A stretch of 64,000 nucleotides of DNA from Oryzomicrobium terrae (GTDB taxonomy: Bacteria > Pseudomonadota > Gammaproteobacteria > Burkholderiales > Rhodocyclaceae): NCBI RefSeq assembly GCF_008274805.1, contig NZ_CP022579.1, positions 1,612,001 to 1,676,000 on the forward strand, in the 5' to 3' direction. The notes beneath the pieces are model-generated. The model was not told the origin of the DNA. It ran no database searches and worked only from the letters and a program-made list of their open reading frames with translations. Shown piece by piece: positions 1 to 64,000 of this stretch. The position numbers and the translations under genes were made by a program. Position 1 is the first letter of the stretch; each line of letters begins with the position of its first letter.

Positions 1-1
1 G

Positions 2-796
2 GAGATCATCCCCCTGCAACATCGTTTTCCCGATGAGGTGATCCCCCAGTTGCGGCCCTTCGTTGAATCGGGCGGGGTGCTCCAGGGGGCCAACAATCAG
101 CTGATCCTGCGGGCATCCCGGCGCAACCGGGACGAGATCAAGCGCTTGCTGGCCAGCCTGGACCGGCCGCTGCGTCGCCTCGTCATTCAGGTCAGCCGCG
201 AGCGTCAGGAAAGCAGCGTGCGCCAGGATGCCGGGGCGTCCGGCACGGTGGTGCTGGGCGATGGTACGGTCAAGCTCACCGAGCCGCGGCGCCTGTCGGG
301 CGGTGCTTCGGTAAGCTTGGGGTCGGCGGGCAGTGCGTCCCGCCTGACCGGCAGTGCCGCCGATGTTCGCGCCAGCCGCAGCGAGCGCAGCGTACAGACC
401 GTGCAGGTGGTGGAAGGCGGCCAGGCGTTCATCCAGGTTGGCCAATCCATTCCCATCCCCTTGACCCAGGTGGTGGTTGGTCCTGCCGGCACGGTGGTGT
501 CCCAATCCATGGTCTGGCAAGACTTGGGGCAGGGCTTTTATGCCGAGCCCCGGGTTGCTGGCGACCGGGTGACCCTGGAAATCAGTCCTCAGGCCAGTCG
601 CCCCGGTGCTTATGGTCCAGGCAGCGCCCAGGTGGAGCGCCTGTCCACCACCGTCTCAGGGCGGTTGGGTGAGTGGATCCAGGTAGGGGGCTCCGGGCAG
701 GAAAGCAGTGGCCGGGAACGGGTCAATGCCTCGGTTTCGGCCCGGGATAGCCGGGATGGCGGGGCCATCTGGCTCAAGGTGGACGAACTGCCCTGA
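2..796 (+). CDS. Secretin-like protein, 5' end outside window
   Basis: The open frame runs in from the left edge; a GTG inside it is not needed as a start because coding similarity continues upstream (EIIPLQHRFPDEVIPQLRPF). The first ~60 residues have the secretin N-domain pattern: a repeat ending in NNQLILRAS, then an Asn-containing helix and LLASLDRP, as in type II secretion or pilus secretins. The following ~190 residues are Gly/Ser-rich with beta-strand-like alternation and resemble no domain I can name with certainty. No transmembrane C-terminal secretin barrel motif is evident, so this may be a short secretin-domain protein made by many Rhodocyclales next to pilus or secretion genes. 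The stop is TGA at 794-796. The function beyond a probable envelope role is not known to me. Confidence 0.7.
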   Translation, partial: EIIPLQHRFPDEVIPQLRPFVESGGVLQGANNQLILRASRRNRDEIKRLLASLDRPLRRLVIQVSRERQESSVRQDAGASGTVVLGDGTVKLTEPRRLSGGASVSLGSAGSASRLTGSAADVRASRSERSVQTVQVVEGGQAFIQVGQSIPIPLTQVVVGPAGTVVSQSMVWQDLGQGFYAEPRVAGDRVTLEISPQASRPGAYGPGSAQVERLSTTVSGRLGEWIQVGGSGQESSGRERVNASVSARDSRDGGAIWLKVDELP

Positions 797-830
797 TCCG
801 GCTGATTTGCAGGGCGCTGCCAGCGCCGTG

Positions 831-1748
831 TCAGCGCGAGCAAACCCGGTTGCCACCGGCCTGATGGGCGATCAGGAGGGCTTCGTCGGCCCGGGCCAGC
901 ACGGTTTCCTGGGTGTCGGCGGGCCAGAACTCGGTGACGCCCCCGGACAGGACGACGGGCTTGCCGGCAACCGGTCGGGACATGGCGTATTGGCGGATGC
1001 GCTCCAGGCCGCCGCTGCCTTCAAGCAGACCGACACCGGGCATCAGCACCAGGAACGAGGCATCGCCCCAGGGGGCCATGGCGTCGGAGTCGCGCAGGCT
1101 TTGCTGGAGCCGTTTGCCGACCTCCCGGGGGACTTCTTCCTCCAGCGTGGGTGCCGGGGAGGCGGGGGGCGGGTCGATGTCGAGCAATCCCAGACAGAAA
1201 TCGCTGCCGTAGCGGCGGGCCCGAGCGATCTCACCCGTGAGGATGCGTTCGGCCAAGGCGCTGGATACCCGATCCACCGACATGTCCACCAGGCTGACGA
1301 AGACGCCGCCCAATCCCTCGCCGTGCCCCTGCACCGGCAGGGCGCGAATCCGTACCCAGCGTTTGGCGCCCCCCTCGACGCCGAGCCGAGCAAAGCGCTC
1401 TTCGGCGGGCTGACCCGTGGCCAGTACCTGATGCACCGGGTTGCGCTCGGCCGCAACGGGCTGGCCGCGCTCATCGAACAGGGTCCATTCGGGCGGGGGG
1501 AGGGGCCACACCAAGTCCGAGGCGGTGCGCCCCAGAATGTCGAGGCCCGGGCGATTGGCATGCACGATCCGCCCGTCACGGGCGTCGAAGAGTAGAGCAC
1601 CCACCCCGAGAGATTCGAGCAGGGTGCTGTAATCGCCCACCCTGTGGATGTGGAGCGTGCTGATTTGGCTGAGGGAAGAAGACGGAAGCATGATGGCAAA
1701 CCCAACCGACGACCTTTTCACTGTAGAAGTCGCCTGGGAGTGGGGCAA
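831..1748 (-). CDS. PAS plus degenerate GGDEF-domain signalling protein
   Basis: A single N-terminal PAS fold (LLESLGVGALLFDARDGRIVHAN) is followed by a GGDEF-type domain: ARRYGSDFCLGLLDID at its start, a PWGDASFLVLMPG active-site strand and the C-terminal ARADEALLIAHQAGGNRV helix. The five-residue signature reads WGDAS (1056-1070) in place of GGDEF, and the domain is shorter than usual, so diguanylate cyclase activity is unlikely; a sensory or scaffold role is inferred. Two starts are possible: 1748 (305 residues) or the internal ATG at 1691, which gives a protein starting MLPSSSLSQ just ahead of the PAS domain. Neither has a strong ribosome site. The gene is divergent from thrC. Confidence 0.8.
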   Translation of the reverse strand: MPHSQATSTVKRSSVGFAIMLPSSSLSQISTLHIHRVGDYSTLLESLGVGALLFDARDGRIVHANRPGLDILGRTASDLVWPLPPPEWTLFDERGQPVAAERNPVHQVLATGQPAEERFARLGVEGGAKRWVRIRALPVQGHGEGLGGVFVSLVDMSVDRVSSALAERILTGEIARARRYGSDFCLGLLDIDPPPASPAPTLEEEVPREVGKRLQQSLRDSDAMAPWGDASFLVLMPGVGLLEGSGGLERIRQYAMSRPVAGKPVVLSGGVTEFWPADTQETVLARADEALLIAHQAGGNRVCSR

Positions 1749-1782
1749 GCACGCCGGGTAGGGCCGAAGGGACTACTCGCCA

Positions 1783-1791
1783 TGCTAGAAT
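1783..1791 (+). promoter_or_regulatory. Probable thrC promoter -10 (extended)
   Basis: TGCTAGAAT is an extended -10 element (TG-N-TAGAAT) 35 bases before the thrC ATG. No clear -35 hexamer lies 17 bases upstream, which is common for extended -10 promoters. Confidence 0.45.
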
Positions 1792-1825
1792 CGCCAGCTT
1801 TTTCCCACCTTTTTACGCCATTCCG

Positions 1826-3256
1826 ATGCGCTACCTTTCCACCCGCGGCCAGGCCGCCGAGCCTTCCTTCTGCGACATCCTCCTGGGCGGCCTGGCGCCG
1901 GATGGCGGCTTGTATCTGCCGGAAGAGACGCCCCGGGTGACCCGGGCCGAACTGGATGTCTGGCGCCAGCTGTCCTATGCGGACCTGGCCTTCGCCATCC
2001 TGTCCAAGTTCATCACCGACATTCCGGCGGACGACCTGAAGGCCATCTGCCACAAGACCTACACCGCCGACGTCTATCGCTACACCCGCAACGGCGGTGC
2101 TGCGGCCGAGATCACCCCGCTGACCAAGCTGGAAGAGGGCTTCTACCTGCAGGAACTGTCCAACGGTCCGACCCTGGCCTTCAAGGACATGGCCATGCAA
2201 CTGCTCGGCAACCTGTTCGAGTACGTGCTGGCCAAGCGCGGCGAGGAGATCAACATCCTCGGCGCCACCTCCGGCGACACCGGTTCCGCCGCCGAATACG
2301 CCATGCGCGGCAAGAAGGGCGTCAAGGTGTTCATGCTCTCGCCCCACGGCAAGATGAGTGCCTTCCAGCGCGCCCAGATGTACTCGCTCCAGGACGCCAA
2401 CATCTTCAACATCGCCGTGCGCGGCATGTTCGACGACGCTCAGGACATCGTGAAGGCTGTTTCCAACGACGCCGCCTTCAAGGCGAAGTACAAGATCGGT
2501 GCGGTCAACTCGATCAACTGGGCCCGGGTCGCCGCCCAGATCGTCTATTACTTCAAGGGCTACTTCGCTGCCACCGCCAACAATGACCAGCAGGTGGCCT
2601 TCTGCGTGCCCTCGGGTAACTTCGGCAATATCTGCGCCGGCCACATCGCCCGCCAGATGGGCCTGCCGATCGCCAAGCTGGTGTTGGCCACCAACGAGAA
2701 CAACGTGCTCGACGAGTTTTTCCGCACCGGCGTCTACCGGCCGCGCAAGACCGCCGAGACCTTCGTCACTTCCAGCCCGTCCATGGACATCTCCAAGGCC
2801 TCCAACTTCGAGCGCTTCGTCTTCGACCTGGTGGGCCGCGACGCCGCCGTGGTGCGCGAGTTGTGGGCCAAGGTGGATGCGGGCGGCGCCTTCGACCTGA
2901 ACGGCACGCCCTACATGGACAAGCTGGCCGGCTTCGCCTTCGTCTCCGGCGCCAGCAGCCACGCCGACCGGCTGGCCACCATCCGCGACGTGTGGCAAAA
3001 GCACGGCGTGATGATCGACACCCACACCGCCGACGGCGTCAAGGTGGCTCGGGAGCACCGGCAGGCCGGCGTTCCCATGGTGGTACTGGAAACCGCACAG
3101 CCAGCCAAGTTCGCCGAGACCATCGAAGAAGCCCTGGGCCGCGCCCCGGTGGTGCCGGAAGGCCTGCAAGGGCTGGAAAAGCTGCCCCAGCGTGTGGAGG
3201 TGATGAACGCGGACCTGGAGGCCATCAAGCGCTACATGGTGGAAAACCTGGCCTGA
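1826..3256 (+). CDS. thrC: Threonine synthase
   Basis: This enzyme converts O-phospho-L-homoserine to L-threonine with pyridoxal phosphate, the last step of threonine synthesis. The 476-residue length fits the proteobacterial long form. The N-terminal MRYLSTRGQA and the GLAPDGGLYLPE segment are characteristic. The PLP lysine sits in GPTLAFKDMAMQ (about residue 120), and the phosphate-binding loop is GATSGDTGSAAEYA. The ATG at 1826 directly precedes the family N-terminus. In related genomes thrC follows hom; here nothing of hom is present upstream, so it appears to stand alone. Confidence 0.97.
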   Translation: MRYLSTRGQAAEPSFCDILLGGLAPDGGLYLPEETPRVTRAELDVWRQLSYADLAFAILSKFITDIPADDLKAICHKTYTADVYRYTRNGGAAAEITPLTKLEEGFYLQELSNGPTLAFKDMAMQLLGNLFEYVLAKRGEEINILGATSGDTGSAAEYAMRGKKGVKVFMLSPHGKMSAFQRAQMYSLQDANIFNIAVRGMFDDAQDIVKAVSNDAAFKAKYKIGAVNSINWARVAAQIVYYFKGYFAATANNDQQVAFCVPSGNFGNICAGHIARQMGLPIAKLVLATNENNVLDEFFRTGVYRPRKTAETFVTSSPSMDISKASNFERFVFDLVGRDAAVVRELWAKVDAGGAFDLNGTPYMDKLAGFAFVSGASSHADRLATIRDVWQKHGVMIDTHTADGVKVAREHRQAGVPMVVLETAQPAKFAETIEEALGRAPVVPEGLQGLEKLPQRVEVMNADLEAIKRYMVENLA

Positions 3257-3314
3257 ACAGGGGGCGGCACTTGCCCCGTTTGAGCGGATTTTCCCTGAGA
3301 AACCCGCTCAAACC

Positions 3315-3344
3315 TTGATTAGCAAAGGATAAGCCCGCTATACT
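3315..3344 (+). promoter_or_regulatory. Probable rpsF operon promoter
   Basis: TTGATT (3315-3320) and TATACT (3339-3344) are separated by 18 bases, giving a near-consensus sigma-70 promoter about 75 bases before rpsF. The -10 box lies inside the loop of the stem-loop at 3329-3355. Confidence 0.6.
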
Positions 3345-3365
3345 AGCGGGCTTATCTGTTTTTTC
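3329..3365 (+). terminator. Stem-loop with T-run after thrC
   Basis: A 12-bp perfect stem (ATAAGCCCGCTA / TAGCGGGCTTAT) with a 3-base loop is followed by CTGTTTTTTC. It looks like a factor-independent terminator for thrC. It physically overlaps the -10 box of the rpsF promoter. Confidence 0.75.
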
Positions 3366-3370
3366 ACCTT

Positions 3371-3398
3371 GCCCGACCGTACACGCATGGCGGCGGGC
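3371..3398 (+). promoter_or_regulatory. Possible S6:S18 ribosomal protein leader
   Basis: GCCCG (3371-3375) pairs with CGGGC (3394-3398) and encloses an ACCG segment that can pair with ATGG. Leaders of rpsF operons in many bacteria carry a stem with a conserved unpaired CCG bound by the S6:S18 heterodimer for autoregulation. Assignment rests on position and on the small CCG-containing hairpin only. Confidence 0.4.
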
Positions 3399-3419
3399 TT
3401 TGATCCACAAGGAGAGTTC

Positions 3420-3815
3420 ATGCGCCATTACGAAATCGTCTTCATCGTCCATCCGGACCAGTCCGAACAGGTCCCGGCGATGATCGAGCGCTACAAGTCG
3501 CTCGTTACCTCCCAGAATGGTCTGCTGCACCGCCTGGAAGACTGGGGCCGCCGCCAGATGGCTTACCCGATCCAGAAGGTCCACAAGGCCCACTATGTGC
3601 TCATGAACATCGAGTGCAATGGCGAGACCCTGGCCGAACTCGAGCACGCCTTCAAGTTCAACGACGCCGTGCTGCGCCACCTGACCGTGAAGATGAAGCA
3701 CGCGGTCACCACGGCTTCCCCGATGATGAAGGAAGAGAAGTCCAAGAACCTGCTGAACGGCGAAAAGGCCGAGGGCGCTGCCCCCGCCGAAGTCGCTGCC
3801 CAGCCGGCCGCCTAA
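3420..3815 (+). CDS. rpsF: 30S ribosomal protein bS6
   Basis: Ribosomal protein of the small-subunit platform, partner of bS18 around the central domain of 16S rRNA. The start [19 protein letters not shown] is the family N-terminus and is preceded by AAGGAG at 3409-3414, so this ATG is preferred over upstream in-frame TTG. The 131-residue length reflects an Ala/Glu-rich C-terminal tail after the conserved [11 protein letters not shown] strand, a usual betaproteobacterial extension. First gene of rpsF-priB-rpsR-rplI. Confidence 0.97.
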
Positions 3816-3832
3816 GCATTCAAGCAGGAACG

Positions 3833-4195
3833 TTGTCGGACACCGCTTCCACGCCCAACTCCGCTGCGGCTAACCGCCTCGACTTCGCCGGCAGCCTTTC
3901 CGAAAAGAAAGCGCTGCGCTATACCCCCGCCGGGGTGCCGGTAGTCGAAGGACGTGTGACCCACGCTTCGGAACAAACCGAAGCCGGCCTCAAGCGCAAG
4001 GTGGAGTGCGAAATCGGTGTAGTGGCCTTGGGCGATGCAGCAAAACTGCTGAACGCCGCCCAGCCCGGGCAGGAACTCCGGATCACCGGATTCCTCGCCG
4101 CCAGGAGCCGCAACAGCCGACAGCCCGTCCTGCATGTGATCACGATCGAATTTTTGGAAGGAAACGAAAATGGCCAGACCCTTTGGCAAGCGTAA
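3833..4195 (+). CDS. priB: Primosomal replication protein PriB
   Basis: Single-stranded DNA binding OB-fold protein that helps PriA reload DnaB at stalled forks. The frame contains [25 protein letters not shown] and [14 protein letters not shown], typical of PriB, and ends 26 bases inside rpsR. No ATG is available at the family start; TTG at 3833 after AGGA (3826-3829) gives a 120-residue protein beginning MSDTAS. The rare TTG start may keep PriB low relative to the flanking ribosomal proteins, an inference. Position between rpsF and rpsR is diagnostic. Confidence 0.92.
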
Positions 4196-4451
4196 CGACG
4201 ACAAGAACAAGAAGCGGCCCCAGCGCGGCGGCCTGTTCAAGCGTCGCAAGTACTGCCGCTTCACCGCGGAAAAAGTTGAACAGATCGACTACAAAGACGT
4301 TGAAGTGCTGAAGGACTTCATCGCCGAAAACGCCAAGATCATGCCCGCCCGCCTGACCGGCACCAAGGCCGGCTACCAGCGCCAGCTGTCGCTCGCCATC
4401 AAGCGCGCCCGCTTCCTGGCCCTGATGCCCTACACCGACAACCACGCTTAA
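4170..4451 (+). CDS. rpsR: 30S ribosomal protein bS18
   Basis: Small-subunit protein that forms a heterodimer with bS6. The 93-residue sequence shows [22 protein letters not shown], then [35 protein letters not shown] and the terminal [15 protein letters not shown]. The ATG at 4170 is preceded by AAGGA and lies within the end of priB, suggesting translational coupling. The single Cys in KYCRF is not a full zinc site, so this is the zinc-independent type. Confidence 0.97.
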
Positions 4452-4466
4452 TCGGGAGAACGAACC

Positions 4467-4916
4467 ATGCAAATCATTCTGCTCGAAAAGGTCGTAAACC
4501 TCGGCAACCTCGGCGACGTGGTCAAGGTCAAGGACGGCTACGCCCGTAACTACCTGATCCCCAACGGCGTTGCCCGCCGTGCCACCCCGGACGCCCTGGC
4601 CCAGTTCGAAACCAAGCGCGCCGAGCTGGAAAAGGCTGCCGCTGAGAAGCTGGCTGCCGCTCAAGCCGTGGGTGAGAAGCTCGCCGGTCTGATGGTCCAG
4701 ATCTCCCGCAAGGCCGGTGTCGATGGCCGTCTGTTCGGTTCCGTCACCAACCACGACGTCGCCGAAGGCCTGCAAGCCCAGGGCTTCGCTGTGGAAAAGC
4801 TGATGGTGCGGATGCCGGAAGGCGCCCTCAAGACCATCGGTGACTTCCCGGTGGACATCGCTCTGCACACCGACGTGGTGGTGCAGGTGACTGTCTCCGT
4901 GCTCGGCGAACACTAA
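4467..4916 (+). CDS. rplI: 50S ribosomal protein bL9
   Basis: Large-subunit protein at the base of the L1 stalk. The 149 residues have the canonical N-terminal domain [21 protein letters not shown] with the RNYLIPNG motif, a long Ala/Glu-rich connecting helix (about 45-75) and the C-terminal domain with [17 protein letters not shown] follows GGGAG with good spacing. Last gene of the operon; a strong terminator follows. Confidence 0.97.
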
Positions 4917-4963
4917 GTCCGTCTGGCGGCGCCTTCAGGCGCCAGGAAACATCGCTTCGGCGA

Positions 4964-5004
4964 AAAAATGCCGCTCAGTGCACACTGAGCGGCATTTTTC
5001 TTTT
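4964..5004 (+). terminator. Bidirectional terminator after rplI
   Basis: A 17-bp perfect stem (4964-4980 with 4983-4999; core GCCGCTCAGTG / CACTGAGCGGC) flanked by an A-run on the left and T-run on the right. It can end the rplI transcript on the plus strand and the opposing transcript of the 5131-5793 gene. A smaller GGCGCC-TTCA-GGCGCC hairpin lies just before it. Confidence 0.9.
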
Positions 5005-5130
5005 GAGTTTGCCACCGCTGGTGAAGTGGGTGCCGCCGTGGCCGACAGCATTTCCGGGGGAGCCTTGCCGTGGCCGACACATTAGGCTGGAGCGCAGGCC
5101 GGTGCGCTCGTAACCTGCCGCACCAACCGC

Positions 5131-5793
5131 TCAGGCGTCGTCGCGGCGCACCTGCCGGTGCCGGTCGAGCCAATATGCCCAGACCACCAGGATCCATTGG
5201 GCTTGGGCGCTCCAGGCCAGGGCGGTGACGTCCCCCGGGGGAGGGCCGAAGGTGTTGCTCAGTTGGATGATGACAAGCAGCGCCACCAGGCCGACCACGC
5301 CCCAGCGCCCGGCCGCATCCCGTGCCCGGGTGGCGCCCAGGTAGAACGTGAGGCCCAGGGCGAACAGGACGAATTCCGCCGCCAAGGTCAGGGGGAGGGA
5401 CGACCACCAGGCAAAGCCGAGCAAGGGGCTGCTGCCGGGGTACAGGGGCAAGTCCGGGTAATGCACGAGCAGGTCGAGCAGCCAGTGGCTCAGCACCGCC
5501 GCGCCGAGCACCAGTGCGTCGCCACCGCGGCGGCGCCAGGCGTAGTGGCCGCCACTCAGCAGCAGGGCCCAGCCGAGTACGGCCAGCAGGCTGTGGGAAA
5601 CCGGGTAGTGCTCGAATTGCAACGGCTGCCCGGGCGTCAGCCCGGGGGCAATCCGTACCGATTCGACACCGAGCAGCAATAGGGTGGGCCAAAGCAGGTC
5701 GAGGAACTGGGCGGCCACGAACAGGGTGCCCAGGGAAACCCGGGGGGCAGCAGCCTTGGCGCCGAGACCGACGCCGAAATGGGCAAGAAACAT
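5131..5793 (-). CDS. Multi-pass inner-membrane protein, unknown function
   Basis: The predicted protein (220 residues from the ATG at 5793, MFLAHFGVGLGAKA) has about six hydrophobic segments. The start LAHFGVGLGAK, the FLDLLWPTLLLLG segment, the EHYPVSHSLL histidine motif and the SHWLLDLLVHYPDLPL segment recall membrane-bound metal-dependent hydrolase-like proteins (YdjM/DUF457-like), where His and Asp line the membrane. Upstream in-frame codons to 5874 add a hydrophilic stretch not expected in the family, so the inner ATG is preferred. It is inserted convergently between rplI and dnaB, two genes that are usually adjacent. Confidence 0.7.
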   Translation of the reverse strand: MFLAHFGVGLGAKAAAPRVSLGTLFVAAQFLDLLWPTLLLLGVESVRIAPGLTPGQPLQFEHYPVSHSLLAVLGWALLLSGGHYAWRRRGGDALVLGAAVLSHWLLDLLVHYPDLPLYPGSSPLLGFAWWSSLPLTLAAEFVLFALGLTFYLGATRARDAAGRWGVVGLVALLVIIQLSNTFGPPPGDVTALAWSAQAQWILVVWAYWLDRHRQVRRDDA

Positions 5794-5964
5794 GGAGCGA
5801 TCCGAGAAAGGAAGGGGGCGGCGGGAGTGTTTTTGTTGCGACGCAACATAATATTCTAAATGATTTTCCGCCACCGTTCTGTCAGCAAGCCGCGCGCAGA
5901 AGGATTGCTGTCGCCACGCCGACTCCGGAGCGACGACGGCAAGGCTAAGGGCTCCGGCTCGGGG

Positions 5965-5970
5965 TAAAAT
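5965..5970 (+). promoter_or_regulatory. Possible dnaB -10 box
   Basis: TAAAAT lies 30 bases before the dnaB GTG in a GGGGTAAAATCCCG context. No convincing -35 element is visible. Confidence 0.35.
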
Positions 5971-5999
5971 CCCGTTCCTGCCGTTTTCTGATTGCCGTT

Positions 6000-7424
6000 G
6001 TGAACAGCCCTTCCCGCTCCTTCAGTCGCAAGTCCGACGCATCCGCCAACCTTGACCCCGCCCTGGCCCAGCTGCGGGTGCCGCCCCATTCCCTGGAGGC
6101 GGAGCAGTCCTTGCTCGGTGGCTTGCTCCTCGACAACCAGGCCTGGGACAAGATCGGCGACAAGGTCAACGAAAGCGACTTCTACCGGGACGAGCACCGC
6201 CGCATCTTCCGCCACATCGCCAAGCTGATGGAAAAGGCCAAGCCGGCCGACGTGGTGACGGTGTTCGAATCCATCGAGGCGGCGGGCGAGTCCGAGCAGA
6301 CCGGCGGCCTGGCCTACCTGGGCGAACTGGCGGCCAATACCCCGTCCGCCGCCAACATCGGTCGCTACGCCGAAATCGTCCGGGAGCGGGCGGTGCTGCG
6401 CAAGCTGGTCAGCGTCGGCGACGAAATTTCCACGTCGGCCCTCAACCCCATGGGCAAGGATCCCAAGACCCTGCTCGACGAGGCCGAGGCCAAGGTGTTC
6501 GCCATTGCCGAGGCCGGCAACCGCCACCAGCAGGGCTTCGTGCACATCAACCCCCTGCTCAACCAGGTGGTGACCCGCATCGAGGAACTGCACGACCGGG
6601 AGAATCCTTCCGAAATCACCGGCGTGGCTTCCGGCTTCATCGACCTGGACAACAAGACCTCGGGTCTCCAGCCCGGCGACCTGATCATCGTCGCCGGCCG
6701 TCCCTCCATGGGTAAGACCGCCTTCGCCCTCAACATCGCCGAGTACGTGGCGGTGGAAACGCGCCTGCCGGTGGGGGTGTTCTCCATGGAAATGGGCGGC
6801 GCCCAGCTGGCCCAGCGGATGCTGGCTTCGGTGGGCCGCCTCGATTCGCACCGCCTGCGCACCGGCCGCATCACCGACGACGAGTGGGGCAAGTTCACCT
6901 ACGCCCTGGGCAAGATGCACGAGGCGCCGCTGTACATCGACGAGACCGGCGGCCTCAACCCTATCGACCTGCGCGCCCGGGCGCGTCGCCTGCACCGCCA
7001 GTACGGCAAGCTCGGCCTGATCGTGATCGACTACATCCAGCTGATGTCCTCGGCCCGCCAGGCCGACAACCGGGCCAACGAAGTGTCGGAGATCTCGCGT
7101 TCGATCAAGTCCCTGGCCAAGGAACTGGAAGTGCCGATCATTGCGCTTTCCCAGCTTTCCCGTAAGGTGGAAGAGCGCACCGACAAGCGCCCGATGATGT
7201 CCGACTTGCGCGAATCCGGCGCCATCGAACAGGATGCCGACGTGATCCTGATGATGTACCGGGAGGAGTACTACAAGCCCGATACCCCGGACAAGGGCAT
7301 CGCCGAGGTGATCATCGGCAAGCAGCGTAACGGCCCCACCGGCACTGTGCGCCTGGCCTGGCAGGGCGAGTACACCCGCTTCGGCAACCTGGCCCAGGGC
7401 GGCTTCCGCGATTCGGAAAACTGA
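6000..7424 (+). CDS. dnaB: Replicative DNA helicase DnaB
   Basis: Hexameric 5'-3' helicase that unwinds DNA at the fork and recruits primase. The 474-residue protein has the N-terminal helical collar (PHSLEAEQSLLGGLLLD), a linker and a RecA-type domain with Walker A GRPSMGKT (about 233-240), SMEMGGAQLAQRML, Walker B LIVIDYIQLM and the arginine-finger region KRPMMSDLRESGAIEQDAD. The start is GTG at 6000 giving MNSPSRSFS; a later ATG would lose part of the N-terminal tail only. No intein is present. Confidence 0.96.
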   Translation: MNSPSRSFSRKSDASANLDPALAQLRVPPHSLEAEQSLLGGLLLDNQAWDKIGDKVNESDFYRDEHRRIFRHIAKLMEKAKPADVVTVFESIEAAGESEQTGGLAYLGELAANTPSAANIGRYAEIVRERAVLRKLVSVGDEISTSALNPMGKDPKTLLDEAEAKVFAIAEAGNRHQQGFVHINPLLNQVVTRIEELHDRENPSEITGVASGFIDLDNKTSGLQPGDLIIVAGRPSMGKTAFALNIAEYVAVETRLPVGVFSMEMGGAQLAQRMLASVGRLDSHRLRTGRITDDEWGKFTYALGKMHEAPLYIDETGGLNPIDLRARARRLHRQYGKLGLIVIDYIQLMSSARQADNRANEVSEISRSIKSLAKELEVPIIALSQLSRKVEERTDKRPMMSDLRESGAIEQDADVILMMYREEYYKPDTPDKGIAEVIIGKQRNGPTGTVRLAWQGEYTRFGNLAQGGFRDSEN

Positions 7425-7465
7425 TCCCTGATCCGCATCGCGGCGACTGCTGTCCGCGCACACCA

Positions 7466-7499
7466 ACGGCCCGGCTTTGTCCGGGCCGTTTTTCTTTTG
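7466..7499 (+). terminator. dnaB terminator
   Basis: Perfect 9-bp stem ACGGCCCGG / CCGGGCCGT (7466-7474, 7481-7489) followed by TTTTTCTTTT. Confidence 0.88.
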
Positions 7500-7524
7500 T
7501 CGGCGACCGACCGCTGCCTCAAGA

Positions 7525-7622
7525 CCCGCGCCGATAAAGGCGCTCCAGCCATGGGGTTTGGAACGCCGCGCCAGTCGTGGCGTTCCGCAGGGCATGCCTG
7601 GAACGCTAGATCTGGCGCGGGG
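7525..7622. repeat. Palindromic intergenic repeat, copy A
   Basis: A 98-bp element sharing its skeleton with 10680-10776: CGCGCC-N-ATAAAGGCG at one end, CCGCGCCA in the middle, the palindrome AGGGCATGCCT, and CTGGCGCGGGG at the other end. It folds into several hairpins: GCGCC-gataaa-GGCGC at 7528-7543, and a long-range CCGCGCCAG / CTGGCGCGG pairing around the GGCATGCC centre. It occupies most of the gap between dnaB and egtD. Confidence 0.7.
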
Positions 7623-7761
7623 AAGCGCGGGGTGGTCTTTTGCTTCGTGTGACGCGGCCGTGGCGCGCACTGCGTCCGGGGGACGTCGATCGCCGCCGGC
7701 TCGGCCGGTAAGCGAATCGGCGCCGGGAATACACCCCGGGTATGCCCCAGGGAGTGCGGAA

Positions 7762-8796
7762 CTAGGCGCCCGCCGGGTGCATCGGCGAGCGGAGGGACGC
7801 CCGGGGGTAACTCCGGGCCCGGGGCGAAAGGCGCAGGCGATGGATGCAGAAGCGCTGCTGCCGGTCGCTCCAGCTCCCCTCGGCCAGCCAGCCGGCAGCG
7901 TGGGCCAGGGCGCAAAAGTCGTCCCGGGAATACTTGTAGGAATTCTCGGTATGGATCGTCTCGCCGGCGGCAAAGTCGAAATGCCGGCCACACAGGCGCA
8001 CCCGCTGCGGCCGGCGGCTGACCAGGTGCATCTCGATGCGCCCCAGGTCGGCCCGGTAGCGCGCCTCGTGGCGGAAGCCGGCGAGGGCGAAGTCGGCCCC
8101 CAGTTCTCGATTGATGCGGGCCAGCAGGTTGAGGTTGAAGGCTGCCGTGACCCCCCGGGTGTCGTCGTAGGCCGGCAGCAGGGCGGCCGGGTCCCGGGTG
8201 CAGTCGGTGCCGATCAGCATCAGGGCGTCCGCTCCCAGGGCCCCGGCCATCAGGCGCAGGAAGGCGATGGCGCCGGCGGGGGACAGGTTGCCGATGGTGG
8301 AGCCGGGGAAGAAACCAAGGCGCGGCCGCTCCGGCGCCTGCAAATCGTCGGGCAGGGCGAAGGGCTGGGTGAAGTCGGCCAGCAATGGCGCGATGCGCAG
8401 GCCCGAGAATTCCCGGGCCAGGGTCCGGGCCGATTCCCACAGGAATTCCTCGGCCAGATCGAGGGGCACGTAGGCGTGGGGAGCGGCCAGGGCGCGCAGC
8501 AGCAGCGGCGTCTTGCGGCTGGAGCCGCTGCCGATTTCCACCACCACGGCGCCCGGTCCCACCGGGCGGGCCATGTCATCGACGTGGGCTTCGAGGAGGC
8601 TGATCTCGGTGCGGGTCGGGTAGTACTCGGGCAGATGGGTGATCTCCTCGAACAGCTCGGAGCCGCGCCGGTCGTACAGCCAGGCGCTGGAAATCCGTTT
8701 CTGCGGTTGGGCCAGCCCTTCGAGCACGTTCGCGGCAAAGGCGGCAGTGGCCGCCGTGACGGTGCCCGGGGGCGGGAGGGCGTGGGGCGCGTTCAT
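7762..8796 (-). CDS. egtD: L-histidine N-alpha-methyltransferase EgtD
   Basis: SAM-dependent enzyme that trimethylates histidine to hercynine, the first step of ergothioneine synthesis. The 344-residue protein shows the family start (KRISSAWLYDRRGSELFEEITHLPEYYPTRTE, visible in parts), the SAM loop VVEIGSGSSRKT, FFPGSTIGNLSP and the substrate-side HTENSYKYS motif. The ATG at 8796 overlaps the TGA of egtB in an ATGA arrangement, so the two are translationally coupled. The C-terminal dozen residues (PRARSYPRASLRS) are unlike the family and may come from readthrough into the flanking intergenic sequence. Confidence 0.93.
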   Translation of the reverse strand: MNAPHALPPPGTVTAATAAFAANVLEGLAQPQKRISSAWLYDRRGSELFEEITHLPEYYPTRTEISLLEAHVDDMARPVGPGAVVVEIGSGSSRKTPLLLRALAAPHAYVPLDLAEEFLWESARTLAREFSGLRIAPLLADFTQPFALPDDLQAPERPRLGFFPGSTIGNLSPAGAIAFLRLMAGALGADALMLIGTDCTRDPAALLPAYDDTRGVTAAFNLNLLARINRELGADFALAGFRHEARYRADLGRIEMHLVSRRPQRVRLCGRHFDFAAGETIHTENSYKYSRDDFCALAHAAGWLAEGSWSDRQQRFCIHRLRLSPRARSYPRASLRSPMHPAGA

Positions 8797-10124
8797 GCCG
8801 CGTCCTCGGCCAGGCGCAGGCCGGCAAACTGCCAGCGCTGGTGGGGGTAGAAGAAGTTGCGGTAGGTGGCGCGCAGGTGGCCGGCTGGGGTGGCGCAGGA
8901 GCCGCCGCGCAGCACGAACTGGTTGCACATGAACTTGCCGTTGTATTCGCCGATGGCCCCCGCCGCCGGGCGGAAGCCCGGGTAGGCGACGAAGGGGCTG
9001 GCGCTCCATTCCCAGACGTCGCCGTACATCTGTGCGGGAGCGCTGGCGGCGCCGGCCGGTTCGGCCTGTGGGCCTAGTGCGCCTTGTGCCGCTGGCGTGG
9101 CCAGGGGATGCAGGGCGCCGCTGTCGGCGAAATTGCCGGCGATGGGCAATTCCCGGGCGGCTACTTCCCATTCGTACTCGCTGGGCAGGCGTTTGCCGGC
9201 CCAGCGGGCGTAGGCGTCGGCCTCGTAGAAGCTGACGTGGGCCACCGGTGCCGCCGGGTCGAGGGCCTGCACGCCGGCCAGGGTCATGGCCCGGGGCGGT
9301 TCGTCCGCCGGGTTTTCCCAGTACAGCGGCGCCGTCCAGCCGTCGCCCTGGACCGTCTTCCAGCCATCCGAGAGCCACAGGGCCGGCGTGCGGTAGCCGC
9401 CATCGGCGATGAAGTCGCACCACTCGGCATTGCTCACCGGGCGCGCGGCCAGGCGAAAGGGGCGCAGCAGCACCGCATGGCGTGGCCCCTCGCAGTCGAA
9501 GGCAAAGCCGGGGGCGGTGGCGCTGTCGTGGCCGACTTCGTAACGACCGCCCGGGTAGGCGATCCAGGCCGGCGGGGAGGGGGCCGTCGACGCTCGCGCC
9601 GCGGCCTCGGCGCGCGGGCGGTAGGCCGGGCGCAGCGGATTCTGGGCGAAGAGGTGGAGGAGATCGGTGAGCAGCAATTCCTGGTGCTGTTGCTCATGAT
9701 GCAGGCCAAGCACCAGGCGCGCCGCCAGCCCTTCGGCAAGGGGCGTGCCCAGCAGCCGGGCCATGGCGTCGTCCACATGGGCGCGGTACTCCAGCACCTC
9801 GGCGAGAGAGGGGCGGGTCAGCAGTCCCCGCCGGTGGCGCGGATGGCGGGCCCCGACGCTGTCGTAGTAGGAGTTGAACAGGTAGCGGTAGCGGGCGTCG
9901 TAGCCGCGGTAGGCGGGGGCCGCGCCGGCCAGGACGAATTCCTCGAAGAACCAGGTGGTGTGCGCCAGATGCCACTTGGCCGGGCTGGCGTCGTCCATGG
10001 ACTGGACGGTGGCATCCGCATCGGACAGGCCCTCGGCCAGGGCGAGGGTGCGGGCGCGCACCGCGGCGTAGCGGGCTGCCAGGTCACAGCCGGAAGCATC
10101 GGCGGGCGCGGGCATCATCGACAT
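8793..10124 (-). CDS. egtB: Ergothioneine biosynthesis sulfoxide synthase EgtB
   Basis: Non-haem iron enzyme that joins hercynine and a thiol donor through a C-S bond using O2. An N-terminal DinB-like domain provides the His ligands (HLAHTTWFFEE near residue 50 and LHHEQQHQELLLTDL), and the C-terminal formylglycine-enzyme-like fold carries RPVSNAEWCDFI, GDVWEWSASPF and RGGSCATPAGHLR. The ATG at 10124 sits immediately after AGGAAGG; the ATG at 10118 (M-S-M-M) has better spacing and may be the real start. It forms an operon with egtD; no egtC or egtE is present, which fits the short egtBD type using sulphur steps encoded elsewhere. Confidence 0.93.
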   Translation of the reverse strand: MSMMPAPADASGCDLAARYAAVRARTLALAEGLSDADATVQSMDDASPAKWHLAHTTWFFEEFVLAGAAPAYRGYDARYRYLFNSYYDSVGARHPRHRRGLLTRPSLAEVLEYRAHVDDAMARLLGTPLAEGLAARLVLGLHHEQQHQELLLTDLLHLFAQNPLRPAYRPRAEAAARASTAPSPPAWIAYPGGRYEVGHDSATAPGFAFDCEGPRHAVLLRPFRLAARPVSNAEWCDFIADGGYRTPALWLSDGWKTVQGDGWTAPLYWENPADEPPRAMTLAGVQALDPAAPVAHVSFYEADAYARWAGKRLPSEYEWEVAARELPIAGNFADSGALHPLATPAAQGALGPQAEPAGAASAPAQMYGDVWEWSASPFVAYPGFRPAAGAIGEYNGKFMCNQFVLRGGSCATPAGHLRATYRNFFYPHQRWQFAGLRLAEDAA

Positions 10125-10284
10125 CCTTCCTGCGACGGCGGAACGGCTTTTCACCTTAGGCGAGCCCAAGGGCTTTTGCCAGGCGCCCGTTGGAAGCGGG
10201 CAGCGTCATATCCCGGTAACAACGGCAGGCCACTCTCGACCCGTTGCAGGTCGACGGTGTGAATCGTTTAAATCCGAGGTCGCG

Positions 10285-10521
10285 ATGGCTGAGACGATAT
10301 TCTGCTACTGCTGCAGGCTGAAGCATCCCAAGGACCAGATGCGTCTGTACCCGACCAAGCGCGGGCCGCGTTGGCGCTGCCTGCGCAGCATCGAGGGCGC
10401 GAGCCGGAGCATCGCCGAGCGCGATGCGTTCGGCCAGCAGCAGACGGTGATCAACAGCGAACAGGCGCGCCTCCACGCGCAGTACTCCCTGCGCCTGCGC
10501 CACAGCGACGTCGCCCGGTAG
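10285..10521 (+). CDS. Small Cys-containing protein, unknown function
   Basis: A 78-residue protein starting MAETIFCYCCRLKHPKDQMRL after a weak AGGT ribosome site. The FCYCC-x-HP start plus Cys at about 32 (RWRCLRS) could bind a metal ion, as in small zinc-ribbon-like proteins; the rest is basic and helical. I recall similar small proteins with a C-x-CC...HP start in Betaproteobacteria but know no function. It is divergent from egtB, with about 160 bases between. Confidence 0.65.
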   Translation: MAETIFCYCCRLKHPKDQMRLYPTKRGPRWRCLRSIEGASRSIAERDAFGQQQTVINSEQARLHAQYSLRLRHSDVAR

Positions 10522-10679
10522 CCCCGGCACCCGTCGCCGCCGGGAGTCCGGCTTGCCTGGATGGGGCGTCAGGTGGCCGGGCCTTGTTCCAAGGGCCGGT
10601 GGCCGCTGTGGACATTGCCCCTTGCCGCCGGGAAATCGCCGCTCACCCGACCGCTTTTCTTCAGGGGCTGGGCGAAGGT

Positions 10680-10776
10680 CCGCGCCAATAAAGGCGTTTC
10701 GAGGTGGTCGCCTGAAGAGCCGCGCCAATACTCGTTCTTCAGAGGGCATGCCTCAAACCCCGCGACTGGCGCGGGG
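10680..10776. repeat. Palindromic intergenic repeat, copy B
   Basis: Second copy of the element at 7525-7622. It has CGCC-aataaa-GGCG at 10683-10696, CCGCGCCAAT, AGGGCATGCCT and CTGGCGCGGGG in the same order and spacing, while intervening bases differ. It lies just downstream of the minus-strand gene ending at 10810 and after the plus-strand small gene ending at 10521, so in the 3' flank of both. Confidence 0.7.
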
Positions 10777-10809
10777 TTCGGCCATATCGAAAACTACGGT
10801 TGGGAAAAA

Positions 10810-11292
10810 TCAGCCCTGGGCAGGCTTCCAGCCCGGGTGGGCGAAGTAGTTGCCATAGGCCTGTAAGGCCTTCACCACCTTGACGGCGCCGTCGTGGCGG
10901 GCTGTGCCTTCCTGGCCTTGCATGACCTCGGCGCCAGCCAGCAGATCGGCGATCACCAGGTGGAGCATGGCATCGGCCTCGGCGTCGAGCTTGCAATGTT
11001 CCACGGCGTAGGCCACTTCCTTGTTCACCGTGGTGGCCAGGGCGGCGTAGTCGGCGTCGCTGAAGCGCTCCTGGTGGATCCGGGGCAGGGCGCGAACCAT
11101 GGCGCCGTTGATGCGCCCCATGGCGCCGCGCAAGGGGGCATCGGTCTGCCATTTCTTGCCGGCGTTGAGGTGCAGCGAGGCCGGCGCTTCGGCGCTGCCG
11201 TGGTCGTGGGAATGGCCGTGGGCCTGCGCCTGGACGGCAGGGGAGAGGGCGAACAGGGCGGCCAGGAGCAGGGGCGTGGCGGGTAGTTTCAT
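10810..11292 (-). CDS. Periplasmic His-rich protein, putative metal binding
   Basis: The 160-residue protein begins with a Sec signal peptide (MKLPATPLLLAALFALSPAVQAQA) and then a His-rich stretch AHGHSHDHG that could bind Cu, Ni or Zn. The mature part is alpha-helical with NAGKKWQTDAPLRGAMGRI and VAYAVEHCKLDAEADAMLHLVIADLLAG, which I associate with a small family of periplasmic proteins (DnrO-like) found near metal and nitrogen oxide genes in Betaproteobacteria. It has one conserved-looking Cys. It is monocistronic. Confidence 0.75.
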   Translation of the reverse strand: MKLPATPLLLAALFALSPAVQAQAHGHSHDHGSAEAPASLHLNAGKKWQTDAPLRGAMGRINGAMVRALPRIHQERFSDADYAALATTVNKEVAYAVEHCKLDAEADAMLHLVIADLLAGAEVMQGQEGTARHDGAVKVVKALQAYGNYFAHPGWKPAQG

Positions 11293-11614
11293 CGTGAGGT
11301 CTCTCGCAGAGGTGAAGGGCCGGGGCCTGGATCGGGGCCGCGGAAGAAATACCCGAGCATTTTTGTCGGCTACTGCTTAAACCAACCTTAAGCCAAGGGG
11401 CTGGATTTGATGCCGATCATAAAAGCCCGCTAGTGCGGATTCCCTGCCTGGTGCGCGGTCCAGGGGGAAGGCGATGCCCCCTGAAGAGGGTGTTTCCGGA
11501 GGAACCTAAATTTCATAGCCTGGCCTAACAACCGGCACAAAATCTGTTCTCACGGGATCGCTGCCACCGAATCAGTGCACGGTGCCGGTCACGGTTCCTG
11601 TCCTGGAGCAAGCC
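11293..11614. other. Intergenic region with small inverted repeats
   Basis: No gene is supported here. It contains GCTTAA-7-TTAAGC (11375-11393) and CAGGGGG-9-CCCCCTG (11461-11483), followed by TTTCCGGAGGAACC, which looks like a ribosome site without a reading frame after it. It could hold the promoters of the two divergent genes. I recognise no riboswitch class. Confidence 0.5.
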
Positions 11615-12376
11615 ATGGCGCAACGCGTGTTGGTGACTGCCGGAGCCTCCGGAATTGGGCGCGAGATTGCCCGGGCGTTTGCCGCGGGCGGCGCCCGGGT
11701 CTTCGTGTGCGACATCGACGCCCAGGCGCTCACGGTGCTCACCGGTGAAATCCCTGGCGTGACAGTCGGCATCTGCGACGTGTCGAAGCGGGCCGAGGTC
11801 GAGCGCATGGTGGCGGACTGCGCACAGGCCCTGGGCGGCCTCGACGTGCTGGTCAACAACGCGGGCATCGCCGGCCCGACCGCGCCGGTCGAGACGATGG
11901 ACCCGGATGCGTGGGAAAAGGTCATGCAGGTGGACCTGACCGGAACCTTCAACGTCACCCGCTGCGCCATTCCCCACCTGAAGCAGTCCAGCGCCGGGGT
12001 CATCATCACCATGTCATCGGTGGCCGGGCGTTTCGGCTACGCCAACCGCAGCCCGTATTGCACGGCCAAATGGGGGCTGATCGGATTCACCAAGACGCTG
12101 GCCATCGAGCTGGGCGAATACGGGATTCGCGCCAATGCCATCCTGCCGGGGGCGGTGGACGGACCACGCATCCAGCGGGTGTTTGAAGGCCGTGCCCAGG
12201 TGAGCGGCCGGCCCCTGGAGCAGATCAAGCAGGAGGCGATGGCCGTCCAGTCGCTCAAACGAATGGTCGATCCGAAGGACATTGCCGCATTGGCGGTATT
12301 CCTGGCCTCGGATGCCGCCAAGTCGATCTCCGGCCAGATGCTGCCGATCGACAACGACATGCAGCAGGCCAGCTGA
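11615..12376 (+). CDS. SDR family NAD(P)-dependent oxidoreductase
   Basis: Classical short-chain dehydrogenase of 253 residues. The cofactor loop is TAGASGIGREIA (glycine-rich TGxxxGIG with an Ala), followed by NNAG, ITMSSVAG with the catalytic Ser, and YCTAK with the catalytic Tyr and Lys. The ATG at 11615 has GGAGCAAGCC just upstream, so it is preferred over the upstream GTG at 11582. The substrate cannot be read from sequence. The next gene, an amidohydrolase, starts 24 bases downstream with its own strong ribosome site, suggesting an operon. Confidence 0.9.
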   Translation: MAQRVLVTAGASGIGREIARAFAAGGARVFVCDIDAQALTVLTGEIPGVTVGICDVSKRAEVERMVADCAQALGGLDVLVNNAGIAGPTAPVETMDPDAWEKVMQVDLTGTFNVTRCAIPHLKQSSAGVIITMSSVAGRFGYANRSPYCTAKWGLIGFTKTLAIELGEYGIRANAILPGAVDGPRIQRVFEGRAQVSGRPLEQIKQEAMAVQSLKRMVDPKDIAALAVFLASDAAKSISGQMLPIDNDMQQAS

Positions 12377-12400
12377 TCCCGCCACGATTCAAGGAGGCCA

Positions 12401-13695
12401 ATGATGAACACGACGACCGCAACGACCGCAACGGCTGCGGAGCCTGTCCTGCAGCATCTCGACCAGCTGCTCCCCGACCTCGAGGCTTTCTACAAGGACG
12501 TGCCGCGCACCCCGAGTTGTCGATGCAGGAGACGCGCACGGCCGAACGGGTGGCGGAGCGGCTGCGCGCCGCCGGATATGAAGTGACGACGGGGATCGGG
12601 AAGACCGGCGTGGTGGGCCTGCTGCGCAACGGCGAGGGCCCGACCGTGATGTTGCGCGCCGACATGGACGCCCTGCCGGTCGAGGAGGCGACCGGCCTCG
12701 ACTACGCCAGCAAGGAGAGGGCCAAGGACCGGGAAGGCAATACGGTGCCGGTGGGGCACATGTGCGGGCACGACATGCACGTCGCCTGGCTCGTGGGGGC
12801 GACAGCCCTGTTCGCCCAGGCCAAGCCGGCCTGGCGGGGAACGCTGATGGCGGTCTTCCAGCCCGGGGAAGAGACCGCGGAAGGGGCGCAGGCCATGATC
12901 GACGACGGCCTCTTCACGCGCTTTCCCAAACCGGCGGTCGTCCTTGGACAGCACGTCATGGTGGGGCCGGCCGGCGCCGTGGCCGGGCGCACCGGCGCCA
13001 TCACGTCAGCGGCGGACAGCCTGCAGATCCGCCTGTTCGGCCGGGGCGCCCATGGATCGATGCCCCAGGCCAGCATCGATCCGGTGGTGATGGCGGCTGC
13101 GACGGTGATGCGCCTGCAAACCGTGGTGTCTCGTGAAGTCGCCGCGGCGGAGGCCGCCGTGGTTACGGTGGGGGCATTGCAGGCGGGTACTAAGGAGAAT
13201 GTCATCCCCGACGAAGCCATCATCAAACTGAACGTCCGGACATTCGACGAGGGGGTGCGCAAGCGGGTGCTGGCGGCGATCGAACGGATCGTCAATGCCG
13301 AAGCCGCCGCATCGGGCGCCCCGCGGCCGCCGGAAATCACGACGCTCGATCACTATCCGCTCAACGTCAATGACGTGGAGGCGAGCAAGCGGGTGGTCGA
13401 GGCGTTTCGCCGGCACTTTCCCGCCGAGCGGGTCCGGCAAACCGGGCCGGCCCCGGCCAGCGAGGATTTCGGATCGTTCGGCACCGAGTGGCACGTCCCT
13501 TCCGTCTTCTGGTTTGTCGGCGGCACCGATCCCGAGGTCTATGCCGAAGCCATGAAGGCGGGGCGGCTCAACGAGCTGCCGGTCAACCACAGCCCGCTCT
13601 TCGCGCCGGTCATCCACCCGACGCTGCGGACGGGGGTCGAGAGCCTGGTGGTTGCCGCGCAGGCATGGTTTTCGGAGCAACAGGCGCCCGCGTAA
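12401..13695 (+). pseudogene. M20D amidohydrolase, interrupted by a frameshift
   Basis: The protein is a hippurate/indole-acetyl amino acid hydrolase-type M20D metallopeptidase. The zinc-site motif GHMCGHDMH, QPGEETAEGA, the dimerisation segment GRGAHGSMPQASIDPV and the C-terminal NHSPLFAP are intact. The N-terminus (EAFYKDV) is in one frame and HPELSMQETRTAERV in another; joining them needs one inserted base near 12503, where GTGCCGCGCAC stands where GTGCACGCGCAC-like sequence (DVHAHPELS) is expected. This is either a true inactivating deletion or a sequencing error. AAGGAGG at 12391 with ATG at 12401 or 12404 gives the start. Without repair the downstream frame could start only at internal codons and lack ~40 residues. 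Confidence 0.8.
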
Positions 13696-13759
13696 GCCCG
13701 CGTGATCGCCGGGTCGTCCCGGCCAGCGGCTTCATCGGGCGCCTTGGGGAGAACCTGCG

Positions 13760-14398
13760 ATGTCGCTTCTGCTTGTCCTCGATCTTGCCGGTACCTTCGT
13801 TTTCGCCCTCAGCGGCGCCACCGCCGGCGTGGAGCGGCGGCTCGACTTGTTCGGCATCCTGGTGCTCTCCTTCGTCGCCGGAAACTTCGGCGGCATTACC
13901 CGCGACCTCATGATCGGCGCGGTGCCGCCGGCCGGGATCGGCGACTGGCGCTATCTGGCAGTGTCGCTGCTGGCGGGGGTGATCACCTTCTACCGCTATG
14001 GGGCGGTGGATCGGCTGCGCTCCCCCGTCCTCTTGTTCGATGCGGCGGGGCTTGCGCTCTTCGCCGTTTCGGGGGCGCACAAGGCCCTCGTGTTCGGGCT
14101 CAATCCCCTCATGGCGGCGTTGCTCGGCATGCTCACGGGCATTGGCGGCGGCATGGTGCGCGACGTTCTGCTGGCCAATGTGCCCACCGTCCTGCGCGCC
14201 GACATTTACGCCACGGCCGCGCTGGCCGGTGCGGCCGTGGTGGTGGTGGGCGAGCTGCTGAAGCTCCCCCCCACCGCCACGACCATCGTCGGCGCATTGC
14301 TGTGCTTCGGCCTACGCCTCATGGCCCTGCGCCGCGGCTGGCATCTGCCGGTTGCCCGGCCCGAACGGTCGCCCGACCAACAACAGTCCCGGGATTAG
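13760..14398 (+). CDS. TRIC/UPF0126 family membrane protein
   Basis: The 212-residue protein has about seven hydrophobic segments and two repeats with the conserved glycine-rich loop: AGNFGGITRDLMIG and TGIGGGMVRDVLL. This is the trimeric intracellular cation channel-like fold; bacterial members are K+-permeable channels or, for some YadS-type proteins, glycine transporters. The start is ATG at 13760 (MSLLLVLDLAG), preceded by GGGGAG. It follows the amidohydrolase in the same direction but with a 64-base gap. Confidence 0.9.
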   Translation: MSLLLVLDLAGTFVFALSGATAGVERRLDLFGILVLSFVAGNFGGITRDLMIGAVPPAGIGDWRYLAVSLLAGVITFYRYGAVDRLRSPVLLFDAAGLALFAVSGAHKALVFGLNPLMAALLGMLTGIGGGMVRDVLLANVPTVLRADIYATAALAGAAVVVVGELLKLPPTATTIVGALLCFGLRLMALRRGWHLPVARPERSPDQQQSRD

Positions 14399-14437
14399 AC
14401 GTGCGCCAGTCATCCCCGTTTCCCGGGGAGCAGCGCA

Positions 14438-14461
14438 CCCTATCGGGTCGTCCTGATAGGG
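14438..14461. other. Stem-loop between convergent genes
   Basis: CCCTATC / GATAGGG with a 10-base loop, between the TRIC gene and recJ, which converge here. No T-run follows. It may end transcription; evidence is weak. Confidence 0.3.
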
Positions 14462-14571
14462 GGCTCGGACGGGGGGGCGATTGACGGAAGAGGCTGGACA
14501 CCCGCTACGCCGACGCAGGCGTGCAGAACCCGGGGCAGGAACTGCGCTTCAGAAATTTTGGAGGGATGCCC

Positions 14572-16290
14572 TTAGGCCCCTTCGGCGTACTCGATCACCA
14601 GTTGGGGGCTGGAGACACCGTTGTATTCATTGACGGTGAGGCGGTAGGCGGCGCGGATGCGGTCGCCGGCGTCGTCGGTGGAGTTGAAGCGGATCGCTTC
14701 CAGCCGGGTGTTGCCCTTGCGCAGGGTCAGCTTGAGGTGCTTCTCCTTGAGCACGCGGCGCTGTTCCACCACGAACTCGTCCTGGAACAGGGGTGGGGGG
14801 AAGCCCTGGCCCCACACCTCGCCTTCGAGCAGGCGGGCCACGTCCAGGTTGAAGAAGCCGGAATCCAGGCCGCCGTCGGTTTCCAGGGTGCGGGTCAGCT
14901 CGGCCTCGGTCAGCCATTCGTCGGCCACCCGGGCGAACTGGTCGCGGAACTCGTCGAAGCGTTCCTCGGGAATGGTGGCGCCGGCCGCCATGGCGTGGCC
15001 GCCGAATTTGATCAGCAGACCCGGGGCGCGCTTGGAGACGAGGTCCAGGGCGTCGCGCAGGTGGAAGCCGGGGATGGAGCGCCCGGAGCCCTTGATTTCG
15101 CCATTCTCGCCCCGGGCGAAGGCGAACACCGGGCGGTGGATGCGGTCCTTGATGCGCGAGGCCAGGATGCCCACCACGCCCTGGTGCCAGTCCGGGTCGA
15201 ACAGGGCCAGGGCGGCGGGGATGGCGGTGCCTTCACCGCCCTCCAGACTGCCGGCTTCCAGCTCGGCCAGCCGCTCCAGGGCCTGCTCCTGCATGCCGGC
15301 CTCGATCTCGCGCCGTTCCCGGTTGAGCTTGTCCAGCTCCTGGGCGATGTTCAGCGCCCGGCCCGGGTCGTCGGTGATCAGGCATTCGATGCCCAGGCTC
15401 ATGTCCGAAAGACGCCCGGCGGCGTTGAGCCGGGGGCCGACGACGAAGCCCAGGTCGAAGGCGGACAGGCGGTTGAGTTCGCGGCCGGCGGCCGAGAACA
15501 GGGCGCGGATGCCGGCGCACAGCTTGCCCTGGCGCATGCGGGCCAGGCCCTGGGCCACCAGGATGCGGTTGTTGCGGTCGAGCTTGACCACGTCGGCCAC
15601 GGTGCCCAGGGCCACCAGGTCGAGCAGGTTGCCGAAGTTGGGCTCGGGCCGGTCGACGAAGAAGCCCCGGTTGCGCAGCTCGGCGCGCAGGGCCAGCAGC
15701 ACGTAGAACATCACCCCGACCCCGGCCAGGTTCTTGGAGGGGAAGTCGCAGCCCGGCTGGTTGGGGTTCACGATCACCTCGGCCTCGGGCAGGGTCTCCC
15801 CCGGCAGGTGGTGGTCGGTGATCAGGGTGGCGATGCCCAGCTCCCGGGCCCGCTCAACCCCGGCGATGCTGGCGATGCCGTTGTCCACGGTGACCAGCAG
15901 GTCCGGGTTGCGCTCGGCGGCCAGGTCGACGATCTCCGGCGACAGGCCGTAACCCAGGGTGAAGCGGTTGGGCACCAGGTAATCCACAGTGCCGCCCAGG
16001 CTGCGCAGGCCGCGCACCGCCACGGCGCAGGCGGTGGCGCCGTCGCAGTCGTAGTCGGCCACGATCAGGATGCGGGCCTCGGCCTCCAGGGCGTCGGCCA
16101 GCAGCGCGGCGGCGTCTTCGGCGCCCTTCAGGGCTTTCGGCGGCAGCAGCCCGGCCAGGCCGTAGTCCAGGTCGCCCTTGGCGGCCACCCCCCGGGCGGC
16201 GTAGATCCGCGCCAGCAGCGGGTGCAAGCCCGATTGTTCGAGGCTCCAGACGAGTTTTTCGGAAACGGGGCGGGTGACGATGCGGGTCAT
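14572..16290 (-). CDS. recJ: Single-stranded-DNA-specific exonuclease RecJ
   Basis: 5'-3' ssDNA exonuclease of recombination and mismatch repair. The 572 residues carry DYDCDG (about 80-85), the DHH motif in ITDHHLPGE (about 157) and GPRLNAAGR in the DHH-associated half, then GGHAMAAGATI (DHHA1). The ATG at 16290 (MTRIVTRPVS) matches the family start; the open frame continues upstream through low-complexity His/Pro codons that are not family-like. It follows an rpfE-type gene by about 107 bases, as in other proteobacteria. Confidence 0.95.
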   Translation of the reverse strand: MTRIVTRPVSEKLVWSLEQSGLHPLLARIYAARGVAAKGDLDYGLAGLLPPKALKGAEDAAALLADALEAEARILIVADYDCDGATACAVAVRGLRSLGGTVDYLVPNRFTLGYGLSPEIVDLAAERNPDLLVTVDNGIASIAGVERARELGIATLITDHHLPGETLPEAEVIVNPNQPGCDFPSKNLAGVGVMFYVLLALRAELRNRGFFVDRPEPNFGNLLDLVALGTVADVVKLDRNNRILVAQGLARMRQGKLCAGIRALFSAAGRELNRLSAFDLGFVVGPRLNAAGRLSDMSLGIECLITDDPGRALNIAQELDKLNRERREIEAGMQEQALERLAELEAGSLEGGEGTAIPAALALFDPDWHQGVVGILASRIKDRIHRPVFAFARGENGEIKGSGRSIPGFHLRDALDLVSKRAPGLLIKFGGHAMAAGATIPEERFDEFRDQFARVADEWLTEAELTRTLETDGGLDSGFFNLDVARLLEGEVWGQGFPPPLFQDEFVVEQRRVLKEKHLKLTLRKGNTRLEAIRFNSTDDAGDRIRAAYRLTVNEYNGVSSPQLVIEYAEGA

Positions 16291-16352
16291 GGCGTGGGGT
16301 GTCGGGGCGGAGCCTGGGGCGGGATGTAGCGCGGCTGGGTAATGGGAATGGC

Positions 16353-16379
16353 GGTGGTGCTGGTGGTGCTGGTAGTGGG
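16353..16379. repeat. Short GGT-rich direct repeat
   Basis: GGTGGTGCT occurs twice in tandem (16353-16370) and a third degraded unit GGTAGTGGG follows. It lies in the spacer upstream of recJ and produces a spurious His-rich translation. Confidence 0.6.
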
Positions 16380-16396
16380 CGGCAGAGGCGGGCGGA

Positions 16397-17560
16397 TCAG
16401 GCACCCGGTCCTTCCGGGTTGAGGTCTACGCCCTCGGCCTGCCAGGGGGCGGCGTAGGCGGCTAGGGCGGCGGTAGGCAGGGGGCGGCGCCAGAATTTCC
16501 AGCGGTCGCCGGGAACCAGGGTCCAGCTCACCGTGGCCCGGGTGGCGGGCACGGTCAGGGTCAGGCCGGTGAGCCGGCCGGCCCACAGGGCGGCCAGGGC
16601 CGGGGCCAGCCAGGCGGCCTCCACGGCGGGTAGGGCGCGGCGCCAGGCGTCCCGGTCCTGGTACAGGGCGGAGTCGAACAGGCTCTCCAGCACCACCAGC
16701 CCCCGGCCGGCCGCGGATGTGGTGTCGGCGGCGGGCAGGGCGGAAAAGCCCGCGGGCAGGGCGGCTGCCCGGGCCGGACCGGCCAGGCCCCGGGCCAGGG
16801 GGGAGTCGGCCCAGAGGTGGGAGAGGGGGGCATCGGTGGCGGCGGCGGAAAAATCCGGCATCGCCGGCAGGCCGTAGCCCCACAGCCACAGGCTGTTGAC
16901 CGGCAGGTGGCCGGCCTCCTCGCGGCGGGCGTTGGCCGGGTGGGTGTGCAGCACCATCTGGGCGTCGCTCACCACCCGGGTCAGGATCGGCGGCAGGTCG
17001 GCGGCGGGCTGGCGGCCGTCGAGGCGGCGGCCGGCCACCGCCGACAGGGGCAGCACCGGCGGCAGGCCGAGGGTGGCATCGAGCAGGGTCTGGGGCAGCC
17101 AGGCGTACCAGCGGTCGGGGGCCGGGGCGGCGATGCGGATGCCGTCCGGGGCGAAGTAGTCGTTGAGCCCGGCCACCAGGGCCTGGGCATCGGCGTCGTC
17201 CAGGGGGAATTGGCGGGCGTCGGCCACCACCACCTGCTGCTGGACGAAGCGCAGGTGCACCGGGTCGGCGCAGACCCAGGCGCCCGGGGCTGCGCCGGCC
17301 GGGGGCAGGGGGGGGGCTTCGCCGGCCAGGCGGGCGGCGGCGGGGCTGGTGGCGCTGGCAGAAGCATTGCCCGTCTGGATCCCCATCCGCTTGGCCAGCA
17401 CTTCTTCCCAGCCCGGAGCCCGCTCCCGGGGATGGGGCGCTACCTGGCACCGGCCGCGGGCCAGCATCGTGCCGAGCGCCGGTAGGCTCAGGTCGGCGTA
17501 GATGGCGGTGTCGCGCCGGTCGGGCCAGAACAGGTCGGGAACGAGGATTTCCAGGTGCAT
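16397..17560 (-). CDS. RpfE-type regulatory/phosphoglycerate mutase-like protein
   Basis: The 387-residue protein starts MHLEILVPDLFWP at 17560 and belongs to the family labelled regulatory protein RpfE or cofactor-independent phosphoglycerate mutase-like in Betaproteobacteria and Xanthomonas. Features seen are VCADPVHLRFVQQQVVVAD, LNDYFAPDGIRI, RWYAWLP, NSLWLWGYG and the C-terminal PGDRWKFWRRP. In Xanthomonas rpfE lies beside recJ, prfB and lysS; here recJ is adjacent and prfB-lysS are 37 kb away. The role is unproven. Upstream in-frame codons to 17833 are not family-like. Confidence 0.75.
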   Translation of the reverse strand: MHLEILVPDLFWPDRRDTAIYADLSLPALGTMLARGRCQVAPHPRERAPGWEEVLAKRMGIQTGNASASATSPAAARLAGEAPPLPPAGAAPGAWVCADPVHLRFVQQQVVVADARQFPLDDADAQALVAGLNDYFAPDGIRIAAPAPDRWYAWLPQTLLDATLGLPPVLPLSAVAGRRLDGRQPAADLPPILTRVVSDAQMVLHTHPANARREEAGHLPVNSLWLWGYGLPAMPDFSAAATDAPLSHLWADSPLARGLAGPARAAALPAGFSALPAADTTSAAGRGLVVLESLFDSALYQDRDAWRRALPAVEAAWLAPALAALWAGRLTGLTLTVPATRATVSWTLVPGDRWKFWRRPLPTAALAAYAAPWQAEGVDLNPEGPGA

Positions 17561-17865
17561 AGAGGGAAGGACGGCGGAGTTTCTGCGGGGGACTATGTAT
17601 GGCGTGCGGGTGGGCAGAGTCGGTACGCCCTTGGCCCGTATTGGCGTACAGCGCCACGGTGGGAGGGGCGCGATGTGCACCCGCAAGTGCGTGGCCGGGT
17701 GGCCCGGGGGGAGCGCCGGAGTGTAGCATAGCGCCTTGCCTCGGCCGACCCGGCCGGCGGCCCCGGGCTCGGGGGCGGTGTGGCGCCCTGGCGGGCATCG
17801 CCGCCGGCTGCGCAACTCTCTCTGGCCCGACATAACTCAACCCGCTGCCAACCACTATTTTCGCT
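17561..17865. other. Divergent promoter region between rpfE-type gene and lolC
   Basis: No gene is supported. GTACGCC (17623-17629) and GGCGTAC (17643-17649) form a 7-bp inverted repeat with a 13-base loop, a possible operator. I see no clear -35/-10 pair. Confidence 0.4.
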
Positions 17866-19128
17866 GTGTCCTCTCTCCCCTACGAGTTGCTCATCGGCCT
17901 GCGCTACACCCGGGCCAAGAAGCGCGGCGCCCGGCGCAACCGGTTCGTGTCGTTCATTTCCGCCATTTCCATGGCCGGCATCGCCCTCGGGGTGGCCGCC
18001 CTGATCGTGGTGCTGTCGGTGATGAACGGTTTTCAGAAGGAGCTGCGCGAGCGCATCCTCGGCGTGGCGTCCCACATCCAGATCGAAGGCATGGACGGCC
18101 AGCTGCCGGACTGGCCCCGGGTGCTGGAAGAGGCCCGCCGCCATCCCGATGTGAAGGGGGCGGCGCCTTTCGTCCAGGCCCAGTCGATGCTGACCTTCGG
18201 CGACGAGGTGCGGGGGGTGGTGATCCGCGGCGTGCTGCCGGACATGGAAAACCAGGTGGCGGATTTCGGCAGCCACATCAAGAGTGGCGCCCTGGCCGAC
18301 CTCAAGCCCGGCGAGTTCGGCATCGTGCTCGGCAGCGAGGTGGCCCGGGCCCTGCGCGTCTTCGTCGGCGACAAGGTGACGGTGATCGCGCCGCAAGGCT
18401 CGGTGACCCCGGCCGGGGTGGTGCCGCGGCTGAAGACCTTCAAGGTGGTGGGCATCTTCGAGGTGGGCATGTTCGAGTACGACTCGGGCCTGGCCTTGAT
18501 CAACTTGCAGGACGCCCAGACCCTGTACCGGCTGGGGGACAACGTCTCCGGCGTACGCCTCAAGCTCGACGACCTGTTCCAGGCGCCCCGGGTGGCCCGG
18601 GAGGTGGCCCGGATGATTCGCGCCGACGCCTACCTGACCGACTGGACCCGCAGCCACGCCAACTTCTTCCGCGCCGTGCAGATCGAGAAGAACATGATGT
18701 TCATCATCCTGTCCCTGATCGTCGCCGTGGCCGCCTTCAACATCGTGTCGACCCTGGTCATGGCGGTCACCGACAAGCAGGCGGACATCGCCATTCTGCG
18801 CACCCTGGGGGCGTCGCCACGCAGCATCATGGCCATCTTCATGGTCCAGGGCGTGCTGATCGGCGCCGTCGGTCTGGCCATCGGCGTCGCCGGCGGCGTG
18901 GCCTTGGCCCTCAATATCGACGTGGTGGTGCCCTTCATCGAGCGGATTACCGGCGTCCAGTTCCTCTCCCGGGAGGTGTATTACATCTCTCAACTGCCTT
19001 CAGACTTGCAATGGGGCGACGTGATCACCGTTACCACCGTGGCCTTCGTCCTGGGCATCGTCGCCACCCTGTATCCCAGCTACCGGGCGTCCCGGGTCAA
19101 CCCGGCGGAGGCGCTGCGTTATGAGTGA
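17866..19128 (+). CDS. lolC: Lipoprotein-releasing ABC transporter membrane subunit LolC/E
   Basis: Inner-membrane component of the LolCDE machine that extracts outer-membrane lipoproteins and hands them to LolA. The 420 residues show the start [15 protein letters not shown], a first transmembrane helix ([27 protein letters not shown]), a large periplasmic domain and three C-terminal helices with [28 protein letters not shown]. The start is GTG at 17866. Only one LolC/E-like gene is present, so one protein probably serves both LolC and LolE (LolF type). It overlaps lolD by 8 bases. Confidence 0.93.
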
Positions 19129-19840
19129 AACCGTGCTCCCTTCTTCCCCTACCGTCGCCCATGTTCCCGCCGAGGCGGTGATCGAGGCCCGCGGCCTGTC
19201 CAAGACCTTCAACGATGGCAAGCTGGCGGTGCCGGTGCTGAGCGGCATCGACCTGACCGTGGCCCCGGGGGAAACCCTGGCCATCGTCGGTGCTTCGGGC
19301 TCGGGCAAGAGCACCCTCTTGCACCTGCTCGGTGGCCTGGATACGGCCAGCGCTGGCGAGGCCCGCCTCAAGGGTCGGCTGTGGAGCGGCATGAACGAAA
19401 GGGAGCGGGGCGCCTGGCGCAATGCCCACCTGGGCTTCGTTTACCAGTTTCACCACCTGCTGCCGGAGTTCTCCGCCCTGGAAAACGTGGCCATGCCGCT
19501 GCTCATCCGCCGCACCAAGGAGGATGAGGCCCATCGTCAGGCCAAGGCGGTGCTCGAAGCGGTCGGCCTGGGCCACCGCCTCACCCATACCCCGGGCGAG
19601 CTGTCCGGTGGCGAGCGCCAGCGCGCCGCCCTGGCCCGGGCCCTGGTGACCAAGCCGGCCTGCGTGCTCGCCGACGAGCCCACCGGCAACCTGGACCGGA
19701 GTACCGCCGACCAGGTCTTCAACCTGATGCTCGACCTGGCCCGGGATCAGGGCACCGCCTTCGTCGTGGTCACCCACGACCTGGAGCTGGCCGGGCGCTG
19801 CCATCGCCACCTGCGCATCACCGACGGCCGCCTCGGCTAA
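19121..19840 (+). CDS. lolD: Lipoprotein-releasing ABC transporter ATPase LolD
   Basis: ATP-binding subunit of the Lol lipoprotein extraction complex. Walker A is GASGSGKST (about 57-65), the signature is [15 protein letters not shown] (about 160) and Walker B is [11 protein letters not shown], followed by the switch His in VVTHD. The [13 protein letters not shown] segment fits the LolD/MacB subfamily. The ATG at 19121 lies inside the lolC stop region, so translation is coupled. 239 residues. Confidence 0.95.
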
Positions 19841-20280
19841 GGCTGTCGTGCCGGCCTAGCGGTCGGTCGCGGTCGTCCATTCGTCGGTTGTCAGCCCGAC
19901 GACAGGAACGGCTGTGTCCTTGCACCGACTCAAGCGGGGAGTTCCGGTTGCCAGGGCCGATCCTGGCTCCGGGCGGCCGCGATGGCCTTCTGTTGCGCGC
20001 CTGCCATGGGGTGCTACAGCGCCGGCACGGTGCCACTATGGGATTTTTCGCAATGCTGCCCGCGTAATTTTCTGCCAGACGCGTGCGTCTGTGCTGCCGC
20101 TTGTCGGTTTGCCCCTGTTGCTTGAGTGGTTTTTCCCCAGAGGTGCGTAAAATACTGGCCCTTTGATCGCCAGGGTGTCGCATTTGGCGTTTCGCCGGCA
20201 TGGAATTTTCGGCGCCATCCTCTGGTCATATCCCGCGAGCCTATCTTTTTTCTCGCAGCGCACGCTCTGACAGGATTCCC
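19841..20280. other. Intergenic region upstream of first chemoreceptor
   Basis: No gene is supported in these 440 bases. TTGAGT (20122) and TAAAAT (20148) could form a promoter but the 20-base spacer is long. No sigma-28 type chemotaxis promoter is seen. Confidence 0.35.
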
Positions 20281-22296
20281 ATGAAGACTCTCTTTGGCCC
20301 TGCCGTCTGGCTGATGAACCGTTTGTCCTACCCGCGCAAGTTCCTCCTGCTTGGCGGGGTAGTCCTGGTTGCGGTGGTGTTGCTCCTGACCAACCTGTAC
20401 ACCACCCTCAACGGCTTGATCGACCTGTCGCGTAACGAGCTGAGCGCCCTGGAAACCCTGCGCGACAGCCAGACCCTGGTGCAGAAGCTGCAACAACACC
20501 GGGGCATGTCTTCGGCGGTGCTCAACGGCAACGAGGCCATGAAGGCCGGCCGGGCCGCCAAGGAGGGGGAGGTGAGCGAGGCCTTTGCCCGCACCGAGAA
20601 GGCCCTGGGGGCGGGCCTGGCCAACGATCCGGATTGGCAGAAGCTCAAGGACGACTGGGCCAAGCTGCGTAGCGAGGGGCTCAACCTGCCGGCGGCGGAA
20701 AACCTGGCTCGGCACACCCGGCTGATCGATGATGTACTCATCTTCCAGGTGACCATCGCCGATGTGCAGGGCCTGACCATCGACCCGGACATCGATTCGT
20801 TCTATTTGATCGATACCATCGTGCACAAGCTGCCAGCGACCCTGGAGCGCCTCGGCCAGCTGCGCGCCCGAGGTGCCGGCATCCTCACCCGCAAGGAACT
20901 GAGCGAAACCCAGAAAGTGGACCTGGGGGCCCTGCTCGCCGACCTGGACGCCCAGACCAAGTACTACCGTATCCAGATCGCCAAGGCCCAGAAGGTTAAC
21001 GGGGCGGTCAAGGGCCTGCTCGGCGATTCCGGTCAGAACTTCCTGGCTGCGGTAGACGGCACCACCAAACTGGTCCGCGAGGACATCCTCGGCGGACACT
21101 ACGCCACCGCGCCCAAGGCCTACTTCGACCAGGTCACCGGGGTGATCGACCAGGGCTACAAGCAGATGTTCGATACCCTGATGCCGGCCACCGCCACCCT
21201 GGTGCAGACCCGCATCGCCCACGCCCAGCGCAGTCTCTACATCGCCCTCGGCACGCTGGTGCTGGTGGCCCTGATGGCCGCCTACCTGGCGGCAGGCATG
21301 TACCTGTCGGTGATGAAGGGCCTGACCGACTTCGCCCGGGGGGCCTACGTCATGTCCAAGGGCGATCTGACGGTGCGCGTCAGCGTCGACACCAAGGACG
21401 AGCTGCAGTGCCTGGCCGAGGGCTTCAACGCCCTGGGCGAGGGATTCTCCAAGCTGATCCGCAAGGTCCAGGAAACCTCGGGCAAGCTCACCGAATCGTC
21501 CCGCCAGGTGGCCGAATCCTCCTCCCAGATCACCGAGGCGACCCAGCAGCAGAGCGATGCGGCGGCCAACATGGCGGCTGCTGTCGAAGAAATGACCGTG
21601 GGCATCGACCACATCAGCCATAGCGCCACCGAGGCCCACACCCTGTCGGCCCATGCCGGCGAGCTATCGGAAGCCGGGGCCGGCAAGGTCCAGGCGGTGG
21701 TGACGGAAATCCAGCGGGTGGCCGAATCGGTGACCGGCTCGGCCGCGGTGATCGAGGATCTGGGGCGCCATTCCGAGGGCATCTCGACGATCGTCAACAC
21801 CATCAAGGAGATCGCCGACCAGACCAACCTGCTGGCCTTGAACGCCGCCATCGAGGCGGCCCGGGCGGGAGAAGCCGGACGCGGTTTCGCCGTGGTGGCC
21901 GACGAGGTGCGCAAGCTGGCCGAGCGTACCGCCCGCTCCACCCAGGAAATTTCCGAGATGATCGGGGCCATCCAGAACGGCACCCGGGAAGCGGTGGACA
22001 GCATGCAGGGCGGCGTGGAACGGGTCGATCAGGGGGTACAGCTGACCGGCGAAGCGGGGGAGGCCATGGGCGAGATCCGCAGCAGCTCGCACCAGGTGCT
22101 GACCATGACCAACGACATCGCCATTTCCCTCAAGGAGCAGAGCGCCGCCGCCACCGAGATCGCCCGCAACGTCGAGCGCATCGCCCAGATGGCCGAGGAA
22201 ACCAGCGCCGCTGCGGCAGGCAACGCCGATACCTCGGCCCACTTGCAGTCCCTTGCCCTGGAAATGCAGGAAGAGGTGCGCCACTTCAAGCTCTGA
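20281..22296 (+). CDS. Methyl-accepting chemotaxis protein
   Basis: Transmembrane chemoreceptor of 671 residues. TM1 is about residues 20-42, a ~275-residue periplasmic helical sensor follows with [21 protein letters not shown] near its start, TM2 is about 318-345, then a HAMP domain and the cytoplasmic coiled coil. The signalling hairpin tip [21 protein letters not shown] is at about 510-530. The QQHRG motif recalls the nitrate/nitrite-sensing NIT domain, but this link is an inference. The ATG at 20281 (MKTLFGP) follows AGGATT; an upstream frame extension is ignored. The C-terminus lacks an NWETF-type CheR tether. It is followed by a strong terminator and a paralogue. Confidence 0.9.
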
Positions 22297-22441
22297 TCCG
22301 TCGCTTTCCGATCGCTGCCCGGATCGCAAGGACTGGCGCGGATCTTCAAGGTAGGGGCTCTGAGAGCGAGCAACGACGCCATTCTCCACAGGGGGGGCGT
22401 GAAGATCGGCGCCCCGCCTAGGGTTTGGGCCGGTGTGTCAA

Positions 22442-22478
22442 AAAAGACCGCTTTTTTAAAGCGGTCTTTTTGTTTTCA
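22442..22478 (+). terminator. Terminator between the two chemoreceptors
   Basis: A 14-bp perfect stem AAAAAGACCGCTTT / AAAGCGGTCTTTTT with a 3-base loop followed by TTGTTTTC. Confidence 0.9.
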
Positions 22479-22612
22479 TCCGCCTGAAATCTGATCTGCG
22501 TGAAAGACGACCTGGGGTGCCCTGCCTAGGATTTGCTCAAATCCTGCCGCGCGCATTGGAGCTCCGGCTCCCGCGCCAGCAGAGCAATCCAAAACCATCG
22601 GGGGGGTTTCCC

Positions 22613-24628
22613 ATGTCGTTGTTCCTCACGCCCGCCGTGGCGCTCATGAACCGCTTGCGCTACGGGCGCAAGTTTGCGCTGATCGGCGCCGTCGCCCTGG
22701 CCGCCATCGCCATCGTTTTTGCCGGTCTGTTCATTCAGCTGCGTGAGGTCATCACCCAGTCGCGCCAGGAACTGGCGGGCATTGAATTGCTCCAGCCGTT
22801 TGGCTCCCTGATCCAGGCGAGCCAGCAGCATCGCGGCCTGTCCGGCGGCGTGCTGGGCGGCAACGATGCCCTCAAGGGCAAGCTCGACCAGCGCACCCGC
22901 GACATCGAACGCATGGTCGGCGACCTGGACGGCCGCTTGCCGGCCGAGTTGCGCGGCAGCCCCCGCTGGACGTCGGTGCGCGAAGAGTGGCAGTCCATCC
23001 AGAGTGACGGCCTGTCCTGGGTGGCCTCGGAAAACATCGGTGCCCATACCCGTCTGATCGACGACCTGCTGCTGATGCAGATGGATACGGCCGACCACTT
23101 CCACATCACCGTGGATCCGGACATGGGCAGCTTCTACCTGCTCGAAACAGCCGTGGTGAAGCTGCCGTCCATGCTGGAGCGGCTCGGCCAGACCCGGGCC
23201 CTGGGCACCGCCATCCTGGCGAAGAAACAGATCGCCGATAGCCAGAAAGTCAGCCTGGGAGTGCTGGCGGCCCAGGTGCGCGACACCCTGCGCTTTCTCA
23301 ACCTCAACCTGGACAAGGCCGCCGCCCTCAACCCGGTGGTGCGCGACACGCTGCAGAATGCGGCCAAGGAGATTTCCGCCGGTAGCGAGGAGGTGGTGAC
23401 CCTGGTCGGGCAGGATCTGCTGACCGGCAGTCTGGCGACCGAGTCCACCGCCTTCTTCGATCAGGTCACCCGCGCCATCGACAAGGGCTACGTCCAGTAC
23501 TTCGACACCCTGCTGCCGACCGCCCGCGAACTGATCGATGCGCGCATCGTGAAGGCCGAGCAGACCCTGGCCATTGCCGTGGGGGCTACCGTGCTGCTAG
23601 CCCTGCTCTTCTCCTATCTGGCCGCCGGGGTAGCCCGGGCGGTGAGCGAGAGCATCGGCGAAGTCGCGGCGGGCGCCCAGCGCATCGCCTCCGGCGACCT
23701 GGGGGCCCGGGTGCGGGTGCGCAGCCAGGACGAGCTCCATGCCGTGGGCAATTGCTTCAATCAGGTGGCGGAATCCTTTGCCGCCCTGGTGCAGAACGTG
23801 CAAAGCAGTGCCCACCGGCTTACCGAAGCCGCCGAAGGGCTGGCGCGTTCCAGCCGGGAAATTTCCATTTCGACCCAGAACCAGAGCGAATCCGCCTCGG
23901 CCATGGCCGCCTCGGTGGAGCAGATGAGCGTCGGGGTGGATCACATCAGCCAGAACGCCGACGCTACCCGGGCGCTGTCTGCCGAGGCCGAGACGATGTC
24001 CGGCCAGGGCGCATCGGTGGTCGGCAACGTGGTCGAGGGGATCGGCGCGATCGCCGAGGTGGTGCATCGCTCGTCCGCCACCATGGCCGACCTGGGGCGT
24101 CACTCCGAGAGCATCACCACCATCGTCAATACCATCAAGGAAATTGCCGATCAGACCAATTTGCTGGCCTTGAATGCGGCCATCGAGGCGGCCCGGGCTG
24201 GCGAGGCGGGGCGTGGCTTCGCCGTGGTGGCCGACGAAGTGCGCAAGCTGGCCGAGCGTACCGCCAGTTCCACCCAGGAGATCGCTACCATGGTCGGCGC
24301 TATCCAGAACGGGGTGAAGGAGGCGGTGGTCGGCATGGACGAAGGGGTTGCCCGGGTCGGGGATGGGGTGCGCCTGACCCATGAGGCCGGCGCCACCATG
24401 ACCCACCTCCAGGCAGGGGCGCGGGAGGTGGCCGGTAAGGTGGAGGAAATCACTGAGGCCTTGCGCGAGCAGAGCGCCGCCGCCCAGGATATCGCCCGCA
24501 ACGTCGAGCGCATCGCCCAGATGGCCGAGGAAAACAGTGCCGCCGTGGCCGAGAACGCCAGTACCGCCGGCGAACTGGAATCCCTGGCGGAATACCTGCA
24601 GGGCGAAGTGGGGCGCTTCCGCGTCTGA
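22613..24628 (+). CDS. Methyl-accepting chemotaxis protein, tandem paralogue
   Basis: A second chemoreceptor, again 671 residues, with the same architecture: TM1 near 19-43, [19 protein letters not shown] near 63-80, TM2 near 318-345, HAMP, and the conserved hairpin from about 510. The ATG at 22613 ([21 protein letters not shown]) is preceded by GGGGGG only, a weak ribosome site, but is fixed by alignment to the first paralogue. The periplasmic domains are clearly related but diverged, so ligand specificity probably differs. It has its own start signals after the terminator at 22442. Confidence 0.9.
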
Positions 24629-24642
24629 GGGGCGGGCCGGGG

Positions 24643-24984
24643 TCAGGCGCTGTGCCAGCGGCCCCAGGCCAGCACCAGCAGCACTGCCAGCGCCAGCCAG
24701 ACCAGGGTGGCCGCCGCCAGGGCGGGCACCAGGGGGAGGCGATCCACCAGGACGTAGAGGGACCCCAGGTAGCCCAGATAGGGCAGCACCGCCCACAGGC
24801 CGAACAGCACGGTGGCCTTGAGGTCGGCCGGGCCGCGTTCGCTGCCTACGATGTAGTGGGCGATCAGGGCGAAGGTGGGAAACAGCGGCACCAGCCCGGC
24901 GATGTAGTAGTTGCGGGTCTTGGCCAGCAGGGCGATGAGCACCACCACGGCGCCACCGAGCAGGGCTTTGAGTACGAGGGCCAT
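24643..24984 (-). CDS. GlpM family membrane protein
   Basis: The 113-residue protein has three to four hydrophobic helices and matches the GlpM family by KALLGGAVVVLIALLAKTRNYYIAGLVPLFPTFALIAHYIVG (seen in pieces) and the LPYLGYLGSLYVLVDRL segment. GlpM is an inner-membrane protein once linked to alginate production in Pseudomonas; its biochemical role is unknown. The ATG at 24984 is fixed by the family start. It ends only 14 bases after the plus-strand chemoreceptor stop, with which it converges, and starts 32 bases downstream of the K+ channel gene. Confidence 0.85.
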   Translation of the reverse strand: MALVLKALLGGAVVVLIALLAKTRNYYIAGLVPLFPTFALIAHYIVGSERGPADLKATVLFGLWAVLPYLGYLGSLYVLVDRLPLVPALAAATLVWLALAVLLVLAWGRWHSA

Positions 24985-25016
24985 TGGGGCGTGAGAGGGA
25001 AACGAGGCGTAGCGCC

Positions 25017-26048
25017 TCAGGCGATCATGGCGATCAGGGCTTCTTCGAGCTCGATGCGCCCCGCCGGGCTGGCCATGGCAATCAGCACGTGGCCGGGCTC
25101 CAGCTCGAATTCCTTGCTCGGGTTGAACACCCATTCACCTTGCATGCGTACCGCCAGCAGCACGTACTCGGCGCTGCGCAGGGCCAGCTTGCCGAGCAAG
25201 GTCGGGGTGAAATTGGGGGGCACCGCCACTTCCTCGACACGCAGGCGCTTTTCCGACTTGAGCATCTCGTCGAGGAAGGACACCACGTGGGGGCGCACCA
25301 TCAGGGAGGCCAGGCGCATGCCGCCGGTCAGGTCCGGGGCGAAGATGGCATCGGCACCGGCCTTCTTCATCTTCTCGGTGTTGCGCACTTCCTGGCAGCG
25401 TGCCACTACCCGCAGGCGGGGGTTGAGCTGCTTGGCGGTGATGATGATCATCAGGTTGCGCGAATCGTCGCCGGTAACGGCGAAGACCCCGGCCGCTTCG
25501 GCGATTCCGGCTTTTTCCAGCATGTCGTCGTCGGAGGCGTCGCCGTGCAGGGCGAGCAGGCCGGGGAATTTCTCCCGGTAGGCGTCGAGGAGTTCGTGGT
25601 TTTCCTCGATGGCGACGAAGTGCCGGTTGGTGCCTTCCAGTTCCCGGGCGACGTTGCGGCCGACCCGGCCGAAGCCGCAGACGATGTAGTGGTCCTTGAG
25701 CTGACGGATCATCTTGTCCATGCGTTTTCTCTTCAAAGTGCCGTTCAGGTCCGATTCGAGCACCATCACCGTGACCGAGGAGAACAGGAACGACAGGGTG
25801 CCGGCGCCGAGCATGCCGATGAACACGGTAAACATCCGCGCCGGCGGATTGTCGGTCATCTCGATGATTTCACCGAACCCGATGGTGGTCAGGGTGATGA
25901 AGGTCATGTAGAAGCAATCGAACCAGCTGTAGCGGCCGCTGGTCAGAGCGTGGTAGCCGACGGTGCCGATGACGAGCACCAGGACCAGGAGTGCCAGTGC
26001 CGCCTGCAGGTAACGGAGCACGTTGCTGGATTCGCGTTGCAGGCTCAT
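25017..26048 (-). CDS. Potassium channel with TrkA-N (RCK) domain
   Basis: A two-helix ion channel of 343 residues. TM1 (about 14-33) and TM2 (about 75-98) flank a pore helix with the filter TTIGFGE (about 53-59), where GFG replaces the common GYG. A cytoplasmic RCK/TrkA-N Rossmann domain follows with [19 protein letters not shown], then a TrkA-C-like domain. Such proteins open in response to ligand or ions binding the RCK ring. ATG at 26048. It lies between the DUF2062 gene and the glpM-like gene on the same strand. Confidence 0.93.
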
Positions 26049-26110
26049 GGGCGCGGAGCGTGGAGTTGGGAGCGGGGGGAGGGGAACGGCGGCGCAAGGC
26101 CGTGTTCGTA

Positions 26111-26671
26111 TCAGGGGGCGGGGGAGGGCGGCCGCTGCCGTTCGCGACAGCGCGCGTGCCAGGTGCGGACCAGGTAGTAGCGCCAGCCGGCGCGCACGAT
26201 AGCGTATCCCAATGACGCCAGCAAGAAGGCCAGCAGTACCAGACCCACACCCAAGGGTTTGCCCAGCCCGAGCACCCAGTGGCCCATGGCATCGAGCCAG
26301 GCGGCCAGGTTGCCGAAACTGAACTCGGGCGGATTGACGAAGGTGCCGCTGGCGCTGCCCAGCACCAGCCGCCCCAGTTCGAAGGCCAACCAGTAGAGCG
26401 GAACGATGGTGAAGGGGTTGGTGTACAGGGTGGTGACGAGGGCCAGGGGCAGATTGACCCGCAGCACGATGCAGCAGATGGCTGCGCCGAGCATTTGAAA
26501 GGGGCCGGGAATCAGGCCGCAGAACAGGCCGACGGCGATGCCTCCCGCGGCGGAGTGGCGATTGAGATGCCACAGCCGGGGGTGGAGCAGGGTATCGGAA
26601 AAAGGACGCAGCCACCGGTTGTCGTGGACGGCATCGTGGTGCGGCAGGAAGCGTTTGAAAATCTTGCGCAT
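26111..26671 (-). CDS. DUF2062 membrane protein
   Basis: The 186-residue protein starts [20 protein letters not shown] at 26671 and has the DUF2062 hallmarks: [31 protein letters not shown] and [21 protein letters not shown], followed by two hydrophobic helices. These inner-membrane proteins are widespread in Proteobacteria and have no settled function. It precedes the K+ channel gene by 62 bases on the same strand and is divergent from comEC. Confidence 0.88.
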
Positions 26672-26813
26672 GGCCTGGAAATAGTAGCGAGAAATTGCCC
26701 GGCGATGCGTTTTACCGATGGGCGGTCGGCCGGCCGGGTGCATTTTCGTCCGCCTGGGCCGGACATGCTGGGAGTCCGCCTGCGGGGGTTGAGTTCTGGT
26801 TTAATCCATTGTC

Positions 26814-29303
26814 ATGAGACTGGTGTCGATTGCGTTCGCCCTGGGGGTGTTGCTGCTGCAACTCCAGGGCCATCTGCCCCCCTGGTCCTGGCTGACGCTG
26901 CTCCTGCTGGCGAGCCTGGGCGGGGCGGCAGCCGCCTTGCGTGTCCGGCGGCTGCAGCAAGTGGGTCAGGGGCGCGGCCGGGGGACGCATGCGCGCTGGG
27001 CGAGCCTCTTGCTCCTGGCCTGCTTTGCCGCGCTGGCCGGATTTTCCTGGAGCGCTTGGCGGGCTGGCCTTGCCCTGTCCAGCCAGCTTGCCGCCGCCGA
27101 CGAGGGGCGCGACTTCGTCGTCACCGGCATCGTCAGCCGCATGCCGCAGAACACCGCCCTGGGCATCCGCTTTCAACTCGATGTGGAACAGCTCGACCCG
27201 GCCGGGCCGCTGCCCGGCCAGGCGGCACCGATTTCCATGCCCCAGCGCTTGTCGTTGGGATGGTGGGGCGGGCGGCGCCAGGGGGCCGTCGCCGAATCGG
27301 AGGAGCGGCATAGACCGGTGGTTCACGCCGGTGAGCGCTGGCGCCTGACGGTGCGCCTGAAGCGTCCCCATGGTTTGCGCAATCCTGGCGGCTTCGATGC
27401 CGAGGCCTGGATGCTGGAGCGCGGGATCGATGCCACTGGCACTGTCCGTCTGGCGCAGGAGCGCCTGTCACCTTTCGTGATTCGTCCCGACACCACCATT
27501 GAGCGGGTGCGCGAGGCGGTGCGCGATCGGTTTCTCGCCACCTTGCCCGCCCAGGACTATCCCTGGGGAGGCGTGCTCGCCGCCCTGGCCGTGGGCGATC
27601 AGCAGGCGGTGGATGCGGGCCAGTGGCGGATTTTCGCCCGTACCGGGACGACCCACCTGATGTCGATTTCCGGCCTGCATGTCACCCTGGTGGCGGGGTT
27701 GGTGGCAGCCCTGGCCGGCGCCCTGTGGCGCCGCCATCCCCGTGCCCCCCTGGGCCTGGCGACCCCCCGGGCCGCGGCCCTGGCCGGGGTGGCCGCTGCC
27801 TTGATCTACACCCTCCTGGCCGGAGCCGGAGTGCCGGCGTTGCGCACCTTGTCCATGGTGGGCGTCGCCGCCCTGGCCGTGGCGACCGGGCGCGCCACCC
27901 GGGTCAGCCGGGTATTGGCGGCCGCCTTGCTGGCAGTGCTGCTGCTCGATCCCTGGGCGGTACTGGCGCCGGGGTTCTGGCTTTCCTTCGGCGCGGTGGC
28001 GGCACTGCTGTACGTCGGGGCCGGGCGCGTGGGCCACCACGCCAGCCCCACGCCGGAAGCGGTGCCGGCCTGGCGCCGCCGGGTGCGGGACGAACTGGCA
28101 CGCTTCGGCCTGACCCAGTGGGCGGCCACCTGGGCAACCCTGCCCCTGGTGCTGTTCTTCTTCCAGCAGTTCTCCCTAGTCTCCCCCCTGGCCAACGCCG
28201 TCGCCATTCCACTCATCAGCCTGGTGGTCACCCCATTGGCCCTGCTTGCTGCCCTGGTGCCCCTCGATAGCCTGCTGTGGCTGGCCCATGGCGTACTGGC
28301 ACCACTCATGGCGGCGCTGCAGTGGCTGGCCGACCAGCCCCTGTCCGTGTGGACGCCGGCGGCTCCCCCTGCCTGGAGCGTGGCCCTGGCCTTGGCGGGT
28401 TTGGGATTGCTGCTCGCCCCCCGCGGCCTCCCCGGCCGTCTGGCCGGGCTGGTCTTGCTGCTGCCGGCGTTGTCCTGGCCGGCGTCCCGCCCGGCGCCGG
28501 GCGAGGCCTGGGTCACCGTGCTCGATGTCGGCCAGGGACTGGCAGTGGTGGTGCGCACCGCCGAGCACACCCTGGCCTACGATACCGGGCCGGCCTGGGG
28601 GGAAACGGATGCCGGCGAGCGGGTGGTCGCCCCCTATTTGCGCACCCTGGGGGTGGATCGCCTGGATGGGCTGGTGGTGACCCATTCGGACCGGGACCAC
28701 TCCGGTGGAGCGCTGTCGGTGCTCGCTGCCTTTCCCGTCGACTGGCTGGTGGATACTCTGCCACCGGCCCATCCTGCCCACCATTTCGATGTCCCGCGCA
28801 GCGCCTGCGAAGCCGGGCTGGCCTGGGTGTGGGACGGCGTTCGCTTTACCGTGCTGCATCCACGCCCCGAGGCCCTGGTGCCCGGGGTCAAGCCGAATCG
28901 GCAGAGTTGCGTGATGATGGTGGAGGCTGGCGGGAGCCGCCTGCTGCTCGCTGCCGACCTGGAAATTCCCGATGAGGCCGCGGTGGTGGGGCGCAGCGGC
29001 AGCGCCTTGGCGGCCGATGTGCTGGTGGCGCCGCACCATGGCGGCGCCAGCGCCTCGTCCCCGGCCTTCGTCGCTGCAGTACGGCCGGCCCAAGTGGTGT
29101 TTTCCGCCGGCTATCGCAACCGCTTTGCCCATCCGCGGAGCGAAGTGGTGGAACGCTACCGACAAATCGGCAGCGTGGTCTGGCGCACCGACCGTGACGG
29201 GGCAATCGGTTTTCGCCTGGGCCCTGCCGGAGTCACGGGCATCGCCGAGCGGCAACGCCAACCGCGTTATTGGGCGACCGCCGACGAGGCATCGGCAAGA
29301 TAG
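26814..29303 (+). CDS. comEC: DNA internalization competence protein ComEC/Rec2
   Basis: Inner-membrane channel that takes single-stranded DNA into the cytoplasm during natural transformation. The 829-residue protein has the N-terminal helices and DUF4131 OB-like region, the Competence multi-helix core with GTTHLMSISGLHVTLVAG, and a C-terminal metallo-beta-lactamase-like domain with DVGQGLAVVV, THSDRDHSGG (metal ligands) and PHHGGASASSPAFV. All three parts are complete. A TTTAAT -10-like box at 26800-26805 lies only 9 bases before the ATG, so the leader may be very short. The presence of full-length ComEC suggests competence potential. Confidence 0.95.
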   Translation: MRLVSIAFALGVLLLQLQGHLPPWSWLTLLLLASLGGAAAALRVRRLQQVGQGRGRGTHARWASLLLLACFAALAGFSWSAWRAGLALSSQLAAADEGRDFVVTGIVSRMPQNTALGIRFQLDVEQLDPAGPLPGQAAPISMPQRLSLGWWGGRRQGAVAESEERHRPVVHAGERWRLTVRLKRPHGLRNPGGFDAEAWMLERGIDATGTVRLAQERLSPFVIRPDTTIERVREAVRDRFLATLPAQDYPWGGVLAALAVGDQQAVDAGQWRIFARTGTTHLMSISGLHVTLVAGLVAALAGALWRRHPRAPLGLATPRAAALAGVAAALIYTLLAGAGVPALRTLSMVGVAALAVATGRATRVSRVLAAALLAVLLLDPWAVLAPGFWLSFGAVAALLYVGAGRVGHHASPTPEAVPAWRRRVRDELARFGLTQWAATWATLPLVLFFFQQFSLVSPLANAVAIPLISLVVTPLALLAALVPLDSLLWLAHGVLAPLMAALQWLADQPLSVWTPAAPPAWSVALALAGLGLLLAPRGLPGRLAGLVLLLPALSWPASRPAPGEAWVTVLDVGQGLAVVVRTAEHTLAYDTGPAWGETDAGERVVAPYLRTLGVDRLDGLVVTHSDRDHSGGALSVLAAFPVDWLVDTLPPAHPAHHFDVPRSACEAGLAWVWDGVRFTVLHPRPEALVPGVKPNRQSCVMMVEAGGSRLLLAADLEIPDEAAVVGRSGSALAADVLVAPHHGGASASSPAFVAAVRPAQVVFSAGYRNRFAHPRSEVVERYRQIGSVVWRTDRDGAIGFRLGPAGVTGIAERQRQPRYWATADEASAR

Positions 29304-29720
29304 CGCGCATTGCTCCCGTTCTGGATGCGGAATCCGACCTAACCCCAACGCGGGTAAGGACTTTTTCGCTTGTCCACAGAATCTGTGGATAACTTTGTGA
29401 ATAAGTTTGGGATGAGTGACCTAAGTCGCCTTTCCGCAAGGGTTTTTGTTACTTTGCCTATAAACCGGGCTCGAAAAATACTTATTTAAAAACAGTTGGT
29501 TAATATATTTTTTTGCTTGGCAAGAGGGTTTTGTAACCGATCTATAACTTTTGTTACAGGGAGCGGTGCGGTGTGCATAAGTCAAGGCCTTGGGGCAACT
29601 TTTTTTCCCGAAAAAGTCTTGACAGACCCGATTGCGCGCTGGGTAAAACCATTGCCCCCGGCAGGCGTATGGCATTGGTTATGATGGCGGCTGATTCGTT
29701 GTTGGGAAACTAATTACGCC
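29304..29720. other. AT-rich intergenic region with DnaA-like boxes and repeats
   Basis: No gene is supported in this 417-base gap. It is much richer in A/T than the rest of the window, mostly between 29440 and 29610. Besides the cluster at 29370-29404 it has a fourth DnaA-like box TGTGCATAA (29572-29580), three related 9-mers TTTTGTTAC, TTTTGTAAC and TTTTGTTAC (29444, 29529, 29549), and an ACTTTTT / AAAAAGT stem (29598-29617). TTGACA at 29619 is a good -35 box, but the nearest -10 candidate, TAAAAC, has a 19-base spacer. Confidence 0.6.
29370..29404. promoter_or_regulatory. Cluster of three DnaA-box-like sites
   Basis: TTGTCCACA (29370-29378, one mismatch from TTATCCACA), TGTGGATAA (29384-29392, perfect box on the minus strand) and TGTGAATAA (29396-29404, matching TTATNCACA on the minus strand) lie within 35 bases. 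The first two face each other with a 5-base gap. Next to them is the AT-rich segment 29440-29560. Confidence 0.6.
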
Positions 29721-30671
29721 ATGTCCGCGTTAAGCGCTCTGCACCGTTGGTGGTCCCGGTTTGCCGGCGACACCAAAGATCAACACGCGGCAGTCGCTCC
29801 GGCTGCCCGTCCTGAGCCACGTTTGCATCAGGTGTTATGCGCCGACCCCCACGGTCTGCACCGCATGGCCTATGCCGAATGGGGCGATCCGGCCAATCCA
29901 CGGGTGGTGGTATGCGTCCATGGCCTGACCCGCAATGGCCGGGATTTCGATGAACTGGCCCGAGTGCTGGCGACGGATTACCGGGTGATCTGCCCCGACG
30001 TCGTTGGCCGTGGGCGCAGCGAATGGCTCAACGATCCGGCCGACTACGGTTTTCCCGCCTACATCGCCGACATGGTGACCCTGGTGGCCCGGCTCAACGT
30101 GGAGTCGGTGGACTGGGTCGGTACGTCCATGGGCGGCCTGATCGGCATGTTGCTGGCAGCCCAGCCCAAATCGCCGATCCGCCGTCTGGTGCTGAACGAT
30201 GTGGGGCCGGTGATTACCGCCGAATCCTTGCAACGCATTGGCCAGTACGTTGGCAATGCCCCTCGTTTTCCCAGTTTTGTCGATGCGGTGACCTATGTGC
30301 GTACCGTTTCGGCTCCCTTCGGTCCGTTGAGTGACGCTCAATGGCAGGCCTTGACCGAGCACTGTGTTCGCCAGGGCGACGATGGGCAGTGGGCCATGGT
30401 CTACGACCCGGGTATTGGCGCGCCTTTCCGTAACGCTTTTGTCTATGCCGACGTGGACCTGTGGGGCTTTTATGAGGCGCTGCGGATTCCCGTGTTGGCC
30501 ATTCGCGGTGCCGAATCCGACCTGCTCACGCCAGATGTTCACCGTGCCATGGGCGCGCGGGGCCCCCGGGCGCAATTGGCGGAAATCCCCGGGGTCGGCC
30601 ATGCACCCATGTTTACCGACGCCGGCCAGATCCGGCTGATTACCGAGTTTTTGCGTCAGGAGTCGCAATGA
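29721..30671 (+). CDS. Alpha/beta hydrolase
   Basis: The 316-residue protein has an alpha/beta hydrolase fold: oxyanion HGLTRNGRDFD, a strand ending in PDVVGRGRS, nucleophile elbow GTSMGG (Ser), an acid in the GAESDLLTPD loop and the catalytic His in PGVGHAP. The ~35 residues before the fold are polar and not signal-peptide-like. Substrate is unknown; the GTSMGGLIGM type is often an esterase or lactonase. It overlaps the next hydrolase gene by 4 bases (ATGA), so the two are coupled. Confidence 0.87.
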   Translation: MSALSALHRWWSRFAGDTKDQHAAVAPAARPEPRLHQVLCADPHGLHRMAYAEWGDPANPRVVVCVHGLTRNGRDFDELARVLATDYRVICPDVVGRGRSEWLNDPADYGFPAYIADMVTLVARLNVESVDWVGTSMGGLIGMLLAAQPKSPIRRLVLNDVGPVITAESLQRIGQYVGNAPRFPSFVDAVTYVRTVSAPFGPLSDAQWQALTEHCVRQGDDGQWAMVYDPGIGAPFRNAFVYADVDLWGFYEALRIPVLAIRGAESDLLTPDVHRAMGARGPRAQLAEIPGVGHAPMFTDAGQIRLITEFLRQESQ

Positions 30672-31468
30672 ATGCAGGAATGAACGTTGTCTACCAGCCC
30701 AGCCGTGTGACGGTTCATGGATTGGAATTGGAAGTCGGTTGCTGGACCCCGACGGGTGAGGGGGAGGGGGCGGATCTGGTGCTGCTGCACGAGGGGCTGG
30801 GTAGCCTCTCGCTGTGGCGCGACTTTCCCGAGCAATTGGCGGCGGCCACCGGCAGGCAGGTATGGGCCTGGTCGCGCCAGGGCTATGGTGCCTCCGGCCG
30901 CGACCCCCGGCCCCGTACGCCGGATTATCTGGAGATCGAAGCCCGGGACTGGCTACCCGCCACCCTGAAGGCTCTGTGCATCGAACGTCCGGTACTGGTC
31001 GGCCATTCAGACGGCGGTTCCATCGCCCTGTTGCACGGCATCCTGTTTCCTGGCGCCCAGGCTGGATTGGTGGCGATCGCTCCCCATAGCTGGGTGGAGG
31101 AGGAGTCCCTGGCGGGCATCCGAATCGCCGGGCAGTCGTGGCGTGACAGCATGGGCAAGTCAGGGGGCTTCCAGGCCCGTCTGGCCCGCCATCACGGCGA
31201 TGCCGACCGGGTGTTCGCCGACTGGCACGATACCTGGCTGTCGCCGCCGTTCCGCGATTGGGACATCCGGGGGCGCTTGTCCGCGATTGCCTGTCCGACC
31301 CTGGCGGTGCAGGGCCGTCAGGACGAATACGCCACCTTGGAGCAGATTCATGTGGTCCGCGACCGGGTGAGTGGCGCCCAGGCTGCGATAATCGAGGATT
31401 GTGGTCACTCGCCCCACCGGGAGCAGCCGGCGGCGCTGCTCCAGATTATTCATAACTTTCTCGACTAG
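30668..31468 (+). CDS. Alpha/beta hydrolase
   Basis: A second alpha/beta hydrolase, 266 residues, with LLHEGLGSLSLWRDFPEQL, nucleophile elbow GHSDGGSIA, acid in the QGRQDEYATLE loop and catalytic His in DCGHSPHREQP. AGGAG lies at 30658-30662 ahead of the ATG at 30668, which shares ATGA with the preceding stop. An alternative ATG is at 30680. The two neighbouring hydrolases are only distantly related to each other, so this looks like co-option rather than recent duplication. Confidence 0.87.
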   Translation: MNAGMNVVYQPSRVTVHGLELEVGCWTPTGEGEGADLVLLHEGLGSLSLWRDFPEQLAAATGRQVWAWSRQGYGASGRDPRPRTPDYLEIEARDWLPATLKALCIERPVLVGHSDGGSIALLHGILFPGAQAGLVAIAPHSWVEEESLAGIRIAGQSWRDSMGKSGGFQARLARHHGDADRVFADWHDTWLSPPFRDWDIRGRLSAIACPTLAVQGRQDEYATLEQIHVVRDRVSGAQAAIIEDCGHSPHREQPAALLQIIHNFLD

Positions 31469-31544
31469 AGATGTTAATTTTCTGACGAAAGGCTGACGTA
31501 TTGGCTTCGCCTTTGCTCAGTTGTTTCTGGCGATTAATCCTTTC

Positions 31545-31576
31545 AAAACGCACCGTTACGGTGCGTTTTCTTTTTG
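31545..31576 (+). terminator. Terminator after the hydrolase pair
   Basis: Perfect 11-bp stem AAAACGCACCG / CGGTGCGTTTT with TTA loop, followed by CTTTTTG. Confidence 0.9.
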
Positions 31577-31676
31577 AATTCCATGATGGGAAAGATGTTT
31601 TCTTGATCTTTGGTAAAAAATTAGTGTTTTTGCCGGTTTTTACATTTTTGATATTGCACCAGATAGCAAGCTTTAC

Positions 31677-31689
31677 GATAATTATTCTC
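31677..31689. promoter_or_regulatory. Possible Fur box upstream of the iron operon
   Basis: GATAATTATTCTC is a 6-1-6 element matching GATAAT-N-ATTATC with one mismatch. It sits in an AT-rich stretch 96 bases before the first gene of the iron uptake operon, where an iron-responsive repressor site is expected. Confidence 0.45.
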
Positions 31690-31784
31690 AGTTAGATCAT
31701 GAGCAAGCCAGCCAAGCCCGTCGCGGGCCGCTCCTAAGGGGCCAGCCAGCTCGACATTCAAAAAATCACCTGGGAGTTTTCATC

Positions 31785-32342
31785 ATGCGCTGGCGCCTTC
31801 TTCTTGGAAAAACGGTTTTTGCACTGGCTGTTTCCTGTCTTGCCACTCTTTCCGCCCAGGCGGTGGAATATCCGATCGGTACGCCACAGCAGCGCGCCGG
31901 TATGGAAATCGGCGCGGTCTACCTGCAGGCGGTGACCATGGAGCCGGACGGCATGATGCGCAAGGTGGAAGAATCGGACATCCACCTGGAGGCCGACATC
32001 CACGCCATGGGCGGCAACCCCAACGGGTTCGAGGAAGGGGCCTGGATTCCCTACCTGGTGGTCAAGTACGAAGTCACCAAGATCGGCGGCACCAACCAGA
32101 AGGTGAGCGGCGAGATGATGCCCATGGTGGCCAACGACGGTCCCCACTACGGCGACAACATCAAGCTGTTTGGCCCGGGCAAGTACCACGTCAAGTACAC
32201 CGTGATGCCGCCTTCCGCCAACCCCCACTCCCATTTCGGCCGTCATACCGATCGCCTCACCGGTGTCCGCCCCTGGTTCAAACCCTTCGACGTGGAATAC
32301 GAATTCACTTACGTCGGCGTGGGTAAAAAAGGCGGGTACTAA
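31785..32342 (+). CDS. ftrA: Periplasmic iron-binding protein, P19/FtrA family
   Basis: Periplasmic protein of ferrous-iron uptake. The 185 residues have a Sec signal (MRWRLLLGKTVFALAVSCLATLSAQA) and then the P19/Tp34 domain: EYPIGTPQQRAGMEIGAVYLQ, the His/Met copper- or iron-site motif ESDIHLEADIHA, the MMPMVANDGPHYGDNIKL segment and NPHSHFGRHTD. In the Brucella/Bordetella FtrABCD systems this component binds iron and works with a cupredoxin, an Ftr1 permease and a 4Fe-4S membrane protein, all of which follow here. The start follows GGGAG at a normal distance. First gene of the operon. Confidence 0.9.
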   Translation: MRWRLLLGKTVFALAVSCLATLSAQAVEYPIGTPQQRAGMEIGAVYLQAVTMEPDGMMRKVEESDIHLEADIHAMGGNPNGFEEGAWIPYLVVKYEVTKIGGTNQKVSGEMMPMVANDGPHYGDNIKLFGPGKYHVKYTVMPPSANPHSHFGRHTDRLTGVRPWFKPFDVEYEFTYVGVGKKGGY

Positions 32343-32345
32343 ACC

Positions 32346-33995
32346 ATGGCCTCTCAACCCCTGTGGCGGCCCGTTCGACTGGCCGCAATGGTGGCGCTCG
32401 CCCTGACGCCGGCCCTCGGTCAGGCCGCCAGCGACACCGATGTGCGCAAATTGCTGGAAAGACTCAACCAACGGCTCGACAAGCTGGAGCAGCGCAACGC
32501 CGAACTTGAGGCCGAATTGAAGGCTGCCCGGGCGGCGCCAGTTTCTGCGGTTGCCGGCTCGGCAGCGGCGACCAAGGGCCAGACCCGGGCATCCACCGCA
32601 TCCGTTTCCTCCACCCAGCCCGGCCTGGCCGGTCAAGCACCGGCTCCGGTTTCCCTGGAAGAGCGGGTCAAGAGCCTGGAAGAGCAGAACGCCAAGGTGG
32701 CCGCGGGGCTCAGCCGTGAAGACGTGAGCGAGAACGAGCCCGACCTGACGGCACGCCTCAAGGCGGTGGAATACCAGTCCCTGGGCATGCTCAAGCAGGC
32801 CCGCATGGCCGAGGCTCTGGAAGGCATTACCGCCGGCATGAGCCTGTCCACCGTGGCCCAGCGTCCCGGAAACGGCAGCGGCCCGAATGGCACCGATCTC
32901 TACGGCCAGTCCAACAACAGCCAGCTCAACTATCGGGGCGACGTCTATGTAACCCTGCCCCTGGACAACATCGGCGACATCGAGAGCCGCATCTTCGCCC
33001 AGTTCCGCTTTGGCCAGGGCTTTGGCCTCAACAACCTGTACAGCTTCTCCAAGCCTAATGCCACCGCCTTCCGCGTTACCGGCCTCAACCCGGACGACTC
33101 GGTGGCAATCCTCGGCCAGGCCTGGTACCAGGCGACCATCCCCTTGCCCTACGGCGGCTTCAAGCCCCACTCCAAGGAAAGCCTGGAAGTCACCTTCGGC
33201 AAGATGGACCCCTTCGTCTTCTTCGACCAGAACGCCGCCGCCAACGACGAGACCAAGCAGTTTCTCAATACCGCCTTCGTGCACAACCCGCTGCTTGATG
33301 CCGGTGGCGACATCGGCGTCGATGCCAACGGCTTCGCGCCGGGCTTCCGCATGTCCTACGCCAACAGCGTGAACAAGCGCGAAGTGTGGCGGCTGTCGGC
33401 CGGTGTATTCGGAGCCGGACGGGGCGCCAACTACTCCCGCTTCTTCTCTTCGCCCTTGCTGATTGCCCAGGCCGAAACCCAGCAGCGCTTCTTCGGCGGT
33501 CTGCTCGGCAACTACCGCCTCTATTACTGGCGCAACGGCCAGGCGCCGACCTTCGAAGACGGCAGCGCCAAGCGCTCCGGCTGGGGTATTTCGGTGGATC
33601 AGCGGGTCGGCGATACCGTCACCCTGTTCGGCCGCTACGGCCAGCTGGTGCAGAATACCGGCGCCCGCTTCGACCGTGCTTTGACCCTGGGGGCCGAGAT
33701 CAATGGTTCCAACTGGAACCGGGGTGGCGATTCCCTCGGTATCGGCCTGGGCATGATGCGCGCCGCCAACGACTTCCGCAGCGTGTCCAGCCTGATCGAC
33801 GTGGATGGCAACGGCGTGCCCGACTACGGCTTTGCCGCCAAGGGCAGCGAGCGGCTGGTCGAGGTGTATTACCGCTATCGCATCAACAAGCAGTTCGAGT
33901 TGTCGCCCGACTTGCAGTACATCGCACGGCCGGCCGGCAACGCCGACAGCAAGGCGATTACCCTGATGGGCCTGCGTGCCCAGCTGACCTACTGA
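32346..33995 (+). CDS. Outer-membrane porin with N-terminal coiled coil
   Basis: The 549-residue protein has a signal peptide (ending GQAAS), a predicted coiled coil (LLERLNQRLDKLEQRNAELEAELKAA), a Ser/Thr/Ala linker and a second helical segment. About 400 residues of porin-like beta barrel follow, ending in the C-terminal aromatic MGLRAQLTY typical of outer-membrane proteins. The barrel resembles the OprB/carbohydrate-selective porin group (SQLNYRGDVYVTLPLDN, FGKMDPFVFFDQN). It lies 3 bases after the P19 gene and 15 bases before the cupredoxin gene, so it is part of the iron operon. A role in passing ferrous iron or another substrate through the outer membrane is inferred. Confidence 0.85.
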   Translation: MASQPLWRPVRLAAMVALALTPALGQAASDTDVRKLLERLNQRLDKLEQRNAELEAELKAARAAPVSAVAGSAAATKGQTRASTASVSSTQPGLAGQAPAPVSLEERVKSLEEQNAKVAAGLSREDVSENEPDLTARLKAVEYQSLGMLKQARMAEALEGITAGMSLSTVAQRPGNGSGPNGTDLYGQSNNSQLNYRGDVYVTLPLDNIGDIESRIFAQFRFGQGFGLNNLYSFSKPNATAFRVTGLNPDDSVAILGQAWYQATIPLPYGGFKPHSKESLEVTFGKMDPFVFFDQNAAANDETKQFLNTAFVHNPLLDAGGDIGVDANGFAPGFRMSYANSVNKREVWRLSAGVFGAGRGANYSRFFSSPLLIAQAETQQRFFGGLLGNYRLYYWRNGQAPTFEDGSAKRSGWGISVDQRVGDTVTLFGRYGQLVQNTGARFDRALTLGAEINGSNWNRGGDSLGIGLGMMRAANDFRSVSSLIDVDGNGVPDYGFAAKGSERLVEVYYRYRINKQFELSPDLQYIARPAGNADSKAITLMGLRAQLTY

Positions 33996-34010
33996 TCCGG
34001 AGGCTTGCCC

Positions 34011-34373
34011 GTGAAATCCATCCGTCTTCCCCGTATCCCCCGACTGCTCCTGGCACTGGCCGCCCTGGTGGCGGGAGCCACGGTGAGCGCGCCGCTCCTG
34101 GCGGACGAACTGCCCACCTTTCCTCTCGTGATCCGCGCCGGCAAGTTCTATCCCGACGTGATCGAAGTGCCGGCCAACACCAAGTGGAAGCTGACCATCC
34201 ACAACGAGGGCCCGGGGGCCGAGGAGTTCGAGAGCATCGAGCTGCGCAAGGAGAAGGTGCTGGCCCCCGGGGCCAGCAGCTTCCTCGTCTTCGCACCGAT
34301 GAAGCCGGGCACCTACAAGTTCTTCGGCGATTTCCACCCGGAAACCGCCCAGGGCAAGATCATCGCCAAGTAA
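34011..34373 (+). CDS. ftrB: Periplasmic cupredoxin-like protein, FtrB type
   Basis: A 120-residue protein with a signal peptide ending near SAPLLADE and a cupredoxin-like beta fold: LVIRAGKFYPDVIEVPANTKWKLTIHNEGPGAEEFES and KPGTYKFFGDFHPE. This EfeO-cupredoxin-type domain lacks the usual Cys ligand but has His and Glu residues. In FtrABCD systems the cupredoxin is thought to oxidise Fe2+ for the permease. GTG at 34011 after GGAGG (33999-34003) is preferred over the TTG at 34005. Confidence 0.85.
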   Translation: MKSIRLPRIPRLLLALAALVAGATVSAPLLADELPTFPLVIRAGKFYPDVIEVPANTKWKLTIHNEGPGAEEFESIELRKEKVLAPGASSFLVFAPMKPGTYKFFGDFHPETAQGKIIAK

Positions 34374-34433
34374 TGCCGCCGTTGCGGCCACTCGCCTTCG
34401 TGTATCGCAGTCTTTGCAGTTGGAGTTCGCATC

Positions 34434-35279
34434 ATGGGAAATGCCCTGTTCATCGTCTGGCGTGAAAGCCTGGAAGCCATGCTGGTGGTGGGGGTGCTCT
34501 ATGCCTGGCTGGCGCGCAATGCTCCGGAGCGCCTGCGCGCCCTCTGGGCCGGCACTGCCGGGGGGCTGGCCCTGGCCGGCGGCCTGGCCTACGCCATCGT
34601 CAGTGTTCAGGACGAGTTGTCGGGCGAGGCGGTGGAGTGGTTTCAGACCGGGGCCCTGCTGCTCGCTGCGGTACTGATCGCCCAGATGGTGCTATGGATG
34701 CAGAAGCACGGTCGGCACATGAAGAAGAGTATCGAGGCCGACGTGGCGGCGGCGTCCGAAAAGGCCGGTGGCCTGGGCATCGCCCTGGTGGCGGCCCTGG
34801 CCATCGGCCGCGAAGGGGCCGAGACGGTGATCTTCCTCTACGGCGTCGGCCTGGAGCAGGGCAGTGCCCTGACCACCCTGAGCGGTGCGGCCATCGGCCT
34901 GGCGCTGGCCGGGCTGACCGCCTGGGCGGTCAGCCGCGGCCTGCGCGGCCTCACCTACGCAACCTTCTTCCGCGTCACCAGCCTGCTGCTGCTGATGTTC
35001 GGTGCCTCCCTGCTGGTGGCCGGCATCGACCGGCTGGTGGGGGCCGGTCTACTGCCGGCCCTGGTGGATCCGCTCTGGGACACCTCGGCCCTGCTCGACG
35101 ACACCAGTGGCCTGGGCAAGCTGCTCTATGCCGTGCTCGGTTACCGGGCCATGCCGTCCCTCAGCCTGGTGCTGGCCTACGCTGCCTACTGGGCCGTGGT
35201 GTTCCTGGTCGGTCGGATCGGTAGTGCGCCCGCCAAGCCCGCCATGCCTATGCCTGCCCGGGAGAATGGTCGTGGCTAA
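34434..35279 (+). CDS. ftrC: Ftr1-type iron permease
   Basis: Inner-membrane iron permease with about seven helices, 281 residues. Both REXXE iron-binding motifs are present: RESLE (residues 10-14) and REGAE (about 126-130). The family is homologous to fungal Ftr1 and bacterial EfeU and takes ferric iron produced by a periplasmic ferroxidase. It lies 60 bases after the cupredoxin gene and overlaps the 4Fe-4S gene by 8 bases. Confidence 0.93.
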   Translation: MGNALFIVWRESLEAMLVVGVLYAWLARNAPERLRALWAGTAGGLALAGGLAYAIVSVQDELSGEAVEWFQTGALLLAAVLIAQMVLWMQKHGRHMKKSIEADVAAASEKAGGLGIALVAALAIGREGAETVIFLYGVGLEQGSALTTLSGAAIGLALAGLTAWAVSRGLRGLTYATFFRVTSLLLLMFGASLLVAGIDRLVGAGLLPALVDPLWDTSALLDDTSGLGKLLYAVLGYRAMPSLSLVLAYAAYWAVVFLVGRIGSAPAKPAMPMPARENGRG

Positions 35280-36702
35280 GGCCGCCGTCATCCCCATCGT
35301 TCCGGTCGGACAGCGCGCGGCGCCTTCACCCATGCCGGCCACCTGGCTGGCCCGGCTTGGGGAAGCGATGCGCCGTCACCGCCGCATCATCCTGGCCATC
35401 CAGTGGGTGGTCATTGTCTTTTATGTCGTCCTGGTCACAGTACCGGCCTTCCTACCCCTGCCGGAAACCGGCGCCACCATCGTCTCCAACTTGACCCTGG
35501 CCGCCCAGTTCGTCTTCTGGGGCATCTGGTGGCCCTTCGTCATCTTCACCACCCTGTTCGCCGGCCGGGTCTGGTGCGGTGTGTTCTGCCCCGAAGGGGC
35601 CCTGGCCGAGCATGTCAGCCGCTTCGGCCTTAACCGGCGAGTGCCCAAGTTCATTCGCTGGAGCGGCTGGCCCTTCGTCGCCTTCATCCTGACCACGGTC
35701 TATGGCCAACTGGTGAGTGTCTATGAATACGCCCAGGCAGCCCTGCTGGTGCTGGGCGGCTCGACTCTGGCGGCCATCGCCGTGGGTTTTCTCTATGGCC
35801 GCGAAAAGCGGGTGTGGTGCCGCTACCTGTGCCCGGTGAGCGGCGTGTTCAGCCTGCTCGGCCGGGCGGCGCCGCTCCAGTTCAAGGTGGATCGCCAGGT
35901 ATGGCGCGAGCACCGGCCCAACTTCCGTCTCGAATGTGCGCCCCTGGTGGATGTGAAGGGCATGACCGGCTCCTCCGACTGCCACCTGTGCGGCCAGTGC
36001 AGCGGCTTCCGCGAGGCGGTGCACCTCACCGCCCGCCTGCCCGGCAGCGAAGTGGCCCGGCTGCCGGACGGCGAGGTGTCAAAGTGGGACGCCCGCTTGG
36101 TGGTGTTCGGCATGCTCGGCGTGGCGGTGGGCGCCTTCCAGTGGAGTTCCAGCCCCTGGTTCGTCATGGCCAAGCAGGCCCTGGCCGAGTGGCTGGTGGA
36201 TCGGGAATGGTTCGGCCCCCTGGAGTCGGACATCCCCTGGTGGATCCTGACCCACTATCCGGAGGCCGGCGACGTGTTCACCTGGCTCGATGGCGCCCTG
36301 GTGCTGGGCTACATCGGCGCCATGGCCCTGGTCGTGGGAACCTGGATCAGCCTCTGGCTGGCCCTGGCCGGCCAGCTGACGAAGGGGCCCGGCGACACCT
36401 GGCGCCACGCCGCCCGGCGCCTGGCCTACACCCTGACGCCCCTGGCCGGCCTGGGCATCTTCCTTGGCCTATCGGCCTTGACCGTCACCCTGCTTAAGGC
36501 CGAAGGTCTGCGCTTTCCCTGGCTTGGTAGCGCCCGCGGCATGGTGCTGGCGGTGGGCGTGCTGTGGAGCCTGGGCCTGGCCTGGCGCCAGCTGCATCAC
36601 CGCAACGCCCCCCCGTCGCGTATGGCCGCTGCTTTGACCTGCATGGCCATGGCCGTAGTTCCGGTGGTAGGGAGCTGGATGATGTTGTTCTACGTCTGGT
36701 AA
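35272..36702 (+). CDS. ftrD: 4Fe-4S membrane protein of the Ftr iron system
   Basis: A 476-residue polytopic protein with NapH/NosR-like CxxxCP motifs: WCGVFCPEG (about 101) and WCRYLCPVSG (about 183), plus CHLCGQC (about 237), which can hold 4Fe-4S clusters. It should pass electrons across the inner membrane. In FtrABCD this component follows the permease and may reduce or recycle iron or the cupredoxin; the exact role is unproven. GTG at 35272 has GGAG 8 bases upstream; ATG at 35266 is too close to it. It overlaps the permease stop. Confidence 0.85.
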   Translation: MAKAAVIPIVPVGQRAAPSPMPATWLARLGEAMRRHRRIILAIQWVVIVFYVVLVTVPAFLPLPETGATIVSNLTLAAQFVFWGIWWPFVIFTTLFAGRVWCGVFCPEGALAEHVSRFGLNRRVPKFIRWSGWPFVAFILTTVYGQLVSVYEYAQAALLVLGGSTLAAIAVGFLYGREKRVWCRYLCPVSGVFSLLGRAAPLQFKVDRQVWREHRPNFRLECAPLVDVKGMTGSSDCHLCGQCSGFREAVHLTARLPGSEVARLPDGEVSKWDARLVVFGMLGVAVGAFQWSSSPWFVMAKQALAEWLVDREWFGPLESDIPWWILTHYPEAGDVFTWLDGALVLGYIGAMALVVGTWISLWLALAGQLTKGPGDTWRHAARRLAYTLTPLAGLGIFLGLSALTVTLLKAEGLRFPWLGSARGMVLAVGVLWSLGLAWRQLHHRNAPPSRMAAALTCMAMAVVPVVGSWMMLFYVW

Positions 36703-36745
36703 GCCTCAGCACGGCTGGATTCGCAACTGGCCGTTCGCTTTACCT

Positions 36746-36779
36746 AACCGCCCGGTCCGCGACCGGGCGGTTTTCATTT
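36746..36779. terminator. Terminator between convergent genes
   Basis: Perfect 12-bp stem AACCGCCCGGTC / GACCGGGCGGTT with a CGC loop and TTTTCATTT after it. It ends the iron operon on the plus strand; the EamA gene converges from the other side. Confidence 0.88.
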
Positions 36780-36780
36780 C

Positions 36781-36807
36781 ACACTCAGCACACTCAGCAC
36801 ACTCAGC
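36781..36807. repeat. Three tandem copies of a 9-base unit
   Basis: ACACTCAGC is repeated three times exactly, between the terminator and the 3' end of the EamA gene. The gene's stop codon (36803-36805) lies inside the third unit. Copy-number change would not alter the protein. Confidence 0.85.
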
Positions 36808-37666
36808 ACGCGAACTTCCTGGCCCCGGCGACGCAGGCGACAGCGCCCAGGGTCGCGGCCAGCATTGTCCCGTCCACCGCTTCGTGGAGCAGCAGCGCCG
36901 CCAGACCAAGGCCGAGGAAAGGCTGAATCAGCTGTAATTGTCCAATTGCCGCGATGCCGCCTTGGGCCAGACCCCGGTACCAGAACACGAAGCCGATCAG
37001 CATGCTGAAGAGGGAAACATAGGCGAGACCGAACCAGGCTGCTGGCCGGACCTGGCCGAAGGCGGGCGGCCAGGTCAGCAGGGTGGCGGGCAGCATGACG
37101 GGAAGGGCCAGCGCTAATGCCCAGCTGATGGTCTGCCAGCCACCCAGCCGGCGGGACAGTACTGCCCCCTCGGCATAGCCGAGGCCGCAGCCGAGGATGG
37201 CCACCAGCATCAGCAGGTCGCCTACCAATGACACCTCCAGGGTGCCCCAGGCGGCGTAGCCGACGATGCAGGCGCTGCCGAGCAGTGAGAACAGCCAGAA
37301 CGCCGGTCGGGGGCGTTCGCCTCCGCAGAGAACGGCGAAGAGGGCGGTGCACAGGGGCAACAGCCCGACGAACACGACCGAGTGGGCCGACGAAACATGC
37401 CGCAACGCCAGGGCGGTCAGCAGTGGGAAACCGACCACCACGCCCAGGGCCACCACGGCCAAGGCGGGGATATCGCCGAGTGCCGGACGGGGTTGCCGCA
37501 GCGCCAGCAAAAACCCAAGCCCCAGCAGCGCGGCGATCGTCGCCCGGGCGGCGGTGAGAAAAATGGGATCGAAGTCCAGGACGGCGATGCGGGTCGCCGG
37601 CAGCGAGCCAGCGAAGATCGCCACGCCCAGGAAGCCATTGAGCCATCCGTTCGATTTTTGCGTCAT
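36803..37666 (-). CDS. EamA/DMT family exporter
   Basis: Ten-helix drug/metabolite transporter of 287 residues made of two EamA repeats, e.g. FAGSLPATRIAVLDFDPIFLTAARATIAALL and SMLIGFVFWYRGLAQGGIAAIGQLQLIQPFLGL. Such proteins export amino acids or other small metabolites. ATG at 37664-37666. It is divergent from a MocR-type regulator with 128 bases between; MocR proteins commonly control the neighbouring exporter, so its substrate may be an amino compound (inference). Confidence 0.9.
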   Translation of the reverse strand: MTQKSNGWLNGFLGVAIFAGSLPATRIAVLDFDPIFLTAARATIAALLGLGFLLALRQPRPALGDIPALAVVALGVVVGFPLLTALALRHVSSAHSVVFVGLLPLCTALFAVLCGGERPRPAFWLFSLLGSACIVGYAAWGTLEVSLVGDLLMLVAILGCGLGYAEGAVLSRRLGGWQTISWALALALPVMLPATLLTWPPAFGQVRPAAWFGLAYVSLFSMLIGFVFWYRGLAQGGIAAIGQLQLIQPFLGLGLAALLLHEAVDGTMLAATLGAVACVAGARKFAC

Positions 37667-37794
37667 GACGCGCTCCGTTTGCGTGGGTCATCAGTTCATC
37701 ACCCCGGCGGCAGAGCGGCCATATACAATGCAGTACGATTTAAAGTAACTGTTATGGGTTTGTTGCCCTTACAGTCCGCTGGTGGAGACCCAGG

Positions 37795-39186
37795 ATGAAG
37801 GAACGTCGAACCCGGATCGACGCTGTCATGGAAGCCGTTCGCACCCGGATCGCTGCCCGCGCCTATCCGCCCGGGGCGCGCCTGCCCTCGGTGCGGGCCC
37901 AGGCGAAAACCCTGGGGTTTTCGGTGTCCACCGTGGTGGAGGCCTACGAGCGCTTGGTGGCGGAGGGCGTCATCACGCCTCGCCAGGGCTCGGGGTTCTA
38001 CGTTGCTGGGCCAATCGCCCCTCTGGCCCTGGCGGAAATCGGCCCCCGGCTCGACCGGCAGGTCGACCCGCTCTGGATATCGCGCCAGGCCCTGGAAGCG
38101 GAGCCCGATGGCCCCAAGCCCGGCTGCGGCTGGTTGCCACCGTCGTGGATGTACGAGGCGGGGATGCGCCGGGCATTGCGCGCGGTGGCGCGGGCGGATT
38201 CCGCGATGCTGGCCGACTACGCCACGCCCCGCGGATTGCCGGCGCTGCGCCAGGTGCTTGCCCGGCGCATGGCGGCGGCCAAGGTGGAGGCTACGCCCGA
38301 GCAGATCATGCTCACCGATTCCGGCACCCAGGCCATCGACCTGATCTGCCGTTTTCTGCTGGAGCCGGGGGATACGGTCCTGGTGGACGATCCCTGTTAT
38401 TTCAACTTCCACGCCCTGCTGCGGGCCCACCGGGTGAACGCCGTGGGGGTGCCGTTCACCCCCAACGGGCCGGACGTGGCCGCGTTCGCGGCCGCCCTGC
38501 GGGACCATTCGCCCCGGCTCTACATTACCAACTCCGGCATCCACAATCCGACCGGGGCGACGTTGTCTCCCGCCACCGCCCATCGCCTCCTGTCGCTGGC
38601 CGACGACTCGGACCTGGTGATCGTCGAGGATGACATCTTTGCCGATTTCGAAACCAATCCGGCACCGCGGCTGGCGGCCTTCGACGGCCTGCGGCGGGTG
38701 ATCCAGGTGGGCAGCTTTTCCAAGACCGTCTCCGCCGCCTTGCGTTGCGGCTACATCGCCGCCCGGGCCGACTGGATCGACAGCCTGATCGACCTCAAGC
38801 TCGCCACCGGCTTCGGCGGCAGCCAACTGGCGTCGTCCGTGCTGCTCGCAGCGCTGACCGACAGCGGCTACCGCAAGCACATGGAAACGGTGCGCACGCG
38901 TCTGGCCGGGGCGATGCTTCGGACCGTGGACCGGCTCGCCGCGCTGGGCATAACGCCCTGGATCGTTCCCCAGGCGGGCATGTTCCTGTGGTGCCGCTTG
39001 CCGGCGGGCATCGATGCGGCGGACCTGGCCCGGGCGTGTCTGCGTGACGGCCTGGTGCTGGCGCCGGGCAATGCCTTCAGCCAGTCGCACAGCGCCGGCG
39101 GTTTTCTGCGCTTCAACGTCGCCCAGTCCGAGGATGGCCGGGGGTACGACATCCTGGCCCGGGCGCTGGCCGGCTGCGGCAACTGA
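37795..39186 (+). CDS. MocR-type GntR/aminotransferase transcriptional regulator
   Basis: A 463-residue regulator. The N-terminal winged helix (residues about 5-70) has ARLPSVRAQAKTLGFSVSTVVEAYERLVAEGVI; a class I aminotransferase-like domain follows with YATPRGLPALR, HNPTG, and the PLP lysine in GSFSKTVSAALRCGYI. PLP or an amino compound acts as effector in characterised members such as PdxR and GabR. ATG at 37795, with a plausible TACAAT -10 box at 37724. It is probably the regulator of the divergent EamA exporter. Confidence 0.92.
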   Translation: MKERRTRIDAVMEAVRTRIAARAYPPGARLPSVRAQAKTLGFSVSTVVEAYERLVAEGVITPRQGSGFYVAGPIAPLALAEIGPRLDRQVDPLWISRQALEAEPDGPKPGCGWLPPSWMYEAGMRRALRAVARADSAMLADYATPRGLPALRQVLARRMAAAKVEATPEQIMLTDSGTQAIDLICRFLLEPGDTVLVDDPCYFNFHALLRAHRVNAVGVPFTPNGPDVAAFAAALRDHSPRLYITNSGIHNPTGATLSPATAHRLLSLADDSDLVIVEDDIFADFETNPAPRLAAFDGLRRVIQVGSFSKTVSAALRCGYIAARADWIDSLIDLKLATGFGGSQLASSVLLAALTDSGYRKHMETVRTRLAGAMLRTVDRLAALGITPWIVPQAGMFLWCRLPAGIDAADLARACLRDGLVLAPGNAFSQSHSAGGFLRFNVAQSEDGRGYDILARALAGCGN

Positions 39187-39261
39187 AACGGGGCGGCCGA
39201 GGCGGCTAAAAAGCAACAGGCCCGCGATTGCGAGCCTGGAGCGGTGGAGGCGGGGGACGGC

Positions 39262-40146
39262 TCAGTCCTGGACGAAGCGCATCGACAGGTCCAGGGCGAC
39301 CACGTCCTTGGTCAGGCCGCCGATGGAGATACGGTCCACTCCGGTTTCGGCGATGCCGCGCAGGGTGTCGAAGTTGACGCCGCCGGAGGCTTCCAGGATC
39401 GCCCGGCCGGCGGTGCGGGCCACGGCCTCGCGCATCTGTTCGTTGCTGAAGTTGTCGAGCAGCACCATGTCGGCACCGGCGGCCAGGGCTTCGTCGAGCT
39501 CGGCCAGGCTTTCCACTTCCACCTGGATGAACTTGCAGCGCCCCTCGGCGCCGGCCGCCACCTGGCGGGCCGCGGCCATGGCGGCGGTGATGCCGCCGGC
39601 GGCCATGATGTGGTTTTCCTTGATCAGGATGGCGTCGTAGAGGGCGATACGGTGGTTCTCGCCGCCGCCGCAGCGCACCGCGTACTTCTGCGCCAGGCGC
39701 AGGCCGGGCAGGGTCTTGCGCGTATCGACGATGGCGGCCTTGGTGCCGGCCACCGCCGCCACGTAGCGGGCGGTCTTGGTGGCGACGCCGGAGAGCAGCT
39801 GGAGGAAGTTCAGCGCCGAGCGTTCGGCGGTGAGCAGGGCTTGGGCGTTGCCGCGGATCTCGCACAGCACCTGGTTGGGGGCCACCCGGTCGCCGTCAGC
39901 GGCGTGCCAGACGATCTGCACGTTGGGGTCCAGGGCGGTGAAGCAGCGCTCGAACCAGTCCCGGCCGGCCAGCACGGCGTCTTCCCGGGAGATCACCGTG
40001 GCGCGACCGGGGCGGCCGGCGGGCACCAGAGCGGCGGTCAGGTCGCCGGGGCCTACATCCTCGTCCAGGGCGGCGGCGACGTTGCGGTCGATGATGTGGG
40101 AAGGGGGCAGGGCCGCGGCCAGGGCGGCGGAAGGGGCGCGGGACAT
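39262..40146 (-). CDS. nadC: Nicotinate-nucleotide pyrophosphorylase (carboxylating)
   Basis: Quinolinate phosphoribosyltransferase of de novo NAD synthesis: quinolinate plus PRPP gives nicotinate mononucleotide, CO2 and PPi. The 294-residue protein has EDVGPGDLT at the N-terminus, [14 protein letters not shown], the substrate-binding [11 protein letters not shown] and [22 protein letters not shown] segments and the C-terminal [12 protein letters not shown]. The stop is TCA complement at 39262. In this window nadA and nadB are not present, so the pathway is dispersed. Confidence 0.96.
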
Positions 40147-40217
40147 GGGGGATACTCGGCTGTGAGTGACGGAAAGCCGGGCATTCTACCCCCTCCGTCC
40201 CCTCCAGGGCGGTCAGC

Positions 40218-40877
40218 TCAGGCAGCCCGGCCGGGCCAGTTGCGCGGCCAATCCTCGCTGCGGTCCAGGTCTACCAGGCATCCAGGGTCGTCCACCTCCA
40301 CCAGTCTGGTATCGGGCTGCATCAGGAGATGGCGGGCTCCCTGTTCGCCATGGAGCGCCGACAGGGATGGTTCCAGATGACGGGCAAATGCCACCGGGTG
40401 GCCGCGCTGGCCCTGATACACCGGGGCTGCAATCGATGCCCCCTGGCGCAGGGCGGTAGCTACGGCCCGGGGCGTGTCGGGGTGGATGAACGGCATGTCG
40501 GCCAGGGTGACCAGCCAGCCCTGGGGGTTGAAGGCCAGGCTGCGGCGGATGCCGGTGGCCAGGCTGTCGCCCAGGCCCGGTTCCGGCTCGGTGGCTACCG
40601 GCACCAGGGCGATGCCGTGGTGGCCGAGCAGTACCGAGGCTGGCGAGCCGGGGCGCACCACCGCTAACACCAGGTCGCAGGCGCTCTTCAAGGATTGGGC
40701 TGCTGCCAAGGCCACCGGGGTGCCCCGGTCGGCGTGGGGCAGGTTGTAGGGCAGTGGTTCGAGCAGTTTTTCACCGCCGTAGCGCCGTGCATAGCCGGCG
40801 GCGAGTAGCAGGCCGATGACTGGACGGGTTGGTTGGCGTACGGTGGTGCGCTGGGGGCGGGATGTGGGCGGAGCCAT
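40218..40877 (-). CDS. MobA-like nucleotidyltransferase, Mo-cofactor maturation
   Basis: The 219-residue protein has the NTP-transferase start GLLLAAGYARRYGGEKLLEPL, LADMPFIHPDTPRAV with the metal-binding Asp, and GQRGHPVAF. It belongs to the MobA-like (MocA/PucB-type) group that adds a nucleotide (CMP, forming molybdopterin cytosine dinucleotide) to the pterin for xanthine-dehydrogenase-family enzymes. ATG at 40877 is preceded by GAGGT. It is the last gene of the block 44834-40218 (2Fe-2S subunit, Mo subunit, XdhC, this), so it probably serves that enzyme. Confidence 0.85.
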   Translation of the reverse strand: MAPPTSRPQRTTVRQPTRPVIGLLLAAGYARRYGGEKLLEPLPYNLPHADRGTPVALAAAQSLKSACDLVLAVVRPGSPASVLLGHHGIALVPVATEPEPGLGDSLATGIRRSLAFNPQGWLVTLADMPFIHPDTPRAVATALRQGASIAAPVYQGQRGHPVAFARHLEPSLSALHGEQGARHLLMQPDTRLVEVDDPGCLVDLDRSEDWPRNWPGRAA

Positions 40878-40884
40878 GGTGACC

Positions 40885-42051
40885 TCACGAGCGGATCCCG
40901 CAGCGCGGCAGGGGGGATTGGAAAGCAGTAGCGACGACGGCGATGCCGGCGCCCTCGGTGGGGGCCGGATTGGTGCCCTGGCGCATGAGGGTATCGTCCG
41001 TGCCGCAGTCAGATGCGGCCGCCCTGGCATGGCCCGCCGGGGCCGCCGCATCCATCTGCCGGGCCGTGCCCCGGCTCACCGCCACCAATTCGGCAGCGAT
41101 GGCCACGGCGATTTCCGCCGGGGTGCGGCTGTTGAGCGATAGGCCGATGGGACCGTGCAGCCGAGCCAGTTCGGCTTCGCTGAAGGCGAAGTGTTCCATC
41201 AGCCGGGCGCGGCGCAGTTGCTGGTTGCGTCGCGATCCCAGGGCGCCGACGTAGAAGGCCGGCGAACGCAGGGCTTCGAGCAGGGCCAGGTCGTCGAGCT
41301 TGGGGTCGTGGGAGAGGGCGACGATGGCGCTGCGCGGGTCGGGGCGGAAGGTCGTCACCGCATCGTCGGGCATTTCGCTGCTCAGCTCCGCGGCGCTGCT
41401 TCCACCCAAGGCCTGCAGGTCGCCCCAGGCGGCACGGGCCTCGGGGCGGGGATCGCACAGGGTGACCCGGTAGCCGAGCAGGGTGGCCATGGGCAGTAGG
41501 GCGGCGCTGATTTGGTTGGCACCGATCACCAGCAGCCGGTGGCGCGGGCCGTAGGTGACGGAAAAACCGTCGGGCCATGCGGTGAAGTCGGCCTGGCCCG
41601 TGGTCGCTGGGCTACCGGCAGCATCCGCCAGTTGCGGCGCTTCGCCCAGGCGCACGCTGCGGCGCACCAGCCGGCCGGCGGCCAGCCGCTCGCGCCAGTC
41701 GGCCAAGTGCGCCTGGGGCACCGCCGGCTCCAGGGCGATGGACAGGCGGCCTCCGCAAGGCAGGCCCCAGAGCACCGCGTCGGCCTGGTCCATGCCGTAG
41801 TGGCGCAGGGCCGGCCGGACAATCTGGCCGGCGCGGATGGCCTCGGCCAGATCGTCCTCGACGCAGCCGCCGGACACCGAGCCGACCTGGACGCCGTCGC
41901 CGCGGAAGAAGGCCACCGAGCCCACCGGCCGGGGGGCGGTGCCGAAGGTGGCCACCACCGTGGCGACGGTAACGGCTTCGCCCTGGGACGCCCAGCGGAC
42001 GGCGGTTTCCAGGGCGGCCTCGTCGGGATCGAGGAGGGGCGCGGGGTTCAT
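40885..42051 (-). CDS. XdhC/CoxI family molybdoenzyme maturation protein
   Basis: The 388-residue protein has the XdhC/CoxI domain (GSVAFFRGDGVQVGSVSGGCVEDDL, then CGGRLSIALEP) and a C-terminal Rossmann XdhC domain (HRLLVIGANQISAALLPMA and FYVGALGSRRNQQLRRARL). XdhC binds the molybdenum cofactor, protects it during sulfuration and inserts it into the target enzyme. ATG at 42051. It is 7 bases upstream of the MobA-like gene and 23 bases after the Mo subunit, consistent with one operon. Confidence 0.92.
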   Translation of the reverse strand: MNPAPLLDPDEAALETAVRWASQGEAVTVATVVATFGTAPRPVGSVAFFRGDGVQVGSVSGGCVEDDLAEAIRAGQIVRPALRHYGMDQADAVLWGLPCGGRLSIALEPAVPQAHLADWRERLAAGRLVRRSVRLGEAPQLADAAGSPATTGQADFTAWPDGFSVTYGPRHRLLVIGANQISAALLPMATLLGYRVTLCDPRPEARAAWGDLQALGGSSAAELSSEMPDDAVTTFRPDPRSAIVALSHDPKLDDLALLEALRSPAFYVGALGSRRNQQLRRARLMEHFAFSEAELARLHGPIGLSLNSRTPAEIAVAIAAELVAVSRGTARQMDAAAPAGHARAAASDCGTDDTLMRQGTNPAPTEGAGIAVVATAFQSPLPRCGIRS

Positions 42052-42074
42052 GGGATGGTCCTCGGAAAGCCGCG

Positions 42075-44321
42075 TCAGGCCTTGGCCTTGATGAAGGGCT
42101 GTTCGGTGGTCCACTCCCCGGTCAGGCTGGCCAGGGCGTTGGCCACCGCCGGGGCGATCACCGGGGTGCCTGGTTCGCCGACCCCGGTGGGGGCGCCGGC
42201 GGAAGGCACGATGTGCACGTCGATGTGGGGCATCTCATCGATGCGCAGCACCCGGTAGGCGTCGAAGTTGCGCTCCCGCACGGCCCCCTTGTCCACGTGG
42301 ATGGCGCCGAACAGGGCACCTGAGAGGCCGTAGCCGATGCCGCCCTCCATCTGGGCTCGGACCACGTCCGGATTGATCGCCAGACCGCACTCCACGGCGC
42401 AGGTGACCTTGTCCACGGTAAAGCTGCCGTCGCCGCGTCGGGTGACTTCGGCCACCTGGGCCACCATGGTGTTGAAGGATTCGTGCACCGCCACGCCCCG
42501 GGCGCGCTGTTCGCCGGCCTTGCCCGGGGCCAGGGGCGTACCCCAGCCGGCCTGTTTGGCGGCCAGCTCCAGGGCTGCCAGGTGGCGCGGGTGGCCGGTG
42601 AGCAGGGCGCGGCGGCCGGCCACCGGGTCGGTGCCGGCTTCCTTGAACAGGCGGTCGAGGAAGGTCTCGGTGGAATAGGCGGTGTGGGTGGCGCCGACCG
42701 AGCGCCACCACTGCACCGGCACCGGCTGGGTGGGGGAATGCAGGTCCACGGTGAGGTTGGGGATGCGGTAGGGCAGGTTGGCGGCCCCTTCCACCGAGGT
42801 GCCGTCGATGCCGTTCTTGACCAGGGCACCTTCGAAGGCGGTGCCGGCGATGATCGACTGGCCGACGATGCGGTGCTGCCAGGCGACGATCTGGCCGGCC
42901 TTGTCCAGGCCCGCCACCAGCTTGTGCACGTAGATGGGGCGGTACCAGCCGGCGCTGGTGTCGTCCTCCCGCGTCCACACCAGCTTCACCGGCAACCGTT
43001 TGCCCTGGTCGGCCAGGCCCTTGGCGATGTGGGTGGCCTCCAGTAGGTAGTCGGAGTGGGGGTTGGCGCGACGGCCGAAGCTGCCGCCAGCGAACAGCAT
43101 GTGCAGGGTGACCTTTTCCGGCGGCAGGCCCACGGCCTTGCCCAGGGTGATCTGGTCCACGGTCTGGAACTGCTCGCCGTTCCAGATTTCCAGGGCGTCG
43201 CCGGTGAAGTGGGCCACCGCGTTCATCGGCTCCATGGCGGCGTGGGCCAGGTAGGGGAAGGTGTAGGTGGCTTCCACCACCTTGTCCGCATTGCCCAGGG
43301 CCTGGGCGCTGTTGCCGTCGTTGCGTGCCACCAGGCCGGGCTTCTGCGCCAGTTGGCGGTAGTCGGCGATGATCGAGTCGCTGCCGCCGGCAAAGGCGCC
43401 GGTTTCGTCCCACTGCACCTGGAGTTTTTCCCGGCCTTGGCGGGCCGACCAGAAGTCCTTGGCCACCACGGCCACGCCGGAGGGAATCGGCAGCACTGCC
43501 ACCACGCCCTTCACCGCCAGGGCCGGGGCCGCGTCGTAGCGGGCCATGCGGGCACCGAAGCGGGGCGGGTGGGCGACCACGGCGGTGAGCATGCCGGGCA
43601 GCTTGAGATCCTGGGTGTAGATGGCGCTGCCGTTCACCTTGGCGGCGGAGTCGGTGCGGCCGACCCGCTTGCCGATCAGGACGAAGTCCTTGGGGTCTTT
43701 CAGCACCACCGTCTCGGGCACCGCCTCCTTGGCGGCGGCGTCGGCCAGCTCGCCGAAGCTGGCCTGGCGGCCGCTGGCGGCGTGGCGCAGTACGCCGTCC
43801 TTGACCGTGATCTCGCCGGCCGGCACGTTCCAGCGCTTTGCCGCGGCGGACACCAGCATGGCCCGGGCGGTGGCGCCGGCCTTGCGCATCTGCTCGAAGG
43901 AGTTGGCCATGGCAGTGCTGCCGCCGGTGCCCTGGGTCGGGCCCCAGAACAGGTTGTTGTAGCGTTTGGCGTCCGCCGGGGCGCCCTCGACCTTGATCTG
44001 GCTCCAGGCCGCGTCCAGTTCCTCGGCCACCAGGGTGGGCAGGCCGGTGAAGGTGCCCTGGCCCATTTCCAGGTGTTTCACCACCACCGTCACGGTGTTG
44101 TCCGGGGCGATGCGCACGAAGGCGTTGGGGGTGAGGGTGGCACCAGCAGCGGTCTTCTTGTCGGCGGCCAGGGCTGGGGGCAGGCCCATCCACACGGCCA
44201 GGGCCAGCCCGCCGCCGGCCTTGATGAAGGTGCGCCGGCCGGCGCTGGCCGGGGCGTTGGCATCGTCGGCCGCGGGGATGGGGGAGGCGTCATCCACGGC
44301 CAGGGTGATTTTGGCGTCCAT
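42075..44321 (-). CDS. Molybdopterin-binding subunit of a xanthine-oxidase-family hydroxylase
   Basis: Catalytic subunit (748 residues) of an IorB/aldehyde-oxidase-type enzyme. It carries an N-terminal twin-arginine signal ([16 protein letters not shown]), so the complex is likely exported folded to the periplasm. Motifs are [39 protein letters not shown], the substrate-channel [20 protein letters not shown] and the terminal [18 protein letters not shown] with the catalytic Glu. Many such proteins oxidise N-heterocycles or aldehydes; the true substrate cannot be read. It is 9 bases downstream of the 2Fe-2S subunit gene. Confidence 0.92.
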
Positions 44322-44330
44322 GGTGCCTCC

Positions 44331-44834
44331 TTACGCCTTGGCGCTGGAAAGATCGCGGGCCGCTTCGTGAATCGCGGCCCGGATGCGGTGGTAGGTGGCG
44401 CAGCGGCAGACGTTGCCGGCCATGGCGGTATCGATGTCGGCATCGCTGGGCGACGGGTTGTCGGCCAGCAGGGCCACGGCGGACATGATCTGGCCGGACT
44501 GGCAGTAGCCGCACTGGACCACGTCGAGGCGGGTCCAGGCACTTTGCACGGCCTTGGCGGCCCGGGCGCGGCGGTCCTTAGTGGGCAGGGCCGAGGACGG
44601 GGCGGAGACGCCCTCGATGGTGGTGATGGCCTTGCCGGCCACGGCGGAGACCGGCAACTGGCAGGAGCGTACCGGGGCGCCGTCCAGGTGCACGGTGCAG
44701 GCGCCGCACTGGCCGATGCCGCAGCCGAACTTGGTGCCAGTGAGGTTGGCGTGGTCGCGGATGGCCCACAAGAGGGGCATATCGGCGGGCACGTCGAGGC
44801 GGACGCGCTTGCCGTTGAGGGTGAACTGGATCAT
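44331..44834 (-). CDS. 2Fe-2S subunit of the molybdenum hydroxylase
   Basis: The 167-residue electron-transfer subunit carries two 2Fe-2S sites: a plant-ferredoxin-like one ([17 protein letters not shown] and RSCQLP) and the C-terminal helical one ([14 protein letters not shown] and [11 protein letters not shown]). It has no export signal of its own and is expected to travel with the Tat-type large subunit. The ATG at 44834 ([15 protein letters not shown]) is the family start; the upstream open frame is not. First gene of a minus-strand operon with the Mo subunit, XdhC and MobA-like genes. Confidence 0.93.
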
Positions 44835-45063
44835 GGCGGCTCCAGAACGAAAGGAGAAGGGTGGGGCCGCTGCCAGGACCAGGGCATATGGCCCGTGGAC
44901 AGGCATCGGCACAAAAACCGGTGTATGACCCGCGCCCGCTGGTGGGCGTTCCGTGAATGTTTGGGCGGACCTGCTGAATTGGCGGGCCATCCAATGATGA
45001 CAGCCTGCCGTCCGGGACGGAACAGGGCAATAGGCCGTTTGGGTGGGCCCCCGCCGGCTGGGG

Positions 45064-45870
45064 TCAGCCCCGGGCGAGGGCTTCGGCGGCGTCGCGGATC
45101 GCCGCCGCCAGGGCGGGCAGGCCAAGGCGGATGGCGGCCGGGCCGGGGGCCAGGATGTCGGCGGACTTGACCTCGGCCAGCTGGCCCCGGGCCAGGGCCG
45201 GAATGACGTCCCAGCCCGGGCGGGCCTGGACCTTCTCGGGGCGGAAGTGCTTGCCGCACCAGGAGCCGACGATCAGGTCCGGGGCGCGGCGCACCACCTC
45301 GTCCGGATCGGCGATGATCCGCTCCTTGGCCCCGGGTTTAGCCGCCAGTTCGGCGAAGATGTCCTCGCCACCGGCAATGGCGATGAATTCCGACACCCAG
45401 CGGATGCCCGAAATCATGGGCTCGTCCCATTCCTCGAAATACACCCGGGGGCGGCAGGGTAGGGCGGCGGCAGCCTGGCGCACCGCCTCGACCCGGGCCG
45501 CCAGCTCGTTGGCCAGGGCCTGGGCCCGCTCGGGGGCGCCGACCAGCCGGCCCACGGTCTCGACCATGGCCAGGATGCCGGCCACGTCGCGCTGGTTGAA
45601 CAGATGTACCTCGACGCCGGCCTTGACCAGGTCGGCGCAGATGCCCGCCTGGAGGTCGGAAAAGGCCAGCACCAGGTCCGGGCGCACCTCCAGGATCTTG
45701 TCCGCCTTGGCCGAGGAAAAACCGCTGACCTTGGGTTTTTCCTTGCGCGCCCGGGGCGGATGGACAGTGAAGCCGGAAATGCCGGCGATGCGCGCTTCCT
45801 CCCCCAGGTCGTAGAGCACCTCGACGGTTTCAGTGGACAGGCAGACGATGCGTTGCGGCAGGCGGGGCAT
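45064..45870 (-). CDS. BtuF-like cobalamin/substrate-binding protein without signal peptide
   Basis: The 268-residue protein has the periplasmic-binding-protein class III fold of vitamin B12 binding proteins: RIVCLSTETVEVLYDLGEEARIAGISGFTVHP, LEVRPDLVLAFSDLQA, RVYFEEWDEPMISGIRWVSEFI and GAKERIIADPDEVVRRAPDLIVGSW. It lacks a signal peptide (starts MPRLPQRIVCLS) and no BtuC/BtuD genes are near, so it may be a cytosolic cobalamin-binding member. Such signal-less BtuF homologues are annotated as cobalamin-binding proteins in Betaproteobacteria. It is isolated, 230 bases upstream of the molybdenum hydroxylase operon on the same strand. Confidence 0.8.
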   Translation of the reverse strand: MPRLPQRIVCLSTETVEVLYDLGEEARIAGISGFTVHPPRARKEKPKVSGFSSAKADKILEVRPDLVLAFSDLQAGICADLVKAGVEVHLFNQRDVAGILAMVETVGRLVGAPERAQALANELAARVEAVRQAAAALPCRPRVYFEEWDEPMISGIRWVSEFIAIAGGEDIFAELAAKPGAKERIIADPDEVVRRAPDLIVGSWCGKHFRPEKVQARPGWDVIPALARGQLAEVKSADILAPGPAAIRLGLPALAAAIRDAAEALARG

Positions 45871-45976
45871 GGGGGGCAGGCGGAACGGAAAAGTCCCGCA
45901 TCTTAAAGAGAAACGGGGCGTCCGGAAAACCGTGGCCGGTCTTCCGGACGCCCCGCGGGCAGGGGGCGCGGCGCCT

Positions 45977-47248
45977 TTAGACGGCGGCCAGGGCCTGCTC
46001 CAGGTCGGCGATCAGGTCGTCAATGTGCTCGATGCCGATGGACAGGCGCACCGTGTCCACCGTGACCCCCGCCTTGGCCAGCTCTTCGGGATTGAGCTGG
46101 CGGTGGGTGGTGGAGGCCGGGTGGCAGGCCAGGGACTTGGCGTCGCCGATGTTCACCAGACGGGTGAACAGCTTGAGGGCGTCCTGGAACTTGGTACCGC
46201 CCTCGATGCCGCCCTCGACGCCGAAGGTGAGGATGCCGGAGGGCTTGCCGCCCAGGTATTTCTGGGCCAGGGCGTGGTCGGGGTGGTTCTCCAGGCCGGC
46301 GTAGTTCACCCACTTCACCTTCTTGTGGCCTTGCAGGTACTTGGCGATGGCGAAGGTATTGTCGACGATGCGCTCCATGCGCAGGGCGGCGGTTTCGATG
46401 CCCTGGAGGATGAGGAAGGCGTTGAAGGGGCTGATAGCAGCACCCATGTTGCGCAGGGGAACCACACGGGCGCGGCCGATGAAGGCGGCGGGGCCCAGGG
46501 CTTCGGTGTAGACCACGCCGTGGTAGGAGACGTCGGGTTCGTTGAGGCGCTTGAAGCGTTCCTTGTGCTCAGCCCAGGGGAACTTGCCGCTATCGACGAT
46601 GATGCCGCCGATGGAGTTGCCGTGGCCGCCCAGGTACTTGGTCAGGGAGTGCACCACGATGTCGGCGCCGAACTCGATGGGGCGCAGCAGGAAGGGGCTG
46701 GCCACGGTGTTGTCCACGATCAGCGGAATGCCGTTGCGGTGGGCGATCTCGGCCAGCTTCTCAATGTCGGTGATGTTGCCCAGGGGGTTGCCGATGGTTT
46801 CGGCGTAGATGGCCTTGGTCTTGCCGTCGATCAGCTTCTCGAAGGAGGCCGGGTCCCGGTAGTCGGCGAAGCGCACCTGAATGCCCAGCTGGGGCAGGGT
46901 GTGGGCGAACAGGTTGTAGGTGCCGCCATACAGGGTGGCGGTGGAGACGATGTTGTCACCGGCTTCGGCGATGGTCTGGATGGCGTAGGTGATGGCCGCC
47001 TGGCCGGACGCCAGAGCCAGGCCCGCAATGCCGCCTTCCAGGGCCGCGACGCGCTTTTCCAGCACGTCCTGGGTGGGGTTCATGATGCGGGTGTAGATAT
47101 TGCCCGCCACCTTCAGGTCGAACAGGTCGGCACCGTGCTGGGTGCTGTCGAAGGCGTAGGAGGTGGTCTGGTAGATGGGCACCGCCGCCGCCTTGGTGGT
47201 CGGGTCGGGCGAATAGCCGGCGTGGACGGCCAGGGTTTCGAGCTTCAT
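45977..47248 (-). CDS. metY: O-acetylhomoserine aminocarboxypropyltransferase
   Basis: PLP enzyme of the Cys/Met metabolism family that makes homocysteine from O-acetyl-L-homoserine and sulfide. The 423 residues have the start MKLETLAVHAGYSPDPTT, the PLP-binding SLTKYLGGHGNSIGG (Lys about 204), and the long HPDHALAQKYLGGKPSGILTFGVEGG and HPASTTHRQL segments that distinguish MetY from the shorter MetB/MetZ. AAGGAAG precedes the ATG at 47248. The leader contains two stem-loops (GGACC-TCGC-GGTCC and ACGGGGCGCT-CAG-AGCGCCCCGT) but no recognised SAM riboswitch. Confidence 0.94.
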   Translation of the reverse strand: MKLETLAVHAGYSPDPTTKAAAVPIYQTTSYAFDSTQHGADLFDLKVAGNIYTRIMNPTQDVLEKRVAALEGGIAGLALASGQAAITYAIQTIAEAGDNIVSTATLYGGTYNLFAHTLPQLGIQVRFADYRDPASFEKLIDGKTKAIYAETIGNPLGNITDIEKLAEIAHRNGIPLIVDNTVASPFLLRPIEFGADIVVHSLTKYLGGHGNSIGGIIVDSGKFPWAEHKERFKRLNEPDVSYHGVVYTEALGPAAFIGRARVVPLRNMGAAISPFNAFLILQGIETAALRMERIVDNTFAIAKYLQGHKKVKWVNYAGLENHPDHALAQKYLGGKPSGILTFGVEGGIEGGTKFQDALKLFTRLVNIGDAKSLACHPASTTHRQLNPEELAKAGVTVDTVRLSIGIEHIDDLIADLEQALAAV

Positions 47249-47423
47249 GGAGCTTCCTTTGGCTGAAACGGGGCGCTCTGAGCGCCCCGTGGTCGGGTTG
47301 TTATCGTGTGCTGCCGGACCCGCGAGGTCCGGAGAGTGGGGCGAGTTTAGCACCCTGGAATTTCCCGCTTATACGGAATGGGAATACCCAAAGAAGCCGC
47401 TGGGCGATCCACGCCCCTGTCGC

Positions 47424-48623
47424 TCAGACGAGGCTGACGTGCCGGCGCTGGGTCCAGCCCCAGGCCAGCAGTCCAAGCAGGCTGAATACGATCCCGGTGC
47501 CCACCACGCCGCTCCAGCCCGCCTGGCTGTAGGCCGTGGCGGAAAGCAGTGACCCGGCGGCGGCACCGATGAAATTGCTGGTCATGTAGCCGGCGGTGAT
47601 GCGATTGCGCGCCTCGGGGCGGATCCTGTAGATGGCCCCCTGGTTGCTGATGTGGACACCCTGCACCGCCAGGTCCAGGGCCAGGATGCCGATGATGAAG
47701 GCCGTCAGGGACTGGCCGGCGAAGGCCAGGGGTAGCCAGGAGAGCAGCAGCAGGACTAGGCCGACGCTGGTGGTGGCCTCCCCTTTGCCACGGTCGGCCA
47801 GCCGGCCGACGGGGGCGGCGGCCAGGGCGCCGATGGCCCCGGCCAGGCCGAACAGGCCGATGGTGCCCTCAGAGAAGCGGAAGGGCGGGGCGGCGAGCAG
47901 GAAGGCCATGGAGGTCCACAGGACGCTGAAGGTGGCGAAGGTCAGGGCGCCGAGCACGGCCCGCACCCGCAGCACCCGCTCTTCCTTGAACAGGGTGGCG
48001 ATGGACAGCAGCAGGCGCGGGTAGGGCAGCCCGGCAGTTTCATGGTGGCGGGGCAGGGCCCGGTAGAGGATGGCGGCCATGACCACCATGGCCAGGGCAC
48101 CGACCCAGTACACCGTGCGCCAGCTACCGAGGGCGGCCAGGGAGCCGGCCACGGTGCGGGCGAGCAGGATTCCAAGCAAGAGGCCGCTCATCACCGTGCC
48201 CACGGTCTTGCCGCGCTTGTCCGGAGTGGCCAGGGTGGCGGCGAAGGGCACCAGCAGTTGGGCCACCACCGAGAGCAATCCTGTCAGGGCGGTGCCCAGC
48301 AGCACCACGCCGAAGTGGGGGGCGAAGGCGGTGGTGAGCAGGCCGGCGGCGCACAGCAAGGTCATGGTGACGATCAGCCCGCGGCGCTCGAACAGATCCC
48401 CCAGGGGCACGATCAGGAGCAGGCCCAGGGCGTAGCCGAGCTGGGCGGTGGTGACGATGAAGCCGGCCTGGGCGGCGCTCAAGCCCAGCTCGTCGGCCAT
48501 GGTCGGCAACAGGGGCTGGGGGTAGTAGTTGCTGGCCACGGCCAGGCCGGTGGCCATGGCCATGATCAGGACCAGCAGCGACGAGAGTGGGGAGTGGCGG
48601 GTGGTGGAGGCGGACGCGTTCAT
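47424..48623 (-). CDS. MFS family transporter
   Basis: Twelve-helix major facilitator protein of 399 residues. The MFS signature LGDLFERRGLIV lies after helix 2, and helices 4-5 carry GTVMSGLLLGILLARTVAGSLAALGSWRTVYWVGAL, typical of drug:H+ antiporter-like (arabinose-efflux-permease-like) exporters. The divergent LysR gene 153 bases away is the likely regulator. Substrate is unknown. Confidence 0.9.
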   Translation of the reverse strand: MNASASTTRHSPLSSLLVLIMAMATGLAVASNYYPQPLLPTMADELGLSAAQAGFIVTTAQLGYALGLLLIVPLGDLFERRGLIVTMTLLCAAGLLTTAFAPHFGVVLLGTALTGLLSVVAQLLVPFAATLATPDKRGKTVGTVMSGLLLGILLARTVAGSLAALGSWRTVYWVGALAMVVMAAILYRALPRHHETAGLPYPRLLLSIATLFKEERVLRVRAVLGALTFATFSVLWTSMAFLLAAPPFRFSEGTIGLFGLAGAIGALAAAPVGRLADRGKGEATTSVGLVLLLLSWLPLAFAGQSLTAFIIGILALDLAVQGVHISNQGAIYRIRPEARNRITAGYMTSNFIGAAAGSLLSATAYSQAGWSGVVGTGIVFSLLGLLAWGWTQRRHVSLV

Positions 48624-48742
48624 CAGGGCTGTCGGGGGAAAGGGGCGGCATCGAGGCCGCCGTCGTTGGAATCTTGGCTATCGCCGGCCAGGCCGGAGGG
48701 GTGGAGTATCTGGTACCTTGTTCAATCACTCCAATGCATTGT

Positions 48743-48764
48743 TTTCATCGAATTGATGATGAAA
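48743..48764. promoter_or_regulatory. Inverted repeat, probable LysR operator
   Basis: TTTCATC (48743-48749) and GATGAAA (48758-48764) form a perfect inverted repeat with an 8-base gap, a few bases from the LysR start codon and between the divergent genes. The layout contains the T-N11-A arrangement expected for LysR-type regulators. Confidence 0.5.
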
Positions 48765-48776
48765 TAAGATTAATCA

Positions 48777-49682
48777 ATGAACCTGCGCCAACTCACTTAC
48801 GCCGTCGCCGTGGCCGAGGAAGAGAACTTCACCCGGGCCGCCGAACGCTGCCATGCCGTGCAATCCGCTCTCAGCCACCAGGTGGCCCGGCTGGAGGACG
48901 AACTGGGCACCAAGTTGTTCGAGCGCACCTCGCGCCGGGTGCGCCTCACCCCTGCCGGCCGCACCTTCCTGACCCACGCCCGCCAAGTGCTGGAAGCCAC
49001 ACGACGCCTCCAGGACGAGGTCGCCGCCACCAGCGGCGAGATCCGAGGCACCCTGTGTATCGGCACCATTTCGACCCTGACCGCGGTGGACCTGGTGGAA
49101 TTGCTCGCTGCCTACCAGGAACGCCATCCCCAGGTGGACGTGCAGATCCACATGGGCATGAGCGACCGGTTGCTCGACGAATTGCGCGAACAGACCAGCG
49201 ACGTAGCGTTCATCGGCTTGTGGCCTGGGGAAGCGGTGGCCGGGGTGGAATCACGCCAGCTTTGCGACGAGACGCTGATGGCGGTGCTGCCGCCGGACCA
49301 CGCCTTGGCCAGTCGCGCCCTGCTGACCCTGGCCGAACTGGCCGCCTATCCCCTGGTGGATTTTCACGCCGGCACCGGGCCGCGCCGCCAGACCGACGAG
49401 GCCTTTGCCGCCGCCGGGGTGCGCCGCCGCGTTCAATATGAAGTGAGCCATGTCGATCTGCTCGAAGGCATCATTCGCCGCGGCCTGGCCCTGGGGCTGG
49501 TACCCGCCGCCACGGCGGTGGGCTACCGGGAGTTGGCGGTGGTGCCCGTCCAGCATGCCCCGCGGCGGCGCGTCTATTTCGCCTGGGGGCGCAACCCCAC
49601 CCCGGCGGCAGCGGCCTTCCAGGCCCTGGTCCACGCCAAGCTCGACACCATCGCCCCAGTGCCTGATCCGGCCGGCGCCTGA
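48777..49682 (+). CDS. LysR family transcriptional regulator
   Basis: A 301-residue regulator with the N-terminal winged helix (MNLRQLTYAVAVAEEENFTRAAERCHAVQSALSHQVARLEDELG) and a two-lobed effector domain (about 88-295) containing RGTLCIGTISTLTAVDLVELLAAY. The start ATG at 48777 gives the canonical family N-terminus. It is divergent from the MFS exporter gene and probably regulates it and itself. Confidence 0.94.
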   Translation: MNLRQLTYAVAVAEEENFTRAAERCHAVQSALSHQVARLEDELGTKLFERTSRRVRLTPAGRTFLTHARQVLEATRRLQDEVAATSGEIRGTLCIGTISTLTAVDLVELLAAYQERHPQVDVQIHMGMSDRLLDELREQTSDVAFIGLWPGEAVAGVESRQLCDETLMAVLPPDHALASRALLTLAELAAYPLVDFHAGTGPRRQTDEAFAAAGVRRRVQYEVSHVDLLEGIIRRGLALGLVPAATAVGYRELAVVPVQHAPRRRVYFAWGRNPTPAAAAFQALVHAKLDTIAPVPDPAGA

Positions 49683-49850
49683 GCATCGCCGTTGTGCGCT
49701 TTTTTAGGCTCTTCTTCTTATCGTGAGCCCAAGATCCGCGCCAGATAACGATTTCCACGACCCCTCCCTGGAGAACCGCGCCATTCCTTGCCTTCCGAGG
49801 ATGCCATCTGGAAAGCCGCGTCCTTCCTTGGGTTCGAGCCAGACCCCATG

Positions 49851-49885
49851 AAAAAGCCCCGGCAGGGCGAACCGTGCCGGGGCTT
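49851..49885 (-). terminator. Terminator of the DASS symporter gene
   Basis: Perfect 11-bp stem AAGCCCCGGCA / TGCCGGGGCTT with a 10-base loop; on the minus strand it is followed by TTTTT. Confidence 0.88.
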
Positions 49886-49906
49886 GTACAGCGGGTGGCT
49901 TCAGGC

Positions 49907-51403
49907 TTACTTGGCCACCGTCAACAACCCGAGGAAGTTCCACCAGGTCAGGGCAAAGAGCAGCAGCATGGCGTAGCCCACCGCGGTGATCCACAGGCCG
50001 AACTTGGTGAACTGCTTGCTGGTGAAGGTCTCAGTACCCAGGCAGACCATGTTCTGGGGTGCATTCACCGGCAGGATGAAGCCGAAGCTGACGACGAAGC
50101 CGAGCAGCATGGTCATGCCGCCGACGTTGATGTCGCCCCCCAGGCGCTGCAGCACAGCGATCATGATCGGGATCATCGCCGAGGTCAGTGCCGTGGCGCT
50201 GGCGAAGCCCAGGTGGATGAGGATCAGGAAGGCCGACAGGGCGGCGAACACCCAGAACGGGGTGAGGGTTTCCAGGTGAAGGCTGCGCACGGCGATGTCG
50301 GCCAGCCACAGGGCGGCCTTGGTATCTAGCAGGGCGGTCCCCAGGCTGATGCCGACGCCGAAGACGATCAGGGTGCCCCAGGGCACCTTGGTCTGCACTT
50401 CCTTCCAGGTCATCACGCCGATGCCGGGCAGCAGCATGATGGCCAGGCCCACCAGGGTGGTGGAGGTGGTGTCGAAGTTGTGGAAGGACTTTTCCGTGCT
50501 CCAGAAACCGAGCAGGGTGATGGCGATGGCCAGCACGCGCCATTCCTTGCCGGTCATCGGGCCCAGTTCGGACAGGGCCTTCTTCATGGCCTCGCGGCCA
50601 CCCTCGATGCGCTCGGTCTCGGGCGGGAAGAGGCGGCGGGCGATGAAGTAGAGGGCTACCGACATGGCGATGCTCCACGGTGCGCCGGCCACCAGCCAGT
50701 CCATCCAACTCGGCGAGTCGCCCAGAATCTTGCGCATGAAGCCGATGGTCAGCACGTTTTGGGCGGCGGAGGTGAGGATGCCCACGTTCCACACGCTGGT
50801 GGCCTGGGCCACCATCATCATGATCGAGGCGGCGAATACCGAGCGCTTGTCCACCCCGAAGGCGGTGATGATGCCGGCCATGATCGGCACCACGCAGGCG
50901 GTGCGCGCCGTGGCCGATGGCACGATGAACGAGAGCAGGATGGTGACGACGATGGCCCCGAGCAGAATGCGCCGGGAGCCGGTGCCGATCACCGACAGGG
51001 TGCGCAGGGCGATGCGCTTGTCGAGGCCGCTGGCGGTCATGGCCACCGAGATGAACAGGGCGGCGCCGACCAGGGCCAGGGCGGTGTTTGAAAAGCCGCC
51101 CAGGCCCATCTGCAGGCCGCCGGTGGTGCCGAGGATGACCGCCGGGTTCTTCGGGCTCGGCGCGGTGCCGAGCAGGAAGGCCATCATGGCGACGATGACC
51201 ACCGACGAAACAGCGTAATCAAGGGCCTCGGTCAGCCAGACGATCACCGCGAAGGCCAGCACGGCAAGCATGCGCTGGCCGGCGATGGACAGGCCGGCGG
51301 GTTCGGGCAGGGCGAGGATGGCGGCCGCTGCAACGGCGCCGATGACAACCCCCCAGGGGATCGTTGGGGGTGCCTTGGCGGCGATTGGGGTGGGAGTGCT
51401 CAT
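49907..51403 (-). CDS. Sodium/dicarboxylate symporter, DASS family
   Basis: Membrane protein of 498 residues with about twelve helices. The DASS (divalent anion:Na+ symporter, SLC13) features are visible: FIVPSATARTACVVPIMAGI, ATSVWNVGILTSAAQN, FGVGISLGTALLDTKAA and the C-terminal helix-loop with GFILPVNAPQNMVC. Substrates are usually C4-dicarboxylates, tricarboxylates or sulfate. AAGGAG precedes the ATG at 51403. It stands alone; no two-component dct genes are near. Confidence 0.92.
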   Translation of the reverse strand: MSTPTPIAAKAPPTIPWGVVIGAVAAAAILALPEPAGLSIAGQRMLAVLAFAVIVWLTEALDYAVSSVVIVAMMAFLLGTAPSPKNPAVILGTTGGLQMGLGGFSNTALALVGAALFISVAMTASGLDKRIALRTLSVIGTGSRRILLGAIVVTILLSFIVPSATARTACVVPIMAGIITAFGVDKRSVFAASIMMMVAQATSVWNVGILTSAAQNVLTIGFMRKILGDSPSWMDWLVAGAPWSIAMSVALYFIARRLFPPETERIEGGREAMKKALSELGPMTGKEWRVLAIAITLLGFWSTEKSFHNFDTTSTTLVGLAIMLLPGIGVMTWKEVQTKVPWGTLIVFGVGISLGTALLDTKAALWLADIAVRSLHLETLTPFWVFAALSAFLILIHLGFASATALTSAMIPIMIAVLQRLGGDINVGGMTMLLGFVVSFGFILPVNAPQNMVCLGTETFTSKQFTKFGLWITAVGYAMLLLFALTWWNFLGLLTVAK

Positions 51404-51811
51404 GTTTTTCTCCTTCTAGGTGTCGTACGGGCAAGCCGCGGGAGTTCGCGGAAATCCGGACAGCATCCGCCACCCCTCGGTGTGAATTCGGCCAGACGTC
51501 TTACTAATGTCATAGCCGAGTCGCCAGTGGATTGTGAAGGAAAGCATGGGCGGAGAAAATCCCCTGGGTTGAACAGGGGTATTGCCGCGGAATTAACGCC
51601 GATGCCGGGCAGGCGCACCGCCATGCTTTGCTGTCACCACCGTGAATGCTGTCGTTGGATGGTGACAAAAGTATAGATGGTGAATTATTAATTCGCCTGA
51701 AAGTGGCGTGGATACTTGCGCTGGATCAATGACGGAATGTGATTTGCACATTCCGTAAGCAAACTTGTCGATGTGGCTAGCCGCGCTGGCTGCCGGTGCC
51801 CGGGGACGCGC
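51404..51811. other. Intergenic region with a perfect inverted repeat
   Basis: No gene is supported between the symporter start and the mnmC end. ACGGAATGTG (51732-51741) and CACATTCCGT (51747-51756) form a perfect 10-bp stem with a 5-base loop; no T-run follows on either strand. The left half holds the symporter promoter region, in which I see no sigma-54 -24/-12 pattern. Confidence 0.5.
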
Positions 51812-53782
51812 TCAGTCTTCGCTGGCGGCCCGCCAGCGTCGTCCGGGCAGGAGGAAGCGGGCCGGGTCGAGGGCGCCGGCCAGGTCGATTTCCAGGGGCA
51901 AAGGGTCGCCGGCCATCTGCGACGCCAGCAGTTCGCCGGCGTGGGCCGACCACACCAGCCCCCGGGCGCCGAAACCGTTGGCCAGCCACAAGCCGGGCTG
52001 ACGCGGGATGGCGGCCAGATCCTGGGCCGGTTCGGCAGCGACGGCGGGCAGGGCGCCAACCATGGGCAGCCGGTCCGGCGATACCGGGCGGAAACCCACC
52101 CGGCCTTCCAGGGTGTCCGGGTCCAGGGGCGGTACAGCCTGGGCCGTCAGGCCGGGCAGGATGAAGTCGAGCTTTTGCAGGTTTTCCCGATGCTCGTTGG
52201 GACGCATCGCCGGGTCCGTGTCCCCGGCGATGAAGCTGGCGCCGCACACCCGGTAACCATCCACCACCGGCGTGACGTAGCCGAGGCGGCACACCACCAC
52301 CTGGGGTGCGGGCAGGGCGGCGGCAGGGATCACCGTGGTCTGGCCCCGGGCCGGGCGCAGGGGCAGCCAGGGCGCCGGGTAAAGGGCCTTGGCCGCCGCC
52401 GCGTTGGCCAGCACCAGGTGGGGAGCGCGGCCGAGCAGAGTACCGTCCTCGGCGTGGGCCGCCCATTCGCCATCGATGTGGGCGATGGACGCCACGGCCT
52501 GGCCGAAGCGGGTGCGGATGCGTTCGGGAAAGCGGGCCAGGTTGGCGCGGCACAGCGACGGGGGCACGCCCCAGCCGCCGCCGGGGAAAAACCAGCCGCC
52601 GGCAGAGGTGGGCCAACCGGCGATGGCCGAGGCTTCGTCCTGGTCGACGTAGCGCAGGTAGCCGGCGGGGGGCTGGTGCTGCTCCACCACCTTGCGCTGG
52701 GTGGCCTCATGGACCGGGTCCCGGCCCAGGTGGAGTACGCCGCTGGCGCCCCACTGCACCGGCAGGCCGGCGGCCGTGAGGGTTTGCAGATGGCGCCGGG
52801 TGTAGAGGAAGGCGGCCCGGGTGAGGCGGGCGAGACGGTTGTCATCCACCGCCGGCAGGGGGCGCAGCACCCCGACCCGGTTGCCCGAGGCCCCGGCGCC
52901 CGGGCCGACGCTGTCGATCATTTCTACCTGCCAGCCCCGGGCGGCCAGACGCTCGGCCACCGAGGTGCCGGCAAACCCGGCGCCGATGACCAGGGCGCGC
53001 CGGTCGTCGGCGGGCGTGTGGCTTGCCTCGGCCGGCGCCGGATCGTTGCTCCGGGCAGCCCGTTCCCCGGTCAGCCGTTCACGCTTGGTGCCAAAGCCCG
53101 GCACCTTCTCGACGCGGAAGCCGGCCCGGGCCAGCCCCTCGCGCACGGCGCCGGCCACCGACCAGGTGGCGATGCGCGCCCCGGGGGCAGCGAGGCGGGC
53201 CAGGGGGTAGAACACCTGGGGCGACCACAGCTCCGGGTTTTTGGCCGGGGAAAAACCGTCCAGGTAGATGGCGTCGGCCTGGGCCGAAAGCTGGGGCAGG
53301 GTGGTCAGGGCGTCGCCGAACAGCAGGGTCAGGGTGACCCGCTCCCCATCGTCGTCAGAGCCCAAGTGCAGGCGGTGAAAGCCGGGCAGCAGTTCGGGCC
53401 AGGCCTGGCGCAGCTCGTCGGCCAGGGGGGCGAGTTCCGGGTAGGCCCGGTGCAGCACCGCCAGGTCGTCCGCCGAGAAGGGGTGCTTCTCGGTGGAGAT
53501 GAAGTACAGCTCCCGGGAACGGGCTGGGTCGGCGCGCCAGGCGGCCCAGGTGGCGAGAAAGTTGAGCCCCAGGCCGAAGCCGGTTTCCAGGATGGTGAAG
53601 CGCTGCCGTCCCTGCCACCGTTCCGGCAGGCCGCAGCCGGCCATGAACACCTGGCGGGCCTGTTCCAGCCCGCCGGCGGCGGTGTGGTAGACGTCGCCGT
53701 AATCCGTGGAGCGGGGCGTGCCGTCGGGGGCGAAGTCGAGGCGGGCCGGCTGGATCGGGGTGAAGGGATGGGCGGCGGACAT
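51812..53782 (-). CDS. mnmC: Bifunctional tRNA U34 methyltransferase/oxidase MnmC
   Basis: This enzyme completes mnm5U at tRNA wobble position 34: the C-terminal FAD domain removes carboxymethyl (cmnm5 to nm5) and the N-terminal SAM domain methylates to mnm5. The 656 residues show TILETGFGLGLNFLATW (SAM site), DAIYLDGFSPAKNPELWS, then RRALVIGAGFAGTSVAERLAARG (FAD) and the C-terminal GFRPVSPDRLPMVGAL. The ATG at 53782 (MSAAHPFTPIQPARLDF) fits the family better than the TTG at 53827. Confidence 0.94.
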   Translation of the reverse strand: MSAAHPFTPIQPARLDFAPDGTPRSTDYGDVYHTAAGGLEQARQVFMAGCGLPERWQGRQRFTILETGFGLGLNFLATWAAWRADPARSRELYFISTEKHPFSADDLAVLHRAYPELAPLADELRQAWPELLPGFHRLHLGSDDDGERVTLTLLFGDALTTLPQLSAQADAIYLDGFSPAKNPELWSPQVFYPLARLAAPGARIATWSVAGAVREGLARAGFRVEKVPGFGTKRERLTGERAARSNDPAPAEASHTPADDRRALVIGAGFAGTSVAERLAARGWQVEMIDSVGPGAGASGNRVGVLRPLPAVDDNRLARLTRAAFLYTRRHLQTLTAAGLPVQWGASGVLHLGRDPVHEATQRKVVEQHQPPAGYLRYVDQDEASAIAGWPTSAGGWFFPGGGWGVPPSLCRANLARFPERIRTRFGQAVASIAHIDGEWAAHAEDGTLLGRAPHLVLANAAAAKALYPAPWLPLRPARGQTTVIPAAALPAPQVVVCRLGYVTPVVDGYRVCGASFIAGDTDPAMRPNEHRENLQKLDFILPGLTAQAVPPLDPDTLEGRVGFRPVSPDRLPMVGALPAVAAEPAQDLAAIPRQPGLWLANGFGARGLVWSAHAGELLASQMAGDPLPLEIDLAGALDPARFLLPGRRWRAASED

Positions 53783-53824
53783 GGCGGCGGGGGGACGAAT
53801 TGGGTGTGAGGCGGCTGGAATGGA

Positions 53825-53852
53825 CAACGGCCCGCGGTCAGGCGGGCCGTTG
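53825..53852. other. Perfect stem-loop between mnmC and lysS
   Basis: CAACGGCCCGC / GCGGGCCGTTG, 11 bp, 6-base loop, placed 27 bases downstream of the lysS stop on the minus strand. It looks like a terminator stem but has no T-run. Confidence 0.55.
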
Positions 53853-53878
53853 CGGCGGTGTGGCGTGAAACCCGGGAC

Positions 53879-55396
53879 TCAGTCCTTGCGCATGTGCGGG
53901 AAGAGGATCACGTCGCGGATGGCCGGGCTGTCGGTGAGCAGCATCACCAGACGGTCGATGCCGATGCCGCAGCCGCCGGTGGGAGGCAGACCGTACTCCA
54001 GGGCGCGGATGTAGTCGGCGTCGTAGTACATGGCCTCTTCATCGCCCGCATCCTTGGCCTGGGCCTGGGCGAGGAAGCGCTCGGCCTGGTCTTCCGGATC
54101 GTTCAGCTCGGAGAAGCCGTTGGCGATCTCGCGGCCGACGATGAACAGCTCGAAGCGCTCGGTGATCTCGGGATCGGAATCGCTCTTGCGTGCCAGGGGC
54201 GACACTTCCACCGGGTAGTCGACGATGAAGGTCGGCTCCCACAGCTGGGCTTCGGCGGTTTCTTCGAAGAACATCAGTTGCAGGGCGCCCAGACCCATGT
54301 CGCTGCGCGGGTCGGCCTTCATTTCGCGCAGCTTGTGGCGCAGCCAGGCGGCGTCGGTCAGCTGGGCCTCGGTGTACTCGGGGCAGTGCTTCATCACCGC
54401 CTGGACGATGGTCAGGCGGTGGAAAGGCTTGGACAGGTCCAGCACCCGGCCCTGGTATTCGAATACCTCGGTGCCCAGGGCATCCCGGGCGGCGTGGCGC
54501 AGTAGGCCTTCGGTGAAATCCATGAGGGTCTGGTAGTCGGCGTAGGCCTCGTAGAACTCCATCATGGTGAATTCGGGGTTGTGCCGGGGCGAGACGCCTT
54601 CGTTGCGGAAGTTGCGGTTAACTTCGAAGACCTTCTCGAAGCCACCCACCACCAGGCGCTTCAGGTACAGCTCGGGAGCGATGCGCAGGAACATTTCCAT
54701 GTCCAGCGCGTTGTGGTGGGTGACGAAGGGCTTGGCCGAGGCACCGCCGGGGATGGGGTGCATCATCGGCGTTTCGACTTCGAGGAAGCCGGCATGGACC
54801 ATGTAGTTGCGGATGGACTGGATCATCCGGCTACGGGCCAGGAAGGTGAACCGGGAGTTCTCGTTGGTGATCAGGTCCAGGTAGCGCTGGCGGTAGCGCT
54901 GCTCGATGTCGGTCAGGCCGTGGAACTTCTCGGGCAGGGGGCGCAGGCACTTGGAGAGCAGACGCACCTCGCTGGCCTTGACGGTCAGTTCGCCGGTCTT
55001 GGTGCGGAACAGGGTGCCGACCACGCCGACGATGTCGCCGCTGTCCCAGTGTTTGAAGTCGGTGTAGACCTCTTCGCCCACCGCGTCCTTGGCCACGTAG
55101 ATCTGGATGCGGCCGGACAGGTCCTGGATGGTGATGAAGGAGGCCTTGCCCATGACCCGCTTGAGCATGATGCGGCCCGCCACCTTCACTTCCACCGGGG
55201 TGGCTTCCAGGGCTTCGCCGTCCTTGTCGCCGTAGATCTCGAACAGCTTGCCGGCGGTGTTCTCACGCTTGAAGTCGTTCGGGTAGGCGGCACCGGATTC
55301 ACGCCATTTGCCAAGCTTGGCGCGGCGTTCGGCGATGATGTGGTTTTCGTCCTGGGGAAGCTCGTTGGTTGGGTGTGCTTGGGCTGCGTCGGTCAT
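53879..55396 (-). CDS. lysS: Lysine--tRNA ligase (class II)
   Basis: Class II synthetase of 505 residues. The N-terminal OB-fold anticodon domain has [27 protein letters not shown], motif 1 is [21 protein letters not shown], motif 2 is [25 protein letters not shown], and motif 3 is [16 protein letters not shown]. The ATG at 55396 ([19 protein letters not shown]) is the family start. It follows prfB on the same strand with about 160 bases between, the usual pairing in proteobacteria. Confidence 0.96.
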
Positions 55397-55523
55397 GGTG
55401 GTCTTTCGTGCGTGGCGTGGGGAGGCGCCACCGGAATCGTGCGTAATTCGTGCTTGACGTGCGTTGCAATGCATCATTTTCGCACATCGCGCCGGAGACG
55501 ACGCGGGTGCGCGGGCCAACAAC

Positions 55524-55547
55524 CCTCCGGGACCTGAGCCCCGGAGG
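55524..55547. other. Stem-loop between prfB and lysS
   Basis: CCTCCGGG (55524-55531) and CCCGGAGG (55540-55547) form an 8-bp stem just downstream of the prfB stop on the minus strand. It may partly end prfB transcription before lysS. No T-run. Confidence 0.35.
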
Positions 55548-55557
55548 CGGTCGGCGT

Positions 55558-56662
55558 TTAGACGCCCTGTTTCAGGCTGGCCTCGATGAACGGATCCAGG
55601 TCGCCGTCGAGGACGCCCTGGGTGTTGCCCACTTCGACGTTGGTGCGCAGATCCTTGATGCGCGACTGGTCGAGCACGTAGGAACGGATCTGGTGGCCCC
55701 AGCCGATATCGGACTTGGCGTCCTCCAGCTTCTGCTGCTCGGCCTGGCGCTTGCGCAGTTCATGCTCGAACAGGCGGGCACGCAGCATCTTCCAGGCTTC
55801 GTCCCGGTTGCGGTGCTGGGAACGGTCGTTCTGGCACTGCACGACGATGCCGCTGGGCACGTGGGTGAGGCGCACCGCCGAGTCGGTCTTGTTGATGTGC
55901 TGGCCGCCGGCGCCGGAAGCCCGGTAGGTGTCGGTGCGCACGTCGGCCGGGTTGATCTCGATTTCGATCGAGTCGTCCACTTCCGGGTAGATGAACACCG
56001 AGGTGAAGCTGGTGTGGCGCCGGGCGTTGGAGTCGAAGGGGCTCTTGCGCACCAGGCGGTGGATGCCTGTTTCGGTACGCAGCATGCCGTAGGCGTAGTC
56101 GCCGCTGATCTTGATGGTGGCGCTCTTGATGCCTGCCACTTCACCCTCGGACTCTTCCAGCACCTCGGCGGTGTAGCCGCGCCGCTCGCAGTAGCGCAGG
56201 TACATGCGCAGCAGCATGGAGGCCCAGTCCTGGGCTTCGGTACCGCCGGCGCCAGCCTGGATTTCCAGGAAGCAGGGGTTGGGGTCCTGGGGGTTGTTGA
56301 ACATGCGCCGGAATTCGAGTTCGTGCACGTCCTTTTCCAGGCTGTCCACATCGCTCACGACGGACTGGAGCATGTCGTCGTCGCCTTCTTCCCGGCCCAT
56401 TTCAAAGAGCTCGCGGGCATCGGACAGGCTTTGTTCGATGGTGTCGAGGGACACCACCACCCCTTCCAGGGATTTCTTTTCCCGACCCAGTTCCTGGGCG
56501 ACTTTGGCGTCGTTCCAGATGGCGGGATCTTCGAGCTTTTTGGAAACCTCGACTAGGCGCTCTTTCTTGGCAGCGTAGTCAAAGATACCTCCGTAGGTCG
56601 GTGGTCCGCTGGGCGAGGTCGGCGAGGTGATTGGCGATGCTGTTGAGTTGTTCGGCTTCCAT
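55558..56662 (-). CDS. prfB: Peptide chain release factor 2 (programmed +1 frameshift)
   Basis: Release factor that reads UGA and UAA and triggers peptide release. The N-terminal 27 codons ([20 protein letters not shown], then TDLRRYL) run from ATG at 56662 to an in-frame TGA at 56581-56579; the rest continues in the +1 frame (DYAAKKERL) to the stop at 55558, giving about 367 residues. The GGQ motif ([10 protein letters not shown], about residue 250) and the anticodon-like SPF motif ([14 protein letters not shown]) are intact. The codon before the TGA is CTT, and GGAGG lies a few bases earlier. Confidence 0.96.
56578..56596 (-). promoter_or_regulatory. prfB: prfB frameshift signal
   Basis: On the minus strand the sequence reads CGGAGG-TAT-CTT-TGA-C: an internal Shine-Dalgarno-like GGAGG, slippery CTT and an in-frame TGA followed by C. 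This is the classical programmed +1 frameshift by which RF2 regulates its own level. Confidence 0.92.
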
Positions 56663-56865
56663 GGCGGTTTCCTATAGGGGCGCAGGCCTTGACGGCAGTG
56701 GAGCGGGCCCGGAGCGCGGCCCAGGGCAGGGCGGGCGAGGGGCCGGGCAAAACCTCATAGTATACCGCAGGGAGCCTGGTGCTTCGCTCATGATAGAGTC
56801 CATGGCCCTGTTCCAACTTTTGCTGCCGATGCCGGGCGAGCGAACCGCCAGCGGCGCCTGTTACC

Positions 56866-57798
56866 GTGACTTCTCCCAATTCTTCTTCCGCTGCGCCGGA
56901 GCGTGCCGTTGAGCACGAACGCCTGCCGGCCCTGGGCCTGCTGCTGCTGGCTGCGATCGCTGTCGGCTGGGGGCTCAACTGGCCGATCATGAAGGTGGTG
57001 CTGTCGGAGGTGCCGCCCCTGAGCTTTCGCGGTTCCTGCCTGACCTTGGGCGGCCTGGGCATGTTGTTCCTGGCCCGCTGCACCGGGCAGTCCCCGCGCA
57101 TTCCTGCCGGTGCCATGCCGCGCCTGCTGCTGCTGTCTGCGACCAACATCGTCGGCTGGAACGTATTGATCGTGTATGGCCTGCTTACGCTGCCTTCGGG
57201 GCGGGGGGCGCTGCTCGGCTACACCATGCCCTTGTGGGGCATCTGCCTGTCGGTGTGGCTGCTCAAGGAACAGTTCACTGCGCGCAAGCTTCTCGGCCTG
57301 ATCCTGGGATTTTCCGGTGTGGGGTTGTTGATCGGCGAAAGCCTGGGCGTGCTGTCCGCCACGCCCGTGGGGGTGGCCTGCATGCTCGGTGCGGCCTTTT
57401 TCTGGGCCCTGGGTGTGGTCCTGATCAAGCGTTTGCCGGTCGCCATGCCGACCATGGCGTTGACCGGCTGGATGATGCTGCTGGGTGGGGTGCCGATCGC
57501 CGTGGCGGCGCTGCTGCTGGAAACGGACAAGTGGCATCCCCTGACCTTCTGGCCGGCGTTTGGCCTGGTCTACAACCTCTTCGTCGCCTTCATGTTCTGC
57601 TACTGGGCCTGGAACCGTATCGTACTGATGGTGCCGGTGTCGGTATCGTCCCTGTCGTCCTTGGTCACGCCGCTGATCGGCCTCGCCGGTGGCATGGCCT
57701 TTCTCGGCGAGCGGCCGGGCTGGCAGGAGGCCCTGGCGGCGGCCTGCATTCTCGGCGCCCTGGCGGTGGTGTCGTTACCGGGGCGCCGCGATCGCTGA
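56866..57798 (+). CDS. EamA/DMT family transporter
   Basis: Ten-helix metabolite exporter of 310 residues with two EamA repeats (LLAAIAVGWGLNWPIMKVV, and GLVYNLFVAFMFCYWAWNRIV with SVSSLSSLVTPLIGLAGG). The start is GTG at 56866; the frame begins with a short polar N-terminus. Substrate unknown. It is divergent from prfB with about 200 bases between and converges on a small minus-strand gene. Confidence 0.88.
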   Translation: MTSPNSSSAAPERAVEHERLPALGLLLLAAIAVGWGLNWPIMKVVLSEVPPLSFRGSCLTLGGLGMLFLARCTGQSPRIPAGAMPRLLLLSATNIVGWNVLIVYGLLTLPSGRGALLGYTMPLWGICLSVWLLKEQFTARKLLGLILGFSGVGLLIGESLGVLSATPVGVACMLGAAFFWALGVVLIKRLPVAMPTMALTGWMMLLGGVPIAVAALLLETDKWHPLTFWPAFGLVYNLFVAFMFCYWAWNRIVLMVPVSVSSLSSLVTPLIGLAGGMAFLGERPGWQEALAAACILGALAVVSLPGRRDR

Positions 57799-57834
57799 GA
57801 GGCGGGACGGTGTGGGGGGAACGGCCCCGACCGT

Positions 57835-58029
57835 TCAACCCGGTGGAGATGGGGACATGGCATTGGCTTGGCGTTGCGCCAGTTCGTCGAGGATGCGCCG
57901 GCGCACCACCTGGCGGAGGGCAGCCTTGCACGCTGGGCTGCATGTCATCTGGCGGCCGTAGCTGAGGCGATCAAGGATGTCCGGCACGTCGTGGATCTGG
58001 CCGCAGACCGGGCAGCAGTGCGCAACCAT
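57835..58029 (-). CDS. Small zinc-ribbon-like protein
   Basis: A 64-residue protein with a CPVCG knuckle (residues 6-9) and CSPAC (about 30-34), four Cys that could bind one zinc, then a basic helix (RQVVRRRILDELAQR). AAGGAG at a good distance precedes the ATG at 58029, which supports translation. It lies 11 bases after the stop of the next gene upstream, so the two form an operon. Function unknown. Confidence 0.7.
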   Translation of the reverse strand: MVAHCCPVCGQIHDVPDILDRLSYGRQMTCSPACKAALRQVVRRRILDELAQRQANAMSPSPPG

Positions 58030-58040
58030 GGCTGCACTCC

Positions 58041-58355
58041 TTACAGAGCACGAGAGGCATAGCGGGCGAGGTCAGCTGGTTGGGCTGCCACCGCCGGCGA
58101 TACCAGCATGACTTCACGGCGAGGCGTGTCCGCCAGCCCGATCGCCAGAGTGATGGCGGCGGCGCTGGCAGCAGCAACCGCCAGGCGGAGCGGGGTTTCC
58201 CAGCGCTTTAATGCCTGCGCCAGGGCCGCACAGCCATGGGCGTCGGAGGCGAACGTCTGGAACAGGATTTCTTCGCCGGGTCGGTCGGCCAGGCGCGTGG
58301 CGATGCGTAGCAGGTCGTGTTCCAGGGTGATGCCGATACAGATGACGCGCTTCAT
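58041..58355 (-). CDS. Small protein of unknown function
   Basis: The 104-residue protein starts MKRVICIGITLEHDLLRIATRLADRPGEEILFQTFASDAHGCAALAQALKRW (shown in the sequence, ATG at 58355) and then has one hydrophobic stretch (LAVAAASAAAITLAIGLADT), which could be a membrane helix or a buried strand-helix. The GAGG upstream supports the start. It is the first gene of an operon with the zinc-ribbon-like protein at 57835. I recognise no family. Confidence 0.6.
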   Translation of the reverse strand: MKRVICIGITLEHDLLRIATRLADRPGEEILFQTFASDAHGCAALAQALKRWETPLRLAVAAASAAAITLAIGLADTPRREVMLVSPAVAAQPADLARYASRAL

Positions 58356-58440
58356 CGAGGGAGCTCCTCTTGGTTCCGGATTTGTTATCCGTATGGCGTC
58401 AGCGTAGGCCCGGCGGCGCAAGGCCGGCATCAAGAACGTT

Positions 58441-58468
58441 CCCTTGACGGTAAAGAACCCGTCAAGGG
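58441..58468. other. Perfect 10-bp inverted repeat
   Basis: CCCTTGACGG (58441-58450) and CCGTCAAGGG (58459-58468) with an 8-base gap. It lies 18 bases downstream of the transglutaminase-like stop and about 90 bases upstream of the small-protein operon, both on the minus strand. It could be a terminator stem without T-run or an operator; both halves contain TTGAC. Confidence 0.5.
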
Positions 58469-58485
58469 TCAAGCGGCGGCGCGGA

Positions 58486-59745
58486 TCAGCTCTCGACCGT
58501 ACGCGATTCCTGCTGCCAAGTGATGGCGTCTGCAGGCAGCAGCACTGCCTCGGGGCCATCCCCCAGGGCGACCTGGGGGGCCATGACCCAGCCGAGAGGG
58601 CGGCTTGGGCCACCGGGCAGGCGGACGTCGCTGCCGGCGTGGTAGGCGATCCAGTTCATCTCCCAAAAGCCGAACAGGCGTTTTTTCAGGGCCGAGGTTT
58701 TCGGATCTTCGGCGCGCAGATTGTCCTGGGCGATGGCACGGCGTACATCGGCCGGGTCAACGGGCACCCAGCCGTAGGCCGCCACATAGAACTCGGCACG
58801 ACAGTGCTGGGCCGCGGCGATGTTGCCGCTGGCACCCAGGCTGGGGAACTGGCGCGATTCGCCGATGCGCTGGCCATAGACCACCCGGGCGGGGATGCCC
58901 GAAGCCCGGCACAGGCCGACGAACAGGGTGCTGGCGTTCCAGCCCGTGACATCGTCGCACAAGGTGATCTGCCGATCGGCGCCGATCAGGTTCTGTACAT
59001 CGCCACTGGGGCAGTCGTTGCGTCCGGCGGACTTGATCGGCTGGTCGATGATCCAGTCGTAGAACGCCCGGGCCTGGGGCATGGGCTCGCGGATGCGACC
59101 GGAGATACGCTCGGCGGCATCGGCGATGGCACCATCCAAGGGCAAGCGGCTGCTGCCCTGCAGGTAGCGCTGCAGGGTGTCGTCGTCCTCGTGGCGGTTG
59201 CCACGCCGGGTGATGTCGAAGAGGCGCTGTCGGGTGGCTACGCGGCTGCTGATTTCCAGCTCCGGGGTGACGCCGTCCTTCCAGTCGGCTACCAGGAAGG
59301 TGATATCGCTGTAGGGGTCGCGCTTCAGGCCGATGCGCTCGAAGTTGCCTTTCCAGGTGACGTCCATCTCCCGTTGCCAGTCCGATTCCCGGGGCAGGGG
59401 AATCCAGGCGCGACTACGGCCGCGGCCCGGCAGCTTGGCCTGGAGGCGGCCGGTCAACTGGTACTCGCGCCATTCGAACTGGGGGGGCGGGGTGAGGGAC
59501 ACCGGGGTCAGGGGGCGGGACTGGCGGAAGCCGCTACCACTGGTTTCGCGCAGGCTGGAACTGGCGCCCTTCTTGGCGATGGGTTTGGCCTGGGTTTTGG
59601 CACCAGGTTTGGCGCCTGCTTTACCGGCAGGTTTGCCGGCCGGTTTGGCCGGGGCCGCCTTTTTCTGGACCGGCTTGGCCAGGACGGGGGCGGCGGAGAA
59701 GAGGGAAATGAACGCCGAGGCGGCGAGGAAAGCGCGTCGTTTCAT
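58486..59745 (-). CDS. Transglutaminase-like domain protein, exported
   Basis: The 419-residue protein begins with an export signal (MKRRAFLAASAFISLFSAAPVLA), followed by a Lys/Ala/Pro/Gly low-complexity linker (about 24-62), a beta-rich domain and a transglutaminase-like core. Core motifs are LFVGLCRASGIPARVVYGQRI, QHCRAEFYVAAYGWVPVDPADVRR (catalytic His and Asp regions) and LKKRLFGFWEMNWIAYH. The nucleophile position, normally a Cys in GKC-x3-NxLFVGL, aligns with Gly in VTGWNASTLFVGL. A Cys four residues earlier (LCDDV) may substitute or the domain may be inactive. The gene follows phoH on the minus strand, after a terminator. Confidence 0.85.
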   Translation of the reverse strand: MKRRAFLAASAFISLFSAAPVLAKPVQKKAAPAKPAGKPAGKAGAKPGAKTQAKPIAKKGASSSLRETSGSGFRQSRPLTPVSLTPPPQFEWREYQLTGRLQAKLPGRGRSRAWIPLPRESDWQREMDVTWKGNFERIGLKRDPYSDITFLVADWKDGVTPELEISSRVATRQRLFDITRRGNRHEDDDTLQRYLQGSSRLPLDGAIADAAERISGRIREPMPQARAFYDWIIDQPIKSAGRNDCPSGDVQNLIGADRQITLCDDVTGWNASTLFVGLCRASGIPARVVYGQRIGESRQFPSLGASGNIAAAQHCRAEFYVAAYGWVPVDPADVRRAIAQDNLRAEDPKTSALKKRLFGFWEMNWIAYHAGSDVRLPGGPSRPLGWVMAPQVALGDGPEAVLLPADAITWQQESRTVES

Positions 59746-59766
59746 GGACTGATTGATCCGTTCGCA

Positions 59767-59808
59767 GGAAAAAATACGACCGCCGGGAGCGGGGCTCAGG
59801 GCGGTCGT
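59767..59808 (-). terminator. phoH terminator
   Basis: Stem ACGACCGCC / GGCGGTCGT (59776-59784, 59800-59808); on the minus strand it is followed by ATTTTTTCC. It separates phoH from the transglutaminase-like gene. Confidence 0.85.
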
Positions 59809-59830
59809 TGAAATTTGTATGGTTACAAAA

Positions 59831-61297
59831 TCATAGCACCTCGGCGGCGTGGTCGGCCAGGCGGGAGCGCTCGCCCCGCGCCAGGGTGACGTGGCCGGAG
59901 TGATCCCAGCCCTTGAAGCGGTCCACCACGTAGGTGAGGCCCGACGAGCCCTCGGTCAGGTAGGGGGTGTCGATCTGGGCGATGTTGCCCAGGCAGACCA
60001 CCTTGGTGCCCGGGCCGGCCCGGGTGATCAGGGTCTTCATCTGCTTGGGGGTGAGGTTCTGGGCCTCGTCGATGATCAGGTACTTGTTGAGGAAGGTGCG
60101 GCCGCGCATGAAGTTGAGGGATTTCACCTTGATGCGGCTGCGGATCAGGTCCTGGGTCGCCGCCCGGCCCCAGTCACCGGAACCGGCCTCGTCGTCGGTC
60201 TTGTTGAGGACCTCCAGGTTGTCTTCCAGGGCGCCCATCCAGGGGGCCATCTTCTCTTCCTCGGTACCGGGCAGGAAACCGATGTCCTCACCCACCGGCA
60301 CGGTCACCCGGGTCATGATGATCTCGGCGTAGAGCTTGCTCTCCAGCACCTGGGTCAGGCCCGCCGCCAGAGTCAGCAGGGTCTTGCCGGTGCCGGCCTG
60401 GCCGAGCAGGGTGACGAAGTCGATCTCCGGGTTCATCAGCAGATTGAGGGCGAAGTTCTGCTCCCGGTTGCGGGCTGTGATGCCCCATACGGCATTCTTT
60501 GGGTGGGAGTAGTCGGTGAGGGTTTCCAGCACCGCGGTCTTGCCCGAGACTTCCTTGACCCAGGCCGCCAGGGGGTTGCCCTGGCCTTCTTGCCAGACGA
60601 ACTCGTTGACCATGAACTGGGGGCACATGGGGCCAGTCAGGCGGTAGCGGGTCTTGCCGTTTTCCTTCCAGGACTCCATGCCCTGGCCATGCTTGTCCCA
60701 GAAGTTGGCGGGCAGTTCCTGGGTGCCGGCGTAGAGGACGTCCGTATCCTCCAGCACCTTGTCGTTGAAGTAATCCTCAGCGGCCAGGCCCAGGGCGCGG
60801 GCCTTGATGCGCATGTTGATGTCCTTGGACACCAGGATCACCTGGCGCTTCGGGTGCTTGCGCTGCAGGTGCACCAGCACCGACAGGATGTGGTTGTCGG
60901 CCTTGCCTGTAGGCAGCGCCGTGGGTAGCTCGCCCGAGATGGCCTCGGTCTGCAAGAACAGCCGGCCGGTGGCCAGCTTGTTGGACGGGCCGGTGAGTTC
61001 GACCCCTTCGTCGATGCTCTCGCTGGAGGCCACCAGCTCATCGAGCATGCGCGACACCTGGCGGACGTTGCGCGAGATTTCCGACATGCCCTTCTTGTGG
61101 TTATCCAGCTCCTCCAAGGTCATGATCGGAATGTAGATGTCGTGTTCCTCGAAGCGGAACAGACTGGTGGGGTCGTGCATCAGCACGTTGGTATCGAGGA
61201 CGAACAGCTTGGAGGGGCTGGCAGCGACCGCTTTTTTGGCTGCTTTGGGAGCGGTTTTCGGGGCGGCTTTGGCTTGCGCTGCAGATTGGCGGGCCAT
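59831..61297 (-). CDS. PIN domain plus PhoH-type ATPase
   Basis: The 488-residue protein combines an N-terminal Ala/Lys-rich tail, a PIN ribonuclease domain (about 47-180, LFVLDTNVLMHDPTSLFRFEEHD with the acidic DTN) and a C-terminal PhoH ATPase with Walker A GQAGTGKTLLTLAAGL (about 299), Walker B-like YLIIDEAQNLTPKQ and TRAGPGTKVVCLGNIAQIDTPY. This is the PhoH2/YlaK-like architecture thought to couple RNA unwinding to cleavage. ATG at 61297 after AAGGAAAC. Orientation places it downstream of the peroxiredoxin gene. Confidence 0.92.
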   Translation of the reverse strand: MARQSAAQAKAAPKTAPKAAKKAVAASPSKLFVLDTNVLMHDPTSLFRFEEHDIYIPIMTLEELDNHKKGMSEISRNVRQVSRMLDELVASSESIDEGVELTGPSNKLATGRLFLQTEAISGELPTALPTGKADNHILSVLVHLQRKHPKRQVILVSKDINMRIKARALGLAAEDYFNDKVLEDTDVLYAGTQELPANFWDKHGQGMESWKENGKTRYRLTGPMCPQFMVNEFVWQEGQGNPLAAWVKEVSGKTAVLETLTDYSHPKNAVWGITARNREQNFALNLLMNPEIDFVTLLGQAGTGKTLLTLAAGLTQVLESKLYAEIIMTRVTVPVGEDIGFLPGTEEEKMAPWMGALEDNLEVLNKTDDEAGSGDWGRAATQDLIRSRIKVKSLNFMRGRTFLNKYLIIDEAQNLTPKQMKTLITRAGPGTKVVCLGNIAQIDTPYLTEGSSGLTYVVDRFKGWDHSGHVTLARGERSRLADHAAEVL

Positions 61298-61406
61298 GGA
61301 GTTTCCTTGCGTTCGTTGATGACGAGACTGGGGGGCAACAAGCGACACGACGGCGGGGTGCTACGGATAAAACGGCGAAGCTAGGGAACCGTATAGCAAG
61401 GCAAGG

Positions 61407-61865
61407 TTACAGGGCGCGCACGGCGTCCAGCACGGCCTGGGCATGGCCGGGAACCTTCACTCCGCGCCATTCCTGGGCCAGCTTGCCGGTGCGGTCGAAG
61501 ACGAAGGTACTGCGCTCGATGCCGCGTACCTGCTTGCCGTACATGTTCTTCATCTTGATCACGCCGAAGGCATTGCAGACGGTTTCGTCGGTGTCGGAGA
61601 GCAGTTCGAAGGGCAGTTCCAGCTTGGCCTTGAAGTTGGCGTGGGATTTCAGGCTGTCCCGGGAAATGCCGACGACGACGGCCCCCGCGGCGAGGAAATC
61701 GGCATAAAGGTCGCGGAACTGTCCGGCCTCGGTGGTGCAGCCCGGGGTGCTGTCCTTGGGATAGAAATAAACCACGACCGCCTGGCCGGCCTGGGTGGCT
61801 GCTGCCAGGTGAAAGTCGCCGCCGGTGCCGGGGAGGGTGAAGTCGGCGGGTACGCTAGTGCTCAT
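61407..61865 (-). CDS. bcp: Thioredoxin-dependent peroxiredoxin, PrxQ/Bcp type
   Basis: Thiol peroxidase of 152 residues. The peroxidatic Cys is Cys43 in PKDSTPGCTTEAG; the second Cys five residues later, found in E. coli Bcp, is absent (Gly48). Cys97 in ETVCNAFGV could resolve the disulfide. GISRDSLKSHANFKAKLELPF and STFVFDRTGKL complete the fold. AAGGAG precedes the ATG at 61865. Confidence 0.92.
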   Translation of the reverse strand: MSTSVPADFTLPGTGGDFHLAAATQAGQAVVVYFYPKDSTPGCTTEAGQFRDLYADFLAAGAVVVGISRDSLKSHANFKAKLELPFELLSDTDETVCNAFGVIKMKNMYGKQVRGIERSTFVFDRTGKLAQEWRGVKVPGHAQAVLDAVRAL

Positions 61866-61975
61866 CGGGGTCTCCTTGAAAGGCCGAAAATGCATTCGTT
61901 AGGGCCATTCTCAGGAAAGTGGCGCTTCCCGGCAAGTGTGTCTGCGCAAACGCGCTGGGCCCGGCCGTTACCGGG

Positions 61976-62018
61976 CACCCTCTGGAGATTGGCTTGTGGC
62001 GCGGTTCTCCAGAGGGTG
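61976..62018. other. Perfect 13-bp inverted repeat downstream of chemoreceptor
   Basis: CACCCTCTGGAGA (61976-61988) and TCTCCAGAGGGTG (62006-62018) with a 17-base gap, between the peroxiredoxin start and the chemoreceptor stop. No T-run follows on the minus strand. Confidence 0.6.
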
Positions 62019-62064
62019 GGGGGTATGACGTCTTCTTCCGCGGTGTGGCGGCCGGCCTTAGCCG

Positions 62065-63537
62065 TCAGGCATTGGCCGGGCTGGCCATGGCGCCATCCAG
62101 CTGGCCCATCAGGTGATCGAGGCGTGAGGTCGCATCGGCGATGCTCTGGGTTTCCTGGGAAAGGACGCCGGTGGCTTGGCCGAAGGTCGTGATCTCGGTT
62201 GAGAATGCGCTGAAACGCTCCTGCTGATGAAGCGCTCCGGACGCGATGTCATTGAGCAGGCCGGCAATCACCTGCGCTTCGCCAATGACGGCGGCCAGTC
62301 GTTCCTGGGCCGCCCGGGCATTGTCCCGGCCATCCTTCATTTGCGCGCCACCGTTACGTACCGCCTGAAGGGCGTCCTGGGTGGCGGCGAGGATTTCGGC
62401 GATGCGCCGCTCGATGTCGCCGGTGGCGTGTTGGGTTCGCTCCGCCAGCTTGCGCACTTCGTCGGCGACGACGGCGAAGCCCCGCCCCGTTTCTCCGGCC
62501 CTGGCTGCCTCGATGGCAGCATTGAGGGCCAGCAGGTTGGTCTGGTCGGCCACGTCGCGGATGATCTGGACGATGGCGCCAATCTCGTTGTTGCGCGCCC
62601 CCAGTTCCTCGATTCGGGCCACAGCCTGGCCGATAGCCTGGTGCGCTTGCTCCAGGCGATCCACCGCTGAATCCATGACCACACCGCCGGCACTGGCCTG
62701 ATCCCCGGCTGCTTCGGCCAGCCGGTTGGCCTCGGTGGAACGGCGGGCATTTTCCTGGGCGGCGGCAATGATGGCATCGGCGGTAGCCGCCATGGACTGG
62801 GCCCGTGTCTGCTGCTGGCCCATGGTGTCGGCGATACGGCCAGTGGCGCCGGCGATTCCTGCACTCTCCCGGGAGGCGGCGCCTACCGAGGTGGTGATTT
62901 GGGTGAGTAGGGTTTCAAGGTGGGCGGAGGCCGCCTCGGCGTGGCGGCGCGCTTCCTCCAGGTTGCCGAAGGAGTGCTGGCGGGCCCGCTCGAAGGCCAG
63001 GGCCAGTGCGAACACCACCACCAGCAGGCCGATCAGGGACTTGCCCTGAAGGGTTGGCAGCAGTTCATGGGGGAGGGGAGAGGCCGGTAGTAGTCCCCGG
63101 CCTTCGATGGCCATCAGCAACCCCACGGAGGCCAGGGAAAGGGCGCTCCACAGGTAGCCGGCTCCCCGCCCGGCAATGAACACCGCTGCCAGGGGGATGG
63201 TGGCAAACCAGACAATGCTGGTGGAGAAGAGGCCGCCGTTGACCGCCACCATCCAGACCACCATGCCGAACATGGAGGCGGTGACGAACTGGGCCGCCAG
63301 GCGCACGCTGCCGGTGCCTTTGAGCAGGAAGGGGCCGAGCAGCAGGCCAAGGCTGCCGACCAGAATGCCGTTGGCCATCGGGTAGTGGCCGTGCTTGTAG
63401 TAGGACAGGGCGAACAGGGGCGCCACCAGAGCGGCGATCAGGCCGACGCTGACCACGGTGCGGGCACGGACAGCGGCCTCCGGCGAAGTACGGACATTCT
63501 CGGGGAAAAACCAGGCGACGACCTGGGCAAGGGCCAT
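62065..63537 (-). CDS. Chemoreceptor-like protein with polytopic membrane domain
   Basis: The 490-residue protein has about six hydrophobic helices in residues 30-195 with only short loops, no periplasmic sensor and no HAMP domain, followed by an MCP signalling domain (about 200-480) with [42 protein letters not shown] at its hairpin tip. The membrane part may sense membrane state or a small ligand. Translation start is ATG at 63537, just downstream of a perfect 16-bp palindrome. Confidence 0.88.
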
Positions 63538-63576
63538 GGCGAAATCCTTGATGACGGAAAAGCCATGAAATTTAGA

Positions 63577-63592
63577 TCAAACGTTCGTTTGA
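63577..63592. promoter_or_regulatory. Perfect 16-bp palindromic operator
   Basis: TCAAACGTTCGTTTGA consists of two 7-base arms around TT, 40 bases upstream of the chemoreceptor start. Its size and AAACG/CGTTT halves resemble TetR-family operator sites. No TetR gene is in the window. Confidence 0.6.
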
Positions 63593-63828
63593 ATCAATTG
63601 CCGAGGGGTTGGCGGACCGCTCAAGTTGCCGAAAATTGTGAAAGCTTGCGTTCGTGGTGGAACAGTGGCGCCGACCTGAATACCGGTACCAGGCGAAGCC
63701 GACCGCTGCAGGATGAGGGGGGAATGACGCACCGCCGCCGTCCCGCAACGAAAATTCCGGGAAGGCGGCGGTATGAACGTGTGCCTGGATTGGGCCGCCA
63801 ACTTCGGGCAGCCCTCCCTAGGCTGGAA

Positions 63829-64000
63829 TCAACAGGGTGCGCCTTGCACCATTAGGCGGCCGGAGCGGCCGGGAATCTCACCCCAGCCGATTTCGTGGCG
63901 GGGCAGGCTGGCCACGTCCAGGGAATCGAACAGCGTACGAGTGGCGACAAGCTGGTAGCCCTGGGCTTTCCAGCCAGCGAGCAGGCGGTCGAAGGCCGGT
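63829..64000 (-). CDS. Polysaccharide deacetylase, ArnD-like, 3' end only
   Basis: The minus-strand frame from 64000 to the TGA at 63829 encodes about 56 residues: PAFDRLLAGWKAQGYQLVATRTLFDSL, LPRHEIGWGEIPGRSG and LMVQGAPC. This matches the C-terminal part of ArnD (4-deoxy-4-formamido-L-arabinose-phosphoundecaprenol deformylase) by the WKAQGY, LPRHE and PGRSG motifs. ArnD acts on the lipid A aminoarabinose pathway, in which the enzyme removes the formyl group. The gene continues beyond the window. Confidence 0.75.
   Translation of the reverse strand, partial: PAFDRLLAGWKAQGYQLVATRTLFDSLDVASLPRHEIGWGEIPGRSGRLMVQGAPC

Follow-up and report, generated by a model that had tools for sequence, protein, structure and literature searches.

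A probable DARS-type DNA element in the comEC-hydrolase gap of Oryzomicrobium terrae

The function of DARS, the DnaA-reactivating type of regulatory DNA element, has been worked out in Escherichia coli. In excerpts of PMC4245941, PMC8682772 and PMC5742627, ADP-DnaA molecules on boxes I and II of E. coli are described to interact head to head, ADP leaves and apo-DnaA gains ATP, and DARS2 is activated by IHF and Fis. Both E. coli DARSs have a common box spacing with box I opposite to boxes II and III (PMC5742627, excerpt), and the Fis consensus is GnnYAnnnnnTRnnC (PMC8682772, excerpt). Sequences similar to DARS1 and DARS2 are found in many proteobacteria according to a passage of PMC10380432, and DARS-like sequences of Vibrio cholerae lie at the E. 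coli loci according to one of PMC6090056; the conservation of DARS2 is given as E. coli-proximal β- or γ-proteobacteria in part of PMC5742627 and as γ-proteobacteria in part of PMC4245941. In Bacillus subtilis, dispersed DnaA-box clusters outside oriC also affect initiation, which is a likeness, but this organism is without DARS loci, Hda and IHF, and the effect is ascribed to the level of free DnaA (PMC13220808, excerpt). In the portions of the open-access literature consulted, no description was found of copies beside priA or xseA, of an IHF site at +120 or of a box at about +203, which are the subjects of this report together with a stretch of Oryzomicrobium DNA, 29370-29580, that is probably a DARS-type regulatory element.

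The box cluster between comEC and the hydrolase gene

The window, that is, the whole stretch of 64,000 nucleotides analysed here, covers positions 1,612,001-1,676,000 of the one-contig genome (3,526,415 bases) of O. terrae, family Rhodocyclaceae. The gap at 29304-29720 is intergenic and extends from the comEC stop (29303) to the ATG of an alpha/beta hydrolase gene (29721). The original prediction had placed a cluster of DnaA boxes with an inverted pair in this gap, and the box scan located four boxes, one on the plus and three on the minus strand, boxes I and II being the inverted pair (29370-29380 / 29382-29392). The features are as follows, with offsets counted from the first base of box I.

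26814-29303, plus strand: comEC (Pfam Competence, DUF4131, Lactamase_B), whose 3' end adjoins the element
29366-29505, plus strand: full match to the family model R1 (96.1 bits, the highest among the matches listed; this sequence is part of the build)
29370-29404, plus strand: DARS-type core (box I, 5 bases, box II, 3 bases, box III)
29370-29378, plus strand: box I, TTGTCCACA
29384-29392, minus strand: box II, TTATCCACA
29396-29404, minus strand: box III, TTATTCACA
29421-29426 (+51), plus strand: CTAAGT motif, conserved in the alignments, with at most one mismatch in 23 of 30 family loci
29438-29457 (+68), plus strand: AAGGGTTTTTGTTACTTTGC block, conserved in the alignments, holding one T-rich 9-mer
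29456-29470 (+86), plus strand: Fis-like 15-mer, one mismatch to the Fis consensus, read by hand
29490-29502 (+120), plus strand: IHF-like site AAACAGTTGGTTA, two mismatches to WATCAANNNNTTR, degenerate in the window copy
29572-29580 (+202), minus strand: box IV, the distal DnaA box, TTATGCACA, inside the string TGTGCATAAGTCAAG (29572-29586)
29721-30671, plus strand: flanking alpha/beta hydrolase gene (Pfam Abhydrolase_1)

The exact consensus TTATNCACA is found three times in the 64-kb window, always in the comEC-hydrolase gap, and 32 times genome-wide as against 7 for the reversed pattern, so 3 of the 32 are in the gap. Boxes with at most one mismatch number 12 in the window, which is not above chance (mean 10.0, sd 3.0; at least 12 in 29 of 100 shuffles); it is therefore the clustering and the geometry that are unusual, not the number. 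The three T-rich 9-mers that had been reported were also located, TTTTGTTAC at 29444-29452 and 29549-29557 and TTTTGTAAC at 29529-29537, and the AT-rich character of the stretch was borne out by a G + C content of 39% in the model match 29366-29505 versus 57-70% in sampled stretches of the genome. Furthermore, all four boxes are conserved at identical spacing in the other Oryzomicrobium genome examined (G001), as the original prediction required of close relatives. A simple scan found no terminator in the gap.

Comparison with DARS1, DARS2, datA and oriC of E. coli

The window has a three-box core with box I opposite to boxes II and III, and its offsets of 0, 14 and 26 are those of the two DARSs of E. 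coli K-12.

L075:4108 (plus), 4122 (minus), 4134 (minus): boxes of DARS1, offsets 0, 14 and 26
L074:1136 (plus), 1150 (minus), 1162 (minus): boxes of DARS2, offsets 0, 14 and 26

This spacing of boxes I, II and III and its conservation elsewhere had escaped the original prediction, which did not name DARS. On a core consensus of 24 positions the window scores 23, DARS1 22 and DARS2 21, while a scan with the same consensus gave 18 of 24 at best in E. coli datA, where the core geometry is absent, and no match at 18 or more of 24 in E. coli oriC. The 101 genomes of the family contain 51 sites with exact head-to-head pairs at spacers of 0-30, and 49 of them have the 5-base spacer, the other two having spacers of 18 and 23. 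In addition, the core with up to three mismatches was found in 218 of 397 genomes of the phylum, and the reversed control gave 0 among the rows listed.

Comparison beyond the core was made with R1, a 143-position model built from 26 of 31 elements outside E. coli and covering about -6 to +136. DARS1 of E. coli (bioD-uvrB), identical to the window element in the box orientation and spacing of its core, is matched by R1 over the full length (26.3 bits), and it has a degenerate minus-strand box, TTTTTAACA, at +203 (L075:4311; one mismatch to TTWTNCACA), which falls where the class-wide element has its distal box. It differs in its neighbour genes, in a second minus-strand box at +223 and in the absence of an IHF consensus with up to one mismatch from the stretch scanned. 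DARS2 (rppH-mutH) also has the identical core geometry, and beyond the core it too has IHF-like sites and more DnaA boxes, but its IHF-like sites are at +93 and +109 (one mismatch each) versus +118 to +121 in the element, its Fis consensus is at +145 versus a Fis-like site at +86, its exact box at +211 is oppositely oriented, and its core scores only 15.2 bits with R1. E. coli datA resembles the element in having DnaA boxes with an IHF site between them (exact consensus at L097:3810), but in terms of core geometry, the feature compared, it is without the three-box core of the window; R1 gave a partial match of 11.2 bits there, nothing up to an E of 1 in E. coli oriC, and a partial match of 12.2 bits to the oriC-like cluster of the window genome itself.

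The far half of E. coli DARS2, upstream of mutH (L074:1452-1586), has a second, partial R1 match of 19.7 bits, with a core-like stretch at 1452 that scores 18-19 of 24 and an IHF-like AATCAGAGAATTG at 1571 (+119). This stretch may be a relic of the class-wide element.

Copies, homes and conserved parts in the family and the class

Of 41 genomes, 23 gave matches in a BLAST search with the gap, the window genome being one of them; the elements were initially found by this search, which favours ungapped cores. R1 finds matches in 100 of the 101 family genomes (two in 47, three or more, up to 7, in 41, one in 12 and none in 1), although these family matches partly follow from the build with 26 of the 31 elements, and in 163 of 184 genomes of the GTDB class. 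The E-values are rough; the family and class searches used stricter filters with a limit of E 0.001, and at 1e-4 some genomes show fewer matches. Most matches in the class table, nine each, were seen in genomes G460 and G653. Core or element is doubled at short range in G031 (C1:5,094,449 and 5,094,914) and G069 (C1:1,773,498 and 1,778,377), and a 3.5-kb stretch of G382 (C2:1,881,232-1,884,724) holds a diverged array of seven near-repeats, of the form TTGTCCACAGATTTTGTTGGCAAGNNTGTGGATA, that have the core geometry.

The copies have a limited number of homes, with flanking genes assigned by comparison with the genes of the window genome. Among the 31 elements found by BLAST, 11 are at hemE-priA, 16 at exbB and/or xseA, 2 in the comEC-hydrolase gap and 2 unassigned (L021, L038), and among 30 of the best R1 matches in the family, many of which overlap the BLAST set, the counts for hemE-priA, exbB/xseA and comEC are 11, 17 and 2. 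Eighteen one-contig genomes of the family gave 41 R1 matches at E up to 1e-4: 14 at hemE-priA, 16 at xseA, the window copy and 10 unassigned ones, of which nine are weak (E 5.6e-8 to 9.7e-5) and the tenth (G069:1,778,377) is 4.9 kb from an xseA copy. All 14 hemE-priA copies lie no more than about 175 kb from dnaA, at 12.8% of the replichore or less, distances across the contig end (6 of the 14) being uncertain by about 50 kb on account of genome lengths rounded to 0.1 Mb for 13 of the 18 genomes. For the xseA copies the median position is 66% of the replichore (range 37.5-98.5%, n = 16), and E. coli DARS1, from its coordinates, is likewise at 66%. In the wider class, priA adjoins 15 of 29 loci; the flanks of 13 of the 14 others were scanned (all but L149), four of them (L140, L150, L153 and L158) gave no family, and some class loci are near uvrB (L139), polA (L134) or dnaQ (L157).

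The window genome itself has three R1 copies, at 34 kb (66.7 bits), at 2,408 kb (75.3 bits) and in the window (96.1 bits), so the extra copy is the closest to the family model; all three copies are members of that model. The window copy is at 93% of the distance from dnaA to its antipode, near the terminus, and would thus be replicated late. The comEC-hydrolase copy was seen in just the two Oryzomicrobium genomes examined, the window genome and G001. Over the aligned columns, the window copy has 51% identity with the priA copy and 56% with the xseA copy of its own genome, up to 66% with copies from other genera and 90% with its comEC counterpart in G001; the tree of copies, based on few columns and weakly supported, does not single out which of the other two copies of the genome is the parent. 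The boxes at 1,064,088 and 1,064,246 were considered as a further copy and rejected, there being no core.

At the start of the contig lies dnaA (best DnaA match at 418), and a box cluster with an AT-rich stretch lies beside mnmE at G000:C1:3,521,704-3,521,872 (L070:6704-6872), about 4.6 kb before the contig start; this cluster is likely the oriC of the genome. The 29 stretches sampled for GC skew gave positive values from 0.28 to 1.72 Mb, with the exception of 1.06 Mb, and negative values from 1.78 to 3.24 Mb; near the contig ends the skew is slightly negative at 29 kb and 100 kb and positive in the first 20 kb and the last 11 kb. No dif-like site over 19 of 28 was found in the same stretches, which sample the terminus in part, and the single site with 19 is far from the terminus.

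Beyond the core, the 31 aligned elements have in common a CTAAGT-like motif near +51 and an AAGG-TTTTT-TTAC block near +68. The Fis consensus is exact at +86 in 9 of the 31, and the IHF consensus is exact at +118 to +121 in 16 of these 31 elements outside E. coli. A relaxed IHF pattern is present in 24 of 30 family loci and absent from 6, and the same numbers hold for TGTGNAT at +180 to +212; a stricter box test on the 30 loci gave 19 boxes, at +189 to +195 or at +202. The CTAAGT and AAGG-TTTTTGTTAC-TTTGC blocks (29421-29457) are well conserved in the family by the alignments. Both are without a match in the exbB-xseA copy of the window genome, and CTAAGT is without one in its priA copy. To our knowledge, no binder is known for the CTAAGT motif or the AAGGGTTTTTGTTACTTTGC block.

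The 29 class loci all come from families absent from the R1 build and are the best-scoring matches, not a random draw, so the frequencies of the parts in them are upper bounds. A minus-strand box with at most one mismatch is present at +194 to +207 in 29 of the 29, and at +200 to +207 in 28, while only 4 such boxes occur in the 260 bases upstream of the 29 cores. The strict IHF consensus occurs ten times between +35 and +240 of the 29 loci, each time at +120 or +121, and is absent from the upstream control stretch; if one mismatch is allowed, 25 of 34 matches are at +119 to +122, and the control stretch yields 2. The IHF position is inside the R1 model and the distal box is outside of it, since the model ends near +136.

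What the element probably does

The conserved order and spacing of the boxes strongly support DnaA binding as the putative purpose of the element. This part of the original prediction stood, and the classes of site it had offered fit less well than DARS. By analogy with E. coli, boxes I and II, which lie head to head, would each take up ADP-DnaA, and box III would stabilize the complex; the AAA+ domains of the DnaA molecules on boxes I and II would face each other and ADP would leave; and the apo-DnaA would then bind ATP, giving a larger supply of initiation-competent DnaA. A bent complex is suggested by the constant distance of the distal box and the IHF site that lies in between: IHF, perhaps with Fis, would bend the AT-rich arm that joins the core to box IV, so that the distal box meets the core. 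In part of PMC4245941, IHF sites of DARS2 shifted 10 bp from the core are reported to leave moderate activity and a 5-bp shift less; the IHF site of the element lies 10 bp beyond the +109 site of DARS2 as seen from the core, and the tolerance of DARS2 for a 10-bp shift fits the bent complex. The window genome has an Hda match above the curated cut-off, an IHF-beta homologue above the cut-off and a Fis homologue (48% over 67 residues), which make a DnaA cycle of the E. coli kind plausible. The third copy, near the terminus, may add its effect late in the replication round.

Several observations count against the DARS reading. In the window copy the IHF-like site has two mismatches and the Fis-like site one, some copies miss parts (6 of 30 family loci are without the relaxed IHF pattern and 6 of 30 without TGTGNAT), and the 15.2 bits of R1 on the DARS2 core are little above the 12.2 bits for the own oriC-like cluster. 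Moreover, the locus is neither of the two E. coli DARS loci, the flanks being comEC and the hydrolase gene and not uvrB or mutH; in our view the locus characterizes the known examples and does not belong to the mechanism. Titrating DnaA and promoting DnaA-ATP hydrolysis are other roles that a conserved DnaA-box cluster could have.

The main rival, although an unlikely one, is accordingly a site of the datA kind, in which IHF would bend the DNA and ATP-DnaA on the boxes would hydrolyze its ATP, or in which the boxes would simply soak up DnaA. The IHF site among the DnaA boxes of E. coli datA agrees with it, any cluster of strong boxes titrates DnaA, and DARS1, DARS2 and datA make up a large fraction of the titration power of the chromosome according to an excerpt of PMC12371093. 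The head-to-head core with 5-base spacer and box III is, however, the most conserved part of the element, and E. coli datA is without it, which speaks against the titration site like datA in the original prediction.

A promoter of the neighbouring genes under DnaA control, those genes being the hydrolase pair here and priA, xseA or exbB elsewhere, is improbable. The assigned copies are intergenic and often lie just upstream of priA or between the divergent exbB and xseA, as such a role would have it, but the internal geometry is constant while neighbours and orientation vary: in this genome the box IV end faces the hydrolase gene and xseA, whereas the core end faces priA. Nor did a simple consensus scan find a sigma-70-like promoter in 29200-29800. 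DnaA control of the hydrolase operon, as formerly suggested, thus keeps a small chance, weakened by the unrelated genes that the element flanks in both orientations.

A main or secondary origin of replication, which the DnaA boxes and the AT-rich block with TTGTT motifs had suggested, is rejected as most improbable, because the site is flanked on either side by positive sampled skew (1.18 to 1.72 Mb), which turns negative only from 1.78 Mb, so that the inversion looked for near the site is missing from the 29 stretches, the genes of an origin neighbourhood are absent, the oriC-like cluster lies beside mnmE near dnaA, and 88 of the 101 family genomes have two or more R1 matches.

It is conceivable, though we hold it only tentatively, that the element of about 210 bases, consisting of the core, IHF at +120 and the distal box at about +203, is an ancestral class-wide site for recharging DnaA, retained next to priA, the replication-restart gene, in many lineages and present in one or two further places, that DARS1 and DARS2 of E. 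coli are its rearranged descendants, and that Oryzomicrobium added a copy near the terminus; three sites, each timed by replication, would then set the dose of recharging in Oryzomicrobium. A single architecture, in which the IHF position and the distal box are fixed, could be traced through most genomes sampled in the class; E. coli DARS1 lacks the IHF consensus, and its distal box is degenerate. In the family of the window one home is origin-proximal, next to priA, and another is about two thirds of the way along the replichore. The placement of DARS and the action of IHF thereby become open to comparative tests, and to tests with simple deletions, in many species.

The window also contains, at 31785-36702, a probable iron-uptake operon for a P19-type Fe2+ transport protein, a porin-like protein, a small cupredoxin-like protein, an FTR1 permease and a NosR/ferredoxin-like membrane protein, for which the Pfam comparison covered P19 and FTR1.
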